DNA of 64,000 nt from Alteromonas sp. CI.11.F.A3 (GTDB lineage: Bacteria > Pseudomonadota > Gammaproteobacteria > Enterobacterales > Alteromonadaceae). Location of the stretch: NCBI RefSeq assembly GCF_032925565.1, contig NZ_CP136708.1:3162001-3226000 (forward strand), given 5' to 3'. The notes under the pieces were generated by a model, which did not search any database, had not been told where the DNA came from, and saw nothing but the letters and a program-made list of their open reading frames with translations. Positions 1 through 64,000 of the stretch are shown in pieces; position 1 is the first letter of the stretch, and each line of letters begins with the position of its first letter. Both the position numbers and the translations under genes were made by a program.

Positions 1-925
1 TATATCCCTCAAGTTCTACTTTATTCCAAGTAGGTAAACTGGTGTACGAATCGAACTTTGAATCAGGCACTGGCGCGTCGGTCAAAATACTGGGGATAAG
101 ACGATAGCCACCTTTTGCATTCGAGGTATCTTCGGTTTTATCCCAGCCGAAACGGAAAAATAAATCATCACTAGCGTGTACTTCTAGCGTAAGGCGCGCT
201 GCCCATAAGTCTTTGTTGTAGTTTTCTTTGTCTTGGCCGTCTAAAGCGCTAACTAAGTATTCACCAAAACCGTCGCGGTTTAAATTAGCGTACCCTACGC
301 CCAAATACACAGTATCTTCTACTAATGGAATTTGCCCGGTGACTTTTAGATCCCGCTGGCTGTAACTACCAAGCGTAGCTTGCACGTTTAACTGGGTTTC
401 CCCTGACATCTCTTTGGTGACATATTTAACGGCCCCACCAATAGTATTTTTGCCATAAAGTGTGCCCTGCGGCCCGCGTAATACCTCTATGCGCTGTACA
501 TCTAATAAATCGAGTACTGCACCTTGTGGGCGAGCGATGTAAACATCGTCAACGTAAATCCCTACACCAGGCTCGTATCCCCAAAGCGGATCTTGCTGAC
601 CTAAACCACGAATGAACGCCGTTAACGTAGAGTTAGTACCACGGCTGGTTTGCAATGTAGTGTTAGGTGAAAACTGCTGAACTTCAGTGAGTACGCTAAT
701 GCCCTTTTCGGCTAATTCAACAGCCCCAATAGAGGTGATAGCCACAGGGGTTTCCTGCAACGACTCAACGGTTTTTCGTGCGGTAACTTCAATACGTTCT
801 AGTTTGCCTTTATCGTCAGCATCAGCGTCTTGAGCAAAGGTAGAAGGTGAAATCAACAGTGCGCTCGCAACAGCAGCTGCACAGATAGAGCGAGGGTAAC
901 GCTGCATGTGTGTAGTGAGTGACAT
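1..925 (-). CDS. TonB-dependent outer-membrane receptor (N-terminal part; continues beyond the left edge)
   Basis: The minus strand is open from an ATG at 925 to the window edge, giving about 308 residues of a larger protein. Residues 1-31 form a signal peptide ending in a cleavable-looking STFAQD. A plug domain follows, with the early motif ERIEVTARK, then GVGIYVDDVYIARPQG and the strongly conserved VLRGPQGTLYGKNTIGGAV. After it come the first strands of the beta-barrel, alternating in pattern with many aromatic residues. Such receptors import ligands across the outer membrane using TonB energy. The gene diverges from the permease/PHB depolymerase cluster across a 270-bp gap, so its ligand may be 3-hydroxybutyrate oligomers; that is inference from neighbours only. 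The plug sequence resembles the substrate-scavenging receptors common in Alteromonadales more than a classical siderophore receptor, but sequence alone does not settle the ligand. Confidence 0.93.
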   Translation of the reverse strand, partial: MSLTTHMQRYPRSICAAAVASALLISPSTFAQDADADDKGKLERIEVTARKTVESLQETPVAITSIGAVELAEKGISVLTEVQQFSPNTTLQTSRGTNSTLTAFIRGLGQQDPLWGYEPGVGIYVDDVYIARPQGAVLDLLDVQRIEVLRGPQGTLYGKNTIGGAVKYVTKEMSGETQLNVQATLGSYSQRDLKVTGQIPLVEDTVYLGVGYANLNRDGFGEYLVSALDGQDKENYNKDLWAARLTLEVHASDDLFFRFGWDKTEDTSNAKGGYRLIPSILTDAPVPDSKFDSYTSLPTWNKVELEGY

Positions 926-1195
926 AATGTGTCCTTTTTAGTTCTAAATTATCGTTACTGTCGGATGTAATGCCTGCGGTCGAACTTTACTCTAGGTAAT
1001 TTTACCCTTGCCGTATGTAGTACCATCGTACTATGTGAATTTAGCGCCACTACCGTCACACTTTAGCCCTAGGACATGACTTCACCAATCATTAATTGAT
1101 ATAAAAAGCCATGACTTACAGCTACATAAACGCAATATAAACATAAACTTAACTGTTCTGGAGAATCTGCGGTCACAGATTTCTAAGGAAAAATA

Positions 1196-2494
1196 ATGAT
1201 GTTAAGTATGATTGGTCTGGTAGGCGGACTCGTATTATTAATTGTGTTAACCATTCGGGGAATGAACCTTTTCATTGCAGCCCCCTTATGTGCACTGGTT
1301 GTGGCGTTAACCAACGGCATGTCTGTTTTTATTGGTGATATAAATTTTGTTGAAACCTACATGAGTGGGTTTTCAGGCTTTATCGCCGCATGGTTTTTTA
1401 TGTTTTTGCTTGGTGCTTTATTTGGCAAATTCATGGAAGACAGTGGCGCAGCCGATTCCGTCTCTCGTTGGATAATACAACGTATTGGGTACAAACAGGC
1501 TGTGTTAGCAGTGGTGCTGGCTTGCGCTATTTTAACTTACGGGGGCGTGAGCGTTTTTGTTGTCGCCTTCTCGGTTTATCCTATGGCAGTAAGCTTATTT
1601 AAAGATGCTAACTTACCGCGCCGTTTCATACCCGCCGCCATGGCATTTGGCTCGGTCACCTTTACCATGACCTCTGCCGGCTCACCAGAAATCCAAAATT
1701 GGATCCCCATTAAGTATTTAGGCACCTCGCCCTTCGCTGCATGGGAAGTAAGCTTAGTGGTTGCTATTTTCATGGCAGTGCTTGGTTACTGGTGGTTGGC
1801 GAAAATGATCCGCAAAGCGATAGCCAATGGCGAAGAATTTGAAGCACGAATTACCGACCCTGAAATACGCGAACGAGACTACCCTCACCCACTTACCGGC
1901 ATTATTCCCTTGCTTGTGGTGCTATGTATTTCCTTCTTTTTACACGAAGCACTAGCACAACTTGCGCTTATTGTAGCCTTAGGGGGCGGTGTGCTTACCT
2001 TGCTAATAATAAACCACGCCCACTTTCACAATTTACAAGCGGCGATTAACACCGGCACAACCGGCGCGCTGGTAGCCATTGGCAATACCGCGGCTGTGGT
2101 CGGGTTTGGTTCAATCGCCAAAAACACCGAGGCATTTCAGCAAACGGTAACCTTAATGACGCAAATCCCTGGCAACGAGTTAATTGGCGCTGCTATTGCG
2201 ATTAGTGTAATAGCAGGCTTAACCGGCTCGGCATCTGGCGGGCAAGCCATTGCGCTGCCACTACTTGCACCACATTATCTCGACCAAGGTGTGCAACCAG
2301 AACAATTACACCGTATTGTTTCTATCTCTTCTGGTGCGCTAGATTCACTGCCTCATAACGGGTATGTTGTCACCACAATTCGCGCTATATGTCATGAAAC
2401 GCATAAGGCAGCCTACGGTGCAGTCGCAGCATTAACCGTAGTCGTACCGGTTATAGGGCTAGCACTTGCCATTGGCCTATTCAGCGTGTTTTAG
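1196..2494 (+). CDS. GntP-family permease, probably for 3-hydroxybutyrate or a related hydroxy-acid
   Basis: A 432-residue, very hydrophobic protein with about a dozen membrane segments and the layout of the GntP (gluconate:H+ symporter) family, including the Gly/Ser-rich stretch GLTGSASGGQAIALPLLAP near residue 345 and SSGALDSLPHNGYV near residue 380. The ATG at 1196 has AAGGA at 1185-1189; a second ATG follows at 1199. It is the first gene of a plus-strand run followed at 12 bp by a MetX-like esterase, then a PHB depolymerase and a 3-hydroxybutyrate dehydrogenase. GntP relatives are known to carry various sugar acids and hydroxy-acids. The neighbours suggest inner-membrane uptake of 3-hydroxybutyrate, which is inference. 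Confidence 0.88.
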   Translation: MMLSMIGLVGGLVLLIVLTIRGMNLFIAAPLCALVVALTNGMSVFIGDINFVETYMSGFSGFIAAWFFMFLLGALFGKFMEDSGAADSVSRWIIQRIGYKQAVLAVVLACAILTYGGVSVFVVAFSVYPMAVSLFKDANLPRRFIPAAMAFGSVTFTMTSAGSPEIQNWIPIKYLGTSPFAAWEVSLVVAIFMAVLGYWWLAKMIRKAIANGEEFEARITDPEIRERDYPHPLTGIIPLLVVLCISFFLHEALAQLALIVALGGGVLTLLIINHAHFHNLQAAINTGTTGALVAIGNTAAVVGFGSIAKNTEAFQQTVTLMTQIPGNELIGAAIAISVIAGLTGSASGGQAIALPLLAPHYLDQGVQPEQLHRIVSISSGALDSLPHNGYVVTTIRAICHETHKAAYGAVAALTVVVPVIGLALAIGLFSVF

Positions 2495-2506
2495 ATAAGG
2501 ATTTCC

Positions 2507-3820
2507 ATGAAACTAAAAATAGCTTTTTTATATTGTACTTTGCTGGCGTTGCCGCTGATTACTACAACAGCGTGCAGTGCTAATGTGGCGAATTCTGCCA
2601 ATTCAGCTTTCACTGAATCAGTGAAGTCTATCGCCACAACTAATGGGGCAAATACTGCTGATACAAGCATAGAAACAAATCAACCAACGCTGATTACGAA
2701 GAAAGAAACGTTCTCAATAGAAAGCTTCACCACATTTGGTGGCAAAACCATTAATAACCTGAAAGTGGGTTGGGAAGCCTATGGGCAATTAAATACAGAT
2801 AAGAGCAATGTTGTTCTTATTACTCACCATTTTTCGGGCACGTCTCATGCGGCGGGTGTATATGAAGAAAAAGATAAAAAAACAAGCCCTAACACAGGCT
2901 ATTGGGATGCGTTAATTGGCCCTGGCAAAGCCATTGATACGGATATCTATTACGTTGTCAGTGTAGACAGTTTAGTGAATTTAAACGCCTATGATAAAAA
3001 TGTTGTTACCACAGGTCCCGCTACTATTAACCCCGAAACCGGTAAGCCTTGGGGACTAGATTTCCCCGTGGTGACAATCCGCGACTTCGTAAATGTGCAA
3101 AAGGCGCTACTGGAAAGCTTAGGTATACAAACACTGCATGCGGTGGTTGGCCCTTCTATGGGGTCGATGCAGGCTATCGATTGGGCTAGTGCTTACCCAG
3201 ACTGGGTGCCAAGAATGATATCGGTTATTGGCACGGCTGGAAGCGATGCGTGGACAACCGCCGCGCTCTCTCACTGGGCGATGCCTATTCGATTAGATGC
3301 TAACTGGCATGAAGGCAGCTACTCTCGACAAAACCAACCCACTGAAGGGCTTGTAGCGTCTTTAATGATGATTACCCAACATGCGTTGTACCCCACGTAT
3401 TTTAACCAACAAGGTAATAAACTAGGATATCAAGCTGTGGAGCAAGCGCCGTTAGAGCACATTAACGCTCAGCACTCTATTGTGAAATGGTTAGAAAAAC
3501 GCGCGCGCCAACGTGCTGAAAAAATGGATGCAAACCACCTTCTTTATTTAGTCCGCGCCTGCCAATTGTTTGTAGCTGGTCATGGTAATAGCTTGAAAGC
3601 AGGGCTTGAAAATATTCAAGCCGAAACTTTGTTCTTACCGGCATCCACCGATTTGTTACTTATGCCTTATTTAGCCGAGTCAGCTCACAATCAACTCAAA
3701 GGCTTAGGGAAAAAAAGCGAACTGGAAACACTGAATGGCCCCTTCGGACACCTTGAAGGAATTGTAAACGTGCAAGCCGAAGGCGAGCGCATTGCCGCTT
3801 TTCTTTCAAGCGCCTTATAA
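2507..3820 (+). CDS. MetX-like alpha/beta-hydrolase, putative esterase, probable lipoprotein
   Basis: This 437-residue protein has an N-terminal hydrophobic segment followed by TTTACSAN, a plausible lipobox with the lipidated Cys at about residue 23. A Ser/Asn/Thr-rich linker comes next, then an alpha/beta-hydrolase domain related to homoserine O-acetyltransferase. Visible elements are THHFSGTSHAAG (oxyanion region), the nucleophile elbow VVGPSMGSMQAIDW, an acid-bearing ASTDLLLMP and a C-terminal GPFGHLEG with the likely catalytic His. Export makes a methionine-biosynthesis role unlikely; it fits the group of exported MetX-like esterases. Position between a GntP permease and a PHB depolymerase suggests hydrolysis of 3-hydroxybutyrate oligomers in the periplasm or at the outer membrane. 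That substrate is inference; the fold assignment is firm. Confidence 0.82.
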   Translation: MKLKIAFLYCTLLALPLITTTACSANVANSANSAFTESVKSIATTNGANTADTSIETNQPTLITKKETFSIESFTTFGGKTINNLKVGWEAYGQLNTDKSNVVLITHHFSGTSHAAGVYEEKDKKTSPNTGYWDALIGPGKAIDTDIYYVVSVDSLVNLNAYDKNVVTTGPATINPETGKPWGLDFPVVTIRDFVNVQKALLESLGIQTLHAVVGPSMGSMQAIDWASAYPDWVPRMISVIGTAGSDAWTTAALSHWAMPIRLDANWHEGSYSRQNQPTEGLVASLMMITQHALYPTYFNQQGNKLGYQAVEQAPLEHINAQHSIVKWLEKRARQRAEKMDANHLLYLVRACQLFVAGHGNSLKAGLENIQAETLFLPASTDLLLMPYLAESAHNQLKGLGKKSELETLNGPFGHLEGIVNVQAEGERIAAFLSSAL

Positions 3821-3894
3821 ATACTAAAAAATGAACCGTTTAAATATGTGCAATGCTTACCAGCCAATCAAGCATTTAACTGTAGGAACCTGTT

Positions 3895-4953
3895 ATGAAA
3901 ACAACTTATAAAATACTGGCCAGCGTTTGTGCGCTTTACAGTAGCGTAGTGTTATCCAGCTCGGCTAATTCAGGCAATGGCCTACCACCGCTAAATCTTG
4001 ATGTTGAGCAAGCTACGGTATCTGGCCTTTCTTCTGGTGGATACATGGCCACGCAGTTTCATATTGCACATAGCGACTGGGTGAAAGGCGCAGGTATTAT
4101 TGCTGCAGGGCCTTATTATTGCGCGCAAAATGATATTACCACTGCATTAAACCAATGCGTAAATAAGGTAGATACGCCAATCAACCTAGATGCACTTTCC
4201 AGCGTTGCCGTAGACTATGCAAGCGAAGGCAGCATTGCGCCTTTAACGGGCCTTAAAGATGCCAAAGTATGGTTATTTCACGGTACTAACGATGTGCGAG
4301 TAACAGCACAAGCCAGCGATTTACTGTACCGCCAATACCAAAATTGGACAGACACTCAAAATATTGTGTACGTGAACGATCAAAGCGCAGCACACCACTT
4401 CCCTACCTTGAAAGAAGGCAGTAATTGCAGCGTTTCAGAAAGCCCTTTTATTGGTAACTGTAATTACGATGCAGCGGGCAGTATGTTAAATCACCTGTTA
4501 CCCAACTTAACCGCACCCGACGATACCGTTTCAGGCAAGGTTTACACTATTTCTCAGCAAAAGCTTTCAGGAAGCGATGGCGAAACCTTGGCCGAAAAAG
4601 GATTTGTTTTTGTACCCGAAAACTGTGCAGAAGGTGAATCGTGCAGCTTACATATTAGTTTTCATGGCTGTAATCAATATGCCGAAGTGGTTGGCGATAG
4701 CTATGTAACAAAAACCGGTATCAATCGTTGGGCCGATGATAACAATATCGTTGTGTTGTACCCGCAAACTAAAAGATCGTTATTTATGCCATTAAACCCA
4801 CAAGGTTGCTGGGATTGGTGGGGCTATTCTTCAGATGATTATGCAAATCGAAAAGGCGCTCAAATTTCTGCTGTTACTAATATGATTAAAGGGATTAACA
4901 CAGGCGCTGCCAATAAAACAACGATGAATACAGGAACGGCAAACAATGACTAA
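3895..4953 (+). CDS. Secreted PHB depolymerase-family esterase
   Basis: A 352-residue protein with a signal peptide (residues 1-25) and a single catalytic domain of the PHB depolymerase esterase family. The lipase box reads SGLSSGGYMA near residue 46, the Asp lies in HGTNDVRV near residue 130, and the likely catalytic His is in AAHHFPT near residue 163. HISFHGCNQY near residue 250 is the oxyanion-associated HGC motif, followed by the Trp-rich GCWDWWGY. Paired cysteines suggest disulfides, as expected outside the cytoplasm. No separate polymer-binding or fibronectin-like domain follows, so it resembles short single-domain depolymerases. It overlaps the next gene by 8 bp, so coupling with 3-hydroxybutyrate dehydrogenase is likely. 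It should cut extracellular poly-3-hydroxybutyrate to short oligomers or monomers. Confidence 0.9.
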   Translation: MKTTYKILASVCALYSSVVLSSSANSGNGLPPLNLDVEQATVSGLSSGGYMATQFHIAHSDWVKGAGIIAAGPYYCAQNDITTALNQCVNKVDTPINLDALSSVAVDYASEGSIAPLTGLKDAKVWLFHGTNDVRVTAQASDLLYRQYQNWTDTQNIVYVNDQSAAHHFPTLKEGSNCSVSESPFIGNCNYDAAGSMLNHLLPNLTAPDDTVSGKVYTISQQKLSGSDGETLAEKGFVFVPENCAEGESCSLHISFHGCNQYAEVVGDSYVTKTGINRWADDNNIVVLYPQTKRSLFMPLNPQGCWDWWGYSSDDYANRKGAQISAVTNMIKGINTGAANKTTMNTGTANND

Positions 4954-5713
4954 GCGAACCGTATTTATAACTGGTGGTGCAAGCGGTATTGGCTTTGGTA
5001 TAGCACAAGCCATGTCGAAAGCGGGGCATCATGTGATTATAGCTGATATTAATGAACAAGCTGCACAGCGCGCTGCGAACGATATTCTAAAAGAAGGTGG
5101 CAGTGCCAGTGCTATTGAGGTTGATGTGTGCAATGCTCAGCAAGTGGCGGCTTTACCCGACTTGCTCGAGGGGCAAAAAGTAGATGTATTGATTAACAAC
5201 GCCGGTATTCAGCATGTCTCACGCATTGAAGACTTCCCAAGCGAAAAATGGCAGCAATTAATTAATATAATGCTGGTTGGCCCCGCGCTTTTAACCCAAG
5301 CGTTTTTACCTGGCATGCGAGAGCTAAACTTTGGCCGAATTATCAACATTGGTTCAATTCACTCCCTGGTGGCCTCCCCTTATAAATCGGCTTACGTGGC
5401 AGCAAAGCATGGCCTACTAGGGTTTGCTAAAACTATCGCCCTTGAAACCGGCGACTGTGATGTCACTATCAACACCCTTTGTCCGGCTTATGTTAAAACA
5501 CCGCTGGTCGAAAAGCAGATTGCCTCACAGGCCAAAGAAAACAACTTTACAGAAGAGGAAGTGATCAACAAAATAATGCTTGAGCCCATGCCTAAAAAAC
5601 AGTTTATTAGCGTAGATGAGTTGGCGGACACGGCGGCATTTTTAATGTCGGATAGTGCACGTAATATTACTGGCCAAACTATGGTACTGGATGGTGGCTG
5701 GACAGCCCGATAA
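4946..5713 (+). CDS. bdhA: 3-hydroxybutyrate dehydrogenase (SDR family)
   Basis: A 255-residue classical short-chain dehydrogenase oxidising (R)-3-hydroxybutyrate to acetoacetate with NAD+. The Rossmann motif is TGGASGIGFGIA (about residues 9-20), NNAG sits near residue 86, and the catalytic Ser-Tyr-Lys are in GSIHSLVASPYKSAYVAAKH (about residues 138-157). CPAYVKTPLVEKQI near residue 183 is a segment characteristic of 3-hydroxybutyrate dehydrogenases, and the C-terminus GQTMVLDGGW is typical of SDRs. The ATG at 4946 lies 8 bp inside the preceding PHB depolymerase gene, which supports a single transcript. It closes the presumed PHB-utilisation pathway: depolymerase, esterase, permease, dehydrogenase. 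Confidence 0.93.
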   Translation: MTKRTVFITGGASGIGFGIAQAMSKAGHHVIIADINEQAAQRAANDILKEGGSASAIEVDVCNAQQVAALPDLLEGQKVDVLINNAGIQHVSRIEDFPSEKWQQLINIMLVGPALLTQAFLPGMRELNFGRIINIGSIHSLVASPYKSAYVAAKHGLLGFAKTIALETGDCDVTINTLCPAYVKTPLVEKQIASQAKENNFTEEEVINKIMLEPMPKKQFISVDELADTAAFLMSDSARNITGQTMVLDGGWTAR

Positions 5714-5748
5714 ACGTTGCGCTAAGGCTTTCCATTCGTAAAATATCT

Positions 5749-5789
5749 GTGCTAATGTCCTGACATCAGTAAGGAAAACACATTAGCAC
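5749..5789 (+). promoter_or_regulatory. Perfect 10-bp inverted repeat enclosing the nadK ribosome-binding site
   Basis: GTGCTAATGT (5749-5758) is exactly complementary to ACATTAGCAC (5780-5789), with a 21-nt loop containing AAGGA (5771-5775), the only good Shine-Dalgarno sequence before the nadK ATG at 5793. The hairpin would place the RBS in the loop and its 3' arm between RBS and start codon. There is no T-tract, so it is not an ordinary terminator for bdhA. A protein-binding palindrome is equally possible. Confidence 0.5.
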
Positions 5790-5792
5790 TAC

Positions 5793-6668
5793 ATGTCCTA
5801 TCAAACCGTTGCTTTAATCGGCAAACCTCAGCACGCTGCTACTCATGACAGCTTAAATCTTTTGGCTCAATACCTCACCGCAAAAGGCTGTGAATTATTG
5901 GTTGAAGAGAGTATTTCAAAAGAATTAGAAAGTGATAATCATCGCGCATGCAACTTAGTTACTATTGGTAAAGAAGCCGACCTTGCCGTAGTAGTAGGCG
6001 GTGATGGCAGTATGCTAGGTGCAGCAAGGGTATTAGCGCGCTTTGATATCCATGTGGTGGGCGTAAACCGAGGCAACTTAGGTTTTTTAACCGATATCCA
6101 CCCTGACGAAATTGTGCAGCAACTCGACCTTATTTTTGAAGGTGAATGCGTCGTTGAAAAACGCTTTCTACTAGATGTGGGTGTGTATCGTCATGAAAAA
6201 CTAAAAAGTAGCAATTCCGCGGTGAACGAAGTGGTTCTTCACCACGGTAAAGTTGCCCACATGATGGAATTCGAAATTTATATTGATGACCAATTTGTGT
6301 TCAGCCAACGCTCAGACGGCCTAATTGTGGCAACCCCGACTGGCTCTACCGCCTATTCACTGTCGGCAGGTGGCCCTATCATCATGCCCAAGCTTGATGC
6401 CCTTACGCTCGTGCCTATGTTTCCACATACATTGAGCAGCAGGCCAATTGTAGTCGATGCCGATAGTCAAGTGTCGATGAAGGTATCGAAAGTTAACAGC
6501 GACTCACTACAAATCAGCTGCGACAGCCACATTGTACTTCCTGTGCTTCCTGGCGATGAAATACGCATTAATAAAAGTGAAGATAAACTTTATTTAGTGC
6601 ATCCAAAGGGCTATAGCTACTTCAATGTACTGCGCAAAAAATTAGGCTGGGGTAGTAAGCTTTATTAA
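5793..6668 (+). CDS. nadK: NAD kinase
   Basis: A 291-residue ATP-NAD kinase that phosphorylates NAD+ to NADP+ in the cytosol. The diagnostic [12 protein letters not shown] occurs near residue 70, the NAD-binding [13 protein letters not shown] near residue 96, and [25 protein letters not shown] near residues 172-196. Length matches the E. coli enzyme. The start at 5793 fits the family N-terminus (ALIGKPQH corresponding to the IGIVGHPRH region of E. coli), and no in-frame start exists closer to the upstream RBS because TAG occurs at 5784. The AAGGA lies 17 nt upstream, unusually far, inside the loop of an inverted repeat. It is followed by recN and bamE, the gene order found in many gammaproteobacteria. 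Confidence 0.96.
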
Positions 6669-6720
6669 GTAACACGGAAGAAGTAAATTAATTTTACCTA
6701 ACCTCTTTACATACTCAAAA

Positions 6721-6759
6721 TACTGTATATATTTACATATACTGTATAAACATCGAGTA
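6721..6759 (+). promoter_or_regulatory. Two tandem LexA (SOS) boxes upstream of recN
   Basis: TACTGTATATATTTACATAT (6721-6740) and TACTGTATAAACATCGAGTA (6740-6759) each match 16 of 20 positions of the E. coli LexA consensus, and each begins with an intact CTGTAT half-site. They end 5 bp before the recN ATG. Tandem SOS boxes in front of recN are known from E. coli, so strong damage-inducible control is expected. Confidence 0.8.
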
Positions 6760-6764
6760 TAGTT

Positions 6765-8450
6765 ATGTTAGCGCATCTTTCTATTAGTAACTTTGCAGTG
6801 GTTAAGCAACTTTCAGTTAATCTTGAAAAGGGGCTCACTGCCATCACTGGGGAAACCGGTGCCGGTAAGTCTATTGCCATTGACGCTTTGAGCCTATGCT
6901 TAGGCGAGCGAGCTGATGCCAACGCGGTAAGAAGCACCGCGCCTAAAGCAGAAATCATTGCTCATTTCGCATTGGCCACAAATGCGAATGCAAAGCGCTA
7001 TCTCGATGAACACGAACTTACCTCGGACGAGGATGAAAACAGCTGTTTCATTCGCAGAGTCATTTCAAAAGAAGGCCGCTCAAAAGCCTTTATTAATGGC
7101 ATTCCCGCGTCACTACAACAATTGAAAGGTTTAGGTCAGCATCTACTTGCTATACATGGCCAGAATACGCACCTTCAGCTTTTAAAAGAAGATTATCAAC
7201 GTCAGCTTGTTGATACTGTAGGTAACCACAAAGACAGCCTCTCAAATGTAAAACAGCACTATGCCTTATGGCGTGAAAAGCAAAAAATGTTGAGCGAACT
7301 ACAAGCGCAAGCTCAGCAGCGTGAAGACAGATTACAGCTGCTTACTTACCAAGTTAGAGAGTTAGACGAATTTGCCTTAGAAGACGGTGAGTTTTCAGAG
7401 CTTGAAACTGAACATAAGCGCCTAAGCAACGGGCAAAGTCTTTTAGAGCAGGCACAAACTAGCTTTTATCACTTGTACGAAAGTGACGAAGGCAATGCAC
7501 TGTCTATATTGCAAAATAGTATAGACCGTTTGGGTGAGCTTGAATCCCATGATGCGAGCTTGAGCCCCATTCTTGTTTTGTTAAATGAGGCAGCTATTCA
7601 AGTTGAAGAAGCGGCTGGGGAATTGCGCCATTATTGCGACGATTTAGAAATAGACCCACTTCGTTTACAACAAGTAGAAGCGCGCTATGCAAAAGCAATG
7701 GACTTAGCCCGTAAGCATAGTGTTATGCCAGAGGAATTATTTGCGCACCACCAAACCCTAGCCAGTGAGTTTGCTTCGTTGGGCGATCAAGAGTCTTTGT
7801 TAACCACGTTAGAAGATGAAGTAGATGAGCTGAAAGCACAGTATCTAAGCGAAACGAAAGTGTTATCAGAATGCAGGGTGAAAGCTGCAAACTATTTGGC
7901 AAGTGAAATTGAAATACAAATCCATCAGATGAACATGCCCCATGCGAAGGTAGCCATTGAGGTAAACTACGATGAGTTTAAAAAGCCATCAGCCTTGGGC
8001 CAAGATACGATTGAAATTAAAGTATCCACAAACCCAGGCCAAGCAGCGGACAAACTTGATAAAGTCGTATCTGGCGGTGAGCTTTCTAGGATAGGGTTAG
8101 CCATTCAAGTTATTGCCAGTGATAACCATGCTACGCCTACTATGATTTTCGATGAAGTAGATACGGGCATTAGCGGACCTACTGCATCTATTGTAGGAGG
8201 GCTACTTCGCCGCTTAGGCAAACAGGTACAGGTTATGTGTGTTACCCATTTACCTCAGGTTGCTGCTCAAGCGCATAACCAGCTCTTTGTTACCAAGCTT
8301 ACCGACGGTGAAAGTACTGAAACTCAAATGTTGGCGCTAACGAAACAAGATAGAGTGGATGAATTGGCTCGCTTGTTGGCTGGCGACAAAGTAACCAAAT
8401 CGGCGCTTGCTAACGCAAAAGAGTTATTGAAAAGCGCGCAATCGAACTAA
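6765..8450 (+). CDS. recN: DNA repair protein RecN (SMC-like ATPase)
   Basis: A 561-residue SMC-like ATPase acting in double-strand break repair. Walker A is GETGAGKS near residue 29; the N-terminal head continues through NGIPASLQQL and AIHGQNTHLQLL. Long Gln/Glu/Leu-rich coiled coils span about residues 160-380. The C-terminal head holds the signature VSGGELSRIG near residue 433 and Walker B TMIFDEVDTGISG near residue 461, followed by CVTHLPQVAAQA. Length is close to E. coli RecN. The start codon lies directly behind two LexA boxes with no strong Shine-Dalgarno, so uninduced translation may be low. It sits between nadK and bamE as in E. coli. Confidence 0.97.
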   Translation: MLAHLSISNFAVVKQLSVNLEKGLTAITGETGAGKSIAIDALSLCLGERADANAVRSTAPKAEIIAHFALATNANAKRYLDEHELTSDEDENSCFIRRVISKEGRSKAFINGIPASLQQLKGLGQHLLAIHGQNTHLQLLKEDYQRQLVDTVGNHKDSLSNVKQHYALWREKQKMLSELQAQAQQREDRLQLLTYQVRELDEFALEDGEFSELETEHKRLSNGQSLLEQAQTSFYHLYESDEGNALSILQNSIDRLGELESHDASLSPILVLLNEAAIQVEEAAGELRHYCDDLEIDPLRLQQVEARYAKAMDLARKHSVMPEELFAHHQTLASEFASLGDQESLLTTLEDEVDELKAQYLSETKVLSECRVKAANYLASEIEIQIHQMNMPHAKVAIEVNYDEFKKPSALGQDTIEIKVSTNPGQAADKLDKVVSGGELSRIGLAIQVIASDNHATPTMIFDEVDTGISGPTASIVGGLLRRLGKQVQVMCVTHLPQVAAQAHNQLFVTKLTDGESTETQMLALTKQDRVDELARLLAGDKVTKSALANAKELLKSAQSN

Positions 8451-8569
8451 AATGCAGTTGATTGGTCATACTTGTCGATGTAGCATGCCTTCGTGCTTAC
8501 ATTAACGCACCCCACCCGCCTTTATGCTGTTGGGTAACGAAGAAAAAGCAATACTGGACTGATTTACGC

Positions 8570-8926
8570 ATGAAGTTGCAACATTTATTAATAATTTTAG
8601 GTTTAACCCTTACATCAAGCGCTTGTTCTAACTGGATTTATCGTATTGATGTGCCTCAAGGTAACTTTCTCGATCAACGAGACGTTTCAAAACTACGCAT
8701 CGGCATGACTAAAGAACAAGTTATTTATGTACTTGGTAACCCAGTAGTACAAGATTCTTTCGATGATGATACTTGGTACTACGTTTACGATATGAAGCGC
8801 GGCATGAAAAAACGCGGTGAAGATTTCCAAAAGCAAATGGTTATTACATTTGAAGACGGCAAAGTAACGTCAGTAGAAGGTGACTTTGAACTGTCTGAAG
8901 ATTTTAATACGCCGCTAGACAGTTAA
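8570..8926 (+). CDS. bamE: Outer-membrane assembly lipoprotein BamE
   Basis: The real start is taken as the ATG at 8570, giving 118 residues that begin with a lipoprotein signal peptide ending in LTSSAC (lipidated Cys near residue 19). The longer open frame from 8462 would bury this signal. The SmpA/OmlA domain is clear: YRIDVPQGNFLDQRDVSKL, then LRIGMTKEQVIYVLGNPVV and DTWYYVYDMKRG. BamE is an accessory lipoprotein of the BAM complex that inserts beta-barrel proteins in the outer membrane. Its position after recN matches E. coli. The acidic C-terminal tail is short. Confidence 0.95.
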   Translation: MKLQHLLIILGLTLTSSACSNWIYRIDVPQGNFLDQRDVSKLRIGMTKEQVIYVLGNPVVQDSFDDDTWYYVYDMKRGMKKRGEDFQKQMVITFEDGKVTSVEGDFELSEDFNTPLDS

Positions 8927-9107
8927 GTAGCAATAAAGTTATGTACCAATAAACTTGGGTACAAAAAACTACCTAACGATATATAGCGAAGGAGCTTTTG
9001 TTTATGAACAGATTGCTCCTAGCTTGATATTGTTTTACTCAAGTTGCTTTACACAAGTTTCTCCCCTCGATTAATCTGTAACCCTCGCACGTTAAAGGAA
9101 TATATTA

Positions 9108-9749
9108 ATGGAACACGATTTTTGGCACAGCAAGTGGCATAAAAATGAAATTGGTTTCCATGAACCTGAGGGCAATGCACTTCTCGTTAAGCATGCTGAT
9201 ACCTTGTTAGCTGCCGCCTCACCGCGAATATTCGTACCGTTATGCGGTAAAACTAAGGATATCCATTGGTTGCTTGCTAACGGCTGCGAGGTGGTAGGTG
9301 CAGAGTTAAGTGAAATTGCGATCACGCAATTATTTACGGAGCTGGATATTGAGCCAGAGGTCACGTCCGTAGGTAGCCTTAAGCTTTTTAAAAATGGCCC
9401 GCTAAGTATTTTTGTTGGTGATATTTTTGAGCTAACCGACGAAACACTAGGTAACGTAACCGGTATTTATGACAGAGCCGCATTGGTCGCATTGCCGACC
9501 GCGCTTCGCGAGAAATATGCAGCGCATATTTGTACCATCACCAAACGTGCCCCCATCCTTTTGATAAGCTTCGATTATGACCAATCCGTCATGCCAGGCC
9601 CTCCATTTTGTGTCGACGAAACAGAAGTGACTCGCTTATATAATGCTAGTTATTCTATTTCGTTACTTGAACGTGAACCAATAGAAGGTGGCCTTAAAGG
9701 TAAAGTTGCTGCAGACTCATTGGTCTTCAACCTTCAACCTGAAGCATAA
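9108..9749 (+). CDS. tpm: Thiopurine S-methyltransferase family protein
   Basis: A 213-residue SAM-dependent methyltransferase of the TPMT family. The N-terminus EHDFWHSKWHKNEIGFHEP is diagnostic, followed by the SAM-binding VPLCGKTKDIHWL near residue 43, AELSEIAI near residue 66 and YDRAALVALP near residue 122. The C-terminus carries the conserved GPPF and SLLEREP motifs. Bacterial members methylate thiopurines and have been linked to volatilisation of selenium and tellurium compounds; the physiological substrate is not known. It stands alone, with no operon partner and a 180-bp gap on its left. The start at 9108 has AAGGA about 10 nt upstream. Confidence 0.92.
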   Translation: MEHDFWHSKWHKNEIGFHEPEGNALLVKHADTLLAAASPRIFVPLCGKTKDIHWLLANGCEVVGAELSEIAITQLFTELDIEPEVTSVGSLKLFKNGPLSIFVGDIFELTDETLGNVTGIYDRAALVALPTALREKYAAHICTITKRAPILLISFDYDQSVMPGPPFCVDETEVTRLYNASYSISLLEREPIEGGLKGKVAADSLVFNLQPEA

Positions 9750-9836
9750 TTAGTAAGGTTAAGCTGGGTGGCATAAGCGTTAGAAATGCCCCCACTTGCA
9801 ATATATTGCCTAAAACGTTGCGTAACCCACCATTCT

Positions 9837-11132
9837 CTATGGTGAAGTAAATGCGATAATTTGCTCTAGACCAAATAATAATGCACCAATTAAGCCTCCG
9901 ACCAAGGTACCATTGATTCGTACCTTTTGAAGATCACGCCCAATATTGAGCTCAATTTGCTCAGCCATTTCGTTCTCATCCCAACTATTGATTGTGTCTT
10001 CGATATGCTTGGTTAAAAAGTCCGCCAACTCTGGTGCCATGTATTTTCCAGCTTCACCAATATGGCGGTCAAATGCGCTCGATAAGCGTTCATCAGTGGT
10101 TAAAGAGTGGCCTAGTTCGTTTAGCCAATGTGTCACTTTGGTTTCTGCTTTTCCGCTTTCAGCGGTTAACGATTCAAGCATACGGCCATGTAACGATACC
10201 CAGCTTTTATTTAAAAACGCTTTAAGGGCAGGGTCATGAACCAGTTGCTCTTTATAATTATTGATACGTTGCGCCATCGAATCACTAGTTTGCACTTCGT
10301 GTAAAAAGTCATTTACCTGCTCGTCAAACGCGTGTCTTAGTGGATGAGCATCATCGGCATACACGTCATCAAGTACGCGAGAAACCGCTTTTACCGCGAT
10401 CAGTGCTCCCCGTTCACTCAACCAGGTTGAGGGAAGTAGCTTTTCTAAACGGTTATGCTCTGTTTTAAGCCAATCTATGAGTGTGGCGGCAATATATTCC
10501 TGTGTTTCAGGCTCACCCATTAATTTAGCAACGTTTCCTAGCAACTTGTCTAGCACAAGCTGATGATGGCGCTCTCGGGTAATACTGCTTAACACAGTAG
10601 CTATCAGCTGTTGTAAGTCGAGTTGATTAATTCCTTTTTCTGCCGTTTTTCCAATGAAGGCTTTAACCGGTTTGTCATCCACTAGACGAAGAATACCGGC
10701 AAGTGCATCACATAAAAATCGGCTTAATTTTTTCGCATGTTGAGGGTCTTCCAACCATCGCCCAGCCCCTTTCGCAGGCTGGCTAGACGCAATGAGCGTT
10801 TCAATGGCACTCGCATGAAAAAACTTTTCTTTTACAAATTGTGATAGGTTTTGCGCTATCACTTTTTTATTGCTTGCGACAATATTGGTATGAGGGATGG
10901 GATACCGTGCAGGTATAGGCTTGAAAAGCGCTGTCACTGCAAACCAGTCAGCGAGCCCACCGACTAATGCGGCTTCGCTGGCCATTTTTATAAGCCCCAA
11001 CCATTTAGCACTCGCCAAGCTGGGAACGTAAACTTGTGTAACAATGGCACTAACGAAAACACCCGCGGCTATCAATAAGCAAATTAATGCATTTTGCTTC
11101 GCGCGCTTTAACTGCGAATGTTTGTCGTGCAT
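9837..11132 (-). CDS. DUF445 membrane-associated protein (YjiN-like)
   Basis: A 431-residue protein with two membrane segments near the N-terminus (ALICLLIAAGVFVSAIVTQV and the following Ala/Leu-rich region) and one at the C-terminus (LVGGLIGALLFGLEQIIAF). The DUF445 family features are the N-terminal AALVGGLADWFAVTALFKPI near residue 55, then PIPHTNIVASNKKVIAQNL, and the terminal INGTLVGGLIGA. The long central part is mostly helical and soluble. Function of the family is unknown. The gene ends 3 bp before... the ArsC-like gene ends 3 bp upstream of its ATG, so the two are probably cotranscribed, ArsC-like first. There is no terminator visible between it and the convergent tpm. Confidence 0.85.
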   Translation of the reverse strand: MHDKHSQLKRAKQNALICLLIAAGVFVSAIVTQVYVPSLASAKWLGLIKMASEAALVGGLADWFAVTALFKPIPARYPIPHTNIVASNKKVIAQNLSQFVKEKFFHASAIETLIASSQPAKGAGRWLEDPQHAKKLSRFLCDALAGILRLVDDKPVKAFIGKTAEKGINQLDLQQLIATVLSSITRERHHQLVLDKLLGNVAKLMGEPETQEYIAATLIDWLKTEHNRLEKLLPSTWLSERGALIAVKAVSRVLDDVYADDAHPLRHAFDEQVNDFLHEVQTSDSMAQRINNYKEQLVHDPALKAFLNKSWVSLHGRMLESLTAESGKAETKVTHWLNELGHSLTTDERLSSAFDRHIGEAGKYMAPELADFLTKHIEDTINSWDENEMAEQIELNIGRDLQKVRINGTLVGGLIGALLFGLEQIIAFTSP

Positions 11133-11135
11133 AAA

Positions 11136-11552
11136 TTACATCCTTTTACCAAGTTCATCTAAAATTTGCTCACCATCTTCTTTAAAATACGGGCCTTGTG
11201 GCCATGAAGGTAGTAAATCGAGTACTTTTTCACTAGGCCGACACAGCCCAACACCTTTTTCCGTGCAAACTATAGGCCTATTTACCAAAACCGGATGTTT
11301 CAACATAGCATCAAGCAAAATATCGTCTAATACCGATTCATCTAATAACCCTAACTCTTCTGCAGGTGACTTTGTTGTTCTAAGCGCTTGTCTGGGGGTT
11401 AAACTAGCGGCAGCAAACAACCCAAGTAACTGAGATCGAGTCCAACCTTCTTTTATATAATCTACAACAATCGGCGAATAGCCAGCATCTTCAATAATTT
11501 TTAATACGTTACGGGATGTGCCGCAAGCGGGGTTATGGTGAATAACAATCAT
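11136..11552 (-). CDS. arsC: ArsC-family arsenate reductase (glutaredoxin-dependent type)
   Basis: A 138-residue thioredoxin-fold protein of the ArsC/Spx superfamily. The N-terminal HHNPACGTSRNVLKII carries the catalytic Cys of the glutaredoxin-linked arsenate reductases. LVNRPIVCTEKGVGLCRPSEKVLDLL near residues 91-116 corresponds to the arsenate-binding segment containing the conserved RPI and the later Arg. Length matches E. coli ArsC. It would reduce arsenate to arsenite in the cytosol. No arsR, arsB or acr3 is adjacent; it is instead followed at 3 bp by the DUF445 gene. The function could therefore be a general housekeeping one. Confidence 0.88.
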   Translation of the reverse strand: MIVIHHNPACGTSRNVLKIIEDAGYSPIVVDYIKEGWTRSQLLGLFAAASLTPRQALRTTKSPAEELGLLDESVLDDILLDAMLKHPVLVNRPIVCTEKGVGLCRPSEKVLDLLPSWPQGPYFKEDGEQILDELGKRM

Positions 11553-12040
11553 AAAAATAGCCCTTGAAAGAAATTACTTAATAAATTAATTATTCACACC
11601 GGCCACATATGGTATTTCATATTTATTATCATTTAAGTGTGTGTCCGACGAATCTCGAGTGTGTGTCCAATTATCGATTGTCGTCTTTTGTCGGCCTTTG
11701 TCATGGCCCTTTGCCTTCTGTCTGTCTTTATCTTTTTGTCTTCTTGTCGTTTAAGTGTGTGTCCAATTATCGAATAGCTGCCAGCGCTACTTTTACAATC
11801 AGGTTCTTACAGCGCTTAATTGTGCTAATTAAAACCACTCGAAAACCTAACAATTGGTGTATTTCGCTATTATCTAGCGAAGTTTTTAAAAGCCATAATT
11901 AAGACATGACAAGAAAAACTGTAAGTCACTGATAATCAATAAAAATCACTCTTGGCATGCTCTGTGAAAGATGATTATGAAAGATAACCAGATATTAATG
12001 CGTAATTTATAACGCTAAACACCACTGAAAAGGCTTTTCG
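11553..12040. other. 488-bp intergenic region with three copies of the GTGTGTGTCC repeat
   Basis: No credible gene is seen; the open frame at 11609-11902 is a low-complexity, Cys/Leu/Phe-rich artefact that runs across the repeats. AAGTGTGTGTCCGA (11635-11648), GAGTGTGTGTCCAA (11657-11670) and AAGTGTGTGTCCAA (11753-11766) are members of the dispersed repeat family. The last two are both followed by TTATCGA, so an 18-21 bp block has been duplicated. Between them lies a T/C-rich tract with repeated TTTGTC and TCTGTC. A weak promoter for the next gene may be TTGGCA (11952-11957) with TATGAA (11976-11981), 18 bp apart. Confidence 0.7.
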
Positions 12041-12712
12041 ATGAAAAAAACACTTATTGCCAGCACCCTATTCTTTGCAGCTACAACAATGCTTTCAGGC
12101 TGCGTCGTCCATGTTGGCCACGCTAGTGCTCAAGAGGGTGAAGATATTAGTAGCGTATTTGGTAGCGTAGATGTAGCAACACATCGTTCAGTAGGCGACC
12201 TTTCATCAGTCAATGGCGATGTATCACTTGAAGATCATGCCCAAGCCGAAGATATTAGTGTTGTCAATGGCAGTGTAGAAATGGGTTCTCACGTTCGCGT
12301 TGATGAAGTCAACATCGTCAATGGTGACCTTGATGCTGGTTCCCATCTGCATGTAGCCAACAGTATTGAAACGATGAACGGCGATGTAAGCATTGCACAA
12401 CAAAGCACAATTCAAGGTAGCGTAGAGACCGTTAATGGTGATATTCGAATTGCTGACAGCATCGTTGAGAACAATATTGAGAGTATGAATGGAGACATCA
12501 CCCTCAAAGGCGATACGTTAATTAAGGGCGACATTATTTACAAAATGCGTGACGAAGGCTGGCTGGAAAGAAATAGCACAAAGCCTAAGCTCACGATTGA
12601 AGTTGATGTGTCTATTGGCGGCTCAATAATTCTTGAACGCCCGGTAAATTTGGATATTGCTAACCCTGCACTGCAAGAAAAAGTGATTGTCAGTTATTCG
12701 TCTAGCAAGTAA
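12041..12712 (+). CDS. Lipoprotein of unknown function with a short beta-helix-like repeat
   Basis: A 223-residue protein with a lipoprotein signal peptide ending in MLSGCVVH (lipidated Cys near residue 21). Residues about 36-165 are built from six to seven imperfect 18-19 residue repeats, each centred on VNGDV, MNGDI or a variant (SSVNGDVSL, SVVNGSVEM, NIVNGDLDA, ETMNGDVSI, ETVNGDIRI, ESMNGDITL). The alternating hydrophobic pattern suggests a right-handed parallel beta-helix or bactofilin-like stack. The last 50 residues differ and end in a beta-rich segment. The protein is probably anchored in the envelope. I do not recognise a named family. The gene stands alone with a weak promoter candidate 60 bp upstream and is followed 31 bp on by an acetyltransferase gene. 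Confidence 0.85.
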   Translation: MKKTLIASTLFFAATTMLSGCVVHVGHASAQEGEDISSVFGSVDVATHRSVGDLSSVNGDVSLEDHAQAEDISVVNGSVEMGSHVRVDEVNIVNGDLDAGSHLHVANSIETMNGDVSIAQQSTIQGSVETVNGDIRIADSIVENNIESMNGDITLKGDTLIKGDIIYKMRDEGWLERNSTKPKLTIEVDVSIGGSIILERPVNLDIANPALQEKVIVSYSSSK

Positions 12713-12743
12713 GGTCTGGGCATTATCCCAAATGTAGACTGGT

Positions 12744-13310
12744 ATGAACGAAAAACAAAAAATGTTATCCGGTGAACTTTACTATCCTAACGATCGTGAA
12801 TTAACTGGGTTGCGTAAGGCCTGTCGGGTACAACTAGATGAGCTTAATGCTACATGTCAAACAGAGCACAAAGCTCGTACCCGTCAATTAAAGGCGCTTT
12901 TTGGCAGTACAGGCAAGCGCTTATACATAGAGTCATCTTTTAAGTGCGATTATGGAGAAAACATCCATGTGGGTGAAAATTTTTACGCTAATTTTAATTG
13001 CGTAATATTGGATGCTGCCAAGGTGACTATTGGCGATAATTGTATGATTGCGCCGCAAGTAGGTATATACACCGCAACGCACCCTATCAACCCAGTATCA
13101 AGGCAAATCGGTATTGAGTTCGCCAAGCCTATTACTATTGGTCACAACTGTTGGATTGGCGGTATGGCGGTGATAAACCCAGGCGTAACCTTGGGCGATA
13201 ATGTGGTAGTGGCATCAGGAGCTGTTGTCACCAAAAGCTTCGGTGACAACGTTGTTATTGGCGGTAACCCAGCCAAAATCATTAAAAACATTGAAGTTGG
13301 CGAGGTATAG
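12744..13310 (+). CDS. Maltose/galactoside O-acetyltransferase family protein (hexapeptide repeat)
   Basis: A 188-residue left-handed beta-helix acetyltransferase of the Maa/LacA/NodL group. The N-terminal cap KQKMLSGELYYPNDREL is the typical maltose acetyltransferase helix. The coil region contains the isoleucine-hexapeptides and the catalytic-type His in YTATHPINPVSRQIGIE near residue 112. GHNCWIGGMAVINPGVTLGDNVVVASGAVVTKSF forms the acetyl-CoA end, and GGNPAKIIKNI is the usual C-terminus. It transfers acetyl groups from acetyl-CoA to a sugar; the exact acceptor cannot be read from sequence. It lies 31 bp downstream of the beta-repeat lipoprotein and could be read from the same transcript. 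Confidence 0.88.
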   Translation: MNEKQKMLSGELYYPNDRELTGLRKACRVQLDELNATCQTEHKARTRQLKALFGSTGKRLYIESSFKCDYGENIHVGENFYANFNCVILDAAKVTIGDNCMIAPQVGIYTATHPINPVSRQIGIEFAKPITIGHNCWIGGMAVINPGVTLGDNVVVASGAVVTKSFGDNVVIGGNPAKIIKNIEVGEV

Positions 13311-13353
13311 GCCCTCATATATGTACAGAACCTACGTATCTCTCTACGAGTAG

Positions 13354-13381
13354 CCCTCCCACCACGCTATTGGTGAGAGGG
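13354..13381 (+). terminator. Hairpin downstream of the acetyltransferase gene
   Basis: CCCTC-CCACCA, a short loop, then TGGT-GAGAGGG forms a GC-rich stem 44 bp after the stop codon. Only a weak T-rich tail follows (GTTATAAATGTTT), so termination is plausible but not certain. It lies between converging genes. Confidence 0.45.
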
Positions 13382-13409
13382 TTATAAATGTTTATCTAAT
13401 GATAAGAGC

Positions 13410-14213
13410 CTAATCCCACTTGGGCGCGAAGTCTGGATTAACGATACGCTCACCGTTATCTAACTCATCGATGCGGGTAATATCATCATCCGTTAGAGAA
13501 AGTTCGGTATAAGAGAAATTTTGCGCCAAGTGCTTTTTATTGGTTGAAGAAGGAATGGTGTTAATCCCTTTTTTATCTAACCATGCCAATACCACCTGAG
13601 CGGGGTTAGAGTCATGCGCATCTGCAATAGCCGTTAATGTGTCATCTTTCATTACATCACCGACGGCAAAAGGCATATAAGCCGTTACGCCAATACCGCG
13701 CTCTTCACAAGCTTGTACAACCTGACGGTTCTGCATGAACGGGTGAAGCTCAATTTGGTTTGTGTATATCTCACCCTCACCCAGTATTTTCTCAGCCTGT
13801 TTAATCTGATCTATCGTGAAGTTAGACACCCCGATATGACGGGTCAAGCCAAGGTCTTTAGCTTGCTTTAAACGCATGAGGTAGTCTTCAAGGGAGATGT
13901 CGTCACCTGGGTAAGGCCAGTGAATAAGCAGTAAATCGACATACTCCACTTTTAGCTTCGACAAACTCTCGTGAACGCTAGGAATAAACTTATCTTCACT
14001 GAATGATTCATACCACACCTTGGTGGTAATGAATAAATCAGAGCGAGCGATGCCGCTGGTTTTAATAGCGTCGCCAACAAGCTCCTCGTTTTTGTATATT
14101 TGCGCGGTATCTACATGCCTGAAACCTACATCGAGTGCATCGGTTACAGCATTGAGTGCAGTATCACCTTCCAAACGAAATGTTCCCATTCCTAACTGAG
14201 GCATATCTTTCAT
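13410..14213 (-). CDS. Aldo/keto reductase (2,5-diketo-D-gluconate reductase-like)
   Basis: A 267-residue NADPH-dependent TIM-barrel reductase. The catalytic tetrad is visible: Asp and Tyr in GFRHVDTAQIYKNEE (about residues 29-43), Lys in FITTKVWYES near residue 64 and His in LLIHWPYP near residue 97. The family signature GVSNFTIDQI occurs near residue 128, and the C-terminal cofactor-binding IPSSTNKKHLAQNF near residue 215. Length and N-terminus MPQLGMGTFRL match DkgB-type enzymes that reduce methylglyoxal and other aldehydes; the natural substrate is uncertain. It is a single-gene unit facing away from the binding-protein gene on its right. Confidence 0.9.
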   Translation of the reverse strand: MKDMPQLGMGTFRLEGDTALNAVTDALDVGFRHVDTAQIYKNEELVGDAIKTSGIARSDLFITTKVWYESFSEDKFIPSVHESLSKLKVEYVDLLLIHWPYPGDDISLEDYLMRLKQAKDLGLTRHIGVSNFTIDQIKQAEKILGEGEIYTNQIELHPFMQNRQVVQACEERGIGVTAYMPFAVGDVMKDDTLTAIADAHDSNPAQVVLAWLDKKGINTIPSSTNKKHLAQNFSYTELSLTDDDITRIDELDNGERIVNPDFAPKWD

Positions 14214-14438
14214 ATCAGTCTCCTTTTTTGTGCACGTTTATCAAATCATTGATGTGTTGTTCCTACGCACTCAAACCACGGGGAGATCGAATTCATTGAA
14301 AAAAGTTAATCCATGCAATAAGAGCATCAGCATTAATTCGAAAATTCGCCTATCTGCATCGAAAATGATAAAAAAAGTAGAAAATGGATCTACGAAAAAG
14401 TATCCTGCCCGCCATTAAATACATGCCTTGAAGCCCTA

Positions 14439-15197
14439 ATGTTTAACCGTTTTTACCTGCTGATAATTTTATGCATTCCTGTCAGTAACTTAGCTATAGC
14501 GTCGGATATTAAACACCTGCGTGTCGGTGTTGAAGCTATGAATTATTACCCTGTAATGGACTTTACTACCCCGCAACATCGCGGTTTGTTAAGCGATATC
14601 ATGACGAATTTTGGCGATCTGCATAATATTTCTTTTGAGTACATTCCCCTCCCCTTGCAAAGATTCAATCATTGGTTCGAAGACAATGCCATTGATTTTC
14701 GCTTACCTGACAACCCCAGGTGGACGCAAAGCAGTACTGCAGGTCTTATTTACGGTGAAGCGTTAGTAACAGTATGTGATACCTCGGTTGTGCTCACTGA
14801 AAACAGTGACATTCCAATGAATGAAGTTACTCGACTTGGTTTATTAAACGGCTTTACCCCAGCCGAAAAATGGCAACAAAAGCGTACTGACGGCACGCTG
14901 ACTATTGCGAATGAGCGTTCGGTTCGTATCCTTACTCGCATGCTGTTGAACGGCTTAGTGGATGCTATTGATTTAAATATTGCGACGATTAAAAGTGAAT
15001 TAGTGTCGCTGGGCTTACCTGAAGATTTAGTGGCGGTCGCAAAGAATATTTCTGCTAACGGGGTAAAGTATCGTATATCTACCCAGTCTCAACCAGATGT
15101 GTTAGCTAAGCTTAATCGTTATGTGATTGAAAACCGAGACTCAATAAATGCTAGGGCTCGTGAGTACGGCATTGCTGCTGGAACAAATTGCGACTAA
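14439..15197 (+). CDS. Periplasmic solute-binding protein-like (SBP family 3)
   Basis: A 252-residue exported protein with a signal peptide (residues 1-21, ending NLAIAS). The mature part begins HLRVGVEAMNYYPVMDFT, a typical start of extracellular solute-binding family 3 domains, followed by GLLSDIMTNFGDLHNISFEYIPLPLQRF and a second-lobe motif RLGLLNGFTPAEKWQQ. No ABC permease or ATPase genes are nearby, so it is probably one of the stand-alone binding-protein-like proteins common in Alteromonadales, often of unknown role. It is followed by the 21-bp tandem repeat and a bidirectional terminator. Confidence 0.78.
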   Translation: MFNRFYLLIILCIPVSNLAIASDIKHLRVGVEAMNYYPVMDFTTPQHRGLLSDIMTNFGDLHNISFEYIPLPLQRFNHWFEDNAIDFRLPDNPRWTQSSTAGLIYGEALVTVCDTSVVLTENSDIPMNEVTRLGLLNGFTPAEKWQQKRTDGTLTIANERSVRILTRMLLNGLVDAIDLNIATIKSELVSLGLPEDLVAVAKNISANGVKYRISTQSQPDVLAKLNRYVIENRDSINARAREYGIAAGTNCD

Positions 15198-15252
15198 CTG
15201 TTTTAGCTGTAGGTTTTCGAAGCGTAAACTTGATATACACACCAGCGGTCTT

Positions 15253-15345
15253 GATTGACACAGCAGAGCACGTGATTGACACAGCAGAGCACGTGATTGA
15301 CACAGCAGAGTACGTGATTGACACAGCAGAGCACTTGATTGGCAA
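15253..15345. repeat. Tandem array of a 21-bp unit, four full copies plus a partial
   Basis: The unit GATTGACACAGCAGAGCACGT starts at 15253, 15274, 15295 and 15316 with one or two substitutions between copies, and a degenerate fifth copy begins at 15337. Each unit joint creates the palindrome CACGTG (once TACGTG). Each unit also carries TTGACA. The array lies between the binding-protein stop and the terminator, so it would be transcribed as 3' untranslated sequence. Antisense open frames across it are artefacts. Confidence 0.95.
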
Positions 15346-15372
15346 AGTAGTACCAGAAGGATAATTTTGTAA

Positions 15373-15398
15373 AAAAAAACGGGCAAAGCCCGTTTTTC
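15373..15398. terminator. Bidirectional rho-independent terminator
   Basis: A-tract, AACGGGC, loop AAA, GCCCGTT and T-tract form a compact symmetric hairpin between the converging binding-protein gene and rluB. It can serve both strands. Confidence 0.9.
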
Positions 15399-15421
15399 TA
15401 ATCAATTTGTTCAGATTGCTG

Positions 15422-16318
15422 TTAACGCTTAGGCGTTCTCGCTACCCGCTTTTTAACACCGCCATTTTCTTTGCGTACCTTGTGCTTTTTCACAGAGCGA
15501 CGCATACGGCTTAAACGTGCATGATCTAATTTGCCTTGGCGTACATCCACCATGGTTTGCGTTTCTTCAGGTAATTGCACAATATCACGTAGTGCGTTGA
15601 CATCTTCTAAACCCAGCTCTACCCAAGCCCCTTGTGGCAAACGCTTTTGTAAGTCCATTGGACCGTATTTAACACGGATTAATCGGCTTACCTGCACACC
15701 TTGAGATTCCCACAAGCGTCTTACTTCTCGGTTACGCCCTTCTTTAAGCGTAACGTTGAACCAACGGTTCATGCTTTCTTCTTCAGAGCCTGGAGGGGCA
15801 ACTTTGCCCGAAATGCTTAAGAACTTAGCTTCACCGTCTTCAAGTTGAACGCCCTTTTTCAAGGTATTTAACGTTTGATGTGTTACGTCACCAAATACAC
15901 GTACAGCATATTCGCGCTCTACTTCACACTTAGGGTGCATCAAGCGGTTTGCAAGCTCACCATCGTTGGAAAACAACAATAGGCCGCTTGTGTTCATATC
16001 TAAACGCCCTACCGCAATCCAGCGGCCCATACGAATAGCAGGTAAACGGTCAAACACCGTGTCACGCCCTTCCGGATCGTGGCGGCTGCATAACTCTCCT
16101 TCAGGCTTGTTATACATTAAAACGCGGCATACAGGCTGTTCAGTTTGACGAGACAACAAGTGTCCATCAACACGAATCTGGCCACTCTCGTCAACACGGT
16201 CGCCCAATGTTGCCAATGTACCATTCACCGAAACGCGGCCTTGTTCAATCCAACGTTCCATTTCTCGTCGCGAGCCTAGCCCTTGATTAGCTAGTACTTT
16301 TTGCAACTTTTCAGTCAT
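15422..16318 (-). CDS. rluB: 23S rRNA pseudouridine synthase RluB
   Basis: A protein of about 298 residues beginning [21 protein letters not shown], an S4 RNA-binding domain, followed by a RsuA/RluB-type pseudouridine synthase domain. [26 protein letters not shown] near residues 105-130 carries the catalytic Asp, and [15 protein letters not shown] near residue 190 is the family signature. The C-terminal tail is Lys/Arg-rich ([22 protein letters not shown]), as in many RluB proteins. The ATG at 16318 is preferred to the one at 16327 because it starts directly at the S4 domain; it overlaps the scpB stop by 8 bp. It modifies helix 89 region of 23S rRNA. Synteny with scpAB is common. Confidence 0.94.
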
Positions 16319-16955
16319 TTGTATCACTCTTTATTTGCTTGTTTTCGGTCGCACGGTCTGTTACCTCAGACGGTGCCTCATTTAACACCTTAAGCGACGA
16401 GGTGGACTCAATACTTTTTGCCATTTCATCAAAAGCATCAGAATTTGGAAGCTCTGACAATGATGAAAGCGAAAAGTAATCTAAAAAAGTATGGGTGGTG
16501 GCATATAACGCTGGCCTGCCTGGCACTTCTTTATGCCCCACTACTTTTACCCATTCTCGTTCTGTGAGTGTCTTCATTATACTACTGCTTACCGCTACGC
16601 CTCTTACTTGCTCAATTTCTCCACGAGTAATAGGTTGACGATAGGCAATAAGTGCCAAAGTTTCCAACATAGCGCGGGAATACTTTGGGGCAGTTTCCTG
16701 CCATAGTTTGCTCAACCATGGACTTAACGCATCCACAGATTGAAATCGGTAGCCACTGGCTACTTTAACTAATTGTATACCCCTAGGTTGATAATCTAAG
16801 GTTAGCTCATTAATAACTGTTTTTAAGGTTCTTTCTGCAACCGTGAAGTCACTTAGCACCGTATCTCTTAATTGCTGAATAGACACTGGGGCATCGGCAA
16901 CGAAGATGGCGGCTTCAACCAGTTGTTTTAATTGAGCTGTTTTAATTTTTTTCAT
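16311..16955 (-). CDS. scpB: Segregation and condensation protein B
   Basis: A 214-residue protein with the two winged-helix domains of ScpB. Family segments are [20 protein letters not shown] at the start, [16 protein letters not shown] near residue 58, and [27 protein letters not shown] near residues 93-120, followed by [16 protein letters not shown]. It is the kleisin-associated subunit of the SMC-ScpAB complex, although many gammaproteobacteria with ScpAB also have MukBEF or lack a typical SMC. The acidic, Ser-rich C-terminal tail after residue 175 is a usual extension. It lies 2 bp after scpA and overlaps rluB, so the three form one unit. Confidence 0.94.
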
Positions 16956-16957
16956 TA

Positions 16958-17770
16958 TTACTCAACACTGCTGCCTAATTTTACATGAATTCGGGCGTAA
17001 GGACCTGCCTGAATACAAAAAATCAGTTGTTCTTTTACCAATTCTAAAATGGCTAGGAAGCACACCACCACACCAGCGCGACCTTCTTCCACCGTGAATA
17101 ACCCCTCAAGTGGCGTAAATTCATTGGCGTTTATCAAACTAAGAATTAACGACATTCGTTCACGGGTACTTAAGGCTTCACGGGCAATGGTATGGTGTTC
17201 AAATGCCGCTGCCCGTTTCATTGCTCCACTAAACGCGAGGACAATTTCCGCTAGGCTTATCTCTGGCTCAATTCGCACTGGCGAAACACTGTCAGCTACC
17301 AATACCTGGGTATCAAAAATGTCTCGTTCTAAACGAGGTTGAATATCCAAGTCTTCAGCGGCTTGTTTAACCAGTTCGTATTCTTTTAGCCGCCTAATAA
17401 GTTCAGCGCGAGGATCTTCTTCTTCGTCGCTATCGCTAGTACGTTTAGGTAACAATAATCGAGATTTTATCTCGGCTAAAATTGCGGCCATTAATAGATA
17501 TTCTGCCGCTAACTCTAGTTTTAACGACATCATGGCATCGACATATTCCATGTATTGCTTGGTGATTGTCGCCACCGGCAAGGTAATAATATCGAATTTT
17601 TGCTTTCGAATAAGGTACAGCAGAAGGTCGAGCGGCCCTTCAAACGTTTCTAAAATAACTTCTAGTGCATCAGGCGGAATAAATAAGTCTTCAGGCTTTT
17701 CTATTAACGCCTCGCCGTGAATAAATGCGAGCGGAAGCGGCTGCTGAATAGGCGATTGCTCACTGCTCAT
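16958..17770 (-). CDS. scpA: Segregation and condensation protein A (kleisin)
   Basis: A 270-residue ScpA kleisin. The N-terminal core reads VILETFEGPLDLLLYLIRKQKFDI near residues 38-61, then EYLLMAAILAEIKSRLLLP near residue 89, both strongly conserved SMC-contact helices. The acidic linker TSDSDEEEDPRAELIRRL follows, and the C-terminal winged helix includes FLAILELVKEQLIF. A proline-rich N-terminal stretch of about 35 residues precedes the domain. It binds SMC heads and ScpB in chromosome organisation. It follows the YciO gene by 9 bp and precedes scpB by 2 bp. Confidence 0.93.
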   Translation of the reverse strand: MSSEQSPIQQPLPLAFIHGEALIEKPEDLFIPPDALEVILETFEGPLDLLLYLIRKQKFDIITLPVATITKQYMEYVDAMMSLKLELAAEYLLMAAILAEIKSRLLLPKRTSDSDEEEDPRAELIRRLKEYELVKQAAEDLDIQPRLERDIFDTQVLVADSVSPVRIEPEISLAEIVLAFSGAMKRAAAFEHHTIAREALSTRERMSLILSLINANEFTPLEGLFTVEEGRAGVVVCFLAILELVKEQLIFCIQAGPYARIHVKLGSSVE

Positions 17771-17779
17771 CTATACGCA

Positions 17780-18400
17780 CTATTCAAAAGGGGCTGGATC
17801 GCCCGTGCCACGGCGCATGATGACAGGAGTATCTTCAGATAAATCAATAACGGTAGTAGGCTGCTCACCCAAATAGCCGCCATGAATGATAACTCCCACC
17901 TGCTTTTCCAAATTATCGCGAATAACATCAGGGTCAGACTCAGCCATAGTATTACCCGGCAATATAAGCGATGTCGACATAAGCGGCTCGCCTAAGGTTT
18001 CCAGTAGCGCTAACGCAATGGCGTTATCGGGCACGCGAATACCAATCGTTTTACGCTTAGGATTTTGCAAACGCTTAGGGACTTCACGGGTGGCTTTTAG
18101 CACAAAGGTGTATGACCCTGGCGTGTTATTTTTAATTTGTCTAAATGCCGTATTGTCTACCTTGGCGTAAATAGATAATTCAGACATATCTCGGCACATG
18201 AGCGTGAAGTTATGATCTTTGCCAATCTCTCGAATACGGCATAGTTGCTCTAGGGCTTTTTTGTCTTCCATTTGACAACCAATGGCATAGCCAGAATCGG
18301 TAGGATAAACCACTACCGCCCCTTCACGAATAAGCTCACAGGCTTGGTTCAACAATCGTTGCTGTGGATTTTCAGGATGAATATAGAAAAACTGACTCAT
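17780..18400 (-). CDS. yciO: YciO-type L-threonylcarbamoyladenylate synthase family protein
   Basis: A 206-residue Sua5/YrdC/YciO-family protein. The N-terminal SQFFYIHPENPQQRLLNQA is typical of YciO rather than TsaC, followed by VVVYPTDSGYAIGCQ near residue 30 and CRDMSELSIYAKV near residue 70. GSYTFVLKATREVPKRL and TIGIRVPDNAIALALLE bear the conserved ligand-binding Arg residues. The subgroup has weak or uncertain threonylcarbamoyl-AMP synthase activity, so the product name is tentative. The gene is in the yciO-PHP (yciV) neighbourhood upstream of trp, as in E. coli. Confidence 0.88.
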   Translation of the reverse strand: MSQFFYIHPENPQQRLLNQACELIREGAVVVYPTDSGYAIGCQMEDKKALEQLCRIREIGKDHNFTLMCRDMSELSIYAKVDNTAFRQIKNNTPGSYTFVLKATREVPKRLQNPKRKTIGIRVPDNAIALALLETLGEPLMSTSLILPGNTMAESDPDVIRDNLEKQVGVIIHGGYLGEQPTTVIDLSEDTPVIMRRGTGDPAPFE

Positions 18401-18489
18401 AATAATGTCCTGTTCATGCCTATTGCTTGGCTTCTGTTACTATCTAGCTAAAGAAAGGCAGCTGATACCACCCTGCGAGCAGCTAGTCG

Positions 18490-19407
18490 CTAATCATTAA
18501 GACTAGGTGTAGGTGTAGATTGATTTACAGCGTCTGCAAATCCTTCTACCACAGGCCAATCGTGCCAAATAGGCGTTAAGTTACTGCTAATGCCCAAATT
18601 CTTACCTAGCTCTGTCCATCGTGATGGAAAGTGAAAATCAGAGCCTGCCGAGGCCAATAAATTATGGCTGGCAGCGAGTTCATTCACCAGCGCTTGCTTG
18701 TCTTTGCTAATACCTGGAAATGCGGTTTCAATTGCATCACCACCCGCTTGGGCAAATAAATCAACTAATCTGCGTAACCATTTTGCGGTCATATCGTAAT
18801 GAACCGGGTGTGCTAACACAGCTTGTCCACCCGCGCCTTGGATCCACTCAATGGCAGTTTCCACACTAGGCCAATCCGCTTTTACTGCTGCACGCTTGCC
18901 TTTGCCTAAATACTTTTTAAAGGCCCCATTCATGGTGCCAACACCATAGTTATTCACCAGCACACGAGCAAAATGTGCGCGAGTGACCTGTCCTTCGCCC
19001 GCCAATGCCATGGCGCGTGGAAGTACACCTTCAAACCCACACTTACCCAACTTTTCAGCTATTTTTTCTGCTCGAGCTTGACGGGTTTGAGCCTGACCTT
19101 CTAGTTGCGCTAAAAATGTTGGGTTGGTTCTATCAACATTTAACCCCACAACGTGAATATCGAAACCATGCCAGTTGGTGGAAATTTCAACACCGTCAAT
19201 AATTTTTAACGGCCGTTTTTGTTTCGCTTGCGTGTTATGCGCCGTTTCTAACCCTGCCACTGTGTCATGGTCAGTAATGGCTAGCACGTCAACCTGCATG
19301 GTGTGCGCGCGCAATATAAGCTCCTCTGCAGTGAGGTGCCCATCGGAGAATTTGGTATGGCTGTGGAGATCTATTTTCAAAGGCTTTTCAATAATTGGTT
19401 GACACAA
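18490..19407 (-). CDS. rnm: PHP-domain 5'-3' exoribonuclease (RNase AM, YciV)
   Basis: A 305-residue PHP-family phosphoesterase. Metal-binding motifs are IDLHSHTKFSDG near residue 12, AITDHDTV near residue 40, GVEISTNW near residue 66 and LAHPVHY near residue 200, with GSDFHFPSRW near residue 258 providing the last ligands. The E. coli homologue next to trpL trims 5' ends of rRNA and degrades short RNAs. The reading frame begins at TTG 19407, placing about 11 residues before IDLHSHT, as in relatives; no better ATG exists and the Shine-Dalgarno is weak. It diverges from the trp leader with only about 100 bp between the two. Confidence 0.88.
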   Translation of the reverse strand: MCQPIIEKPLKIDLHSHTKFSDGHLTAEELILRAHTMQVDVLAITDHDTVAGLETAHNTQAKQKRPLKIIDGVEISTNWHGFDIHVVGLNVDRTNPTFLAQLEGQAQTRQARAEKIAEKLGKCGFEGVLPRAMALAGEGQVTRAHFARVLVNNYGVGTMNGAFKKYLGKGKRAAVKADWPSVETAIEWIQGAGGQAVLAHPVHYDMTAKWLRRLVDLFAQAGGDAIETAFPGISKDKQALVNELAASHNLLASAGSDFHFPSRWTELGKNLGISSNLTPIWHDWPVVEGFADAVNQSTPTPSLND

Positions 19408-19505
19408 AGGTGAATTTGTTTTCTTCTATACGCACAAGTATACAGATTTACGCCTTCGATAACTATCGATGTTCGTACAAGATTGAACCAAACACGAGTT
19501 TATTC

Positions 19506-19571
19506 ATGCAATTAATGACAATCACAACAGCAACAATTATTGCTTCTTGGTGGTGGCACTCCCTCGATTAA
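19506..19571 (+). CDS. trpL: trp operon leader peptide
   Basis: A 21-codon open frame ATG to TAA encoding a peptide with three consecutive Trp codons (TGG at 19548-19556) followed by His. A second in-frame ATG lies at 19515. It is followed 37 bp later by the attenuator hairpin and by trpE. Stalling at the Trp codons when charged tRNA-Trp is scarce would favour the antiterminator. The stretch ACGGG (19571-19575), starting at the last base of the stop codon, can pair with CCCGT (19613-19617) in the terminator arm. Confidence 0.93.
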   Translation: MQLMTITTATIIASWWWHSLD

Positions 19572-19606
19572 CGGGTGGTGTGCGCATTTGTGCGTGAATA
19601 AAACAC

Positions 19607-19637
19607 AAAAGGCCCGTATTTACGGGCCTTTTTTTTA
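19607..19637 (+). terminator. trp attenuator terminator
   Basis: GGCCCGTA, loop TT, TACGGGCC followed by eight or more T residues is a canonical rho-independent hairpin (stem about 19611-19628). It lies between the Trp-codon-rich leader peptide and trpE, and its 5' arm is complementary to ACGGG just after the leader stop, giving the alternative antiterminator. Confidence 0.93.
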
Positions 19638-19664
19638 TCTTTTTGCAGTCGGAGAGTGGCAAAA

Positions 19665-21287
19665 ATGAGTTTAGCGGAACTGGGCACAACCCCAGGCAAA
19701 GTGGAAACAATTGAGCAAGTTGGGCATTACATCGACGACCCTCTTGCAGCCTTCGCACATATTTGTGCCAAACGTCCTAATGCCTTGTTGTTAGAGTCGG
19801 CAGAAATTGACTCTAAAGACGATTTACAAAGTTTATTGATGGTTCAAGCGGCCTTGCGCCTAGAATGCAATGGCAACCGAGTTGAGGTTAAGGCCCTAAC
19901 GGCAAACGGCGCTTCCGTACTGCCGATTTTCAAAACGCAGTGCCCTTCAGGGGTAACATGCATTGACAGCACTGACACATCAGTCACCTTATTATGTGAA
20001 TCTGCGGATGCGCAGTTGGACGAAGACAGCCGCTTAAAGTCTGCCAGTGTAATGGATACCTTGCGTATTATCGTGAAAAAAATAAAGCCTATTCGTCAAC
20101 ACCCTCACGCGCTCTTTTTAGGCGGTGTATTTGCCTATGACATGCTAGCAGGGTTTGAGTCATTACCTCATGTAGAAGATGGCGAAAATGATTGCCCTGA
20201 TTTTGTGTTTTACTTGGCAGAAACGCTTATTACGGTAGATCACCAAACTCGTGAAACCCATTTAATTGGCAGCGTGTTTAGTGGCGAAGACGTGGCCCAG
20301 CAATATTTTGGGATTTCTCAGCGCTTAGAATCACTGCACCAGCAATTGCAGGCTATGCCTGAAACACCCACCTTAACTTCAGGTTCTGGTATTGATGGCG
20401 CTGTTAGTAATGGAGAGACTGCAGTAAGCGTAGATAAAAGTGATGAAGAATTCTGCAATAATGTGCTTGAGCTAAAACAACACATTCTGGCAGGGGATAT
20501 ATTCCAAGTGGTTCCATCGCGAACGTTCTCACTGCCTTGCCCTTCACCGCTTCTTGCTTATGCACATTTAAAAGAACAAAACCCCAGCCCTTACATGTTC
20601 TTTATGCAAGATGAAGCCTTTACTATTTTTGGTGCCTCACCGGAATCAGCGCTTAAATATGAAAGTGAAAGCAACCAAGTTGAAATTTACCCCATTGCTG
20701 GTACTCGCCCTCGCGGTAAACGCCCAGATGGCAGTATCAATCATGACTTAGACAGTCGTATTGAACTTAACTTGCGTGAAGACAACAAAGAGAAGTCTGA
20801 ACACATCATGCTGGTCGACTTAGCTCGAAACGATGTGGCGAAAGTAAGCCGCCCGGGAAGCCGCTTCGTAAAAGACTTATTGAAAGTAGACCGCTATTCT
20901 CATGTTATGCACCTTGTATCTCGTGTTGTCGGCCAACTTCGTGATGACTTAGACGCACTACACGCTTATCAAGCTTGTATGAACATGGGCACTTTAGTGG
21001 GTGCGCCAAAAGTAAGTGCCGCTACATTGATTCGTGAAGTAGAGCAAAAACGTCGTGGCAGTTATGGTGGTGCAGTAGGTTATATAAATGGCCAAGGTGA
21101 TATGGATACCTGCATTGTTATTCGCTCGGCATTCGTGAAAAACGGCCGCGCGTTCATACAAGCCGGTGCCGGTGTAGTTTATGACTCTATTCCACAAGCT
21201 GAAGCCGATGAAACCCGTGCAAAAGCGCAAGCTGTTATTAGCGCGGTTAGCGCAGCACTTAAAGCGGAAGCGGAGACACAAGCATGA
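19665..21287 (+). CDS. trpE: Anthranilate synthase component I
   Basis: A protein of about 540 residues converting chorismate and glutamine-derived ammonia to anthranilate. LLLESAEID near residue 35 is the tryptophan feedback-binding motif. The chorismate-binding domain includes GDIFQVVPSRTFSLPC near residue 280, IAGTRPRGKRPDG near residue 345, DNKEKSEHIMLVDLARNDVAKV near residue 375 and GGAVGYINGQGDMDTCIVIRS near residue 470. ATG 19665 is chosen because GGAGAG ends 8 nt upstream; the in-frame GTG at 19656 lies immediately next to that sequence. The stop overlaps the trpG start by 4 bp (ATGA). Expression should be controlled by attenuation. Confidence 0.97.
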   Translation: MSLAELGTTPGKVETIEQVGHYIDDPLAAFAHICAKRPNALLLESAEIDSKDDLQSLLMVQAALRLECNGNRVEVKALTANGASVLPIFKTQCPSGVTCIDSTDTSVTLLCESADAQLDEDSRLKSASVMDTLRIIVKKIKPIRQHPHALFLGGVFAYDMLAGFESLPHVEDGENDCPDFVFYLAETLITVDHQTRETHLIGSVFSGEDVAQQYFGISQRLESLHQQLQAMPETPTLTSGSGIDGAVSNGETAVSVDKSDEEFCNNVLELKQHILAGDIFQVVPSRTFSLPCPSPLLAYAHLKEQNPSPYMFFMQDEAFTIFGASPESALKYESESNQVEIYPIAGTRPRGKRPDGSINHDLDSRIELNLREDNKEKSEHIMLVDLARNDVAKVSRPGSRFVKDLLKVDRYSHVMHLVSRVVGQLRDDLDALHAYQACMNMGTLVGAPKVSAATLIREVEQKRRGSYGGAVGYINGQGDMDTCIVIRSAFVKNGRAFIQAGAGVVYDSIPQAEADETRAKAQAVISAVSAALKAEAETQA

Positions 21288-21913
21288 GCATGACCATGAG
21301 CACCAAAACCACCTTATTCTTGCTCGATAACGTCGACTCTTTTACCTATAACTTGGTAGATGAGTTACGCGCGCTTGATTTAGAGATAAACGTATATCGC
21401 AACACCGTGTGCGCCGATATGTTATTTGAGAAAATGCAAGAGCAAGCTACCAAGAGCCCAGTATTGCTAATGCTATCGCCAGGCCCAGGCGCACCTAGCG
21501 AAGCGGGCTGTATGCCAGCTTTACTTGAAAAAGTTGCAGGTACCTTTCCTGTACTAGGCATTTGCTTAGGACATCAAGCCATTGTTGAATACTATGGCGG
21601 CATTGTGGGCCGCGCTACGCAAGTAATGCACGGAAAAAGTTCTGCTATCATCCATTCAGAAAAAGACATGTTTACAGACCTGCCACAGCCATTACATGTA
21701 GCTCGTTATCATTCGTTAGCCGCACAAACACTCCCTGACGCTCTTGAGCCTTGTGCATCGTGTGTTAATGATGATGGCTCTGAAACCGTCATGGCCGTGT
21801 TTAATAAAACTGATAAAATGCTGGGATTTCAATTTCACCCTGAGTCGATATTAACGGCCCAAGGTAGTGTGTTGCTAAAGCAAAGCATCGACTATTTAAC
21901 GCAACAAGGATAA
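21284..21913 (+). CDS. trpG: Anthranilate synthase component II (glutamine amidotransferase)
   Basis: A 209-residue class I glutamine amidotransferase supplying ammonia to TrpE. LLDNVDSFTYNLVDEL is the usual start, SPGPGAPSEAG the oxyanion region, GICLGHQAI near residue 88 carries the catalytic Cys, and GFQFHPESIL near residue 185 the His-Glu pair. Three ATG codons occur within the first five codons; 21284 overlaps the trpE stop in ATGA and is the best coupled start. It is a free-standing TrpG, not fused to TrpD as in E. coli. Confidence 0.96.
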   Translation: MSMTMSTKTTLFLLDNVDSFTYNLVDELRALDLEINVYRNTVCADMLFEKMQEQATKSPVLLMLSPGPGAPSEAGCMPALLEKVAGTFPVLGICLGHQAIVEYYGGIVGRATQVMHGKSSAIIHSEKDMFTDLPQPLHVARYHSLAAQTLPDALEPCASCVNDDGSETVMAVFNKTDKMLGFQFHPESILTAQGSVLLKQSIDYLTQQG

Positions 21914-21917
21914 AGCC

Positions 21918-22949
21918 ATGTTTGACGCTACTCCATTACTTGAAAAACTTATCAAACAAACGGCGCTGTCTCAAACCGAAGCTTACACATTGTTCAACAG
22001 CATTATGCACGATGAACAAAGCGAAGCCGTTATTGCAGCCGTGCTCACAGCTTTAAAAATCAAGCATGAATCACCAGGTGAAATTGCCGGTGCGGCTAGT
22101 GCCATGGTGGCGAACGCCAAACCATTTCCTGCCCCCACCTACCCGTTCGCCGACATCGTAGGCACAGGTGGAGATGGACATAACACCATCAATATTTCGA
22201 GCGCAGCGGGTGTTGTTGCCGCAGCGTGTGGTGTGAAGGTGGCCAAACATGGCAACAGAAGTGTATCGAGTAAATCTGGCTCCGCCGATTTGTTCAAACA
22301 GTTCGGGTTGAATTTGGAAATTACCCCAGAATTGTCGAGAAAATGCTTAGATGAAGCAAATTTCACATTTCTTTTTGCGCCGGTTTATCACGCTGGCATG
22401 CGCTTCGCAGCCCCCGTCCGTGCTGCCCTGAAGACTCGAACCCTATTTAATATACTAGGTCCACTAGCCAACCCAGCGGGTCCAACCCATGGTGTGTTCG
22501 GCGTTTACTCTCCCGAACTGCTTGAACCTTACGCAAAAACCCTTATGCTTCTTGGCCAACATCGCGCCATGATTGTTCACGGCGACGGCTTAGATGAACT
22601 TGCTCTGCATGGGGAATCTATCATTTACGATCTTGAGCACGGTGATATTCGTAAGTTAACCGTGACCGCTGAAGACTTCGGTCTTTCCTCATACCCATTA
22701 TCGGCCATTGAGGGCGGCGAGCCGGAAGAGAACAAGAAATACATTGAAGCTGCGTTAGCCGGTGAAGGCCATGAAGCCCATCGTGCTGCCATTGCCATGA
22801 ACTGCGGCGCACTACTTAAAGTTACTGGTACCGCCGATTCATTTAAAGACGGTACCGAGATGGCCATGCAGGCTATGAAAGACGCAAAACCTTTGGCGGT
22901 ATTAAACCAAGTTGCCAAAATCAGTCAGGAGGTCAGCACTGATGCCTAA
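21918..22949 (+). CDS. trpD: Anthranilate phosphoribosyltransferase
   Basis: A 343-residue enzyme that transfers phosphoribosyl from PRPP to anthranilate. DIVGTGGDGHNTINISSAAG near residues 77-96 is the PRPP-binding loop, KHGNRSVSSKSGSADLFKQFG near residues 110-130 the second signature, and FNILGPLANPAGPTHGVFGV near residue 180 the anthranilate-binding region. DGLDELALHGES near residue 222 binds metal. It starts 4 bp after trpG and its end overlaps the trpC start by 8 bp. The ribosome-binding AGGAGGT for trpC is embedded in its last codons. Confidence 0.97.
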   Translation: MFDATPLLEKLIKQTALSQTEAYTLFNSIMHDEQSEAVIAAVLTALKIKHESPGEIAGAASAMVANAKPFPAPTYPFADIVGTGGDGHNTINISSAAGVVAAACGVKVAKHGNRSVSSKSGSADLFKQFGLNLEITPELSRKCLDEANFTFLFAPVYHAGMRFAAPVRAALKTRTLFNILGPLANPAGPTHGVFGVYSPELLEPYAKTLMLLGQHRAMIVHGDGLDELALHGESIIYDLEHGDIRKLTVTAEDFGLSSYPLSAIEGGEPEENKKYIEAALAGEGHEAHRAAIAMNCGALLKVTGTADSFKDGTEMAMQAMKDAKPLAVLNQVAKISQEVSTDA

Positions 22950-24339
22950 TGTGCTAGAAAAAATTGTTGCCGATAAACGCATTGAAGTTGATGCCAGAAA
23001 AACGGCTTTGCCCCTCGAGAACTTTAAAGCAGATTTAATGCCTTCGAACAAAAGCTTGTTTGAAGCATTGAACGAGCAGAATGCGGGCTTTATATTTGAA
23101 TGTAAAAAGGCCTCGCCCTCAAAAGGGCTTATTCGCGAACATTTCGACCTAGATGAAATTTTAGCCGCATACACACCCTATGCCGCGGGCATTTCAGTAC
23201 TTACTGACGAGAAGTATTTTCAAGGTAAATTTGAATATTTGGCCTACGTTACAGAACGTGTAGCACAGCCTGTGTTAAACAAAGATTTCTTTATTGATAC
23301 TTATCAGGTTTATTTGGCTCGTCATTACAACGCTGATGCCGTGCTGCTAATGCTAAGCGTGTTAGACGATGCGCAGTATCGTGAACTTGCCACCGTGGCC
23401 AATAGCTTGTCGTTAGATATTCTTACTGAAGTGAGTAACGAAGAAGAAATGCATCGCGCCATTGCCCTTGAAGCAAACATCATTGGCATCAACAACCGTA
23501 ACTTACGCGACTTATCCACTGATTTAGCGACCACAGAACACTTGGTGCCTATGCTGGAAAAGGCTACGCACGACTTTGTTGTGATTTCAGAATCTGGCAT
23601 TTATACCCATGAAGATGTACTTCGCTTAAGCCCGCTTTGCCAAGGTTTCTTGGTAGGCAGTGCACTTATGTCGCAAGCTAATTTAAATCGTGCTGTTCGC
23701 AGCGTAATTTTCGGTTCGGTAAAAGTTTGCGGGTTAACCAGTGCTGCACAAGCACAACTTGCATTTGAAAGTGGCGCCAGTATGGGGGGGCTGATCTTTG
23801 CTGAGAAATCTCCTCGCTGCGTCACCGAATCTACTGCAAAAGATATCGTAGAAACCGTTGAAGGCGATTACGTAGGCGTGTTTGTAAATCACGACATCGA
23901 TTATGTTGCCAAGTTAGCTACATCGCTCTCGCTAGCCGCCGTTCAATTGCACGGCAGCGAAGATGCAGCATATCGAGCAACGCTGAAAAACGCCCTGCCA
24001 GCAAGTTGTGAAATATGGCAAGCCGAAGGCGTGAAAGGCGCATTGCCTGAGCAACTACCTCAGCTATTAGAAGACGAGAATATCGATTATGTACTGCTTG
24101 ATTGCCAAGTAGGTAATGCCAAAGGCGGTACAGGTGAAAGCTTCGATTGGCGATTGTTAGACAATATAGCCAACAAGCAAAAAATTATTCTAGCCGGTGG
24201 AATTAACGCTACCAATATTGCCCAAGGCATTAACGTAGGCTGCGCAACCATCGACGTAAATTCAGGGGTAGAAAGTGCCCCAGGCGAAAAGTCGGCTGAA
24301 AAGTTAGCCGAGCTATTTTCAATTTGTCGCCGCTATTAA
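22942..24339 (+). CDS. trpCF: Bifunctional indole-3-glycerol phosphate synthase / phosphoribosylanthranilate isomerase
   Basis: A fusion of about 465 residues catalysing two consecutive steps of tryptophan synthesis. The TrpC half begins NVLEKIVADKRIEVDARK and includes FECKKASPSKGLIRE near residue 50 and GINNRNLRDLSTDL near residue 180, ending with VISESGIYTHEDVLRL. The TrpF half starts near residue 258 with VKVCGLTSAAQAQLA and carries GLIFAEKSPRCV, VQLHGSED and LAGGINATNIAQ. ATG 22942 is preferred over an earlier in-frame start because AGGAGGT (22927-22933) is correctly spaced. The same fusion exists in E. coli. It overlaps trpD by 8 bp. Confidence 0.97.
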   Translation: MPNVLEKIVADKRIEVDARKTALPLENFKADLMPSNKSLFEALNEQNAGFIFECKKASPSKGLIREHFDLDEILAAYTPYAAGISVLTDEKYFQGKFEYLAYVTERVAQPVLNKDFFIDTYQVYLARHYNADAVLLMLSVLDDAQYRELATVANSLSLDILTEVSNEEEMHRAIALEANIIGINNRNLRDLSTDLATTEHLVPMLEKATHDFVVISESGIYTHEDVLRLSPLCQGFLVGSALMSQANLNRAVRSVIFGSVKVCGLTSAAQAQLAFESGASMGGLIFAEKSPRCVTESTAKDIVETVEGDYVGVFVNHDIDYVAKLATSLSLAAVQLHGSEDAAYRATLKNALPASCEIWQAEGVKGALPEQLPQLLEDENIDYVLLDCQVGNAKGGTGESFDWRLLDNIANKQKIILAGGINATNIAQGINVGCATIDVNSGVESAPGEKSAEKLAELFSICRRY

Positions 24340-24354
24340 CACTTAGGACAACGC

Positions 24355-25536
24355 ATGAATCAATTAGATACAAAATTTGGAGAGTTCGGTGGCATGTATG
24401 TGCCAGAACTACTTATTCCTGCACTGGACCAACTAGAAAAAGCGTTTCTAGATGCGAAAGATGATCCTAGCTTCAATAAAGAGTTTTTGGGGTTATTAAA
24501 AGATTACGCAGGTCGCCCAACAGCGATGACGCTAACCCGTAATTTGGTAAGCAACCCTAAGGTAAAATTGTACCTTAAACGTGAAGACTTACTTCACGGT
24601 GGTGCCCACAAAACCAACCAAGTATTGGGTCAGGCGCTATTAACAAAGCGTATGGGTAAAACCGAAGTGATTGCAGAAACTGGCGCTGGCCAGCACGGCG
24701 TTGCTACGGCGTTAGCATGCGCACTATTAGGCCTAAAAGCCCGTATTTATATGGGTGCTAAAGATGTAGAGCGTCAAGCGCCTAACGTTTTCCGTATGAA
24801 GCTAATGGGTGCAGAAGTTATTCCGGTAAATGCTGGCTCTGGCACACTTAAAGATGCGGTAAACGAAGCCATGCGTGATTGGTCTGCTAATTACGATACA
24901 GCACATTATCTGTTAGGTACGGCTGCGGGTCCTCACCCATTCCCAACAATCGTACGTGAATACCACCGCATGATTGGCGAAGAGACCCGTGCACAAATTT
25001 TAGAAAAAGAAGGCCGTTTGCCAGATGCTGTTGTGGCTTGTGTAGGTGGTGGTTCAAATGCCATTGGCATGTTTGCTGATTTCATCGACGAACCTTCTGT
25101 AAGACTTGTGGGTGTTGAGCCTGCCGGTAAAGGGGTGCACACCAAAGAGCACGGCGCCACTATTGTGACCGGGACCAAAGGTATATTGCACGGCGCTTAC
25201 ACCTTCATTATGCAAGACCATGAAGGTCAAATTGAAGAGAGCTACTCAGTTTCTGCCGGATTAGACTATCCTGCAGTTGGCCCTCAACATGCTTATTTAG
25301 CCGAAACTGGTCGTGCTGAGTACGTTGCAGCTACTGATGAAGAAGCCCTTAACGCGTTTCAATTGCTTGCACGCAAAGAAGGTATTATTCCTGCGCTTGA
25401 GTCTTCACACGCCCTTGCACACGCATTAAATATGGCCGACGAAGCAGAAGAAGAAACCATTATTGTGGTGAACTTATCTGGCCGTGGTGATAAAGACTTG
25501 GCTCATGTAACAAAAATTTTAGGGGACAAACTGTAA
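24355..25536 (+). CDS. trpB: Tryptophan synthase beta chain
   Basis: A 393-residue PLP enzyme condensing indole with serine. It begins [18 protein letters not shown], and the PLP-binding Lys lies in [15 protein letters not shown] near residue 85. [12 protein letters not shown] near residue 107 is the substrate carboxylate loop, [15 protein letters not shown] near residue 229 the phosphate-binding loop. The end of the gene overlaps the start of trpA by a single base in TAATG, so translation of both subunits is coupled, matching their 1:1 complex. Confidence 0.98.
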
Positions 25537-26345
25537 TGGAAAGATATGCAGAAATGTTTGCGCGCCTAGACGCAAAAAATGAAGGCGCTTTTGTTCCCTT
25601 CGTAATGATAGGCGACCCTGACTTAGCGCAATCTGAAGCGATTATTTGCCAGTTAGTAGAAAGTGGCGCCGATGCTTTGGAATTGGGTATCCCTTATTCA
25701 GATCCAATCGCTGATGGCCCTACTATTCAAGCCGCTAGTATTCGTGCCCATAAAAGTAAGGTTTCAGTAGCCAATTGTTTTGAATTACTTGCTCGCGTTC
25801 GTAGTAAGTACCCACAAGTTCCTATTGGTTTGCTTTTATACAGTAATCTAGTAATGGCACAATCAATCGATGGTTTTTACAAAAAAGCCAGTGATGCAGG
25901 TGTCGATTCTATTTTGGTTGCTGATGTTCCTATCCGCGAAGCTGCGCCATTTCAAAAAGCAGCAGATGCCAATGGCATTTCACAAATATTGATTGCTCCG
26001 CCGAATGCGACCGATGAAACCATGGAAAAAATTGGTGAATATTCGAAAGGCTATACCTACTTGTTAGGTAGAGCTGGGGTTACGGGCGCTGAGACTGCGG
26101 TTGAAATTCCTGCCGCGGAATTGATTGCACGACTAACAGCACACAAATGTGCACCTCCATTACTTGGGTTTGGTATTTCTACGCCAGCACAAGTTAAGTC
26201 GGCTATTGATGCTGGTGCAGCAGGTGCTATTTCGGGCTCCGCTACAGTGAACTTAATTGCGGCAAACTTAGACGACAATAATGCGATGCTAAGTGCATTA
26301 GGTGAGTTTGTTCAGTCTATGAAAGCGGCTACTGCTAAAGATTAA
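25536..26345 (+). CDS. trpA: Tryptophan synthase alpha chain
   Basis: A 269-residue TIM barrel cleaving indole-3-glycerol phosphate to indole. The catalytic Glu and Asp are in [21 protein letters not shown] near residues 46-66. Conserved loop motifs [13 protein letters not shown] near residue 129 and [12 protein letters not shown] near residue 174 are present, as is the phosphate-binding [26 protein letters not shown] near residues 208-233. It is the last biosynthetic gene of the operon and is followed 17 bp downstream by yciI. Confidence 0.98.
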
Positions 26346-26362
26346 GGATTAGGTGTCATAAT

Positions 26363-26662
26363 ATGCTTTATATGATTTGCGCTACCGATGTAGCAAATAG
26401 CTTAGAAAATCGTTTAGCGGCCCGCCCTGCGCATCTAGCGCGTTTAAATACGTTAAAGGATGAAGGCAGGTTAGTGATAGCTGGCCCCTTCCCCGCTATC
26501 GACAGCCCAGATCCTGGCCCAGCAGGTTTTACAGGTTCATTGGTGGTAGCAGAGTTTGAATCGCTAGAGGCGGCGCAAGCGTGGGCAGATGCCGACCCTT
26601 ACATTGAAGCGGGCGTCTACGAAAGCGTAATGGTTAAGCCATATAAGAAAGTGCTTCCTTAG
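26363..26662 (+). CDS. yciI: YciI family protein
   Basis: A 99-residue dimeric alpha/beta protein of the YciI family (ferredoxin-like fold). [36 protein letters not shown] is the standard N-terminus, with the conserved Arg-Pro-His-Leu feature, and [23 protein letters not shown] the middle. The C-terminal [15 protein letters not shown] is typical. The function of the E. coli homologue is not established. It lies 17 bp after trpA and before the operon terminator, so it is probably cotranscribed with trp. In E. coli, yciI also lies in the trp region. Confidence 0.9.
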
Positions 26663-26983
26663 CGGTGATTGAGCTGCGCCTATTTATGGTTTTATAACGA
26701 GTAAAGGCGCTATGGCAAGCTTTTAAGCCCTTTGTGGAAAATACGTTAATCAAGCAATGAGCTTCGATTTTCGCCAATAAAAAAGCCTGAGAGAAATGCT
26801 GACGCATTCCTTTCAGGCTTTTTTGTGTGCACCGCTAAATTGGACACACACTCAAATCCAAACCATTTTTAAATTTGGACAGTCACTCCAATTATGCGTT
26901 CGGCTGGCTAATTAGCACTTATTACCTACCGACATTTAGTTGGAAACACTTAGTTGGACACACACTCATCCAAACTGTTTTAG
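26663..26983. other. 321-bp intergenic region: terminator plus four copies of the dispersed repeat
   Basis: No gene is seen. It contains the trp operon terminator (26779-26824) followed by TTGGACACACACTC at 26840-26853 and 26954-26967, the GACT variant TTGGACAGTCACTC at 26875-26888, and a decayed copy TTGGAAACACTT at 26940-26951. All four point the same way. The region lies between converging genes. Confidence 0.75.
26779..26824. terminator. Strong bidirectional terminator after the trp-yciI operon
   Basis: AAAAAAGCCTGA (26779-26790) pairs with TCAGGCTTTTTT (26813-26824), and inside it GAAATGC pairs with GCATTCC to make a long stem. T-tracts occur on both strands. It would end trp-yciI transcription and also block readthrough from the converging gene at 26984-27448. 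Confidence 0.92.
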
Positions 26984-27448
26984 CTACAATGTGACTTTGT
27001 CGTGTTCACCCATTTCATCTGGTGAAATGGTTTTACCCGTCATCAGTTTAAACATCCCTTTAAGAGAAGGGTCTGCTTCCCAGATTTCGGCATCCGCCAA
27101 ATTAAATCGCAGCATAAGTAGATTAGGATCGTCCTTACCTTTCTCGTACCATGCCTCAACGCCGTTAGACCAATATTTATCAATAATGTCTTGGCGAGTT
27201 TCCTGAACTAAAGTTCCTCGGATGCATGCAAATACATCATGCCCTTTCGACGAAAACTGTACCATTGCTTCGCCACCTTCAGCGATACGATTATCCTTGG
27301 TGGTATAAAACCAAAATTCGCTATTAGCATGCTTATCGAGCTGGGCACGCATTGGCTCAGAGTGCGTATTTTTACCAGTAAGACTTACCATTACATTTGG
27401 GCTGCTAGACATAGCTTCCCACATTGCCGTTTTAATATCGTGCGACAT
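26984..27448 (-). CDS. Pyridoxamine 5'-phosphate oxidase-like (general stress protein 26-type)
   Basis: A 154-residue split-barrel flavin-binding protein. FWFYTTKDNRIAEGGEAMVQFSSKGHDVFACIRGTLV near residues 46-82 and DKYWSNGVEAWYEKGKDDPNLLMLRF near residues 90-115 are the hallmark segments of the general stress protein 26 group. YEKGKDDP is especially conserved. These proteins bind FMN or FAD; enzymatic function is unclear. A strong GGAGGG precedes ATG 27448. Its upstream region (27449 onward) and its downstream region both contain copies of the dispersed repeat. Confidence 0.85.
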   Translation of the reverse strand: MSHDIKTAMWEAMSSSPNVMVSLTGKNTHSEPMRAQLDKHANSEFWFYTTKDNRIAEGGEAMVQFSSKGHDVFACIRGTLVQETRQDIIDKYWSNGVEAWYEKGKDDPNLLMLRFNLADAEIWEADPSLKGMFKLMTGKTISPDEMGEHDKVTL

Positions 27449-27949
27449 ATTCCCTCCGTTGCATACAATTAAAATAAACTTACCTAATTACAATTCACAC
27501 TGCGTGCCAGAAAGAACATTAATCACTACAGACGAGGCCATACAAGGGATATACAAACAAGGCGCCCTGTAAAAACGTAAAGCATTTCGTACTAGTACCT
27601 ATAACCTATTCACTCTTACAGTAAGTTTTTCACACCAACTAAAATTGAGAACTAATATTGGACACACACTTTAACTTAAGAAAAAGTTGGACAGTCACTC
27701 AAACGTGAGTGGCTTCTGTCACCTATAAACTTAAAACTTGAGTGTGTGTCCAATTCAGTAGTTAGTTGAATTTCTTGTAGACTTAAGTGACTGTCCCACA
27801 TTCATTCTTGCACTTCAGGCTTGATACTAAGGCTTTATGTACACGCTCAATTTAGCAAGGTAGACTTATACAGACATTCAGTAATGGTTCAGCTCCGGTC
27901 TATATACTAGATATCTATCGGGCTTTGCCTGCTTTTTTGGTGAGGATAT
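27449..27949. other. 501-bp divergent intergenic region with four copies of the dispersed repeat
   Basis: No gene is seen. TTGGACACACACTT (27658-27671) and TTGGACAGTCACTC (27687-27700) lie on one strand, GAGTGTGTGTCCAA (27740-27753) and AAGTGACTGTCCCA (27785-27798) on the other. The two pairs are thus arranged as inverted repeats, each pair made of one GTGT form and one GACT form, around a centre near 27720. The rest holds the promoters of the flanking genes, which I could not place confidently. Confidence 0.75.
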
Positions 27950-28225
27950 ATGGTGAACACACTTCGCGCGGTGGCTTTAGTGCTAACCCTGTTTATATGC
28001 AGTGGTGGTAGTGCCTTTGCGCAGCAGGAAAAGAGTGGCGAATTAAGCAAGAGCCAAGCTGTGGAACGTGCCCGTCAGGTCGAAGCTGGACGTGTACTTC
28101 GTGTAAGCCAAACTAACCAGAAGTACCGCGTTAAAGTTTTAAAGGAGTCGGGCCGTGTAGTCTCTGTTGACGTAGACAAGCGCTCTGGAAAAGTGAAGAC
28201 ATCTAAGAAAAATTCAAAGGATTAA
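27950..28225 (+). CDS. Small secreted PepSY-domain protein
   Basis: A 91-residue protein with a signal peptide (about residues 1-25, ending GGSAFAQ) and one small PepSY-like domain: SKSQAVERARQVEAGRVLRV, then YRVKVLKESGRVVSVDVDKRSGKV. The C-terminus is Lys-rich. PepSY modules are usually exported and thought to inhibit peptidases or bind ligands. It ends 1 bp before the response-regulator gene, so the three genes form a TCS operon in which this protein is a likely periplasmic accessory or target of the sensor. That role is inference. Confidence 0.85.
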   Translation: MVNTLRAVALVLTLFICSGGSAFAQQEKSGELSKSQAVERARQVEAGRVLRVSQTNQKYRVKVLKESGRVVSVDVDKRSGKVKTSKKNSKD

Positions 28226-28226
28226 C

Positions 28227-28901
28227 ATGCGGATACTCATTGCTGAAGACGACAGCCGCCTACTAACCCAGCTTGACAGCCTACTACAGCAACATGGCTA
28301 CAGTGTAGATTTGGCCGACAACGGCGAGCATGCGCTTTATCAACTCAATGAATATGCTTACGATTTAGCTATCATCGATATCGGCTTACCTAAAATGGAT
28401 GGCTTCGAAGTTATCCGAAAAGCAAGGCAGGAAGACATCCGCTGTCCCGTACTTATCTTAACTGCTCGTGATCGCTGGCAGGAAAAAGTCGAAGGGTTAG
28501 ACGCAGGAGCTGATGATTACCTTACTAAACCTTTTCACAATGAAGAGTTATTGGCACGGGTTAAAGCACTAATTCGTCGCGCCTCTGGTCAAGCAAACCC
28601 TGTCATACAGTTCGGTCCTATTTCGCTCGACACAGTCGCTGAAGAAATTACCGTCAATGATGCCCCTCTTGAATTGACTGCGTATGAATACAAAGTCATG
28701 GAATACTTGATGCTGAACCCGCAGAAAGTGGTCTCGAAAACAGAGTTAACTGAGCATATTTACGATCAAGATTTTGATCTCGATAGTAACGTGATTGAAG
28801 TTTTTGTTGGCCGATTGCGTAAAAAGCTAGATCCTGAAGGTAGCTTCAAGCCCATTGAAACCCTTCGAGGGCGTGGATATAGGATTAACCGCAATCTATG
28901 A
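28227..28901 (+). CDS. OmpR-family response regulator (PhoP/QseB-like)
   Basis: A 224-residue response regulator. The receiver domain (residues 1-115) has the acidic pair in IAEDDSRL, the phosphoacceptor Asp near residue 51 in DLAIIDIGLPKMDGFEV, Thr in LILTARDRW and Lys in YLTKPFH. The C-terminal winged helix (about 125-224) ends with SNVIEVFVGRLRKKLDPEG and ETLRGRGYRI, typical of OmpR regulators. It is translated immediately after a PepSY protein and before the cognate sensor kinase. Overall pattern is closest to PhoP/QseB-type regulators responding to envelope conditions; the stimulus is unknown. Confidence 0.93.
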   Translation: MRILIAEDDSRLLTQLDSLLQQHGYSVDLADNGEHALYQLNEYAYDLAIIDIGLPKMDGFEVIRKARQEDIRCPVLILTARDRWQEKVEGLDAGADDYLTKPFHNEELLARVKALIRRASGQANPVIQFGPISLDTVAEEITVNDAPLELTAYEYKVMEYLMLNPQKVVSKTELTEHIYDQDFDLDSNVIEVFVGRLRKKLDPEGSFKPIETLRGRGYRINRNL

Positions 28902-28911
28902 AGCATAACCG

Positions 28912-30237
28912 ATGAAACAATTGTCGCTGAGAATACGGAGCATTCTATTAGCGATGGGCGTACTTGCCCTTTTTGCACCGCTGACTGTGGTTATTTTAGA
29001 TGACGCCTATACCACTAGTTTAACCCAGGCCAAGATGAGTGAACTTCGACTCATGAACCTAGGGTTGCTCTCGGCTTTTGAGCTAGACGGCGATATTCCC
29101 TTCATGCCTGAGATTTTATACGAAGAGCAACTTAACTTACCTGGCTCTGGTTACTTAGGTGTGATTGTTTTTCGTGGCCACGTTGTATGGCAGTCAGCTT
29201 CAGCATTAGATTACACCTTGCCTGCCCCAAATCTTAACGTCAATGTTGGTAACGAGCTCTTCGTTGAATCTTACACGGCCAATTTCGACGGCAATACAGA
29301 TTATTTTGCCTACGCGTTTACCGCCGAATTTGCCTCAGAGAGCAACTTCGAGCCAGTCCGTTTTTACATTTTCAATAATAAGCACCTGTTTGATGAAGAG
29401 CGGGAAACCTTTATATCTGTGGTGTGGCGTTGGCTACTTATCTTATCCCTCGGTTTGCTTGTACTGATAATAGTGGGGATCAGCCTTGTGCTTATGCCAG
29501 TAAGAAAACTTATTAGCGAAATTTCCCTTACCTCTACCGGCCAGAAACAACAGCTTGATGCGCACTACCCTGTCGAATTTAATCCATTAAAACAGTCAAT
29601 TAATGAGCTGATTGAATCTGAATCTCAGCAGCGAGCTCGTTATAAAAATAGCTTGGGCGACCTTGCTCATAGTTTAAAAACACCACTAGCTGTGGCTTTA
29701 GGGGTTAAGAAGCTTCCAGAGCAAGCCGTTGAATCTTTAAATCAAATTGACCAGATCATTCAACGCCAATTAAAACGTGCTAGTGCGGGTAAAACCGGGT
29801 GGCAAGCGGCTATCCCTCTGTTACCTATCACACAAAAAGTGGCTAACGCCATGGATAAAGTATATCAGCATAAACAATTGTCGATAACGATTGAAGCCAT
29901 TAACAAGGTCGCCATAAAGGCTGACGAAACCGATATTATGGAAATGGTAGGTAACCTGTTAGATAACGCCTGTAAGGCTGCAGACTCGAAGGTATTGGTT
30001 ACGCTAATCAACGAAGGAAACTGGGCGGTGTTGACCATTGATGATGATGGCCCCGGCGTCCCTTCGGATAAGAAACAAGCACTGTTAGAGCGTGGTACTC
30101 GATTAGATACTTACGCAGACGGGCAAGGAATTGGCATGGCCTTGGTAAGCGACCTTGTTGCCATCTACCAAGGTAAACTGCTTATCGAGCGCGCCCCTAT
30201 TGGCGGCGCTCGCTTTATTGTGAAGTTCCCGGTTTAA
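28912..30237 (+). CDS. Sensor histidine kinase (PhoQ-like)
   Basis: A 441-residue membrane kinase with an N-terminal transmembrane segment (about 10-30), a periplasmic sensor of about 130 residues, and a second segment (LLILSLGLLVLIIVGISLVL, about 170-190). A HAMP-like linker follows. The phosphoacceptor His lies in LGDLAHSLKTPLAVALG near residue 247, and the ATPase domain shows GNLLDNACKAA, DDGPGVP and GQGIGMAL. It is the partner of the response regulator 10 bp upstream. Its 3' end overlaps the convergent AI-2E gene by 4 bp. Confidence 0.92.
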   Translation: MKQLSLRIRSILLAMGVLALFAPLTVVILDDAYTTSLTQAKMSELRLMNLGLLSAFELDGDIPFMPEILYEEQLNLPGSGYLGVIVFRGHVVWQSASALDYTLPAPNLNVNVGNELFVESYTANFDGNTDYFAYAFTAEFASESNFEPVRFYIFNNKHLFDEERETFISVVWRWLLILSLGLLVLIIVGISLVLMPVRKLISEISLTSTGQKQQLDAHYPVEFNPLKQSINELIESESQQRARYKNSLGDLAHSLKTPLAVALGVKKLPEQAVESLNQIDQIIQRQLKRASAGKTGWQAAIPLLPITQKVANAMDKVYQHKQLSITIEAINKVAIKADETDIMEMVGNLLDNACKAADSKVLVTLINEGNWAVLTIDDDGPGVPSDKKQALLERGTRLDTYADGQGIGMALVSDLVAIYQGKLLIERAPIGGARFIVKFPV

Positions 30238-31277
30238 GCTCTTTCTTTTTTATCGCCCGCACTAGACAACAACACCGCAAGCCATTGGCTTTCCTCTCGA
30301 GACTCTAGTGCTATTTTCACTACCATCGTAAGCGGCACAGATAACAGCATTCCAACTGTACCTAATAACCATCCCCAGAAAATAAGAGATAAAAACACCA
30401 CTAAGGTAGATAGCCCCATTCCTTTGCCCATCAACCTTGGCTCTACCATATTGCCCATAATGGTATTTACTAACAAAAAGCCCAATGCCGCCATGCCTGC
30501 TGAAGCCAAACCATATTGAACAAACGCAATAAGTACAGCTGGAAGTGCAGCGATTATTGAGCCTATGTTAGGGATGAAGTTCAGCATGAATGCCAACACA
30601 GCCCATAATAGAAAATGGTCGATACCCATCACATAAAGCCACGTACCGATAATTAACCCCGTCCCTAAACTCACCACAGTTTTAATTGCCAAGTAGCTAT
30701 TTACAGAACGAATAAAGCGGTCGATGTGTTGTAGCTTCATGTCAGGGTCTGACAATGCAATGTGAAGACGTTTTGGAATGCTGTCTGCCTCAAACAACAT
30801 AAAAATAACCGTTAACAATATAAGGAACAAGTTCGACAATACGCCGCCCATACCGCTAATAAAATTAGTCGCGACTGACATCGCGGTGGCGGGATCTAAG
30901 TGTGTGGCAATTAGCTCTTGGTTAACGTTAATATTGTATTGTGCGAGTTTTTCTATAATCCACGAAAATTCGGTATCAAGCTTAGCCCGGTACTCTGGAA
31001 GATTTTCTCTAAATTCCGTCATAGACTGTCCTACAAGGCCAGCAAGAAGAAATCCAAAGACTAGTATTAATAGTATTACTAAGGTGATAGAAAGCCATTT
31101 AGGCACGCCAAAACGTCCGGTCCAATGAATGATTGGGCTACACGCAATAGCAATAAATATTGATAAGAAAAAAGGTACCATAATTGTACTAGCGGACTTT
31201 ATACCCGCCATGACAACAACTAAACAAGCGAGAACAACAAGTACTTTCGCTATGGGTGAGCGCAATTCCATGGACAT
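30234..31277 (-). CDS. AI-2E family transporter (PerM/YdiK-type membrane protein)
   Basis: A 347-residue polytopic membrane protein of the AI-2E transporter (DUF20/PerM) family. The N-terminal segments are typical (VVLACLVVVMAGIKSASTIMVPFFLSIFIAI region), and the C-terminal half contains the conserved FIPNIGSIIAALPAVLIAF near residue 237 and GFLLVNTIMGNMVEPRLMGKGMGLSTLVVFLSLIFWGWLLGTVGM near residues 275-320. Family members export small molecules or act as Na+/H+ exchangers; AI-2 export is established only for some. Likely monocistronic; it converges with the sensor kinase gene. Confidence 0.88.
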   Translation of the reverse strand: MSMELRSPIAKVLVVLACLVVVMAGIKSASTIMVPFFLSIFIAIACSPIIHWTGRFGVPKWLSITLVILLILVFGFLLAGLVGQSMTEFRENLPEYRAKLDTEFSWIIEKLAQYNINVNQELIATHLDPATAMSVATNFISGMGGVLSNLFLILLTVIFMLFEADSIPKRLHIALSDPDMKLQHIDRFIRSVNSYLAIKTVVSLGTGLIIGTWLYVMGIDHFLLWAVLAFMLNFIPNIGSIIAALPAVLIAFVQYGLASAGMAALGFLLVNTIMGNMVEPRLMGKGMGLSTLVVFLSLIFWGWLLGTVGMLLSVPLTMVVKIALESREESQWLAVLLSSAGDKKERA

Positions 31278-31352
31278 TTTTGTGCATCATTCCTAATAAA
31301 AAACTCAAACACTTTACAGTGACTTATACATAACTACAAATACGAGAACACA

Positions 31353-31721
31353 ATGACCTTCAACTTAGCCACAATTAAAATTAAAAACCTGAGATTGAGA
31401 ACCTATATTGGTATTAACGAAGATGAAATCATCAATAAACAAGACGTTATCGTTAATGTGAAAATTGATTACGATGCCCAAAGAGCGACAGACAGCGACA
31501 ATATGGAAGACGCGCTAAACTATAAGGTGATTACCAAGGCCATCATAAAGCTGGTAGAAGACAACCGATTTTCATTGCTCGAAAAACTCACTGCTGACGT
31601 ATTAAGTTTAGCTGCTGAACATTCATCAGTCCGTTACGCCGAAGTAGAGGTTGATAAGCCTCATGCACTGCGATTTTCTGACTCGGTGTCGCTAACGCTT
31701 TCGTGTAATAAAACCGGTTGA
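31353..31721 (+). CDS. folX: Dihydroneopterin triphosphate 2'-epimerase
   Basis: A 122-residue enzyme of the FolB/FolX fold. [36 protein letters not shown] is the FolX-type N-terminus, with Glu/Tyr positions of the pterin site, followed by [29 protein letters not shown] and the terminal [20 protein letters not shown]. The segment [12 protein letters not shown] is more like FolX than FolB. It is followed by the yfcH homologue, the same pairing as in E. coli (folX-yfcH). Confidence 0.9.
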
Positions 31722-31734
31722 GCGTTGTTCAGGA

Positions 31735-31796
31735 CTTTTTATAAGCACTTATGTAGGCACTTATATAGGCATTTTGCTAACTCTCTTATAGGCATA
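31735..31796 (+). repeat. Short imperfect direct repeats between folX and yfcH
   Basis: Three imperfect copies of a CTTATATAGGCA-like word (CTTATGTAGGCA, CTTATATAGGCA, CTTATAGGCATA) precede the yfcH start at 31801. They may mark slippage expansion of the spacer. I see no clear regulator consensus. Confidence 0.5.
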
Positions 31797-31800
31797 TTGT

Positions 31801-32694
31801 ATGAAAATTTTAATGTCAGGCGGCACTGGCCTTATCGGTAGCGCGTTTATTAATAAATTTAAAAACGAGCATCAGTTTACTGTCATAACAAGAGCCCCCC
31901 AAAAAGCTAAGCAACAGTTGGGTGACGATGTGGCTTTTGTTTCAGAGGTGAGTGACATTGATGATATTGGAATTTTCGATGCCATCATCAACTTAGCTGG
32001 CGAACCCATTGCCGATAAACGTTGGACAGACACTCAAAAGCAGAGAATCTGCGATAGCCGGTGGGATATTACATCTAAACTTGTGGCAAAAATTAATAGT
32101 GCGAGCACCCCACCACCAGTATTTATTTCTGGTTCGGCCATTGGTTTTTATGGCAGTAAAGGTAGTGTTGATGTTACCGAGCAAACGCCCCCCCACGAAG
32201 AGTTCACCCACGACCTTTGTGCCAAATGGGAAGCTATCGCAACGTCTGTCGCTCGCAGCGAAACACGTGTATGTACGCTTAGAACCGGTGTAGTGTTAGC
32301 TAAAAATGGTGGGGCATTGGAAAAAATGGCACTGCCCTTCAAACTAGGCTTAGGCGGTAAAATAGGCAGTGGCGATCAGTATTTATCATGGATCCACATT
32401 GATGACATGGTATCGGCTATTGCATATCTACTTGAACATGACAGCTGCCATGGGCCGTTTAACCTTACAGCTCCATCACCTTCGACTAATAAAGATTTCT
32501 CGCAGACATTAGCAGCAGCGCTTTCAAGACCGTGTTTGTTTACCGTACCGGGCTTCGTTCTGAAGATAGCTATGGGAGAGTCTTCTGACATGATACTAAA
32601 AGGGCAAAAGGTGCTACCTGAAAAGCTCGTTACCTCAGGCTACACGTTTACCTTCCCAACATTACAAGGTGCGCTTGAAGCAATTTATAAGTAG
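31801..32694 (+). CDS. yfcH: TIGR01777-family SDR epimerase-like protein (YfcH)
   Basis: A 297-residue extended SDR with the N-terminal Rossmann motif SGGTGLIGSAF (about residues 7-17). AIINLAGEPIADKRWTDTQKQRICDSRW near residues 60-87 is characteristic of the YfcH/SDR39U1 group, as is SGSAIGFYGSKG near residue 107. FTHDLCAKWEAIA contains the position of the family Lys-like residue, and YLSWIHIDDMVSAI near residue 196 is conserved. The C-terminus AMGESSDMILKGQKVLPEKL is diagnostic. Function is undetermined; some members affect cell division in plants and cyanobacteria. It follows folX at about 80 bp. GGACAGACACTC in its coding sequence resembles the dispersed repeat, but it encodes a conserved segment, so it is probably chance. 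Confidence 0.9.
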   Translation: MKILMSGGTGLIGSAFINKFKNEHQFTVITRAPQKAKQQLGDDVAFVSEVSDIDDIGIFDAIINLAGEPIADKRWTDTQKQRICDSRWDITSKLVAKINSASTPPPVFISGSAIGFYGSKGSVDVTEQTPPHEEFTHDLCAKWEAIATSVARSETRVCTLRTGVVLAKNGGALEKMALPFKLGLGGKIGSGDQYLSWIHIDDMVSAIAYLLEHDSCHGPFNLTAPSPSTNKDFSQTLAAALSRPCLFTVPGFVLKIAMGESSDMILKGQKVLPEKLVTSGYTFTFPTLQGALEAIYK

Positions 32695-32740
32695 TGAAGC
32701 TTATTTGCACTGAGTCAACTTCACTGAAGTGCACACTGAA

Positions 32741-32894
32741 GTGGACACACACTCAAATTTCATCTAAGAGATTACATTTAACTTTAAATGAAATTGGACA
32801 CACACTCGAATTAGGGTGTGTGTCCAATAATTTGTAGGTTGGCTTGCACGACCATCTCTAGCGAAATAGAACACTCACTTGAGTGACTGTCTAA
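32741..32894. repeat. Cluster of four copies of the dispersed 14-bp repeat, including a near-perfect inverted pair
   Basis: Copies are GTGGACACACACTC (32741-32754), TTGGACACACACTC (32794-32807), its inverse GGGTGTGTGTCCAA (32814-32827), and the GACT-form GAGTGACTGTCTAA (32881-32894). The middle two form a 12-bp perfect inverted repeat with a 10-nt loop. The cluster lies between the converging ends of yfcH and ybbP. Confidence 0.9.
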
Positions 32895-32948
32895 TTTACT
32901 CACATTTTAAAACAGCTTTTCTTAACTCTCGTTGGCTATATATAGCCC

Positions 32949-35471
32949 CTAGACCATCTTCCTCAGCAGTGCTGATGTATTTAACGTAAGCAAGCGCCAG
33001 CATCCAATCGCCCCTAACGCGCCTACCACGATTGCACCAACAATCGGCGCAATAACCCAATACTCAAAGTGTAGACTTGCGGTCATTTGGAACACATTGG
33101 TTTGCAGCATATACAAGCTAAGCTCATTAGCGAGCGCTGCCATGAAACCTGCAATCACGCCGATGATTAGAAACTCGAACACCACGCTTTTGCGAATTAA
33201 ACTGCCTCTCGCCCCAAGCGTTCTCAAAATTGCCAACTCTTGTCGTCTTTCATCCATGCTGGCTTGAACCTGGGCAATTAACACTAAACTGCCTGCTACA
33301 AGAACCAAGACTAAAATAAACTCAATGGCCACAGACACTTGATTGACAATATCTCTTAGCTGGTTAATTCGCGCATCAACGTCAAACATAGTGATAGACG
33401 CAAATGGCTTTAACAACGTCGTTAGTTGTGATTTCTGTGCTTCGGGTAAATAGAAGCTGGTGATGTAAGTGGGATTGAACGACGCCATAGCCTCAGGTTG
33501 AATAACAAAGAAAAAGTTAGGCTGCATGGTTTGCCAGTTCACTTTTCTAAAACTTGTTACCTTAGCTTTAACGATTTCACTGCCCACATTGAACATCAGC
33601 ATATCGCCTAATTCAATGCCAAGTCGCTCGCCTACGTCCGTTTCGACTGAAACGGCGAATACGCCCTCTTCTAATGCATCAGTGTTATCCCCGTGCCATG
33701 TACCACTGGTAATTTCGTTCTCCTTTTGTAACGAATTACTCCAAGTTAAATTCGCTTCACGTCCAAGTCCTTGTCTACCTTCAGTATTTGAATCTTCCTC
33801 TTTAGACACTTCGGTATTTACATTGTCATCATTCACTGCAACGAAGCGCCCTCGTATCACAGGGTAAAACTCTTCGATGGTAATTCCGTTTGATTTGAAG
33901 TGTGTGTCCAATTCTGTTTTTTGATCGCCAGTTATATTAATCAAAAAGTAATTTGGTGTGCCTTCGGGTAATTGAGAACGCCACTGTGAGACCATGTCGT
34001 TGCGCATAACCAGTACCACAAGTAACAACATAATAGTGACTGAGAAGCTAATCAGTTGAACACTATTTTCCATTGAACGGCGTTTAATTCGCGCCCAAGC
34101 AAGCTGCCAAGGACCCATTTTTCCTGAGCCGAATTTGCGTCCCGCAGCAATCAGCAAAAAGGTTGCGCCTAGCAAACCTGCAACTAAAACCACGCCAGAG
34201 CCAAACAAAATAAGGCTGATCATCAAATCTTGGCTATAAATCCACATCAGTAGAAAAATAGCGCCGCCTGATGCCACATATTGGATAGTTCTAGAACGCA
34301 AATTGGTGCTTAAATCACGACGAAGTACCCGCAGTGGAGGAATTGAAAACAACTGCATCAATGGGTAAAGCGAGAACAACAATGAGCAAGTAGCCCCAGT
34401 GAAAACCGCAATTAGCACTGGCCGCCAGTGCCAAATAGATAACGCCACATCAACTTTTTCAGCAACTAACCACACCACAACTTGCTGGCCAATGAAACCC
34501 ATTATTAACCCAATAATAATGCCTAGCCCGGTAATAAATAGAATTTGAAGAAGATAGATTCTGCGAATAACCTGCTTTGTCGCACCGAGTGTTTTCATGA
34601 TAGCGACGGGGTCGAAATGGCGCTGGCTATACCGTTGAGCTGCCACCGCAATGGAAACCGCGGCAAGCACTATGGCCAGTAAACTCGCCAATAAAAAATA
34701 CCGCTCAGCACTGGCTACCGAACGACCAATGGCTGATTCGTCATCTTCAACTGTACGCCAGTTATGTAAATCATCTTGCAAACTAGGGGTTAACCAGTCG
34801 TAAAAAGTGCTGATAGCACTACTTTCACCTTCAAAATAGCCCACGTAACGTGCCCGACTGCCTGGCCCGGTTATTGCTGTTGCGTCCAAATCGGACAGTC
34901 TAATAAGGGCGATGGGGTCGGTATTAAAAACACTGAATCCTGCATCAGGAATATCAACCAGTACTTTAGTTACAGTAAATTCAGCATCACCTATTTCAAT
35001 GCTGTCTCCTAAACTAAGCTTCAGCGTTTGAAACAACAAAGACTGCAGCCACACTTCACCTGGCTTGGGCAAACCGGTAGCCGCTTCTTTCTGTCCAAAA
35101 GGCACATCTGTGGTATTAACCGTGCCCTTTAGTGGATAATTCTCATTAACAGCTCGAAGGTCAACTAGCGACATTTCGTCACGATAAAACACCATCGACC
35201 GAGTAGTAACCTGCTTTGCCGTGTTAAGCCCCTCATCACGCGCCCGCTGTAACCAAGCCTCATTAATGGGGGTATCAGAGCGTAACTGTGCATCAGCCGC
35301 GATAAATGCCGCAGAGCGCTCTTTTAAGGCACCTTGTAACCGCTCACTAAATAGTGACAGCGACAATACCGCTCCTACCGACAACACAATTGCCAATAGA
35401 ATGATGGTTAACTCTCCGCGTTTCGCTTCATGACGAAACAATCGCCATGCCAAGGTCGATGTCGTACTCAT
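32949..35471 (-). CDS. ybbP: ABC transporter permease YbbP (FtsX family)
   Basis: An 840-residue permease with FtsX-like domains. An N-terminal helix is followed by a periplasmic domain, then membrane helices near residues 255-450 (including RYFLLASLLAIVLAAVSIAVAAQRYSQRHFDPVAIMKTLGATKQ, a typical MacB/FtsX helix-turn). After a second periplasmic region come the final three helices (about residues 715-830) with the conserved DERRQELAILRTLGARGSLI. It works with the adjacent ATPase YbbA, whose stop abuts its start. Substrate unknown; this pair is conserved next to tesA. A copy of the dispersed repeat (33898-33911) lies inside the gene and encodes part of TELDTHFKS near residue 524. Confidence 0.93.
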   Translation of the reverse strand: MSTTSTLAWRLFRHEAKRGELTIILLAIVLSVGAVLSLSLFSERLQGALKERSAAFIAADAQLRSDTPINEAWLQRARDEGLNTAKQVTTRSMVFYRDEMSLVDLRAVNENYPLKGTVNTTDVPFGQKEAATGLPKPGEVWLQSLLFQTLKLSLGDSIEIGDAEFTVTKVLVDIPDAGFSVFNTDPIALIRLSDLDATAITGPGSRARYVGYFEGESSAISTFYDWLTPSLQDDLHNWRTVEDDESAIGRSVASAERYFLLASLLAIVLAAVSIAVAAQRYSQRHFDPVAIMKTLGATKQVIRRIYLLQILFITGLGIIIGLIMGFIGQQVVVWLVAEKVDVALSIWHWRPVLIAVFTGATCSLLFSLYPLMQLFSIPPLRVLRRDLSTNLRSRTIQYVASGGAIFLLMWIYSQDLMISLILFGSGVVLVAGLLGATFLLIAAGRKFGSGKMGPWQLAWARIKRRSMENSVQLISFSVTIMLLLVVLVMRNDMVSQWRSQLPEGTPNYFLINITGDQKTELDTHFKSNGITIEEFYPVIRGRFVAVNDDNVNTEVSKEEDSNTEGRQGLGREANLTWSNSLQKENEITSGTWHGDNTDALEEGVFAVSVETDVGERLGIELGDMLMFNVGSEIVKAKVTSFRKVNWQTMQPNFFFVIQPEAMASFNPTYITSFYLPEAQKSQLTTLLKPFASITMFDVDARINQLRDIVNQVSVAIEFILVLVLVAGSLVLIAQVQASMDERRQELAILRTLGARGSLIRKSVVFEFLIIGVIAGFMAALANELSLYMLQTNVFQMTASLHFEYWVIAPIVGAIVVGALGAIGCWRLLTLNTSALLRKMV
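33898..33911. repeat. Copy of the dispersed 14-bp repeat inside ybbP
   Basis: AAGTGTGTGTCCAA matches the family consensus at 13 of 14 positions and is read by ybbP (minus strand) as Leu-Asp-Thr-His. It lies in the variable second periplasmic region. Confidence 0.7.
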
Positions 35472-36170
35472 TTATACAGCCTCTGTACGCTGTATCGGCG
35501 ATACCACGGTAGACTCAGTCAATTCACCCGCTTGCATGGTTAACTGCCTGTCACACTTATCGGCAAGCTCGTCATCGTGGGTAACCAGCACTAACGTTGT
35601 ACCCTTTTCTCGGTTCAGCGCAAAAAGAAGATCTTCTACTTTGTGGCTGTTTGTTGCATCCAAGTTTCCAGTCGGCTCATCTGCAAATAGAATTTTGGGA
35701 GAAGTAATAAAAGCCCGCGCAATAGCAACACGTTGCTGTTCACCACCTGAAAGTTGATTTGGATAATGACTCGCGCGATGACCAATGCCGACTTGTTCGA
35801 GGATCTTAGTCGCCATCTGCTTAGGGTTGTCTAAGCCTGCGATTTCAGCCGGCAGCATTACATTTTCAATAGCCGTTAAACTTTGCACTAACATAAAGCT
35901 CTGAAATATAAAGCCTACTTTTTGACCTCGCAACACAGCGCGAGCCTCTTCATCCATAGTATGTAATGGTTCGCCATCTAGATGAATTTCTCCTTGAGAG
36001 GCTTCATCTAAGCCGGCAAGCAGCCCTAATAAAGTAGATTTTCCTGAACCTGACGCACCGATAATGGCAACGGACTCACCAGACTTGACTTCAAAAGAGA
36101 TAGGATGAAGGATCTCAAGCGTACCTTCGCTCGTACTTACAGACTTAGTTACTTTGGATGTTTTAATCAT
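35472..36170 (-). CDS. ybbA: ABC transporter ATP-binding protein YbbA (LolD-like)
   Basis: A 232-residue ATPase with Walker A GASGSGKSTLLGLLAGL (about residues 37-53), QSFMLVQSLTAIENVMLP (Q-loop), the signature QLSGGEQQRVAIARAF near residue 139, and Walker B LFADEPTGNLD near residue 162 followed by VLVTHD. It belongs to the LolD/MacB/YbbA group that powers FtsX-type permeases. The stop codon abuts ybbP. It diverges from tesA with only 17 bp between the two start codons, so any promoters lie largely inside the neighbouring genes. This arrangement matches E. coli tesA/ybbA-ybbP. Confidence 0.95.
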   Translation of the reverse strand: MIKTSKVTKSVSTSEGTLEILHPISFEVKSGESVAIIGASGSGKSTLLGLLAGLDEASQGEIHLDGEPLHTMDEEARAVLRGQKVGFIFQSFMLVQSLTAIENVMLPAEIAGLDNPKQMATKILEQVGIGHRASHYPNQLSGGEQQRVAIARAFITSPKILFADEPTGNLDATNSHKVEDLLFALNREKGTTLVLVTHDDELADKCDRQLTMQAGELTESTVVSPIQRTEAV

Positions 36171-36187
36171 ATAGGGGTCATCAATTC

Positions 36188-36844
36188 GTGATTTATCGTT
36201 TTCGCAGCGCCGTTTTGTTCACACTGCTTTTATTAATACCGTTATCCGCATTATCAGATCAGACCGATACCATCGTCCCTAATAATTCAGCTAAATTACT
36301 GATTCTAGGTGACAGCCTATCTGCTGCATACGGGTTAGATCAACAAGAAGGTTGGGTGAGTTTGTTACAAAAACGCTGGCGTGACGAGAATATATCGATC
36401 GATATTGTAAATGCTGCGGTAAGCGGTGAGACCACTGATGGCGGTTTAGCTAGGCTTCCAAGGTTAATTGAACAACACACACCAAGCCACATTTTAGTAG
36501 AGCTTGGTGGGAACGATGGCCTTCAAGGGCACAGTATCAGTAAGATTAGGGACAATTTGAGCGCAATTATTAGAATAGCAAAATCAGACAATACCGTCGT
36601 TTTTGTACAAGACATGCAAATACCCACTAATTACGGCAAACGCTATACACAAATGTTTAGCGACACTTTTGAGACTGTCTCTGAGCAACATGAAGTTACA
36701 AAAATTCCTTTTTTTCTTGAGGACATAGCACTTCAAAAAAACTTAATGCAACGTGATGGTATTCATCCTAACGCAGAAGCACAACCAATGATTGTCGATT
36801 TTATGTTCGAAAAATTGACACCTTTAATCATAAACAAGGGTTAA
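36188..36844 (+). CDS. tesA: Multifunctional acyl-CoA thioesterase I / lysophospholipase (arylesterase)
   Basis: A 218-residue exported SGNH hydrolase. A signal peptide (about residues 1-23) leads to ILGDSLSAAYGLDQQEGWV near residue 38 with the catalytic Ser, then AAVSGETTDGGLARLP (block II), LVELGGNDGLQG (block III) and DGIHPNAEAQP near residue 197 with the Asp-His pair. The start is GTG 36188 with AGGGG 10 nt upstream. It cleaves acyl-CoA, lysophospholipids and aryl esters in the periplasm. The divergent ybbA-ybbP genes are conserved partners. Confidence 0.94.
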   Translation: MIYRFRSAVLFTLLLLIPLSALSDQTDTIVPNNSAKLLILGDSLSAAYGLDQQEGWVSLLQKRWRDENISIDIVNAAVSGETTDGGLARLPRLIEQHTPSHILVELGGNDGLQGHSISKIRDNLSAIIRIAKSDNTVVFVQDMQIPTNYGKRYTQMFSDTFETVSEQHEVTKIPFFLEDIALQKNLMQRDGIHPNAEAQPMIVDFMFEKLTPLIINKG

Positions 36845-36912
36845 CCTGTGCTATGCTTTTAACCTTATATGTTAAATGCTAGAACAAATGACAGCTTAAC
36901 TTGGAGATTGTT

Positions 36913-37098
36913 ATGGACGTTTCATCATCAACGTCAACGCCAGTATCAAATGTACTTCAGTCGCCACAACAAGAACCACAACGGCAGGTTCAACAACGTG
37001 CAAGCCAGCAAACTGAAGTAAGTGCGCCCCAGCAAACGCAAGAAGCGGCTCCGGCCACAGACAGTCGAGTCGGCTCGCGTATAGATACCTACGTTTAG
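36913..37098 (+). CDS. Small Gln/Pro/Ser-rich protein of unknown function
   Basis: A 61-residue open frame starting at ATG 36913 with GGAG 6 nt upstream. The sequence is low-complexity: VSSSTSTPVSNVLQSPQQEP, then many Gln, Ala and Ser residues, and a more distinct C-terminus DSRVGSRIDTYV. No signal peptide or membrane segment is visible. The gene lies between tesA and a transposase-like gene. The good ribosome-binding site and the non-repetitive C-terminus argue for a real gene, but I do not recognise a family. Small proteins ending in similar IDT-aromatic motifs are seen next to motility genes elsewhere, but that is only a vague likeness. Confidence 0.6.
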   Translation: MDVSSSTSTPVSNVLQSPQQEPQRQVQQRASQQTEVSAPQQTQEAAPATDSRVGSRIDTYV

Positions 37099-37178
37099 CG
37101 ATAAAACCCGCCCTAAGCACAGTAGTTTATTAACGCATTTCCAGCATAATCATTTCCGAATCACTCGGAGATATGGAA

Positions 37179-38159
37179 ATGCCGCTACCTCGATACAAGC
37201 AAGTTAATTTAGATGTCACACCTTATTATCACTGCACATCACGTTGTGTGCGGCAGTCCTTCCTTTGTGGCGTTGATGCCAGCACAGGCAAAAACTACAA
37301 TCATCGCAGACAGTGGATTGTAGATAGGCTACACAAGCTCACTAAAACCTTTGCCATTGACCTTTGTGCCTATGCCGTAATGCACAACCATACTCACATA
37401 GTGGTTCATATCGCAAAGGCGAGAGCTGAACATTGGAGTATGGATGAAGTGTTACTTCGCTGGAAAAATTTTTATCGGTGCCCTTCAATAGTCCAACGTT
37501 ATCTTAATGAAGAGGCCCGTAGTTCATTATCTGAAGTAGAGCTTCAAAAAGTTGAAGAGTTAAGTGAGATTTACCGTCATCGCTTGTATAGCGTAAGTTG
37601 GTTTATGCGGCTATTAAATGAGTTTATTGCTCGAAAAGCGAATAGAGAAGATGAATGTTCAGGCTACTTTTGGGAGCGCCGATTTAAAAGCCAAGCGATA
37701 TTGTCTGAAAATGCGCTTGCAGCAACCATGGCCTATACCGATTTAAATCCCATCCGGGCCAATATAGCCAAAACTCCAGAGCAGTCTCACTTTACCAGTA
37801 TTCAGTACAGAATTAATGCTTTGAAAGTAAACAAAGTGCCTGCTCGGCTTATGCCATTTAATGATCAAGTTCCTATTAATGAGAACAGCCTGCCATTTAA
37901 TTTAACCGATTACTTAGTGCTGGTAGATGAAACCGGTCGCGTTATGCGCCCTGACAAGAAAGGTGCTATTTCCCCAAAAATTAAGCCTATCTTAGACAGG
38001 CTTAAGGTCTCTGGTAAATCTTGGATTACCCTCTCAACCAAACTAGAAAGGAAATTCACTGGCCCTATCGGCTCTGCAGAGCGAATTTGCGTGTTTGCAT
38101 CTGCTTGCGAATATGACAGAAAGCCAAACATTGCGAATGCCAGAAGGTATCTTCAATAA
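37179..38159 (+). CDS. Y1 (HUH) transposase-domain protein, RAYT-like
   Basis: A 326-residue protein of the IS200/REP-associated tyrosine transposase superfamily. The HUH motif is VMHNHTHIVVHI near residues 68-79 (His71 and His73). FWERRFKSQAI near residue 166 and AYTDLNPIRANI near residue 189 are the conserved second half with a candidate nucleophilic Tyr. ATG 37179 is preferred, with GGAG 8 nt upstream; ATG 37173 is only 2 nt from it. The C-terminal 100 residues are an extension absent from short IS200 enzymes. No IS200 ends, second orf or flanking duplications are visible, so it looks like a single domesticated or RAYT-type gene. It lies in the same window as the dispersed 14-bp repeats but is not flanked by them. 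Confidence 0.85.
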   Translation: MPLPRYKQVNLDVTPYYHCTSRCVRQSFLCGVDASTGKNYNHRRQWIVDRLHKLTKTFAIDLCAYAVMHNHTHIVVHIAKARAEHWSMDEVLLRWKNFYRCPSIVQRYLNEEARSSLSEVELQKVEELSEIYRHRLYSVSWFMRLLNEFIARKANREDECSGYFWERRFKSQAILSENALAATMAYTDLNPIRANIAKTPEQSHFTSIQYRINALKVNKVPARLMPFNDQVPINENSLPFNLTDYLVLVDETGRVMRPDKKGAISPKIKPILDRLKVSGKSWITLSTKLERKFTGPIGSAERICVFASACEYDRKPNIANARRYLQ

Positions 38160-38222
38160 ATTTTCAGGTTTGAATTCATAACGCGAAATCAACAAGGAAC
38201 GAAGCTAATATACCTTAATAGC

Positions 38223-39161
38223 CTAGTGAGAAGCATGCCTGGTTAACACATCTACAATTTCTTGTGATTTTGATAAGCGTCTGATGTCGTTAAACAACAA
38301 TTCAGCTTCGGGGTACTGTCTTTTTAAATAGCCACACCACTGCTTTATTCGATTGGGGTAGTATTTACCCTTATCACCGTAGATTTCATAGCCTGAATAG
38401 CGAATAAGCAATGCGGCCACATCTTCCCATGCCATTGGCGGCTCGCCGTTTCGAATACACCTTGCTAGGTTTGGCATGGCAAGCGCTCCCCTACCCACCA
38501 TTAAGTTAGTGCAGGCCGATTGCTCTTGGCAACGTTGAGCTTCTTCTGCATTCCAAATTTCACCATTTGCCACTAGTGGAATATTGGTGTTTTGCTTTAT
38601 TTTAGCAATCCATTCCCAGTAGGCTGGTGGCTTATAGCCTTCCGTTTTTGTTCTGGCGTGTACAACTAGCTCAGATGCGCCCGCTTCAGTAATAGCGATA
38701 GCATTTTCTATCGCAAGAGATTTGTCTTCAAATCCCAACCGAATTTTGGCTGATACAGGTTGTGAGGCGGGCACCGCATCGCGCACCGCTTTTACAATGT
38801 CGTGTAAAGCTTGGGTTTCTTTTAAAAGAACCGCACCGCCTTTGCTTTTATTAACGGTTTTTGCAGGGCAACCGAAATTTAAATCTACTCCAGGCGATCC
38901 CAAATCAACCGCAGTATAAGCATTTTCTGCCAACCATTGTGGGTGCTGCCCTAATAATTGGACACGCACTGGAACGCCGTTAGGGGTTTTGCCGCCATTA
39001 TGTAGCTCGGGGCATAGCTTGTAGAAGGTTTTATTAGGAAGCTTTTGATCCACTACTCTAACGAATTCAGTTACACACTGATCGAACCCACCTACATGGG
39101 TAAGCATATCTCGCATTAAATGGTCGACAACACCTTCCATAGGCGCCAGCATGATTTTCAT
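38223..39161 (-). CDS. dusC: tRNA-dihydrouridine(16) synthase
   Basis: A 312-residue FMN-dependent TIM-barrel enzyme reducing uridine in tRNA. It begins MLAPMEGVVDHLMRDMLT; DLNFGCPAKTVNKSKGGAVLLKE near residues 92-114 carries the catalytic Cys. AKIRLGFEDKS near residue 140, VHARTKTEGYKPPAYWEW near residue 167 and VANGEIWNAEEA near residue 196 are FMN-binding and family segments. The combination MAPMEGV with NFGCPA and RTKTEGYKPPA fits DusC. TTGGACACGCACT (38958-38970) resembles the dispersed repeat, but the encoded VRVQLLGQ is normal for the family. Confidence 0.93.
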   Translation of the reverse strand: MKIMLAPMEGVVDHLMRDMLTHVGGFDQCVTEFVRVVDQKLPNKTFYKLCPELHNGGKTPNGVPVRVQLLGQHPQWLAENAYTAVDLGSPGVDLNFGCPAKTVNKSKGGAVLLKETQALHDIVKAVRDAVPASQPVSAKIRLGFEDKSLAIENAIAITEAGASELVVHARTKTEGYKPPAYWEWIAKIKQNTNIPLVANGEIWNAEEAQRCQEQSACTNLMVGRGALAMPNLARCIRNGEPPMAWEDVAALLIRYSGYEIYGDKGKYYPNRIKQWCGYLKRQYPEAELLFNDIRRLSKSQEIVDVLTRHASH

Positions 39162-39267
39162 AACTAAATTTCGCTAAAACTGAGTGGTTAAAATGGGCGC
39201 GAGAGTGTAGCAAAGTGCGAGTTATATGACCATGCTATTTAAGTTTCGATAGGAAATTGTGTATTTA

Positions 39268-39342
39268 GAGTGACTGTCCAACTTTAATTTGAGTGACTGT
39301 CCTAGCCTTAACTGTTCAACCCTAACTCGAGTGTGTGTCCAA
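39268..39342. repeat. Cluster of three copies of the dispersed 14-bp repeat
   Basis: GAGTGACTGTCCAA (39268-39281), GAGTGACTGTCCTA (39291-39304) and GAGTGTGTGTCCAA (39329-39342) lie on the same strand. The third copy overlaps the 3' end of the DUF1289 gene, where it is read as Leu-Asp-Thr-His just before the stop codon. Confidence 0.9.
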
Positions 39343-39495
39343 CTTTTGGTTTTTTAGGCGGATTAGGACGTTTTGTTTTTGCTGTGTGTTGTAATTGGAC
39401 CAGTTGGTAATTTCCTTGATGGTGCGCTTACAACCGGTGCATACATCATCGGCGTCTAGCTTACAGTTGGCAATACAGGGTGACACTATATCCAC
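39322..39495 (-). CDS. DUF1289 small cysteine-rich protein
   Basis: A 57-residue open frame starting at GTG 39495, which overlaps the TAG stop of the preceding gene by one base (TAGTG), with AAGG upstream. The DUF1289 pattern is clear: VSPCIANCKLDADDVCTGC, with Cys at about 7, 11, 19 and 22, then the conserved RTIKEITNWSNYNTQQKQNVL with its Trp. The four cysteines probably bind a metal. The last residues, LDTHSS, are encoded by a copy of the dispersed repeat, so the native C-terminus seems to have been rewritten by the repeat. The function of the family is unknown. It is translationally coupled to the gene behind the MetJ operator. Confidence 0.88.
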   Translation of the reverse strand: MDIVSPCIANCKLDADDVCTGCKRTIKEITNWSNYNTQQKQNVLIRLKNQKLDTHSS

Positions 39496-39725
39496 TAATA
39501 CTTGGCCTTAAGGTTTTGATTTTCTGATGCAGTATTTTTAGCAATAAGAGAAGCATGTAGCATAGCATCAATCACTCGTTGCGTAGGCTCTTTGGCAGTC
39601 CACATACAAACATGCACACCGAACTTCGCATTCAGGTACGCGTCGAACTGGTTTTTATCTTCATAATCACCCTTCACCAGTTGTTGTTTATAGCCATCAT
39701 AAATTAATGCAGAAAATGTAAACAC
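39495..39725 (-). CDS. Uncharacterised 76-residue protein under a MetJ-type operator
   Basis: The reading frame opens at TTG 39752, but GTG 39725 is preferred: it is 3 nt after GAGGAGGCTC and leaves room for a promoter. The protein begins VFTFSALIYDGYKQQLVKGDY and contains FDAYLNAKFGVHVCMWTAKEPTQRVIDAML, with one Cys and several aromatic residues, and no signal or membrane segment. I do not recognise the family. The 5' region is unusual: a core promoter TTGAAT-17-TATAGT overlaps five tandem met boxes, and the Shine-Dalgarno is the 3' arm of a 10-bp hairpin (39728-39750). Its stop overlaps the DUF1289 start by 1 bp, so the pair is an operon, probably derepressed when S-adenosylmethionine is low. 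Confidence 0.72.
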   Translation of the reverse strand: MFTFSALIYDGYKQQLVKGDYEDKNQFDAYLNAKFGVHVCMWTAKEPTQRVIDAMLHASLIAKNTASENQNLKAKY

Positions 39726-39727
39726 GT

Positions 39728-39750
39728 GAGCCTCCTCATCGAGAAGGCTC
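39728..39750 (-). promoter_or_regulatory. Hairpin that sequesters the ribosome-binding site
   Basis: Read on the minus strand, GAGCCTTCTC and GAGGAGGCTC pair over 10 bp (one G-T pair) with a GAT loop. The 3' arm contains the Shine-Dalgarno GAGGAG of the GTG 39725 gene. If transcription begins at about 7 nt after the TATAGT box, only part of the 5' arm would be in the mRNA, so its effect is uncertain. Confidence 0.55.
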
Positions 39751-39751
39751 A

Positions 39752-39780
39752 ACTATACATCTAGACGTCTAAACATTCAA
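39752..39780 (-). promoter_or_regulatory. Sigma70-type promoter overlapped by the MetJ operator
   Basis: On the minus strand TTGAAT (39780-39775) and TATAGT (39757-39752) are 17 bp apart, a near-ideal spacing. The met boxes cover the -35, the spacer and the start of the -10, so bound repressor should block RNA polymerase. Confidence 0.65.
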
Positions 39781-39794
39781 ACATCTAAACGTCT
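39755..39794. promoter_or_regulatory. Five tandem MetJ operator boxes
   Basis: Five contiguous 8-bp units in exact register: starting at 39755, 39763, 39771, 39779 and 39787. Compared with the met box AGACGTCT they match 6, 8, 4, 6 and 7 of 8 positions; the unit at 39763-39770 is perfect. MetJ with S-adenosylmethionine binds two to five such boxes in gammaproteobacteria. The last box touches the stop codon of the M14 peptidase gene. Confidence 0.8.
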
Positions 39795-40707
39795 ATTTTA
39801 TATATTCCAACGCTGCGGTGATCACAGCCACTTGGGCAGCGTTACAGTTTTCAACCGTGGCATTAGCGCTATCAGGGTAAACTTCTGTTGTAGTTACAAA
39901 CTCTGCGTCTGTCATGCCACCACAAAGATATAATGCTTTTTTGTCGTAACAAATCACACCATCAGACAATAAGTCAGCACCTATAATTTTACCGCTATCA
40001 TCAGCAGGTGCAATATGAGTTACCTGCTTAACCGCATCTATAATAGCTTCCTGAAATGGCTTTTGTGGATTTGTGGTATTCGCCACTAGGTAAAAACCAT
40101 CAGGGATATTCCAATTATCATGGGTCGTTGCATCTCGTGATGCTAATGCAGGCCTAAACTCACTGTTATCGGTATCAGTGGTTTCATGTAAATCGACATG
40201 CAATGTAAATGGCAAGTTTAAGGATTCAACAAATGCCATTAGCTGCGCTGATTCCGGCGCTGGAGAATTAGGATAAAATGAACGATTAGGATCTAACGCA
40301 TACTGATCCCAACGGTTAATCGTCTCATAACCCCAAGGGCTAACACATGGAACTACAATGATGGTGAAGTCTTCTGCATACTCGCTTAGCTTAGTATTAA
40401 TAAACTGAAGCGCGCCCTGCACCCCACTGGTTTCATACCCATGTACACCGCCGGTAACTAGCACTGCTGGCTTGGCTGCGTCGGTATCTTTAGGTATATT
40501 CTTTGGAATTACGGCATACAACGGGTATCGAGACTCATCGTAAGGCAACGCGCCATACTGCTTTAATTCAAACCCTTCAGGAATACTCTCTAATTGCTTA
40601 AGTACCTCATCGCTGTACGAACGCTTAATAGTTTGGCGCTGTTTCCACTCTTCTTTCTCTTCTTCACCCCAAGGTTTTCCTGGCGTGCCGATAGGATAAT
40701 TTTGCAT
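39793..40707 (-). CDS. M14-family zinc carboxypeptidase-like protein
   Basis: A 304-residue cytosolic M14 metallopeptidase-like protein. The zinc ligands are His and Glu in VTGGVHGYETSGVQGALQF near residue 93, and His in LHVDLHETTDTDNSEF near residue 170; NRWDQYALDPNRSFYP near residue 131 carries the Asn-Arg substrate-binding motif. A later Glu in TTEVYPDSANATVENCNA is a candidate general base. No signal peptide is present. Related proteins are annotated as M14 carboxypeptidase or succinylglutamate desuccinylase/aspartoacylase-like; the substrate is unknown. It lies upstream of the MetJ-controlled pair on the same strand but is separated by their own promoter. Confidence 0.82.
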   Translation of the reverse strand: MQNYPIGTPGKPWGEEEKEEWKQRQTIKRSYSDEVLKQLESIPEGFELKQYGALPYDESRYPLYAVIPKNIPKDTDAAKPAVLVTGGVHGYETSGVQGALQFINTKLSEYAEDFTIIVVPCVSPWGYETINRWDQYALDPNRSFYPNSPAPESAQLMAFVESLNLPFTLHVDLHETTDTDNSEFRPALASRDATTHDNWNIPDGFYLVANTTNPQKPFQEAIIDAVKQVTHIAPADDSGKIIGADLLSDGVICYDKKALYLCGGMTDAEFVTTTEVYPDSANATVENCNAAQVAVITAALEYIK

Positions 40708-40803
40708 AAATAACCTCTTTGTTTATCCGGCTATATTATCAAGATGGTATTGGTTTGTATGTGGAATATCGATAAGAACGGGAGGAATTAAGGTGTAGAA
40801 ACG

Positions 40804-40828
40804 AAAAAGCCAACCCGAAGGTTGGCTT
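40804..40828 (-). terminator. Terminator of the gltX-side tRNA transcript
   Basis: AAGCCAACC, loop of 4, GGTTGGCTT forms a 9-bp stem; read on the minus strand it is followed by a T-tract. It lies 8 bp after the last tRNA-Glu gene and should end the tRNA-Ala/tRNA-Glu transcript. Confidence 0.9.
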
Positions 40829-40835
40829 AACGATA

Positions 40836-40911
40836 TGGCGTCCCCAAGGGGATTCGAACCCCTGTTACCGCCGTGAAAGGGCGGTGTCCTAGGCCTCTAG
40901 ACGATGGGGAC
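40836..40911 (-). tRNA. tRNA-Glu(TTC), copy 1 (promoter-distal)
   Basis: A 76-nt cloverleaf on the minus strand starting GTCCCCATCG, anticodon loop CTTTCAC with anticodon TTC, T-arm GGGGTTCGAATCCCC and encoded CCA. All four tRNA-Glu copies in this array are identical over the mature sequence. Confidence 0.97.
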
Positions 40912-41076
40912 AGAAATTTTGCTAGTGAAGTAAACTTCACTAAATTTCTGTAAGGAGAGGTGAGCTCCGCGAACCGAGCGACCTTTTCTTACAGAAGTAC
41001 TAAATTTTTGTCGCTGATAGTAATTTTTCAATCACTACCGGCCTATTTCACAGTTACGGACTGTGACACCGGAAAA

Positions 41077-41152
41077 TGGCGTCCCCAAGGGGATTCGAAC
41101 CCCTGTTACCGCCGTGAAAGGGCGGTGTCCTAGGCCTCTAGACGATGGGGAC
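41077..41152 (-). tRNA. tRNA-Glu(TTC), copy 2
   Basis: 76-nt cloverleaf identical to the other copies, anticodon TTC, encoded CCA, minus strand. Flanking spacer carries the CACAGT-TACGG-ACTGTG hairpin. Confidence 0.97.
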
Positions 41153-41376
41153 AAAAAATCTTCTTTCAAAAGCTACGCTTTTGAGATTTTTTGTAAGGTG
41201 AAGCGAGCTCTGCGAGCTGAGCGACATTATCCCTACAATCAATCAATTTCTGTAAGGAGAGGTGAGCTCTGCGAACCGAACGACCTTATCCTTACAAAAA
41301 CAAATTTTTGTCGCTGATAGTAACTTTTCAATCACTACCGGCCTATTTCACAGTTACGGACTGTGACACCGGAAAA

Positions 41377-41452
41377 TGGCGTCCCCAAGGGGATTCGAAC
41401 CCCTGTTACCGCCGTGAAAGGGCGGTGTCCTAGGCCTCTAGACGATGGGGAC
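41377..41452 (-). tRNA. tRNA-Glu(TTC), copy 3
   Basis: 76-nt cloverleaf identical to the other copies, anticodon TTC, encoded CCA. Copies 2 and 3 sit in a nearly exact 300-bp duplication. Confidence 0.97.
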
Positions 41453-41673
41453 AAAAAATCTTCTTTCAAAAGCTACGCTTTTGAGATTTTTTGTAAGGTG
41501 AAGCGAGCTCTGCGAGCTGAGCGACATTATCCCTACAATCAATCAATTTCTGTAAGGAAAGGTGAGCTCTGCGAACCGAGCGACCTTTTCTTACAGAAGT
41601 ACTAAATTTTTGTCACTGGTAATTTCAAAAATTACCGGCCTATTTCACAGTTACGGACTGTGACACCGGAAAA

Positions 41674-41749
41674 TGGCGTCCCCAAGGGGATTCGAACCCC
41701 TGTTACCGCCGTGAAAGGGCGGTGTCCTAGGCCTCTAGACGATGGGGAC
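41674..41749 (-). tRNA. tRNA-Glu(TTC), copy 4
   Basis: 76-nt cloverleaf identical to the other copies, anticodon TTC, encoded CCA; closest to tRNA-Ala in the transcript. Confidence 0.97.
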
Positions 41750-42021
41750 AGAAATTTTGCTAGTGAAGTAAACTTCACTAAATTTCTGTAAGGAGAGGTG
41801 AGCTCCGCGAACCGAGCGACCTTTTCTTACAGAAGTACTAAATTTTTGTCACTGGTAATTTCAAAAATTACCGGCCTAACTTAATTCAAAAGCTACGCTT
41901 TTGAGATTTTTTGTAAGGTGAAGCGAGCTCTGCGAGCTGAGCGACATCATCCTTACAAAAACAAATTTTGCCCGAAGGTTAAACCTTCAGCCTAAACCAC
42001 AATATAACTTGCAGTTAGATT

Positions 42022-42097
42022 TGGTGGAGCCAGGCGGGATCGAACCGCCGACCTCCTGCATGCCATGCAGGCGCTCTCCCAGCTGAGCTATGGCCCC
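42022..42097 (-). tRNA. tRNA-Ala(GGC)
   Basis: 76-nt cloverleaf starting GGGGCCATAGCTCAGCTGGG, anticodon stem CCTGC around loop ATGGCAT (anticodon GGC), encoded CCA. It is the first tRNA of the minus-strand transcript, right behind a strong promoter. Confidence 0.97.
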
Positions 42098-42145
42098 GTT
42101 GTGTCTTAGTCACTATTGTGTGACTGTTCCGTGACAGCGGGGCGC

Positions 42146-42174
42146 ATTCTAGGCATCCACCCCATTTATGTCAA
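42146..42174 (-). promoter_or_regulatory. Strong promoter for the tRNA-Ala/tRNA-Glu transcript
   Basis: On the minus strand TTGACA (42174-42169) and TAGAAT (42151-42146) are 17 bp apart, followed by the GC-rich discriminator GCGCCCC typical of stringently controlled stable-RNA promoters. It starts 7 bp after the end of gltX, so the tRNA genes do not depend on the synthetase promoter. Confidence 0.85.
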
Positions 42175-42182
42175 CGGTTTTT

Positions 42183-43592
42183 TTATGAATTTTCTCTGTT
42201 TGCTATAAAAGTAAGCGCTTTGTCGATTCTCTCGCCAACTTTCTCTTTTGACAGCAAATTAAGGGTGACATCTAAAGACGGTGAATTGCCGCTTCCAGTA
42301 GTAGCAACACGCAGTGGCATCCCTACTTTGCCCATTCCCACTTCTAGCTCTTCAGCGGTTGTATTGATAGCTGCCTGAATATTTTCCGGCTCCCACGCTT
42401 CAATAGCCATCAACTTCTCTTTTACCAGCTCTAGCGGCCCACGCGCTACTGGGCGTAAATGCTTTTTAGCAGCGTTGGCATCAAAGTCTTCATAATCTTG
42501 ATAGAAGTAAGTAGAAATTTCAGCGAGCTCTTTTAACGTTTTTACTCTGTCAGCTTGAATAGCAATAACAGACTCAAGGGCTGGCCCAGTCGTTAGGTCT
42601 ACTTCTAACCCATCAAAGTGCCATTTTAAGTGTGCAGCAACTTCACTGGCTGGCAAAGTTTTGATGTAATGCTGATTCAACCAAATCAATTTTTCAGTAT
42701 TAAATGCAGAAGCCGACTGACCAATCGCGTCTAAACTGAATAACTCAATCATTTCATCAAGGGTAAAAATCTCTTGGTCACCATGTGACCACCCTAGCCT
42801 TACTAAATAATTAAGTACCGCTTGAGGCAAGAAGCCATCATCACGATATTGCATAACACTAACTGCACCATGACGTTTTGATAACTTTTTACCGTCATCA
42901 CCTAAAATCATAGATACATGAGCATATTCCGGCACAGGCGCGCCTAATGCTTGTAAAATGTTAATTTGACGGGGCGTGTTATTAATATGATCTTCACCAC
43001 GAACAACATGAGTGATGCCCATATCCCAATCGTCTACTACAACGCAAAAGTTGTAAGTTGGTGTACCGTCGGTGCGCTGAATGATTAAGTCATCCAATTC
43101 ACTGTTGTTAATTTCGATTTTACCGCGTACGTGATCGGTAATAACAACCGTGCCTTCTAATGGCGTTTTAAACCGAATGACAAAAGGTTCGCCTTCTGGG
43201 TGATCGGTACGATCACGCCATGTGCCAGGGTAACGAGGTTTTTCGCCACGTTCTTTCTGGGCTTCACGAATAGCATCCAACTCTTCAGCGCTCATAAAGC
43301 ACTTATACGCTTTACCTTCATCTAATAGTTGTTGGATAAGGTCTTTATATCTGTCAAAACGATCAGTTTGATAGATAGGGCCCGTGTCCCAAGTCAAACC
43401 TAGCCACTGCATGCCATCTAAAATGGCTTGCTTAGCTTCTTCAGTGGAACGTTCAATATCTGTATCTTCAATACGAAGTACAAATTCGCCGCCATTGTTT
43501 TTGGCAAGTAACCAAGAATATAAAGCGGTGCGTGCGCCACCAACGTGAAGGTAGCCTGTAGGGCTTGGTGCAAATCGTGTTACAACCGACAT
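42183..43592 (-). CDS. gltX: Glutamyl-tRNA synthetase
   Basis: A 469-residue class I synthetase. The HIGH-type motif is [16 protein letters not shown] near residue 7, [14 protein letters not shown] near residue 203 binds substrate, and the KMSKS motif is [11 protein letters not shown] near residue 238. Length matches a discriminating or non-discriminating GluRS of the E. coli type. It charges tRNA-Glu; four tRNA-Glu genes lie directly downstream on the same strand, though behind their own promoter. Upstream, a putative promoter (TAGAAT at 43640-43635) is present. Confidence 0.97.
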
Positions 43593-43905
43593 GATAAAAA
43601 CTCTCTATCTTTATTAGATTGTGAAATTGCGCGCATTCTACCAGTCTCCGCTTCACGACAAAAGCAGCACGATGCATTTGCTTAGCATATTAGCTACCAA
43701 TAGAAACTTACATTTATGCTTTAATGGCGTCTTGGTTATTAGATGGCCTCATTTAAAGCTTACAATTCCATCAATTTAGATAAAAAGCGGCCAAAATGTT
43801 CACTTTTCAGGCATACAGTCATTTTTCTTTCATTTTATTATTGACAGTATGAGAACCGACTCTATAATACCGCCCCACTTGCTTAGGCAAGATAATAAAC
43901 AAGAC
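43593..43905. other. 313-bp divergent promoter region between gltX and the tRNA-Val genes
   Basis: It holds a probable gltX promoter on the minus strand (TTGTCG near 43661-43656 and TAGAAT at 43640-43635, spacing 15) and the tRNA-Val promoter on the plus strand (see its entry). I see no gene; the short plus-strand open frame starting at 43849 runs through the tRNA-Val sequence and is an artefact. Confidence 0.6.
43841..43868 (+). promoter_or_regulatory. Strong promoter for the tRNA-Val genes
   Basis: TTGACA (43841-43846) and TATAAT (43863-43868) are both perfect consensus boxes 16 bp apart, followed by the GC-rich discriminator ACCGCCCC. This is typical of stringently controlled tRNA promoters. 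No other promoter is visible between the three tRNA-Val genes. Confidence 0.9.
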
Positions 43906-43981
43906 GGACGCTTAGCTCAGTTGGGAGAGCATCGCCCTTACAAGGCGAGGGTCACTGGTTCAAGCCCAGTAGCGTCCACCA
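43906..43981 (+). tRNA. tRNA-Val(TAC), copy 1
   Basis: 76-nt cloverleaf starting GGACGCTTAGCTCAGTTGGG, anticodon stem TCGCC around loop CTTACAA (anticodon TAC), encoded CCA. Confidence 0.97.
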
Positions 43982-44043
43982 CTTCTTCAAGTGGCTATGA
44001 AAGTTGCACAACTTATCATAATTTTTTAGTTTGAAATAAAGAT

Positions 44044-44119
44044 GGACGCTTAGCTCAGTTGGGAGAGCATCGCCCTTACAAGGCGAGGGTCACTGGTTCA
44101 AGCCCAGTAGCGTCCACCA
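44044..44119 (+). tRNA. tRNA-Val(TAC), copy 2
   Basis: Identical 76-nt cloverleaf, anticodon TAC, encoded CCA; 62 bp after copy 1. Confidence 0.97.
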
Positions 44120-44141
44120 TTTCAAACACCACATTTTAGTT

Positions 44142-44217
44142 GGACGCTTAGCTCAGTTGGGAGAGCATCGCCCTTACAAGGCGAGGGTCACTGGTTCAAG
44201 CCCAGTAGCGTCCACCA
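44142..44217 (+). tRNA. tRNA-Val(TAC), copy 3
   Basis: Identical 76-nt cloverleaf, anticodon TAC, encoded CCA; 22 bp after copy 2. It is followed directly by tail repeats. Confidence 0.97.
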
Positions 44218-44743
44218 CTTCCCTTTTTTTAAATTCTTTATAAACACGACACGACAATCACTGGTTCAACAACTTCGTTGCGAGCCACAGTAGCGTCCAC
44301 CACTTCCCTTTTTTTAAATTCTTTATAAACACGACACGACAATCACTGGTTCAACAACTTCGTTGCGAGCCACAGTAGCGTCCACCATCTCTTCTTAATA
44401 AAACTTCTTCAATTTCTATAAGACCACCGGTTCAATAACTTCGTTACGAGCCACAGCAGCGTCCACCATCTCTTCTTCAAAAAATCATTTTCTAGTATTT
44501 AGATTAACTAGTTCACGCTGGTTCAACAACTTCGTTTCTATCAACAGCTGCATTCACCACCTGTCATACCTCAGAATAAATAACTGAAAAAACTAACTTA
44601 ACACCCCTGCCCTCTACCTGTTTTTCATGCCATGCATCGCAATATTAAAGACCCTATTAAACAATGGTGATAGGTTAATTATTCAACTAAACTCCTATTA
44701 GGTTGTTTACACAAGTAAGCATTGACGCACATACGAGGTTGTA
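44218..44743 (+). repeat. Four decaying repeats of the tRNA-Val 3' end, then 180 bp without features
   Basis: After copy 3 of tRNA-Val, an 85-bp unit is repeated in tandem (boundaries near 44217, 44302, 44387). Each unit ends in a tRNA-Val-like tail: CACTGGTTCAA, an inserted CAAC-TTC-GTTG hairpin, then CAGTAGCGTCCACCA. Tails lie at 44258-44302, 44343-44387, 44423-44468 and 44514-44559; the first two units are almost identical, the third and fourth are progressively degenerate. From about 44560 to the start of the next gene at 44744 I see only AT-rich sequence. Confidence 0.88.
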
Positions 44744-46369
44744 ATGAACCTACAGTTGGCTAGACAAACCCGCTTATTAATTGCGGAAGATCAGGCTTTG
44801 GCAAAAAGTCATATGAAATATGCTTTGGAGCAACTTGGCTTCCAACATATCGATTATGTGGATCGTGCTGCGTACGCCCTTACCTCACTGCGCACCCGGC
44901 AGTACGATGTCATTGTTTGCGCTTATGATTTAAGGCAAGAACAAGGGGGCTATAATTTATTCGAGCAGCTGAAAACCGAAAAGATTATTCCTCTTACTAC
45001 CGGCTTTATTTTTACCAGTGCCGATACTGCCATTGATGTTGTTCATGCAATAATCGAGTTGCAACCCGACGAATTCTTAGCAAAACCATTTTCCGTCAAC
45101 GAACTTGATAAACGACTGAGTAAAGTCGTCACCCGTAAAAAGGTGTTTCATGATGTCTATCGTTACATGGATGACCAGAATCCCGAGCAGGCACTTAAAG
45201 AATTAGAGTTTATTTTAGTTGAACCTAAGAACGCTGAACACTTCCCGTTAGCCCTTAAAACTAAGGGCGATTTATTATTGTTGAATAGACAGTTTGAAAA
45301 CGCGAAGCTTTTTTACCAATCAATCATTAACATTCAAAACTTTACGTGGGCAAAGCTTGGTCTGGTTCAATGCTACATTCACTTAGATGAATTTGATGAT
45401 GCAGAACGAGATCTTATTCAACTGGCACTACAACCTGAAAGTATGCTGAGCGCCTATGACTTATTGGCAGAGCTTCAAATTAAGTTAGAAGCCTATGATG
45501 AAGCACTGGAATGTGTAAATGTGGCTAGCGATATTTCACCTCGAAATGTGATGCGCCATATTACTGCGGTACAACTTGCTAGGTTAACCCACGATTATGA
45601 GGGGCAATTTAATAGCGCAAAAAAAGTGGTTCGTTTCGGCAAGAATTCGGTGCACGACACCCCTGAAATGTACTTATCTGTCGCAAGAGCAGGTATCGAC
45701 TTTGCGATGACAGCAGAAACCTCTCAAACAAACAAAATTATAAAACAATCTAACGAATATCTGCGCCAGCTAAAAAGCGCCTACCCAAAAGTTAATCTTG
45801 ACCATCAGCTTCAAGTTATTAGTGCCCGTATTCACTATCTAAAAGATGAAAATGATAAAGCAAAAGATCTGCTTGATGCCTTAGATATCGATAATCTTGA
45901 AGAACAGTCTGTCGAAACTTTATTAGACTCGGCAAAGGCCTTCCACGACTTGGGGTTAAGAGGAAGCGCGCTTAAATTACTCGATAAAGCGACATTAAGG
46001 CAAAAAGAGCTTGATGCGCCAAACAGCTTACTTAGCCGTTATATAAACCAAGAAGTTGTTGAGAAAACAGCAATATCAATTAGTCCTAAAAACCTTAATG
46101 ACGTCGCTGTGGTGCAGTATAAGCGTGGCGAACTGGCGAAATCTTACCAAACGTTCGAGCAAGCATTCAGGGTTATGCCTCACAACCCTGCCATTGCGTT
46201 AAACCTACTGCAAGCGTCAGCAATGCGACGCTCTCGTGAAGGAAAAGCGGAAGCCAGTATGAACTCGGTTATGAAGAAGTGCCGCTTTACGCTGGAAAGT
46301 GCTTCTTTATCTGAAGAGCAAAGCCAGCGCTATGAAACGGTTAAGGGGCTGTTAGATCAGGTGGTGTAA
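44744..46369 (+). CDS. Receiver-like domain plus TPR protein with a degenerate phosphorylation site
   Basis: A 541-residue protein with a CheY-like N-terminal domain (about residues 9-130) and a long helical TPR-type region (about 150-530). The receiver has the acidic pair (Glu15, Asp16) in LLIAEDQAL, Thr in FIFTSADT and Lys in FLAKPFS. The expected phosphoacceptor position in YDVIVCAYDL reads Ala (residue 60) instead of Asp, with an Asp two positions later (62). It may therefore signal without phosphorylation or use the shifted Asp. The TPR region includes ALKTKGDLLLLNRQFENAKLFYQ and FTWAKLGLVQCYIHLDEFDDAERDL. Its 3' end overlaps the convergent GNAT gene by 13 bp. Alone, with no kinase adjacent. 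Confidence 0.85.
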   Translation: MNLQLARQTRLLIAEDQALAKSHMKYALEQLGFQHIDYVDRAAYALTSLRTRQYDVIVCAYDLRQEQGGYNLFEQLKTEKIIPLTTGFIFTSADTAIDVVHAIIELQPDEFLAKPFSVNELDKRLSKVVTRKKVFHDVYRYMDDQNPEQALKELEFILVEPKNAEHFPLALKTKGDLLLLNRQFENAKLFYQSIINIQNFTWAKLGLVQCYIHLDEFDDAERDLIQLALQPESMLSAYDLLAELQIKLEAYDEALECVNVASDISPRNVMRHITAVQLARLTHDYEGQFNSAKKVVRFGKNSVHDTPEMYLSVARAGIDFAMTAETSQTNKIIKQSNEYLRQLKSAYPKVNLDHQLQVISARIHYLKDENDKAKDLLDALDIDNLEEQSVETLLDSAKAFHDLGLRGSALKLLDKATLRQKELDAPNSLLSRYINQEVVEKTAISISPKNLNDVAVVQYKRGELAKSYQTFEQAFRVMPHNPAIALNLLQASAMRRSREGKAEASMNSVMKKCRFTLESASLSEEQSQRYETVKGLLDQVV

Positions 46370-46884
46370 ACCACTACCTTTTCTTGGTAAAGGTTGTCTT
46401 TATATTCAATTTCATGGCTATAGGACATACCTATTTTTTCCATCACTTTAATGGAATTTAAATTTTCCGGTTTTGCCATAGCACAAAATTTGTCGATGCC
46501 AATTTGATACAAAGCGTCTTTCACTTGCATCGCTGCCTCTGTGGCATATCCCTTCCCCCAGCTGGCTTGTTTAAAACGCCAACCAAGTTCAATATTATCA
46601 ATCTCAGGATCTTTAGTGAAAAAGCCAAAAGGGCGAACTAAAATCCAGCCGATATCCTCTTCACTTTCTTTTTCTTGTACTCGCCATAAGCCCCAACCTA
46701 ATGCTGGGTTTGAATACGCTTGAAAGCGTGGTACGAAGGTGTTCGTAATATCTTCACGTGATGTTTTTTGACCATCACTGATAAATCGCATTACCTCTTC
46801 GTCTTGATCAAGCTCCCAAAGGAACTCTAGATCAGAGTCGGTGATATAATGGAAAGACAGGCGCGCGCTATCTTCAATAAACAT
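46357..46884 (-). CDS. GNAT acetyltransferase (RimJ/RimL type)
   Basis: A 175-residue GNAT of the RimJ/RimL group: ARLSFHYITDSDLEFLWELDQDEEVMRFIS at the start, IELGWRFKQASWGKGYATEAAMQVKDALYQIGI near residues 97-128 with the acetyl-CoA-binding GKGYATEA, and KPENLNSIKVMEKIGMSYSH near residue 137. These proteins acetylate protein N-termini or small amines; the acceptor is unknown. Its 3' end overlaps the convergent TPR gene by 13 bp. Confidence 0.88.
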   Translation of the reverse strand: MFIEDSARLSFHYITDSDLEFLWELDQDEEVMRFISDGQKTSREDITNTFVPRFQAYSNPALGWGLWRVQEKESEEDIGWILVRPFGFFTKDPEIDNIELGWRFKQASWGKGYATEAAMQVKDALYQIGIDKFCAMAKPENLNSIKVMEKIGMSYSHEIEYKDNLYQEKVVVYTT

Positions 46885-46964
46885 AGATTTCCCTTTCTAA
46901 TCGTTATTATTACGAGCAACTTTATACTGCTGCTTTCGTATTTTTTGGCGCAACGAACGTAAGT

Positions 46965-47933
46965 TTAGCCGCCTAACATAGCTAAGTGTTTCGTTGCCCC
47001 AGTATTACCTTCATGCAAAAAGTGCGTTGCATGCTTTTCACCTAAACACTCAACTAAGAACTGTTGTAGCCCTACTACATCTTGCTCGGCCAATAGGTGT
47101 CGCATATCAATACCGTGCTCACTAAATAGGCACAAATGTAATTTACCATTGGCGGCAACGCGAAGTCGATTACAACTTTTACAAAAATCTTTGCTGTACG
47201 GCATGATGAGGCCAATTTTACCCGCATAGTCAGGATGAAAAAATTCCTGCGCTGGTCCGGCGTCTTTGCGCCTAACCATGGGTTGCCATCCGGCATCAAT
47301 AAGTGTTTGCTTAAGCGGAGTGCCACCTTGGTGCTGCGCTTTAAAGAAATTAGTTGTATCGCCGGTTTCCATCAATTCAATAAACCGCAATGTGACTGGC
47401 ATGGTTTTAAGCCACTCAAGGAATCGATTTAACCTTGCATCAGAAAAATCGTTTAGCAGCACCGAATTCACTTTTACATCAAGTCCGGCTTCAACCGCAG
47501 CATCCAACCCGGCTAACACTTGCTTTAATTTATCTTGCCCAGTAATTGCTGCAAACTGCCTTGGATCTAGGCTATCTATACTGACATTCACTTGGTGTAA
47601 ACCTGCCTGCTTCCACGCAGCAGCATGTTCAGCCATACGACCACCATGGGTGGTCATGGCCACTCGCTTAATTCCAGGAGTATTTGCCGTTGTACTTAAA
47701 ATATCGAGGAAATCGCGTCGAAGTGTTGGCTCGCCGCCAGTAAGACGGACTTTGGATGTACCCAAACCTGAAAACGCGCTCAGCAGCGTGTTAATTTCGC
47801 CTAGGGAAAGAAAATGCTCACTAGAAGGACCTTGATAACCGTCAGGCAAACAATACTGACAGCGAAAATTACACGCCTCCGTTACCGATAAACGCAAATA
47901 ATGGAATTGTCGTCCAAAGCTATCTTCTAACAA
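46965..47933 (-). CDS. moaA: GTP 3',8-cyclase (molybdenum cofactor biosynthesis)
   Basis: A radical-SAM enzyme of about 322 residues making the cyclic pyranopterin precursor from GTP. The N-terminal 4Fe-4S motif is CNFRCQYCLP, and the C-terminal cluster is CKSCNRLRVAANGKLHLCLF near residue 250. RLTGGEPTLRRD and VNVSIDSLDPRQFAAITGQD are family segments, and the protein ends in Gly-Gly as MoaA requires. I place the start at TTG 47933 because AAGGGAG lies 5 nt upstream; the frame continues to TTG 47963, without any ribosome-binding site. No other moa genes are adjacent. A Moco riboswitch was looked for upstream but could not be recognised. Confidence 0.93.
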   Translation of the reverse strand: MLEDSFGRQFHYLRLSVTEACNFRCQYCLPDGYQGPSSEHFLSLGEINTLLSAFSGLGTSKVRLTGGEPTLRRDFLDILSTTANTPGIKRVAMTTHGGRMAEHAAAWKQAGLHQVNVSIDSLDPRQFAAITGQDKLKQVLAGLDAAVEAGLDVKVNSVLLNDFSDARLNRFLEWLKTMPVTLRFIELMETGDTTNFFKAQHQGGTPLKQTLIDAGWQPMVRRKDAGPAQEFFHPDYAGKIGLIMPYSKDFCKSCNRLRVAANGKLHLCLFSEHGIDMRHLLAEQDVVGLQQFLVECLGEKHATHFLHEGNTGATKHLAMLGG

Positions 47934-48233
47934 ATTTTCTCCCTTGAGGGGTACGTAAAACAAATAGTGTGATTAAATAGACTATGATGTCTTTGCGCCA
48001 GTTTACGCGGCCGCAAATAAGAATGAAATGCTCGATAACGCATAAATTAGAACGTTTTATCGTACCGTTACCCTATTTATCTTAAATAAATATAACGGTT
48101 CACCGTAGACGATTTAGTTTAAGATTCGTTAATCTACCACAATTCATCTTAGTAAAGGAGTTTTCACTCCTACCTTCCGCTAGCGTCATCGCGTTGCAAC
48201 GTCCCAACCATGCAGTGAGAACATAAGTACACC

Positions 48234-50027
48234 ATGCGAAAAAATCGATTTCCTTTAAACGAAAATGAGCCTATTAAATGGCAGGTGCTCAAACAGTTAT
48301 GGCCATACCTTCTAGAGTTTAAAGGTCGGGTGGCATTAGCGTTAATGTGCTTAGTTGCTGCGAAACTTGCCAGCATTGGCTTACCATATGTACTTAAATA
48401 CACGGTAGATAGTTTAAACGGTGATGTAGAAGCCTTAGCCATTGCCGTGCCTATCAGCTTAATTATTGCTTACGGTGCACTTAGGCTTACCAATGTTTTA
48501 CTTGGCGAAGTACGAGACACATTATTCGGACGTGTTACTGAGCGCGCCATGCGCAGGCTGGGTTTGAAGGTATTTAATCACCTCCACAATCTAGATTTAG
48601 GGTTTCATTTAAACCGGAGAACAGGCGGCTTATCTAGAGATATTGAACGTGGCACAAATGGCGTGAGTTTCTTAATGCGGTTTATGGTGTTCAATATTGT
48701 CCCTACCCTTTTAGAAATTGGCTTAGTCGTGATATTGCTATTGATTCAGTTTGGCTGGTCTTTTGCAATGATCATTGTGGTCAGTGTTATCTGCTATGTC
48801 ATGTTCTCGATGAAAGCCACCGATTGGCGCACCCGATTTGTACAACAAATGAATGAGGCCGACTCCACAACTAATTCACGAGCGGTAGACAGCTTACTTA
48901 ACTTTGAAACCGTAAAGTACTTCAATAACGAACGCTTCGAAGCAAACCGATACGACACAGACTTGGCTGGCTGGGAAAAAGCAAGGCGTAAAAATCGATT
49001 ATCCCTTTTCGCCTTAAACGGCGGCCAAGCCAGCATTATTGCGCTGGCGATGACAGCCATGATGGCGAATGCAGCTTATGGTGTAATGGAGGGCGAGATG
49101 ACCATTGGTGACTTCGTGCTAATTAACGCTTTCACTATGCAAATATTTATGCCGCTTAATTTCTTGGGTTTTGTGTATCGGGAAATTCGCGGCTCGCTAG
49201 CGAACATTCAAAACTTATTTTCCCTACTGGCCCAAAAGCCAGCAATTGAAGATAAACCCAATGCAGCTCATCTCTCAGTAGACCAGGCGAGTATACGTTT
49301 TAGTAACGTTCAATTTCACTATCAGCAAGCACGGCCTATTTTAAAAGGTATTAGCTTCGACGTGCCATCAGGCGCCAAGGTGGCCGTGGTCGGCGAAAGT
49401 GGTGCAGGTAAATCCACCATCATGAAGTTGCTGTTTCGTTTTTACGAACCCAGCGAGGGTGGTATTTATATAAATGGGCAGGATATTCGCGACCTTAGCC
49501 AACATAGTTTACGAAGCCATATTGGTATTGTTCCGCAAGATACGGTGTTATTTAATACATCCCTGGTTGAAAATATCCGTTACGGTAATCCTGATGCTAG
49601 CGATGATGAGGTTAATCATGCGATTAAACTTGCACATTTAACCCAGTTTGTTGAAAGCTTGCCGGATGGATTAGACACCACAGTAGGCGAACGTGGGCTG
49701 AAACTCTCAGGCGGCGAGAAACAACGCGTAGCCATCGCTCGTGCGTTATTAAAAGGTGCGCCTATTATGATATTTGATGAGGCAACGTCTTCATTAGACA
49801 GTCAATCAGAGCAAGCGATATTAGGCGCACTTCGTGATGCAGCAAAAGGCCACACGAGCTTGGTTATCGCCCATAGGCTATCTACTATTGTGGATGCCGA
49901 TACCATCTTAGTGTTAAGCAAGGGCATGATTGCCGAACATGGCACCCATGAAACGCTTTTAGCACAACAAGGTATTTATAATCGGCTGTGGGCGACTCAG
50001 CAACGAGATTCAAACAATGAAGCATGA
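48234..50027 (+). CDS. Atm1/HMT1-type ABC exporter (ATPase fused to permease)
   Basis: A 597-residue half-transporter: six membrane helices (about residues 30-320) followed by an ATPase. The permease contains FHLNRRTGGLSRDIERGTNGVSFL near residues 120-145 and NFETVKYFNNERFEANRYD near residue 223, both typical of mitochondrial Atm1/ABCB7 relatives. The ATPase shows GESGAGKSTIMKLLFRFYEP near residue 387, LSGGEKQRVAIARAL near residue 496 and IFDEATSSLD near residue 518. Bacterial homologues export glutathione-based conjugates and confer metal tolerance. The gene is divergent from moaA and followed 64 bp later by a DUF3820 gene. Confidence 0.92.
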   Translation: MRKNRFPLNENEPIKWQVLKQLWPYLLEFKGRVALALMCLVAAKLASIGLPYVLKYTVDSLNGDVEALAIAVPISLIIAYGALRLTNVLLGEVRDTLFGRVTERAMRRLGLKVFNHLHNLDLGFHLNRRTGGLSRDIERGTNGVSFLMRFMVFNIVPTLLEIGLVVILLLIQFGWSFAMIIVVSVICYVMFSMKATDWRTRFVQQMNEADSTTNSRAVDSLLNFETVKYFNNERFEANRYDTDLAGWEKARRKNRLSLFALNGGQASIIALAMTAMMANAAYGVMEGEMTIGDFVLINAFTMQIFMPLNFLGFVYREIRGSLANIQNLFSLLAQKPAIEDKPNAAHLSVDQASIRFSNVQFHYQQARPILKGISFDVPSGAKVAVVGESGAGKSTIMKLLFRFYEPSEGGIYINGQDIRDLSQHSLRSHIGIVPQDTVLFNTSLVENIRYGNPDASDDEVNHAIKLAHLTQFVESLPDGLDTTVGERGLKLSGGEKQRVAIARALLKGAPIMIFDEATSSLDSQSEQAILGALRDAAKGHTSLVIAHRLSTIVDADTILVLSKGMIAEHGTHETLLAQQGIYNRLWATQQRDSNNEA

Positions 50028-50091
50028 AACCAAACCCATGCATTTGCAGGCTCGCGACAACGTACATGAAATTAAAGAATAGTTGAGTAAT

Positions 50092-50307
50092 ATGGATCCA
50101 GAAGCAATAAAAAGTGCAATCAACCAAACCATGCCATTTGGTAAGTATGCGGGGCGTCGGTTATTCCACCTGCCAGAGCCCTATTTAGTATGGTTTAACA
50201 CACAAGGTTTTCCCGAAGGAAAGCTGGGACAGCAACTCGCGCTCATGTACGAAATTAAACTTAACGGGCTCGAGTCAGTAGTAGAACCTCTACTGCATGA
50301 CGACTAG
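50092..50307 (+). CDS. DUF3820 family small protein
   Basis: A 71-residue protein. The DUF3820 core is visible: MPFGKYAGRRLFHLPEPYLVWFNTQGFPEGKLGQQLALMYEIKLNGLE, with the GKYAG and PEPYLVWF motifs. ATG 50092 is preferred over the in-frame TTG at 50083. Such proteins are often annotated as quorum-sensing-regulated factors; the activity is not established. It ends 2 bp before the next gene, so both form one unit, probably with the ABC exporter upstream. Confidence 0.85.
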   Translation: MDPEAIKSAINQTMPFGKYAGRRLFHLPEPYLVWFNTQGFPEGKLGQQLALMYEIKLNGLESVVEPLLHDD

Positions 50308-50309
50308 CT

Positions 50310-50633
50310 ATGTTCGCTCGCCCAAGAAAGCAAAAACGAGAGGCTATCGATCAGCGAATATTGCGCCTGCACACAGGCATTGCTAAAAAAGTCATTGCAC
50401 AACCTTCACTCATAACTAACGTTCAAGCAACGTTAGAGGCTCGTTATGAAAGTGGCATGATGCGTTACGGTAGCTATATGTTATGGCAAGGGATTGTAGA
50501 AACGCTTCATACTCCTGAGGTATTCACAGCACTGTTACTCGCCGAAGATGAACGCACCGCAAGCCTTAGACGGGAAACCATATTTACGGGTATTTTAACC
50601 GAAGCTGAGCGAGCAGAAGTTCTGGAAGAATAA
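50310..50633 (+). CDS. Uncharacterised 107-residue protein
   Basis: A mostly helical protein, basic at its N-terminus (FARPRKQKREAIDQRILRLH) and acidic at its C-terminus (GILTEAERAEVLEE). The middle reads VIAQPSLITNVQATLEARYESGMMRYGSYMLWQGIVETLHTPEVF. No signal or membrane segment is present. It follows the DUF3820 gene by 2 bp and is ended by a strong terminator, which supports a real gene. I do not recognise a named family. Confidence 0.75.
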   Translation: MFARPRKQKREAIDQRILRLHTGIAKKVIAQPSLITNVQATLEARYESGMMRYGSYMLWQGIVETLHTPEVFTALLLAEDERTASLRRETIFTGILTEAERAEVLEE

Positions 50634-50651
50634 GTAAACATACGAAACATT

Positions 50652-50687
50652 AAAAAAGGGTAAATCGATAGTCGATTTACCCTTTTT
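50652..50687. terminator. Strong bidirectional terminator
   Basis: AAAAAGGGTAAATCGA, a short loop, and TCGATTTACCCTTTTT form a perfect 16-bp stem with flanking A/T tracts. It lies between the converging 107-residue gene and the class II DAHP synthase gene. Confidence 0.95.
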
Positions 50688-50732
50688 AGTATGACGCCTT
50701 ACCACTAAAGCGATAAGGTTTTCTTTCAGAAA

Positions 50733-52076
50733 CTAGGCGTTACGTAAATGGTCAGCCACTAAGAACGCCATCTCAAGTACTTGGTCTGCGTTTAAACGCG
50801 GATCGCACTGGGTTTTATACGCCTGTGCTAAGTCTTCATCACTAATTTCATACGCACCACCCGTACACTCAGTCACGTGTTGGCCTGTCATTTCAAGGTG
50901 AATACCACCTGCATGAGTGCCTTCATCGTTGTGAGCTTGGAAGAACTGCTTAATTTCACGCAAAATAGCATCAAAATTACGAGTTTTATAACCACTAGAT
51001 GCTGAGAAGGTGTTGCCGTGCATGGGGTCAGAACTCCATACCACGTGTCTGCCTTCTGCTTTAACGCGGCGTAATAAACGAGGCAAATTGTCAGCCAAGT
51101 TATCAGCACCCATACGGGTAATAAGGGTTAATCTACCAGGGTCGTTATTTGGATTAAGGGCATCAATCAAACGAATAAGTTCGTCTTCTTCCATGCTAGG
51201 CCCAACTTTCACACCAATAGGGTTATGAATGCCTCGGAAGAACTCAATATGAGCATGGTCAAGCTGACGGGTACGCTCACCAATCCAAATCATGTGCGCA
51301 GAGCAATCGTAAGGCTTACCCGTTAGCGTATCAATTCGAGTTAGGGCTTGCTCGTAGTTCAACAACAATGCTTCGTGCGACGTAAACAACGATGTTTCAT
51401 GCAATGTAGGGCTAGATTGGGAATTAATACCAATCACGTCCATGAACGACAAGGTATCTTGAATACGCACAGCCATATCGTGGTAGCGTTCTTTAAGCGG
51501 GTTGTTTTCAACAAACGCCATATTCCAACGGTTTACTTCGTGAAGGTCGGCCAAGCCACCTTGAGAAAAAGCGCGAAGTAAATTAAGGGTAGAAGCACTA
51601 CGATGATACGCTTCAATCAAACGGTTTGGATCCGGGCGGCGAGCCGCTTCGTTAAACTCAAAACTATTGATAATATCGCCGCGGTAGCTTGGTAGTGTAA
51701 CGCCATTACGGGTTTCAAAGTTCGATGAACGAGGCTTAGCATACTGGCCAGCCATGCGAGCCACTTTGGTTACTGGGCATCGACCTGCAAAGGTTAAAAC
51801 AATAGCCATCTGAAGCAATACTTTAAAGGTATCGCGAATTTTTGGCGCATTAAATTCATCAAACGATTCGGCGCAGTCACCGCCTTGAAGCAAGAAGCCT
51901 TTTCCTAAACTAACCTCACCAAGTTGACGGCGAAGATCGCGGGCTTCAGCGGCAAAAACCAGCGGTGGATATGTACTTAGCGTGTGCTCTACTTGTTTAA
52001 GTTGTGCCGCATCATCGTACTCTGGTTGTTGAAGGATAGGTTTTTGCCTCCAACTGTCTACTTGCCAATTACTCAA
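50733..52076 (-). CDS. Class II 3-deoxy-7-phosphoheptulonate (DAHP) synthase
   Basis: A 447-residue plant-type DAHP synthase, unrelated in sequence to E. coli AroF/G/H. Typical segments are [14 protein letters not shown] near residue 60, [18 protein letters not shown] near residue 102, [21 protein letters not shown] near residue 340 and [19 protein letters not shown] near residue 383. It condenses phosphoenolpyruvate and erythrose-4-phosphate, the entry to the shikimate pathway. Class II enzymes in bacteria sometimes feed specialised metabolism, but no such genes are nearby; the trp operon 25 kb away is the nearest user of chorismate. Likely monocistronic, facing a terminator. Confidence 0.95.
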
Positions 52077-52174
52077 GGGGTTCTCCTGATTTAAATGTTT
52101 TTACGTTTAGGCAAACGTTAATCTCGTTGTGTAAGCCTTATCTGCATGCGCGCTACGATTTATTGCGCGCTACT

Positions 52175-52948
52175 TTACCACATTTGATCTAATACAATAG
52201 GTGCGCAAACTTGAATATCTAGAAAGTCGTCGCGCTTATTTACTGCAAAATGACAATCGAAGGTCTGTTCTAGGTTTTTGACCGACAATACCGACTCAGG
52301 CAAACCGAAACTTACGCTAGTGCCCAATTTCATTAGCAGTACTTTATAACTATAGTTTGCGCTTAATGAAATGTCATGACTGCTTAGCACTAAGGTATTC
52401 CCTTTATTGCATAAGGTTTGAAACAGCGCCATTAACGCGTATTGATGTCGAATATCTACCCCTTGCAAGGGTTCATCTAACAATAAAAGCGCTTCGCCTC
52501 GTTTAATAGCAGGCCAAACTTGCAGCAATGCACGGCAAATTTCAACGCGCTGACGCTCTCCACCTGAAAGTCTGTTTAAAGGCGTTTGCAAAAAGCCCGT
52601 TACTTCCAATGTGGCTTCTAACAAGCTGGGAAGTTCGAACGTAGGTTCACTTGAAAAAAACGAAAGATATTCTTTTACCGATACCGCAAATACGGCCTCA
52701 CTTTGCTGTGCTAACAAAGTCCTAAATGTTGCTAATGCACTTAAAGGCCATTGTTGAAGAGACTGTTCTAACAGCGAAGCTTCTCCCCGTTCTGTTTCCA
52801 ACAACCCAGCCATTATCGACAACAGCGTAGACTTTCCAGCGCCGTTAGGGCCAAGAATATGAACGCAATCGCCTTTATTGATATCAAGGCTGATATTGGC
52901 TAAACGCTTATTCACACTAATATCGCGCAAAGAAATAACCAGACTCAT
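52175..52948 (-). CDS. ABC transporter ATP-binding protein, FecE/BtuD type
   Basis: An ATPase of about 257 residues starting MSLVISLRDISVNKRLANIS at ATG 52948, which overlaps the permease stop in ATGA. Walker A is GPNGAGKSTLLSIMAGLLE near residue 36, the signature is LSGGERQRVEICRALL near residue 128, and Walker B is LLLDEPLQGVD near residue 155. Relation is to the iron-siderophore/cobalamin group (FecE, BtuD). A longer frame beginning upstream has no ribosome-binding site. Whether the substrate is cobalamin or a ferric siderophore cannot be decided from sequence. Confidence 0.9.
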   Translation of the reverse strand: MSLVISLRDISVNKRLANISLDINKGDCVHILGPNGAGKSTLLSIMAGLLETERGEASLLEQSLQQWPLSALATFRTLLAQQSEAVFAVSVKEYLSFFSSEPTFELPSLLEATLEVTGFLQTPLNRLSGGERQRVEICRALLQVWPAIKRGEALLLLDEPLQGVDIRHQYALMALFQTLCNKGNTLVLSSHDISLSANYSYKVLLMKLGTSVSFGLPESVLSVKNLEQTFDCHFAVNKRDDFLDIQVCAPIVLDQMW

Positions 52949-53943
52949 CGAAGCTGGCCTTTTAATAGTGCCCAAATGAGCAAAGGGCCGCCTAAGGTGG
53001 CAGTGATCATAGACACAGGTAGGGTAATCGCACGGGTTAGTTCAGACATCAGCACCACAATAAGCAATAAACTGGCGCCACATAGCGCGCTTGCTGGTAA
53101 CAGCAACTTATTATCATGTCCCAGAATAAGCCGAAGAATATGAGGCACTAACAGCCCGACAAAAGCAATCGCTCCCGCAATAGATACTGCCGCTCCTACC
53201 CCCACGGCGGTAGCAATAAGGCTACGCTCGGTAAGTTGTTGCACATGCACACCACTGCTTAACGCAGCTAAATCACCGGCATACAACCTATTAAACTTGG
53301 CAGATTGGCGCATTTGATACCACAAACTACCAATAATAAGTGGGCCGCTTACCCACAAAATAGGCCAAGTGGTTTGATACACGCTTCCCATCAGCCAAAA
53401 CGTTAAATTACGTAGTGATTGGGCATCACTAAACATGTACAACCAAGCAATAACAGCCCCGCTCAAAGTAGAAATAGCGATACCCGATAGAATGACAGCA
53501 ACTGCTGAGCCCAGCAGTTTTCGAGCAAGGCGATAAATAACAAACGTTGTTATTAACGCACCAATGAAGCAGCCCAAAGGAAGTATGTAATGAAGATAAG
53601 GCTGTGCCCACAAGGGTGTAAGCAATAACAGGGTTGCAGCCACTAAACTGGCGCCGCTGGTGATACCTATAATACCTGGGTCAGCCAACGGATTGCGCAG
53701 TACTATTTGAAGCGTGGCGCCACTTACGGCCAATACACTACCTACTAAAATGGCGGTAATTATCAGCGGAATTTGAAGTTGTAATGTGATGTGTTGTTTT
53801 AATGCAGTGGGTGAATCGGTTAGCCATACTGTGGCTAAGACGCCAACGATGAGCAGAAAGGTAATACTGCAAAGTAGGAAGATGGCTGCGCTTCCTTTTC
53901 CCGCACCGTCCTTGACCGCCGCGCCCCTTAAAACCGTGTGCAT
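52945..53943 (-). CDS. FecCD/BtuC-family ABC permease
   Basis: A 332-residue permease with about ten membrane helices. Family landmarks are LVGSVLAVSGATLQIVLRNPLADPGIIGITSGASL near residues 68-102, LSSGVHVQQLTER near residue 230 and AIAFVGLLVPHILRLILGHDNKLLLPASALCGASLLL near residues 262-298. It overlaps the ATPase gene by 4 bp and starts 3 bp after a tyrosine phosphatase gene. No substrate-binding protein or outer-membrane receptor lies beside it, and I do not see a cobalamin riboswitch upstream; these must be elsewhere. Confidence 0.9.
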   Translation of the reverse strand: MHTVLRGAAVKDGAGKGSAAIFLLCSITFLLIVGVLATVWLTDSPTALKQHITLQLQIPLIITAILVGSVLAVSGATLQIVLRNPLADPGIIGITSGASLVAATLLLLTPLWAQPYLHYILPLGCFIGALITTFVIYRLARKLLGSAVAVILSGIAISTLSGAVIAWLYMFSDAQSLRNLTFWLMGSVYQTTWPILWVSGPLIIGSLWYQMRQSAKFNRLYAGDLAALSSGVHVQQLTERSLIATAVGVGAAVSIAGAIAFVGLLVPHILRLILGHDNKLLLPASALCGASLLLIVVLMSELTRAITLPVSMITATLGGPLLIWALLKGQLR

Positions 53944-53946
53944 AGC

Positions 53947-54414
53947 TTAGCTCTGTTGAATATGTGCAATCAGCCCGTCAGAGGCCTCTTCTATTAAGTC
54001 TAACACTAATTCAAAACCCCGTTTTCCGCCATAATATGGGTCTGGCACTTCTTTATCTTCACTGTCAGCGAAGTCTAGAAATAAGTGGATTTTTCCGTGG
54101 TGTTCCGGCGCAGACATTTCACGTAGATTGTCTAAATTACTGTTATCCATCGCCAGAATATAGTCGTACTTTTCGAAGTCTTTGTCATCTACTCGTCGGC
54201 ACTTTAAGCCTTTAAAGCTATAACCTCGCTCTACACCAACCGCTTGCGAGCGTTTATCTGGCTGTTTACCAATGTGATACCCATGGGTTCCGGCAGAGTC
54301 TATGATTAGTTTTAACCCTGCGTCAGCCGCTTTGCGAATAAACACAGCTTCGGCCGTAGGTGAACGGCAAATGTTACCCAAACAAACGAATAACACCGAT
54401 GTGTTCTGACCCAT
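53947..54414 (-). CDS. Low-molecular-weight protein tyrosine phosphatase
   Basis: A 155-residue LMW phosphatase with the P-loop VLFVCLGNICRSPTAEAVF near residues 8-26 (Cys11 to Arg17 as CX5R) and the general-acid Asp in EVPDPYYGG near residue 123. Length and motif order match the family. Some bacterial members regulate capsule synthesis, but no polysaccharide genes are near; here it precedes the FecCD-type permease by 3 bp and may simply share its transcript. Confidence 0.95.
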   Translation of the reverse strand: MGQNTSVLFVCLGNICRSPTAEAVFIRKAADAGLKLIIDSAGTHGYHIGKQPDKRSQAVGVERGYSFKGLKCRRVDDKDFEKYDYILAMDNSNLDNLREMSAPEHHGKIHLFLDFADSEDKEVPDPYYGGKRGFELVLDLIEEASDGLIAHIQQS

Positions 54415-54508
54415 ATAAAAATTCCTTTAAAACCAATAACGGCACTAAGCTAAACTTTATGTTAACTTTCACGTAAATAACGCCGTTTAAAAAAATTGTG
54501 GAGCAGTA

Positions 54509-55231
54509 ATGACCGCACATGTATTAATGTTAAGTAGTTCTCGTCAGGGCGACGAAGCGTACCTTGAACATGCGAGAAGCCTTATTCTTGCACACTTAGG
54601 TAGCATTCGCGACCTACTATTTATTCCCTATGCAGCAGTGACACAAAGCTACGATAACTACGTGTCGGCTGTCGCTTCAGCCTTGCCAGAATGTAATGTG
54701 ACAGGGCTTCATACTTTTGATAACCCTATACAGGCTATCAGTAATGCAAAGGCAAACAATCAAGCTATAGTAGTAGGCGGCGGAAATACCTTCCATTTGA
54801 TGCATACTATATACCAACAAAACTTATTGGTATCACTTCAACACGCTATTGCTGAAAGCGCGCCCTATATTGGCTGGAGTGCAGGCTCTAACATTTGCGG
54901 GCAAAGCATTCGAACAACCAATGATATGCCAATTGTTGAGCCGAAAAGCTTTAATGCGCTGAATGTAGTGCCTTTTCAGTTGAATCCGCACTACAGCGAT
55001 TATCACCCGCCTGGTCACAATGGCGAAACGCGAGACCAACGGCTAGCGGAGTTTACGGTGTTAAACCCCTGCACACCTGTGGTGGCCATTCGTGAAGGAA
55101 CCGCCCTTTCTTTGTCTCAGCAAAAGTTAACGCTAATGGGTGAAAAAGGCGGGTTTATCTTTTTAGGTGATGAAAAGCGCCCAATCGCGCCCAATGAAGA
55201 TTTAACAGAGTTTCTGAATAGCCGCCTGTAG
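54509..55231 (+). CDS. pepE: Dipeptidase E (alpha-aspartyl dipeptidase)
   Basis: A 240-residue serine peptidase of family S51 cleaving Asp-X dipeptides. The nucleophile lies in YIGWSAGSNICGQ near residue 121, the Asp side in TNDMPIVEPKSFNAL, and the His in LNPHYSDYHP near residue 160. IVVGGGNTFHLMHTIY near residue 88 is a strongly conserved segment. It converges with bioD, and the two coding regions overlap by 30 bp. GGAGCA precedes the ATG. Confidence 0.92.
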   Translation: MTAHVLMLSSSRQGDEAYLEHARSLILAHLGSIRDLLFIPYAAVTQSYDNYVSAVASALPECNVTGLHTFDNPIQAISNAKANNQAIVVGGGNTFHLMHTIYQQNLLVSLQHAIAESAPYIGWSAGSNICGQSIRTTNDMPIVEPKSFNALNVVPFQLNPHYSDYHPPGHNGETRDQRLAEFTVLNPCTPVVAIREGTALSLSQQKLTLMGEKGGFIFLGDEKRPIAPNEDLTEFLNSRL

Positions 55232-55873
55232 CGCATCGACACTTGGCGCGCTTGAAAAAGGCACTTCCAGCAGTAGTGGCGCTGGCATGACGTTTTTAAG
55301 CGTAGCCAAATTGTCATCGTATCGAGACATACTACCGGTGATATCGTTAGCTACCCAACCTACAATATTTAGCCCGTCGTTTTGAATAGCTTGCGCGGTG
55401 AGCAATGCATGATTTAAGCAGCCTAGCTTCATACCCACTACTAAAATAACATCCATTTTTAGCTCGCTAACGACATCTGAAAGAAACAGCGTATCGGTTA
55501 ACGGTAATCGCCAGCCTCCTGCTCCTTCCATTAATAAAAGATCTGGCGTTTCTTGTTGCAGGCGAACTAGCCCTTCAATCACTGCATTACTCGTTAATTC
55601 AACACCCGCTTCTTTTGCGGCTATGTGCGGTGCAATGGGCGGGAGAAAAGCAATTGGGTTGATGGTACTAATAGGAAGCTTAATGCTACTTGCTTGTTGA
55701 ATTTCTGATGCATCTTCGTTTACCCAGTCGTTGCCTACTTTTTCACAGCCTGCCGAAATAGGTTTGTAACCTAGGCTTGTTTTTTGAAAGCTTTCAGCGG
55801 CTTTTAGTAGGTGGCAGGTAACGTAGGTTTTACCTACTTCGGTATCGGTTCCGGTAATGAAATACTGCTTCAT
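55202..55873 (-). CDS. bioD: Dethiobiotin synthetase
   Basis: A protein of about 223 residues starting MKQYFITGTDTEVGKTYVTCHL at ATG 55873, which overlaps the bioC stop in ATGA. The P-loop is GTDTEVGKT, GYKPISAGCEKVG and LLMEGAGGWRLPL are family motifs. It forms the ureido ring of biotin from diaminopelargonic acid, CO2 and ATP. Its last 30 bp overlap the 3' end of the convergent pepE gene. Confidence 0.95.
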   Translation of the reverse strand: MKQYFITGTDTEVGKTYVTCHLLKAAESFQKTSLGYKPISAGCEKVGNDWVNEDASEIQQASSIKLPISTINPIAFLPPIAPHIAAKEAGVELTSNAVIEGLVRLQQETPDLLLMEGAGGWRLPLTDTLFLSDVVSELKMDVILVVGMKLGCLNHALLTAQAIQNDGLNIVGWVANDITGSMSRYDDNLATLKNVMPAPLLLEVPFSSAPSVDALQAAIQKLC

Positions 55874-56745
55874 GGTTTCTCTAATCTGAAATGACACACT
55901 TTGTAAGTAAGCGGTAGCACGCCATCGACAGCACTACTATTTTTATAGGCTAACGACAACTTTTTAATGTCACTACGTGACATCGATTGCTGTTTAGCTC
56001 CGGTTGCCCCCGCCCCTACGTTTTTGATTGAACGAAGCAAGGAAAGTACATCTTGGTGCTCATCAACATAATCTTTATTGATAAGGCGGCTAACCCGCAG
56101 CCCTGCCCCGAGGAACGAATTAAGCCACAACTGCGCTTCGGGCAAACTTGTTACAGCAGCAGGTAATTGGGCAATACTTCTCGCTTTATGAAGCTCAGAA
56201 AAAGAACCACTGACCATTATGGCAATTTCCGCCATACCCGAAGGCTTAAGTACGCGGTAAATTTCACTGGCAACAGTTTGCGGACTTGAACACCACTGCA
56301 ATGCCATGGAAGAAAAAACAGAACTGAAGCTGCTATTGTCGAACGGTAACGACTGGGCTGAACCTTGTTTGAAATTAACATCAGGGAAGCGCGCTTGTGC
56401 TTTGTGCACCATACCTGGTGCAATATCTAACCCCATAACGTTTGCGCCACGTTGCTGTAACGTGTGGCTATGAGTGCCCGTAGCACAGCCAATATCAAGT
56501 AGTTCGCCATGCAAGGCGTTAGGTAAATTGTTTAACCCTGCCTGTGCAATTTCGCACTGAATATGTGCTTCGTTATCGTACTTATTTGCAGCTTTTGAAA
56601 ATTGTTTCGCAACAACCGCTTCGCTTATTCCGCTTTCTGATTGAAGACCTAATTGAAGATTCGAATGGTCATTTAATTGCACTGCAACAGCGCCTTGATG
56701 GCAAAGCTGCTGAGGCACTTGTTTAGCGAAAGATTGCGGACTCAT
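55870..56745 (-). CDS. bioC: Malonyl-ACP O-methyltransferase
   Basis: A 291-residue SAM-dependent methyltransferase that caps malonyl-ACP for pimelate synthesis. KQFSKAANKYDNEAHIQCEIA near residues 46-66 is the BioC entry segment, LLDIGCATGTHSHTLQQRG near residue 80 the SAM site, GLDIAPGMVHKAQARFP the second motif, and SSMALQWCSSP the conserved core. About 40 residues before the domain are extra. It overlaps bioF in ATGA. No bioH is adjacent; its partner esterase must be elsewhere. Confidence 0.9.
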   Translation of the reverse strand: MSPQSFAKQVPQQLCHQGAVAVQLNDHSNLQLGLQSESGISEAVVAKQFSKAANKYDNEAHIQCEIAQAGLNNLPNALHGELLDIGCATGTHSHTLQQRGANVMGLDIAPGMVHKAQARFPDVNFKQGSAQSLPFDNSSFSSVFSSMALQWCSSPQTVASEIYRVLKPSGMAEIAIMVSGSFSELHKARSIAQLPAAVTSLPEAQLWLNSFLGAGLRVSRLINKDYVDEHQDVLSLLRSIKNVGAGATGAKQQSMSRSDIKKLSLAYKNSSAVDGVLPLTYKVCHFRLEKP

Positions 56746-58010
56746 GCTATCGACTCCATCGCAAGGGCAATAGCATCAACAAGTACATCGATATCTTGCT
56801 GAGTGTGGGTAGCGCTTAGTGTTATGCGCAATCGGTCTTCCCCTTTGGGGACGGTAGGATAGCGAATAGCAGGTATCCATATGCCACGAGCTTTTAGCGC
56901 ATCACTTAATGCTAACGCGCGCTCAGGGCTACCTACAATAATGGGTTGAATTGCACTACTTGAATTCGCCAATATTAAATCGCCGTTTTGATCATTGCCA
57001 ATTTGGGCGCCAAAGCGCTCGCGAAAATATGCCACATTGTCATTTAACGCGTCTGTCCGACTGCTATCTGCGGCAATGTGCGTCAGTGAATACAAGGTGG
57101 CTACTGCTTGGGCTGGCGGCATCGCAGTGGAATAGACATAATGTTTTGCATAGTTAACCAAGTAATCAATTAGCGCTTGGCTTCCAGCAATAAACGCGCC
57201 TGCGGTTCCTACGGCTTTACCAAAGGTGCCCATCACTATGGGTACATCTGATTGAGATAACGCTTGCGCTTCAATGCTACCTAATCCGTTTTCACCTAAT
57301 ACACCCATGCCGTGTGCATCGTCTACCATCAGCCATGCATTGTGTTGCTTCGCTATACTCGCCATATCACGAAGGGGGGCGCTGTCGCCGTCCATACTGA
57401 ATACACCTTCAGTGACTACCAACTTGTCACTGTTATTGGTGGTATCAACCTTTTCTAATAAATTGGATAAGTGAGCTAAATCGTTATGCCTAAAGCGACG
57501 CAGCTTGGCTTTGGTTGCCATAGCACCTTCAAGGAAGGAGGCATGCATCAGTCGATCTGCGAAAATTTCACCGGAATGTTTAATGCCGGCTGCGGCACTT
57601 GGGGTTTGATTACTAGCATCTTGATTATTAGCGCCTTGATTATGAGCCCCACTAAACAGCGCCATACATAAGGCTTGGTTAGCCGCAAAACCCGAATTAA
57701 ACAACAACGCAGATTCCCGATTTAAACCATCAGCGATATACGCTTCAAGGGCTAAATGCGCTTGCGTATGACCCGTAACTAATGGCGAAGCGCCACTACC
57801 ACCACCAAATTGTGCTAAGCCTTCTACCCAACTTTGCAGCACACCTTCATGCTGACGCATACCGAGGTAGTCGTTACTGGCAAAATTTAAATAGTGCTCG
57901 CCATCAATGCAGATGATGTTGTCTTTTTCGTACTGCTGGCATACTCGCTTTCGCAGGTATCCTTGCTGAGCCCGCTCACTTAAGCGGGCTTCAAGCCAAT
58001 CGAAGGCCAT
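56742..58010 (-). CDS. bioF: 8-amino-7-oxononanoate synthase
   Basis: A 422-residue PLP enzyme condensing pimeloyl thioester with alanine. INFASNDYLGMRQHEGV-type segment occurs near residue 42 (FASNDYLGM), SGASPLVTGHTQAHLALE near residue 73, DDAHGMGVLGENGLGS near residue 232 binds PLP, and MGTFGKAVGTAGAFIAGS near residue 262 carries the PLP-linked Lys. An insertion near residues 130-142 (GAHNQGANNQDASNQTPS) is rich in Asn and Gln and looks like a local expansion. It shares one base with the bioB stop. Confidence 0.95.
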   Translation of the reverse strand: MAFDWLEARLSERAQQGYLRKRVCQQYEKDNIICIDGEHYLNFASNDYLGMRQHEGVLQSWVEGLAQFGGGSGASPLVTGHTQAHLALEAYIADGLNRESALLFNSGFAANQALCMALFSGAHNQGANNQDASNQTPSAAAGIKHSGEIFADRLMHASFLEGAMATKAKLRRFRHNDLAHLSNLLEKVDTTNNSDKLVVTEGVFSMDGDSAPLRDMASIAKQHNAWLMVDDAHGMGVLGENGLGSIEAQALSQSDVPIVMGTFGKAVGTAGAFIAGSQALIDYLVNYAKHYVYSTAMPPAQAVATLYSLTHIAADSSRTDALNDNVAYFRERFGAQIGNDQNGDLILANSSSAIQPIIVGSPERALALSDALKARGIWIPAIRYPTVPKGEDRLRITLSATHTQQDIDVLVDAIALAMESIA

Positions 58011-59128
58011 TATGCCTCCGCGGGCTGCTGTTTTTGTTTTCGCGGTGCGCTAGCATCGTAAAATAAATCGCTAGCATCAGAACCTTGTTCTTGTTGCTGC
58101 GCAATTTCTTCTTCTAATACTTGCTGATGCGCTTCATCAGAAAAATCGCGAGTACGTTCTGTGTTTATGCCTAACTTTTTGAACAGTATGACGTCTTCGT
58201 GGGTGTCAGGGTTAGACGTAGTAAGCAACTTACAACCGTAGAAAATAGAGTTCGCACCGGCCATAAAGCACAGCGCTTGCATCTGTTCATTCATGGCTTC
58301 GCGGCCTGCTGATAAACGCACGTGAGATTTTGGCATCATGATACGGGCTACCGCGATGGTGCGGATAAACTCGAAGTAATCTAAATCTTCCAAACTAGCA
58401 AGGGGCGTACCTTTAACCTTAACCAGCATGTTAATGGGCACACTTTGCGGCTGCTCCGGCAAGTTTGCTAATTGAATGAGTAAGCTGGCTCTATCGCCTG
58501 CGGTTTCGCCCATACCCACAATACCGCCAGAACACACATTCATGCCTGCTGCGCGTACGTTTTCAAGGGTATTTAGTCTGTCTTGATAGGTACGAGTGGT
58601 AATAATATCGCCATAGTATTCAGGCGAGGTATCAAGGTTATGGTTGTAATAATCTAGACCAGCTTGTTTGAGTGCGACGGCTTGATCTCGCGTTAACATG
58701 CCAAGTGTCATGCAGGTTTCAAGGCCAAGTTGTTTAACCTCTTCCACCATTTTTACAATATAAGGCATATCTCTGTCACGTGGGTTACGCCACGCAGCTC
58801 CCATACAAAAACGGGTTGAGCCTACTTGCTTAGCTTCTTTGGCTCGCTCAATCACTTTTTCGATTTCAAGCAAACGCTCTTTTTCTAAGCCCGTGTCGTA
58901 ACGCGCGCTTTGTGGACAGTATTTACAATCTTCCGGGCAAGCTCCGGTTTTAATCGACAACAAGGTGCTTACTTGTACTTCGTTTGGATTGAAGTGTTGT
59001 CTGTGAACAACCTGCGCTTGAAACAGCAAGTCGTTAAATGGCAAGGCATAAAGCGCCTCTACTTCGGCTTGTGACCAATCGTGACGAATTGTATTATTTT
59101 GCGCGTCAGGCGCGAAAGCCAGAGTCAT
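58010..59128 (-). CDS. bioB: Biotin synthase
   Basis: A 372-residue radical-SAM enzyme inserting sulfur into dethiobiotin. The 4Fe-4S motif [14 protein letters not shown] is near residue 68; [26 protein letters not shown] and [15 protein letters not shown] near residues 113-203 are family segments. The C-terminal 30 residues are Gln/Glu-rich and lie beyond the catalytic barrel. It is the first gene of bioBFCD and diverges from bioA across 98 bp that hold the promoter and an operator-like palindrome. Confidence 0.96.
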
Positions 59129-59168
59129 TGACTGTCCTTTACTAATTAAGAATGCTGGCTTAGTCTAT

Positions 59169-59192
59169 GCTCCAAACACGAGTTGTCAACTC
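59169..59192. promoter_or_regulatory. Divergent bioB/bioA promoter region with a perfect 13-bp palindrome
   Basis: GAGTTGTCAACTC (59180-59192) is a perfect palindrome. On the minus strand it includes TTGACA (59190-59185), and TAGACT lies 16 bp further at 59168-59163, giving a bioB promoter whose -35 is inside the palindrome. The sequence is not a standard BirA operator (TTGTAAACC-type halves are not seen on both sides), so the regulator is uncertain. Confidence 0.55.
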
Positions 59193-59226
59193 TGACCATT
59201 TCAAAAGCTTTACTAACGGTTGAATT

Positions 59227-60507
59227 TTGAACAATATAGATTTTGATAAAAAACACATCTGGCACCCTTATACCTCGGCAACTAACCCACTTCCTTGCTA
59301 TGAAGTGGTTGGTGCTAAAGGGGTTGAGCTTACCCTTTCAACCGGCGAGGTATTGGTTGATGGCATGTCTAGCTGGTGGGCAGCCATTCATGGTTACAAT
59401 CACCCAGAACTAAACCAGGCTGCGCATAGCCAAATAGATGCTTTCTCTCACGTTATGTTTGGTGGCATTACTCACCAGCCCGCCGTTAATTTATGCCGCT
59501 CGCTACTGGAAATGGTACCTGATGGCCTTGAACGGGTATTTTTAGCCGACTCGGGCTCGGTCTCAGTAGAAGTGGCTATCAAGATGGCCATTCAGTATTG
59601 GGCCTGCCAAGGCCGCCCCGAAAAATCGCGCATCGTCGCTCCACGTAATGGTTATCATGGCGATACTTTTGCGGCTATGTCGGTATGCGATCCGGTAAAC
59701 GGCATGCACAGTTTATTCGAGAGTGTATTAAGCAAACAGCTTTTTGCCCCTGCTCCGCAAACCCGTTTTGGTCAAACGTTCAGCGAAGACGATATTTTGC
59801 CTTTAGCTGAACTGTTCGAAAAACATCATCATGAAATGGCGGCGCTTATTTTAGAGCCTGTGGTTCAAGGTGCCGGTGGTATGCGTATTTATCACCCTGA
59901 ATATTTAAAACGCTGCCGCCAACTTTGCGATAATTACGATGTATTGCTGATTTGTGATGAAATTGCGACAGGATTTGGACGAACAGGCAAGCTATTCGCC
60001 TGTGAACATGCAGGTATCTCACCCGATATAATGTGTTTAGGGAAAGCTATTACCGGCGGCTACATGACCTTAGCGGCTACGTTATGTACTGAAGATGTTG
60101 CCTTAGGTGTTTGCCAAGGTTCGCCCGGTGTATTCATGCATGGACCCACATATATGGGTAACCCGCTCGCGTGTGCAGTCGCCAATGCCAGCTTATCGTT
60201 AATAAATGAAAATCATTGGCAGCAACAAATCCCTGCCATTGAGAAACAATTACACACTGAGCTGTCAAAATGTGCCAATTTACCTAACGTTGCCGATGTG
60301 AGAGTACTAGGTGCCATAGGTGTGGTCGAAACAGTTCATCCTGTGAGCGTAGCGGATATTCAGCGCCATTTTGTAAAACAAGGCGTGTGGATACGCCCCT
60401 TCGGTAAACTGGTATACATTATGCCTCCGTACATCATTAGCCCAGACCAGCTCAGTAAACTCACCCACGCTATTTACAGCTATTTGAGCGGTAATACCGT
60501 AGGCTGA
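59227..60507 (+). CDS. bioA: Adenosylmethionine-8-amino-7-oxononanoate aminotransferase
   Basis: A 426-residue class III aminotransferase converting 8-amino-7-oxononanoate to diaminopelargonic acid. It begins [16 protein letters not shown], with [17 protein letters not shown] near residue 47, [14 protein letters not shown] near residue 147, [22 protein letters not shown] near residue 243 and [17 protein letters not shown] near residue 272 with the PLP Lys. The start is TTG 59227: an in-frame TGA at 59221 excludes earlier starts, and no ATG fits. No strong ribosome-binding site is visible, so initiation may be weak. Confidence 0.95.
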
Positions 60508-60586
60508 AAATAGATATGAATTGACTGGTCTAATGTAATTTCTACGCCGCTTAATCGCTGAAAATAACACTAGGTCAGTCATTTAT

Positions 60587-61108
60587 ATGTTCATACGCAT
60601 TTTTGATAAAATCGTTTTCGCAACGCTGTTTGTTGCAGCACTGCAAGTTCCTATTTTAGCCGATCATTATCGCCAGTATTTGAGCGGCTATTACGATGCT
60701 ACTCGAGAGGAAGTCTCTGCCATGTCGGCGTTAGCAACGCAACACGGCTATGCATCAGTGGGCGCAATGTTAACGGCGTTAAAGCAAAACAGTGAAGCTG
60801 TGGTAAGGGCTGATGCAGAACGTAAATCGGCGCTATTCACCAAGCTTGGTCATATAGAACAAGGGATAAAGACCCTAGAGCACGGTCACTATTATGAAAA
60901 AGCTTGGTATATGGTCACTCCATCAAATACGTCCACGCTACAGAAGGTACTAAGCAATTTCAGCCCGTCGGTGCCACTTACCCCATCATCAATTATTTTC
61001 AGCTTTATTACTGCTTTACTGATTAATTTATTATTGTGGAGCCCTTATCTTTGCTACTGCCAAGTAAGGCATTTGAAGCACAAGCCTAAGCACGCTAGCT
61101 ATCGCTAA
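60587..61108 (+). CDS. DUF2937 membrane protein
   Basis: A 173-residue protein with an N-terminal membrane anchor (KIVFATLFVAALQVPIL) and another at the C-terminus (IIFSFITALLINLLLWSPYLCY). Between them is a helical stretch with DHYRQYLSGYYDATREEVS, a DUF2937 hallmark, and GHYYEKAWYMV. The orientation of two anchors suggests a periplasmic central domain. Function is unknown. The gene stands alone after bioA. Confidence 0.8.
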   Translation: MFIRIFDKIVFATLFVAALQVPILADHYRQYLSGYYDATREEVSAMSALATQHGYASVGAMLTALKQNSEAVVRADAERKSALFTKLGHIEQGIKTLEHGHYYEKAWYMVTPSNTSTLQKVLSNFSPSVPLTPSSIIFSFITALLINLLLWSPYLCYCQVRHLKHKPKHASYR

Positions 61109-61292
61109 CGTGCTTAGCTTATAGCTTACCCTCTCCCCTGCCCAAAATGCGCTTTGAATAACTTCTATGCAAATTTGGCACTTTCCATGCAACAACCCTA
61201 ATACGAGTTTTCTTTATTTAGCGTAAAAATATCGCGCCAATTACAAAAAAACGTAAATATTATAGTTAGTTAAATAGTAAGGAAGAATGATT

Positions 61293-61574
61293 ATGCCTAC
61301 TGACGCACAATTACTTATTGGGAAAGTGTTGCAAATAAAAGACAAGATTAGTGCAAAACGTCATTGCATCCCTAACGAGCTACAAACTGAGTGGGACGCA
61401 CTTGATAAGAAAACAGCTTGCTTTGAAAGCACAGCCATTTTTAAATCTGCGGTAAAAGGCCAACACACTAGCAAGCAACTTGCCTACTCTGGTTCAGTTA
61501 AAGAACTATCAGGTTTAGTTAGCCGCTTGAACGCGTTGAATGAAGAAGTAACGATTGCGCAGGTTAGGCACTAA
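61293..61574 (+). CDS. Small cytosolic protein of unknown function
   Basis: A protein of about 93 residues (PTDAQLLIGKVLQIKDKISAK...) that is predicted helical, with two Cys residues and no export signal. ATG 61293 has AAGGA 9 nt upstream; ATG 61287 is only 3 nt from it. Segments include ALDKKTACFESTAIFKSAVKGQ and ELSGLVSRLNALNEEVTI. I do not recognise a family. It lies alone, 190 bp from the convergent GNAT/C39 gene, so a functional link is only a possibility. Confidence 0.65.
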   Translation: MPTDAQLLIGKVLQIKDKISAKRHCIPNELQTEWDALDKKTACFESTAIFKSAVKGQHTSKQLAYSGSVKELSGLVSRLNALNEEVTIAQVRH

Positions 61575-61766
61575 AAAGGCGCTGCTTTTTCCTAGCTCAA
61601 GGCTTTTAAACTTAGGCTTTTTAAGTCGACCTTAAGTTTGCGTGCCTTAGCGTTATGAAACAACCGCGCCTTTTATTGTTAGTGCGACCGTGGCTACTCA
61701 GTTACTCCGGTATAGTTACAGAGTCTTTAGAAATAAGTTTTCAAGCAGCCGCTTTTAAGTAGAAGC

Positions 61767-62978
61767 TTATCTAGCAGCTTTTGTAGACAGTAACACCAAT
61801 GTACGGACTTTACGTGTACCGTAACTGGCTAAACGAACAAAGTCGTCTCGTGCCACCGGAATGTGTTGAAATTCAACACGCTGACTCTCGTTCTGGCTAT
61901 CGCCCTCGTCAGCATCTGGATCGTGCAAATAAAAGCATTGCTCATCGTAACTCGTAATAGCCACCCAATGTGGTGCTTTTTTCTTATCAAATGCATAAGT
62001 GCTTATTAGGCACAACACCGCTTTGCCAGCATCTAGCGCTTGCTCAATGGTTTCAACTCGCCACTCTTCGGTAGTAATAGCTATTTTACTTTCTTGCGCC
62101 TGACGTAAAAAATCAGCTTCTACTTGCCCAACAATATGCTTTTTGTGCTCACTTCTTACGCCGTCTGTAAATAATGGTAACGGTTGGTTGATTAACACTT
62201 CTACCGTAAACCCTTCTATTTGCGCTGCCAGCGCCAACCCAACAGGGTGGCAACCACCATGGCCTGACGTCATAAATATTGTGGTCGCTGTTCGCCAAAT
62301 CGACAGTTCTTTTTGTTGGTTCATTACATAGGTATCTTGCAAGGAATACATGGCCATCATTAATGCCGATGGCCCGCAGGTAAATTCAGTCGTTTGCTGA
62401 TACCAAGGATAGATGGCATGAGACAAGGCTTTCGATGGCACTAACACCTTTTGCATACGCAATGCGTTTGAATGATCATCGTAATAATCTACGTACATGC
62501 CAAACTGTTTGAAACCTAGACGTTGGTAAAGTGAAATAGCGCCCTTATTGTCCGCAGACACTTCTAGACGCATAAAGCGCTTTCCCTTGGCTAACGCCTG
62601 CTCCCCTAGTCTTGTTATTAACTTTTCAGCTATTCCCAAACCACGGGCTTCTGGTAACACGGCAATTGAATACAGCCGAGTGAGTTGCGTGCCTCTACGA
62701 AGTAACAATAGTCCATAACCCGATAGGGTCACTCCTTGTGCGGTGTGATGCTCGGCAATATAAAATTCAGCATGTTTAGCCGTAACGTAAAAACGAAAGC
62801 GACGAACATTCAGCTTATCGCTTTTAAAACACGTGTTTTCGATGTGCTGTATTTGTTTCACATCCTCTAACGTAGCTTTTCTCAACTGAATGGTTATAGC
62901 TGCATTCATTTCAGCCTCACGATCACTTTTATATTCAGGCGCCAGCCCACTGCTTTCAAACGCAAGTGCACCTTTCAT
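61767..62978 (-). CDS. GNAT acetyltransferase fused to a C39-type cysteine peptidase
   Basis: A 403-residue two-domain protein. Residues about 29-180 form a GNAT domain: ATLEDVKQIQHIENTCF, TRLYSIAVLPEARGLGIAEKLITRLGEQA with the acetyl-CoA loop, and LEVSADNKGAISLYQRLGFKQFGMYVDYY. Residues about 190-400 form a C39-like peptidase domain with the catalytic Cys in QQTTEFTCGPSALMMAMYSL near residue 200 and the His in KAPHWVAITSYD near residue 345, followed by LHDPDADEGDS. Unlike bacteriocin exporters, no ABC transporter is fused. It starts 2 bp after the ATP-grasp gene, so the two form an operon. Substrate unknown. The pair is seen in several marine gammaproteobacteria to my knowledge. Confidence 0.88.
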   Translation of the reverse strand: MKGALAFESSGLAPEYKSDREAEMNAAITIQLRKATLEDVKQIQHIENTCFKSDKLNVRRFRFYVTAKHAEFYIAEHHTAQGVTLSGYGLLLLRRGTQLTRLYSIAVLPEARGLGIAEKLITRLGEQALAKGKRFMRLEVSADNKGAISLYQRLGFKQFGMYVDYYDDHSNALRMQKVLVPSKALSHAIYPWYQQTTEFTCGPSALMMAMYSLQDTYVMNQQKELSIWRTATTIFMTSGHGGCHPVGLALAAQIEGFTVEVLINQPLPLFTDGVRSEHKKHIVGQVEADFLRQAQESKIAITTEEWRVETIEQALDAGKAVLCLISTYAFDKKKAPHWVAITSYDEQCFYLHDPDADEGDSQNESQRVEFQHIPVARDDFVRLASYGTRKVRTLVLLSTKAAR

Positions 62979-62980
62979 GC

Positions 62981-64000
62981 TTATCGCCCTCGTCGCTCTA
63001 GTCTGTCAGCAAACTCCTGCATAATTAACTCATACAAGGCTTTGCCCAAATATTTGTCTTCCACCCCAGCATCTATACTTGGGTTGTCGTTGACTTCAAT
63101 CACGTATACCTGATTGCCTGAATGCTTGATGTCTACACCGTATAAACCATCCCCCACAACCTTGGCTGCTTTAATGGCTGCCTGTAAAACGGGCTTAGGA
63201 ACTTCAAAGGTTGGCATTGTTGTAAATCCACCGGATGAAAAACGCTCGCCTTGATGGTGATAAATTTGCCAATGATTACGCGCCATAAAATACTGACAGG
63301 CATAAATCGGCTTACCGCCCAACATACCAATACGCCAATCAAACTCGGTAAATATATACTCTTGAACCAGTACTAAGGCCGATTCAGCCAACATTTCAAC
63401 CAAGCGAGCTTTTAACACATCGCGGTTTTCTGCTTTGTGCACACCACGAGAAAACGAGCTTTCCGGTAACTTCAATACCAAAGGTAAGCCGAACTCTTCA
63501 ATAAGCTTATCGCAGGTTTCATCATCAGAATTCGACACAAACGTAGCCTTCGGTGCCGGTACTTTTTGATACGTAAACGCATCTTGTAAAAACACTTTGT
63601 TGCAACAGCGCAATATAGACTGAGTATCATCCATCACTATCACCCCTTCTCGTTCAGCCGCTCTGGCTAAACGGTAGGTGTGGTGGTCTATTGCCGTAGT
63701 TTCACGAATAAATAATGCATCATAGTGCCCCAAATCTTCAGGCGACAAACGTGAAACCACATCCGCTCTAAACCCCATCTTTTCAGCGGCTTTTACAAAG
63801 TGGCGAATCGCTTTTTCGTCGCTAGGTGGCGTCGATTCATCAGGGTTAACCAAAATAGCCATATCCCAACGAGTGCGCTTACTTGCTTTAGTCGCACGCC
63901 ATTGTTTCGTGGTGTAGCTTTCTAATTGTGCAATACACAACTGCTGTTGTTTGCTATCTAGCGCAGTAAAGGGCTTAGCCGCAATGTCAGCAAAGCCAAC
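62981..64000 (-). CDS. RimK-like ATP-grasp ligase (N-terminal part lies beyond the right edge)
   Basis: The reading frame is open to the window end at 64000, giving at least 339 residues; a start at TTG 63940 is not required. The ATP-grasp domain shows the preceding ALFIRETTAIDHHTYRLARAAEREG, then VLKLPESSFSRGVHKAENRDVL, LVQEYIFTEFDWRIGMLGGKPIYACQYFM and the metal-binding VYVIEVNDNPSIDAGVEDKYLG near the C-terminus. This is the RimK/glutathione synthetase-type fold, which links amino acids by ATP. RimK-family proteins of this kind usually carry an N-terminal regulatory domain, consistent with continuation upstream. Cotranscribed with the GNAT/C39 gene 2 bp downstream. The peptide or protein substrate is unknown. 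Confidence 0.9.
   Translation of the reverse strand, partial: VGFADIAAKPFTALDSKQQQLCIAQLESYTTKQWRATKASKRTRWDMAILVNPDESTPPSDEKAIRHFVKAAEKMGFRADVVSRLSPEDLGHYDALFIRETTAIDHHTYRLARAAEREGVIVMDDTQSILRCCNKVFLQDAFTYQKVPAPKATFVSNSDDETCDKLIEEFGLPLVLKLPESSFSRGVHKAENRDVLKARLVEMLAESALVLVQEYIFTEFDWRIGMLGGKPIYACQYFMARNHWQIYHHQGERFSSGGFTTMPTFEVPKPVLQAAIKAAKVVGDGLYGVDIKHSGNQVYVIEVNDNPSIDAGVEDKYLGKALYELIMQEFADRLERRGR

Follow-up and report, generated by a model that had tools for sequence, protein, structure and literature searches.

The window analysed here is a 64,000-nucleotide stretch of the Alteromonas sp. CI.11.F.A3 genome (contig NZ_CP136708.1, positions 3,162,001 to 3,226,000), which comprises 4.66 Mb in one contig and carries a single metJ gene. 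The encoded MetJ protein was recognised by PF01340 (189.7 bits, E 2.6e-56) and, above cut-off, by the NCBIfam MetJ model. In keeping with the Alteromonas origin, a locus of Alteromonas sp. MMG017 shows 99% identity over the small protein described below. On the minus strand of the window, an M14-type peptidase gene is followed by a small open reading frame (ORF), a gene for a DUF1289 protein and a dihydrouridine synthase (dus) gene. The features relevant to this locus are as follows, in window coordinates:

39793..40707, minus strand: M14-type peptidase gene, upstream of the small ORF and on the same strand, with its stop 12 bp before the -35 hexamer
39755..39794, minus strand: predicted MetJ operator of five 8-bp MET boxes in register
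39752..39780, minus strand: sigma-70-type promoter TTGAAT-17-TATAGT within the operator, with the perfect AGACGTCT in its spacer
39727..39751, minus strand: hairpin of 11 pairs with loop GAU directly after the -10 hexamer, an inverted repeat between the -10 and the start codon that pairs the Shine-Dalgarno sequence
39731..39736, minus strand: Shine-Dalgarno sequence AGGAGG in the 3' arm of the hairpin, 5 nt before the GTG start
39495..39725, minus strand: small ORF of 76 codons (76 aa; GTG start at 39725, stop at 39495), with a conserved core of about 45 aa and a variable tail
39322..39495, minus strand: DUF1289 protein of 57 aa with four Cys, overlapping the small ORF by 1 bp (Pfam E 1.4e-19); an optional second gene of the transcript

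Other elements were also seen around the locus. A GAGTGnnTGTCC-type repeat occurs at 39268-39340 and in 20 other places, amounting to 23 matches with at most one mismatch against 1.8 expected, and three such repeats lie at the end of or just behind the DUF1289 gene. A Y1-transposase-like ORF (37173-38159; Pfam E 0.011, below cut-off) is found nearby, and we presume that the repeats may be of the REP type and the ORF their transposase. The minus strand also carries, at 40839-41152, a pair of tRNA genes with equal scores, near a repeated stretch that gives near-identical spurious ORFs.

Read on the minus strand from 39794 to 39755, the operator consists of AGACGTTT AGATGTTT GAATGTTT AGACGTCT AGATGTAT, which match AGACGTCT at 7, 6, 4, 8 and 6 of 8 positions, respectively, and it covers the -35 hexamer TTGAAT (39780-39775) and the -10 hexamer TATAGT (39757-39752), spaced by 17 bp. 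We could thus confirm the arrangement described in an earlier note on this DNA, namely five in-register boxes, one perfect and one 7/8, over TTGAAT-17-TATAGT. The promoter hexamers by themselves are at chance level, with four found against 4.1 expected from shuffles of the region. Searching for two adjacent boxes with at most three mismatches yielded two matches in the window against 0.08 expected, a number equalled by one of 100 shuffles, and 17 matches in the whole genome (the two in the window included) against three for the reversed pattern. The best two-box match of the genome lies in the window and is tied with the metA promoter, each having two mismatches.

For a more quantitative comparison, a scoring matrix was built from six other met loci of the genome, with the window site excluded. 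Over five boxes the window site scored 36.3, compared to -2.3 for the best non-overlapping stretch of the window and 10.3 for the best of 20 shuffled windows. It also outscored all six met loci (metY-like, 26.5; metA, 22.8; metF/metJ, 21.2; metK, 19.6; aspartokinase, 1.0; serA, -1.4), although these six constitute the training set. Over two boxes, the window site (19.5) ranked second to metA (21.5), with shuffled windows reaching up to 17.6. The MET boxes thus stand far above chance and, judged by its sequence, the operator is real; we infer that MetJ would bind the 40-bp site.

Flanking regions were read at nine of the 17 genome matches, and seven genes could be named by NCBIfam. Six of these nine places are met-related: metA, the metF-metJ interval, aspartokinase, serA, O-acetylhomoserine sulfhydrylase (metY-like) and metK, with the sites lying upstream of the aspartokinase, metY-like and metK genes and adjoining serA. 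Three further sites (L009, L013 and L014), inside or at genes without an evident link, are probably chance matches. At the aspartokinase gene, the MetJ-type site (L007) is located just before a short ORF resembling a threonine-type leader peptide, and two controls may be stacked there.

Of 59 genomes of the genus, 55 were found to encode the small protein (duplicate loci L050 and L051 were removed before counting), and the predicted operator was present at every one of these 55 loci. Upstream box scores ranged from 6.0 to 10.8; none of 165 control stretches taken from these loci scored above 2.6, and the maximum elsewhere in the window was 3.6. The distance from the end of the best tandem box run to the start codon is 22-40 bp, and mostly 29-33 bp, at 54 of the 55 loci; at the exception, L018, the best-scoring run ends 60 bp before the start, and the conserved AGACGTCTAGATGTAT is also present nearer to it. 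The promoter pattern TTGnnn-17-TAnnnT with AGACGTC in the spacer was likewise found at 55/55 loci; AGACGTC was required in this pattern, which makes the 100% columns partly conditional, and no locus failed the requirement. Four genomes of the genus lack the small ORF. Three of them retain the M14 and dus genes, and in these no boxes were detected anywhere in the M14-dus interval (best score, 0.6), nor did the family profile reveal a relative of the small protein at the three loci. The M14 gene could not be located in the fourth, an assembly of 87% completeness.

The DUF1289 gene lies downstream of the small ORF at 44 of the 55 loci. Since 11 operator-bearing loci lack it, we rejected DUF1289 as the main target and conclude that the small ORF is the conserved target and DUF1289 a passenger. 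Of the two genes that the earlier note had placed under control of the operator, the small ORF is therefore retained, and DUF1289, a PF06945 member by its Pfam score, is not retained as a conserved target.

In a profile search of 395 genomes of the family, relatives of the small protein were recovered in five more genomes, all from one other genus (g3), where at least 5 of 13 genomes carry the ORF by profile. All five of these remote relatives have MET boxes upstream (scores, 5.6-7.4) in neighbourhoods that differ from those in Alteromonas. Three of these five ORFs adjoin tRNA-Leu and lie between a dipeptidyl-peptidase-like gene and triose-phosphate isomerase (identity tested in L102), and the remaining two have different neighbourhoods. 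The nearest recorded protein to this form is GPAL_1381 of Glaciecola pallidula. Six weak profile hits with box scores of at most 0.6 were taken as chance. No convincing relative was seen elsewhere among 295 genomes of the order, where weak hits were inspected in part. Weak hits of the profile searches had E values of 0.0003 to 0.01; the eight loci inspected had no boxes or no matching open frame and were dropped as chance, whereas the hits in G054, G253, G453 and G532, like the second ones in G151 and G162, lay outside the inspection.

Among the 395 family genomes, 27 contain the exact string AGACGTCTARATGTATA, in one copy each: 25 of the 32 genomes of the genus in this set, G215, and G297, a species of g3. 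In G215, filed under yet another genus (g7), the Alteromonas locus is present in nearly identical form (L107); contamination and recent transfer could not be told apart, and L107 was left out of the counts. In G297, the 17-bp AGACGTCTAGATGTATA is also found 84 bp before metK (named by NCBIfam), and since the same string precedes a metK gene, this case provides independent support for its serving as a MetJ site. The presence of a MetJ gene in the genome, the box scores above background and the conservation of the operator before both close and remote orthologues all support the predicted MetJ-repressed promoter and, with it, the suggestion of the earlier note that the small gene may be a new member of the MetJ regulon.

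The small ORF is under purifying selection, with a median dN/dS of 0.05 over the core (55 pairs within one clade). No Pfam family matched the protein above cut-off. A match to Phage_min_tail was set aside, as the window protein reached 15.5 bits against a cut-off of 39 (E 0.023 alone); this match appeared in 10 of 44 relatives, with a best E of 0.0012. Comparison with solved structures gave nothing below E 0.3 by sequence and weak, tied matches only by fold. The predicted fold is that of a small one-domain beta-beta-alpha-beta protein, and Gp2, RpoY (YkzG) and p56-like small binding proteins were considered as shared-fold candidates. Our guess is that the protein perhaps binds to, or regulates, some component required under methionine shortage.

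Between the -10 hexamer and the start codon lies an inverted repeat (39751-39727) that was absent from the earlier note. For its analysis across the genus, identical leaders were counted once, leaving 50 or 51 unique leaders of 55, depending on the stretch compared. Because leader sequences are too divergent to align well, each leader was folded singly and compared with its shuffles: all 50 unique leaders folded significantly (p < 0.05; mean z, -4.4), and a repeat run gave 49/50. Among control leaders, significance was reached by 0 of 42 unique leaders of dus and 3 of 36 of the M14 gene. The Shine-Dalgarno sequence is paired in 46 of 50 leaders, and the hairpin over it is lost in L058. The location of the hairpin is nearly constant, within the 25-36 nt that separate the start codon from the last box. 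RNAalifold, applied to an alignment of 32 chosen leaders, gave five consensus pairs only, four of them with change on both sides. Among five other met leaders of the genome, four showed no significant hairpin; the metA leader (L003, minus strand) has a weaker one near its Shine-Dalgarno sequence (p 0.03).

While the structure is kept across the genus, the arm sequences vary by clade. Pairing of each arm with its own partner gave a mean of -16.5 kcal/mol, compared to -9.7 kcal/mol with the arms of other leaders; native arms beat the mean of swapped arms in 50/50 leaders, and none of 10,000 permutations reached the native sum. In a thinned set of 25 leaders the corresponding values were -15.6 and -8.8 kcal/mol, and the permutation result was again 0/10,000. 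Only 20 of 50 leaders had their native arm ranked in the top three partners, because related leaders share arms. By these comparisons of sequence, the two arms of the hairpin co-evolve.

Relative to the promoter, the 5' arm of the hairpin starts at a median of nt 1 after the -10 hexamer (range, -3 to 6; 51 unique leaders). With the usual spacing, RNA should start at about nt 7 after the -10, inside the arm. As the 5' arm begins upstream of this expected +1, transcripts begun at the MetJ promoter would be expected to miss part of the hairpin. Accordingly shortened leaders, starting at nt 7, 8 or 9, had median folding energies of -2.2, -1.2 and -1.0 kcal/mol, compared to -14.5 kcal/mol for the full leader, and the median accessibility of the Shine-Dalgarno sequence rose from 0.01 to ∼0.35, a value at which the shortened leaders still pair part of it. 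For a start at nt 7, accessibility was higher than in the full RNA for 44 of the 51 leaders and did not rise in the other 7; the values are unreliable in 8 of the 51, where the Shine-Dalgarno match is only 3 nt, and with a match of at least 4 nt the rise was observed in 41 of 43.

A source of longer RNA is suggested by gene order. At 55/55 loci the M14 gene is on the same strand and stops 4-67 bp (median, 19) before the -35 hexamer, and by this gene geometry its RNA would enter the operator and the hairpin unless it ends there. In g3, the upstream gene is divergent at four of five loci and no hairpin was seen over the Shine-Dalgarno sequence, with start codons uncertain there; at L104, a hairpin of -10.2 kcal/mol immediately follows the boxes. 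This contrast is as would be expected if the hairpin silences read-through, and it points only weakly in that direction.

We propose that MetJ, with S-adenosylmethionine plentiful, would repress the small gene (and DUF1289 where present), and that a shortage would switch the gene on, because the 40-bp site would be a MetJ operator lying over the promoter of the gene. The hairpin that hides the Shine-Dalgarno sequence would be a second lock, at the RNA level, which the gene may need because the M14 gene runs into the promoter and leaves hardly any space, or none, in which a terminator could lie. Since RNA from the gene's own promoter would start inside the 5' arm, the complete hairpin would act mainly in RNA coming from the M14 gene. 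Such read-through RNA would form the complete hairpin and be poorly translated, whereas RNA begun at the MetJ promoter, without part of the 5' arm, would be translated, and MetJ would thereby become the gatekeeper of the small gene. The start site, the read-through and the effect on translation are what we infer here, and we regard this combination of MetJ repression with silencing of read-through by the hairpin, as in T4 lysozyme, as probable, though with considerable room for doubt.

The most serious competitor, which we nevertheless consider unlikely, is that the hairpin is the terminator of the upstream M14-peptidase gene placed behind the MetJ promoter, with the small gene an ordinary MetJ target. 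Many Alteromonas loci have no room for another terminator in the 4-67 bp before the promoter, and GGCC-type inverted repeats, read by eye, follow the M14 stop in the three ORF-less congeners. A T-rich stretch (at least six T in the eight nt after the hairpin, a threshold of our own choice) is present in 11 of 51 leaders, but it is missing in 40, including that of the window, and a terminator scan of the window did not report the hairpin. Neither the near-constant place of the hairpin nor its pairing with the Shine-Dalgarno sequence would be needed by a terminator. The hairpin may still, instead or in addition, end M14 transcripts, because of these 11 T-rich stretches and because the widest M14 gaps could hold a terminator. 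Attenuator, terminator and Rfam riboswitch were rejected as classifications of the leader, as there is no consistent T-tract and no Rfam family matches it; the eight Rfam hits in 38000-41200 are the two tRNAs and six weak ones elsewhere, below cut-offs.

Less probable still is that the hairpin acts in the MetJ transcript itself, which would start near the -10, with a trans-acting factor or RNA opening the Shine-Dalgarno sequence as a second layer of control. If transcription began at nt 4 or 5, the median folding energy would still be -9.1 or -5.5 kcal/mol, respectively. Purines lie at nt 2-4 and 10-14 after the -10, and pyrimidines strongly prevail at nts 6-9, where purines were counted in 1, 3, 8 and 8 of 51 leaders. 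The purines at nt 2-4 and the folding energy at nt 4 speak for this explanation; against it, starts 2-4 nt after the -10 hexamer are unusual for sigma-70 promoters, and the differences in arm sequence between clades mean that there is no conserved recognition sequence. It is very improbable that some other regulator uses the inverted repeat as its DNA operator. Repressor sites commonly abut the -10, as this repeat does, but it is pairing that is conserved and not sequence, and 87 of 514 pairs are G-U, which keep RNA symmetry and not DNA symmetry; we rejected a DNA dyad on these G-U pairs and the co-evolution of the arms. That the boxes are a chance run or a neighbour's, and the small ORF not a gene, has next to no probability: the promoter hexamers alone are at chance level, but box scores, the 55/59 genomes, the 55/55 operators, the 5/5 remote relatives, the low dN/dS, the ORF-less loci without boxes and the metK 17-mer all contradict it.

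If the favoured reading of MetJ repression with a read-through-silencing hairpin is right, a conserved small protein family would be added to a classical regulon, and the fact that its five-box operator outscores six met loci suggests a real role when methionine is short. It may also be a chromosomal case of a hairpin that silences read-through RNA but not RNA from its own promoter. A bolder formulation, whose chances we judge evenly balanced, is that a metabolite-repressor promoter is combined here with a self-truncating hairpin lock of the T4-lysozyme type on a chromosomal gene, giving MetJ tight control despite the co-directional gene, and that a new MetJ-regulated small-protein family has moved, together with its operator, into at least three chromosomal neighbourhoods.

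Several known systems bear comparison. In the IS10-type fold-back protection of transposase genes, an inverted repeat at the start silences RNA from outside; in distinction to that case, no mobile element was seen at the small gene. The locus shares with the MetJ regulon of gammaproteobacteria, as described in the main-text passages of PMC3228920 and PMC4239095, the tandem 8-bp boxes of AGACGTCT consensus over a promoter in a genome with metJ, and differs in its target, a family of small proteins that no Pfam model matches. The sites of the same genome at metA, metF/metJ, metK, phosphoglycerate dehydrogenase (serA) and aspartokinase agree with targets given in those passages of PMC4239095, which also count serA and thrABC among the MetJ targets of Alteromonadales, in agreement with the genome studied here. 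The small gene is not named in the main-text passages of either paper, and a supplementary listing under a locus tag is possible; in the literature searched, we found no paper pairing MetJ with DUF1289, nor any on the small gene. The closest parallel for the hairpin is provided by T4 gene e (lysozyme) and I-TevI, for which the relevant part of PMC3014915 describes long upstream transcripts whose ribosome-binding site is masked by a hairpin, and a promoter directly upstream that yields RNA without the 5' part of the structure. There, the arrangement serves phage timing, its 5' ends are mapped and its effect is 100-fold (PMC3014915), whereas here the promoter is chromosomal and repressor controlled, and the lock is predicted from sequence only.
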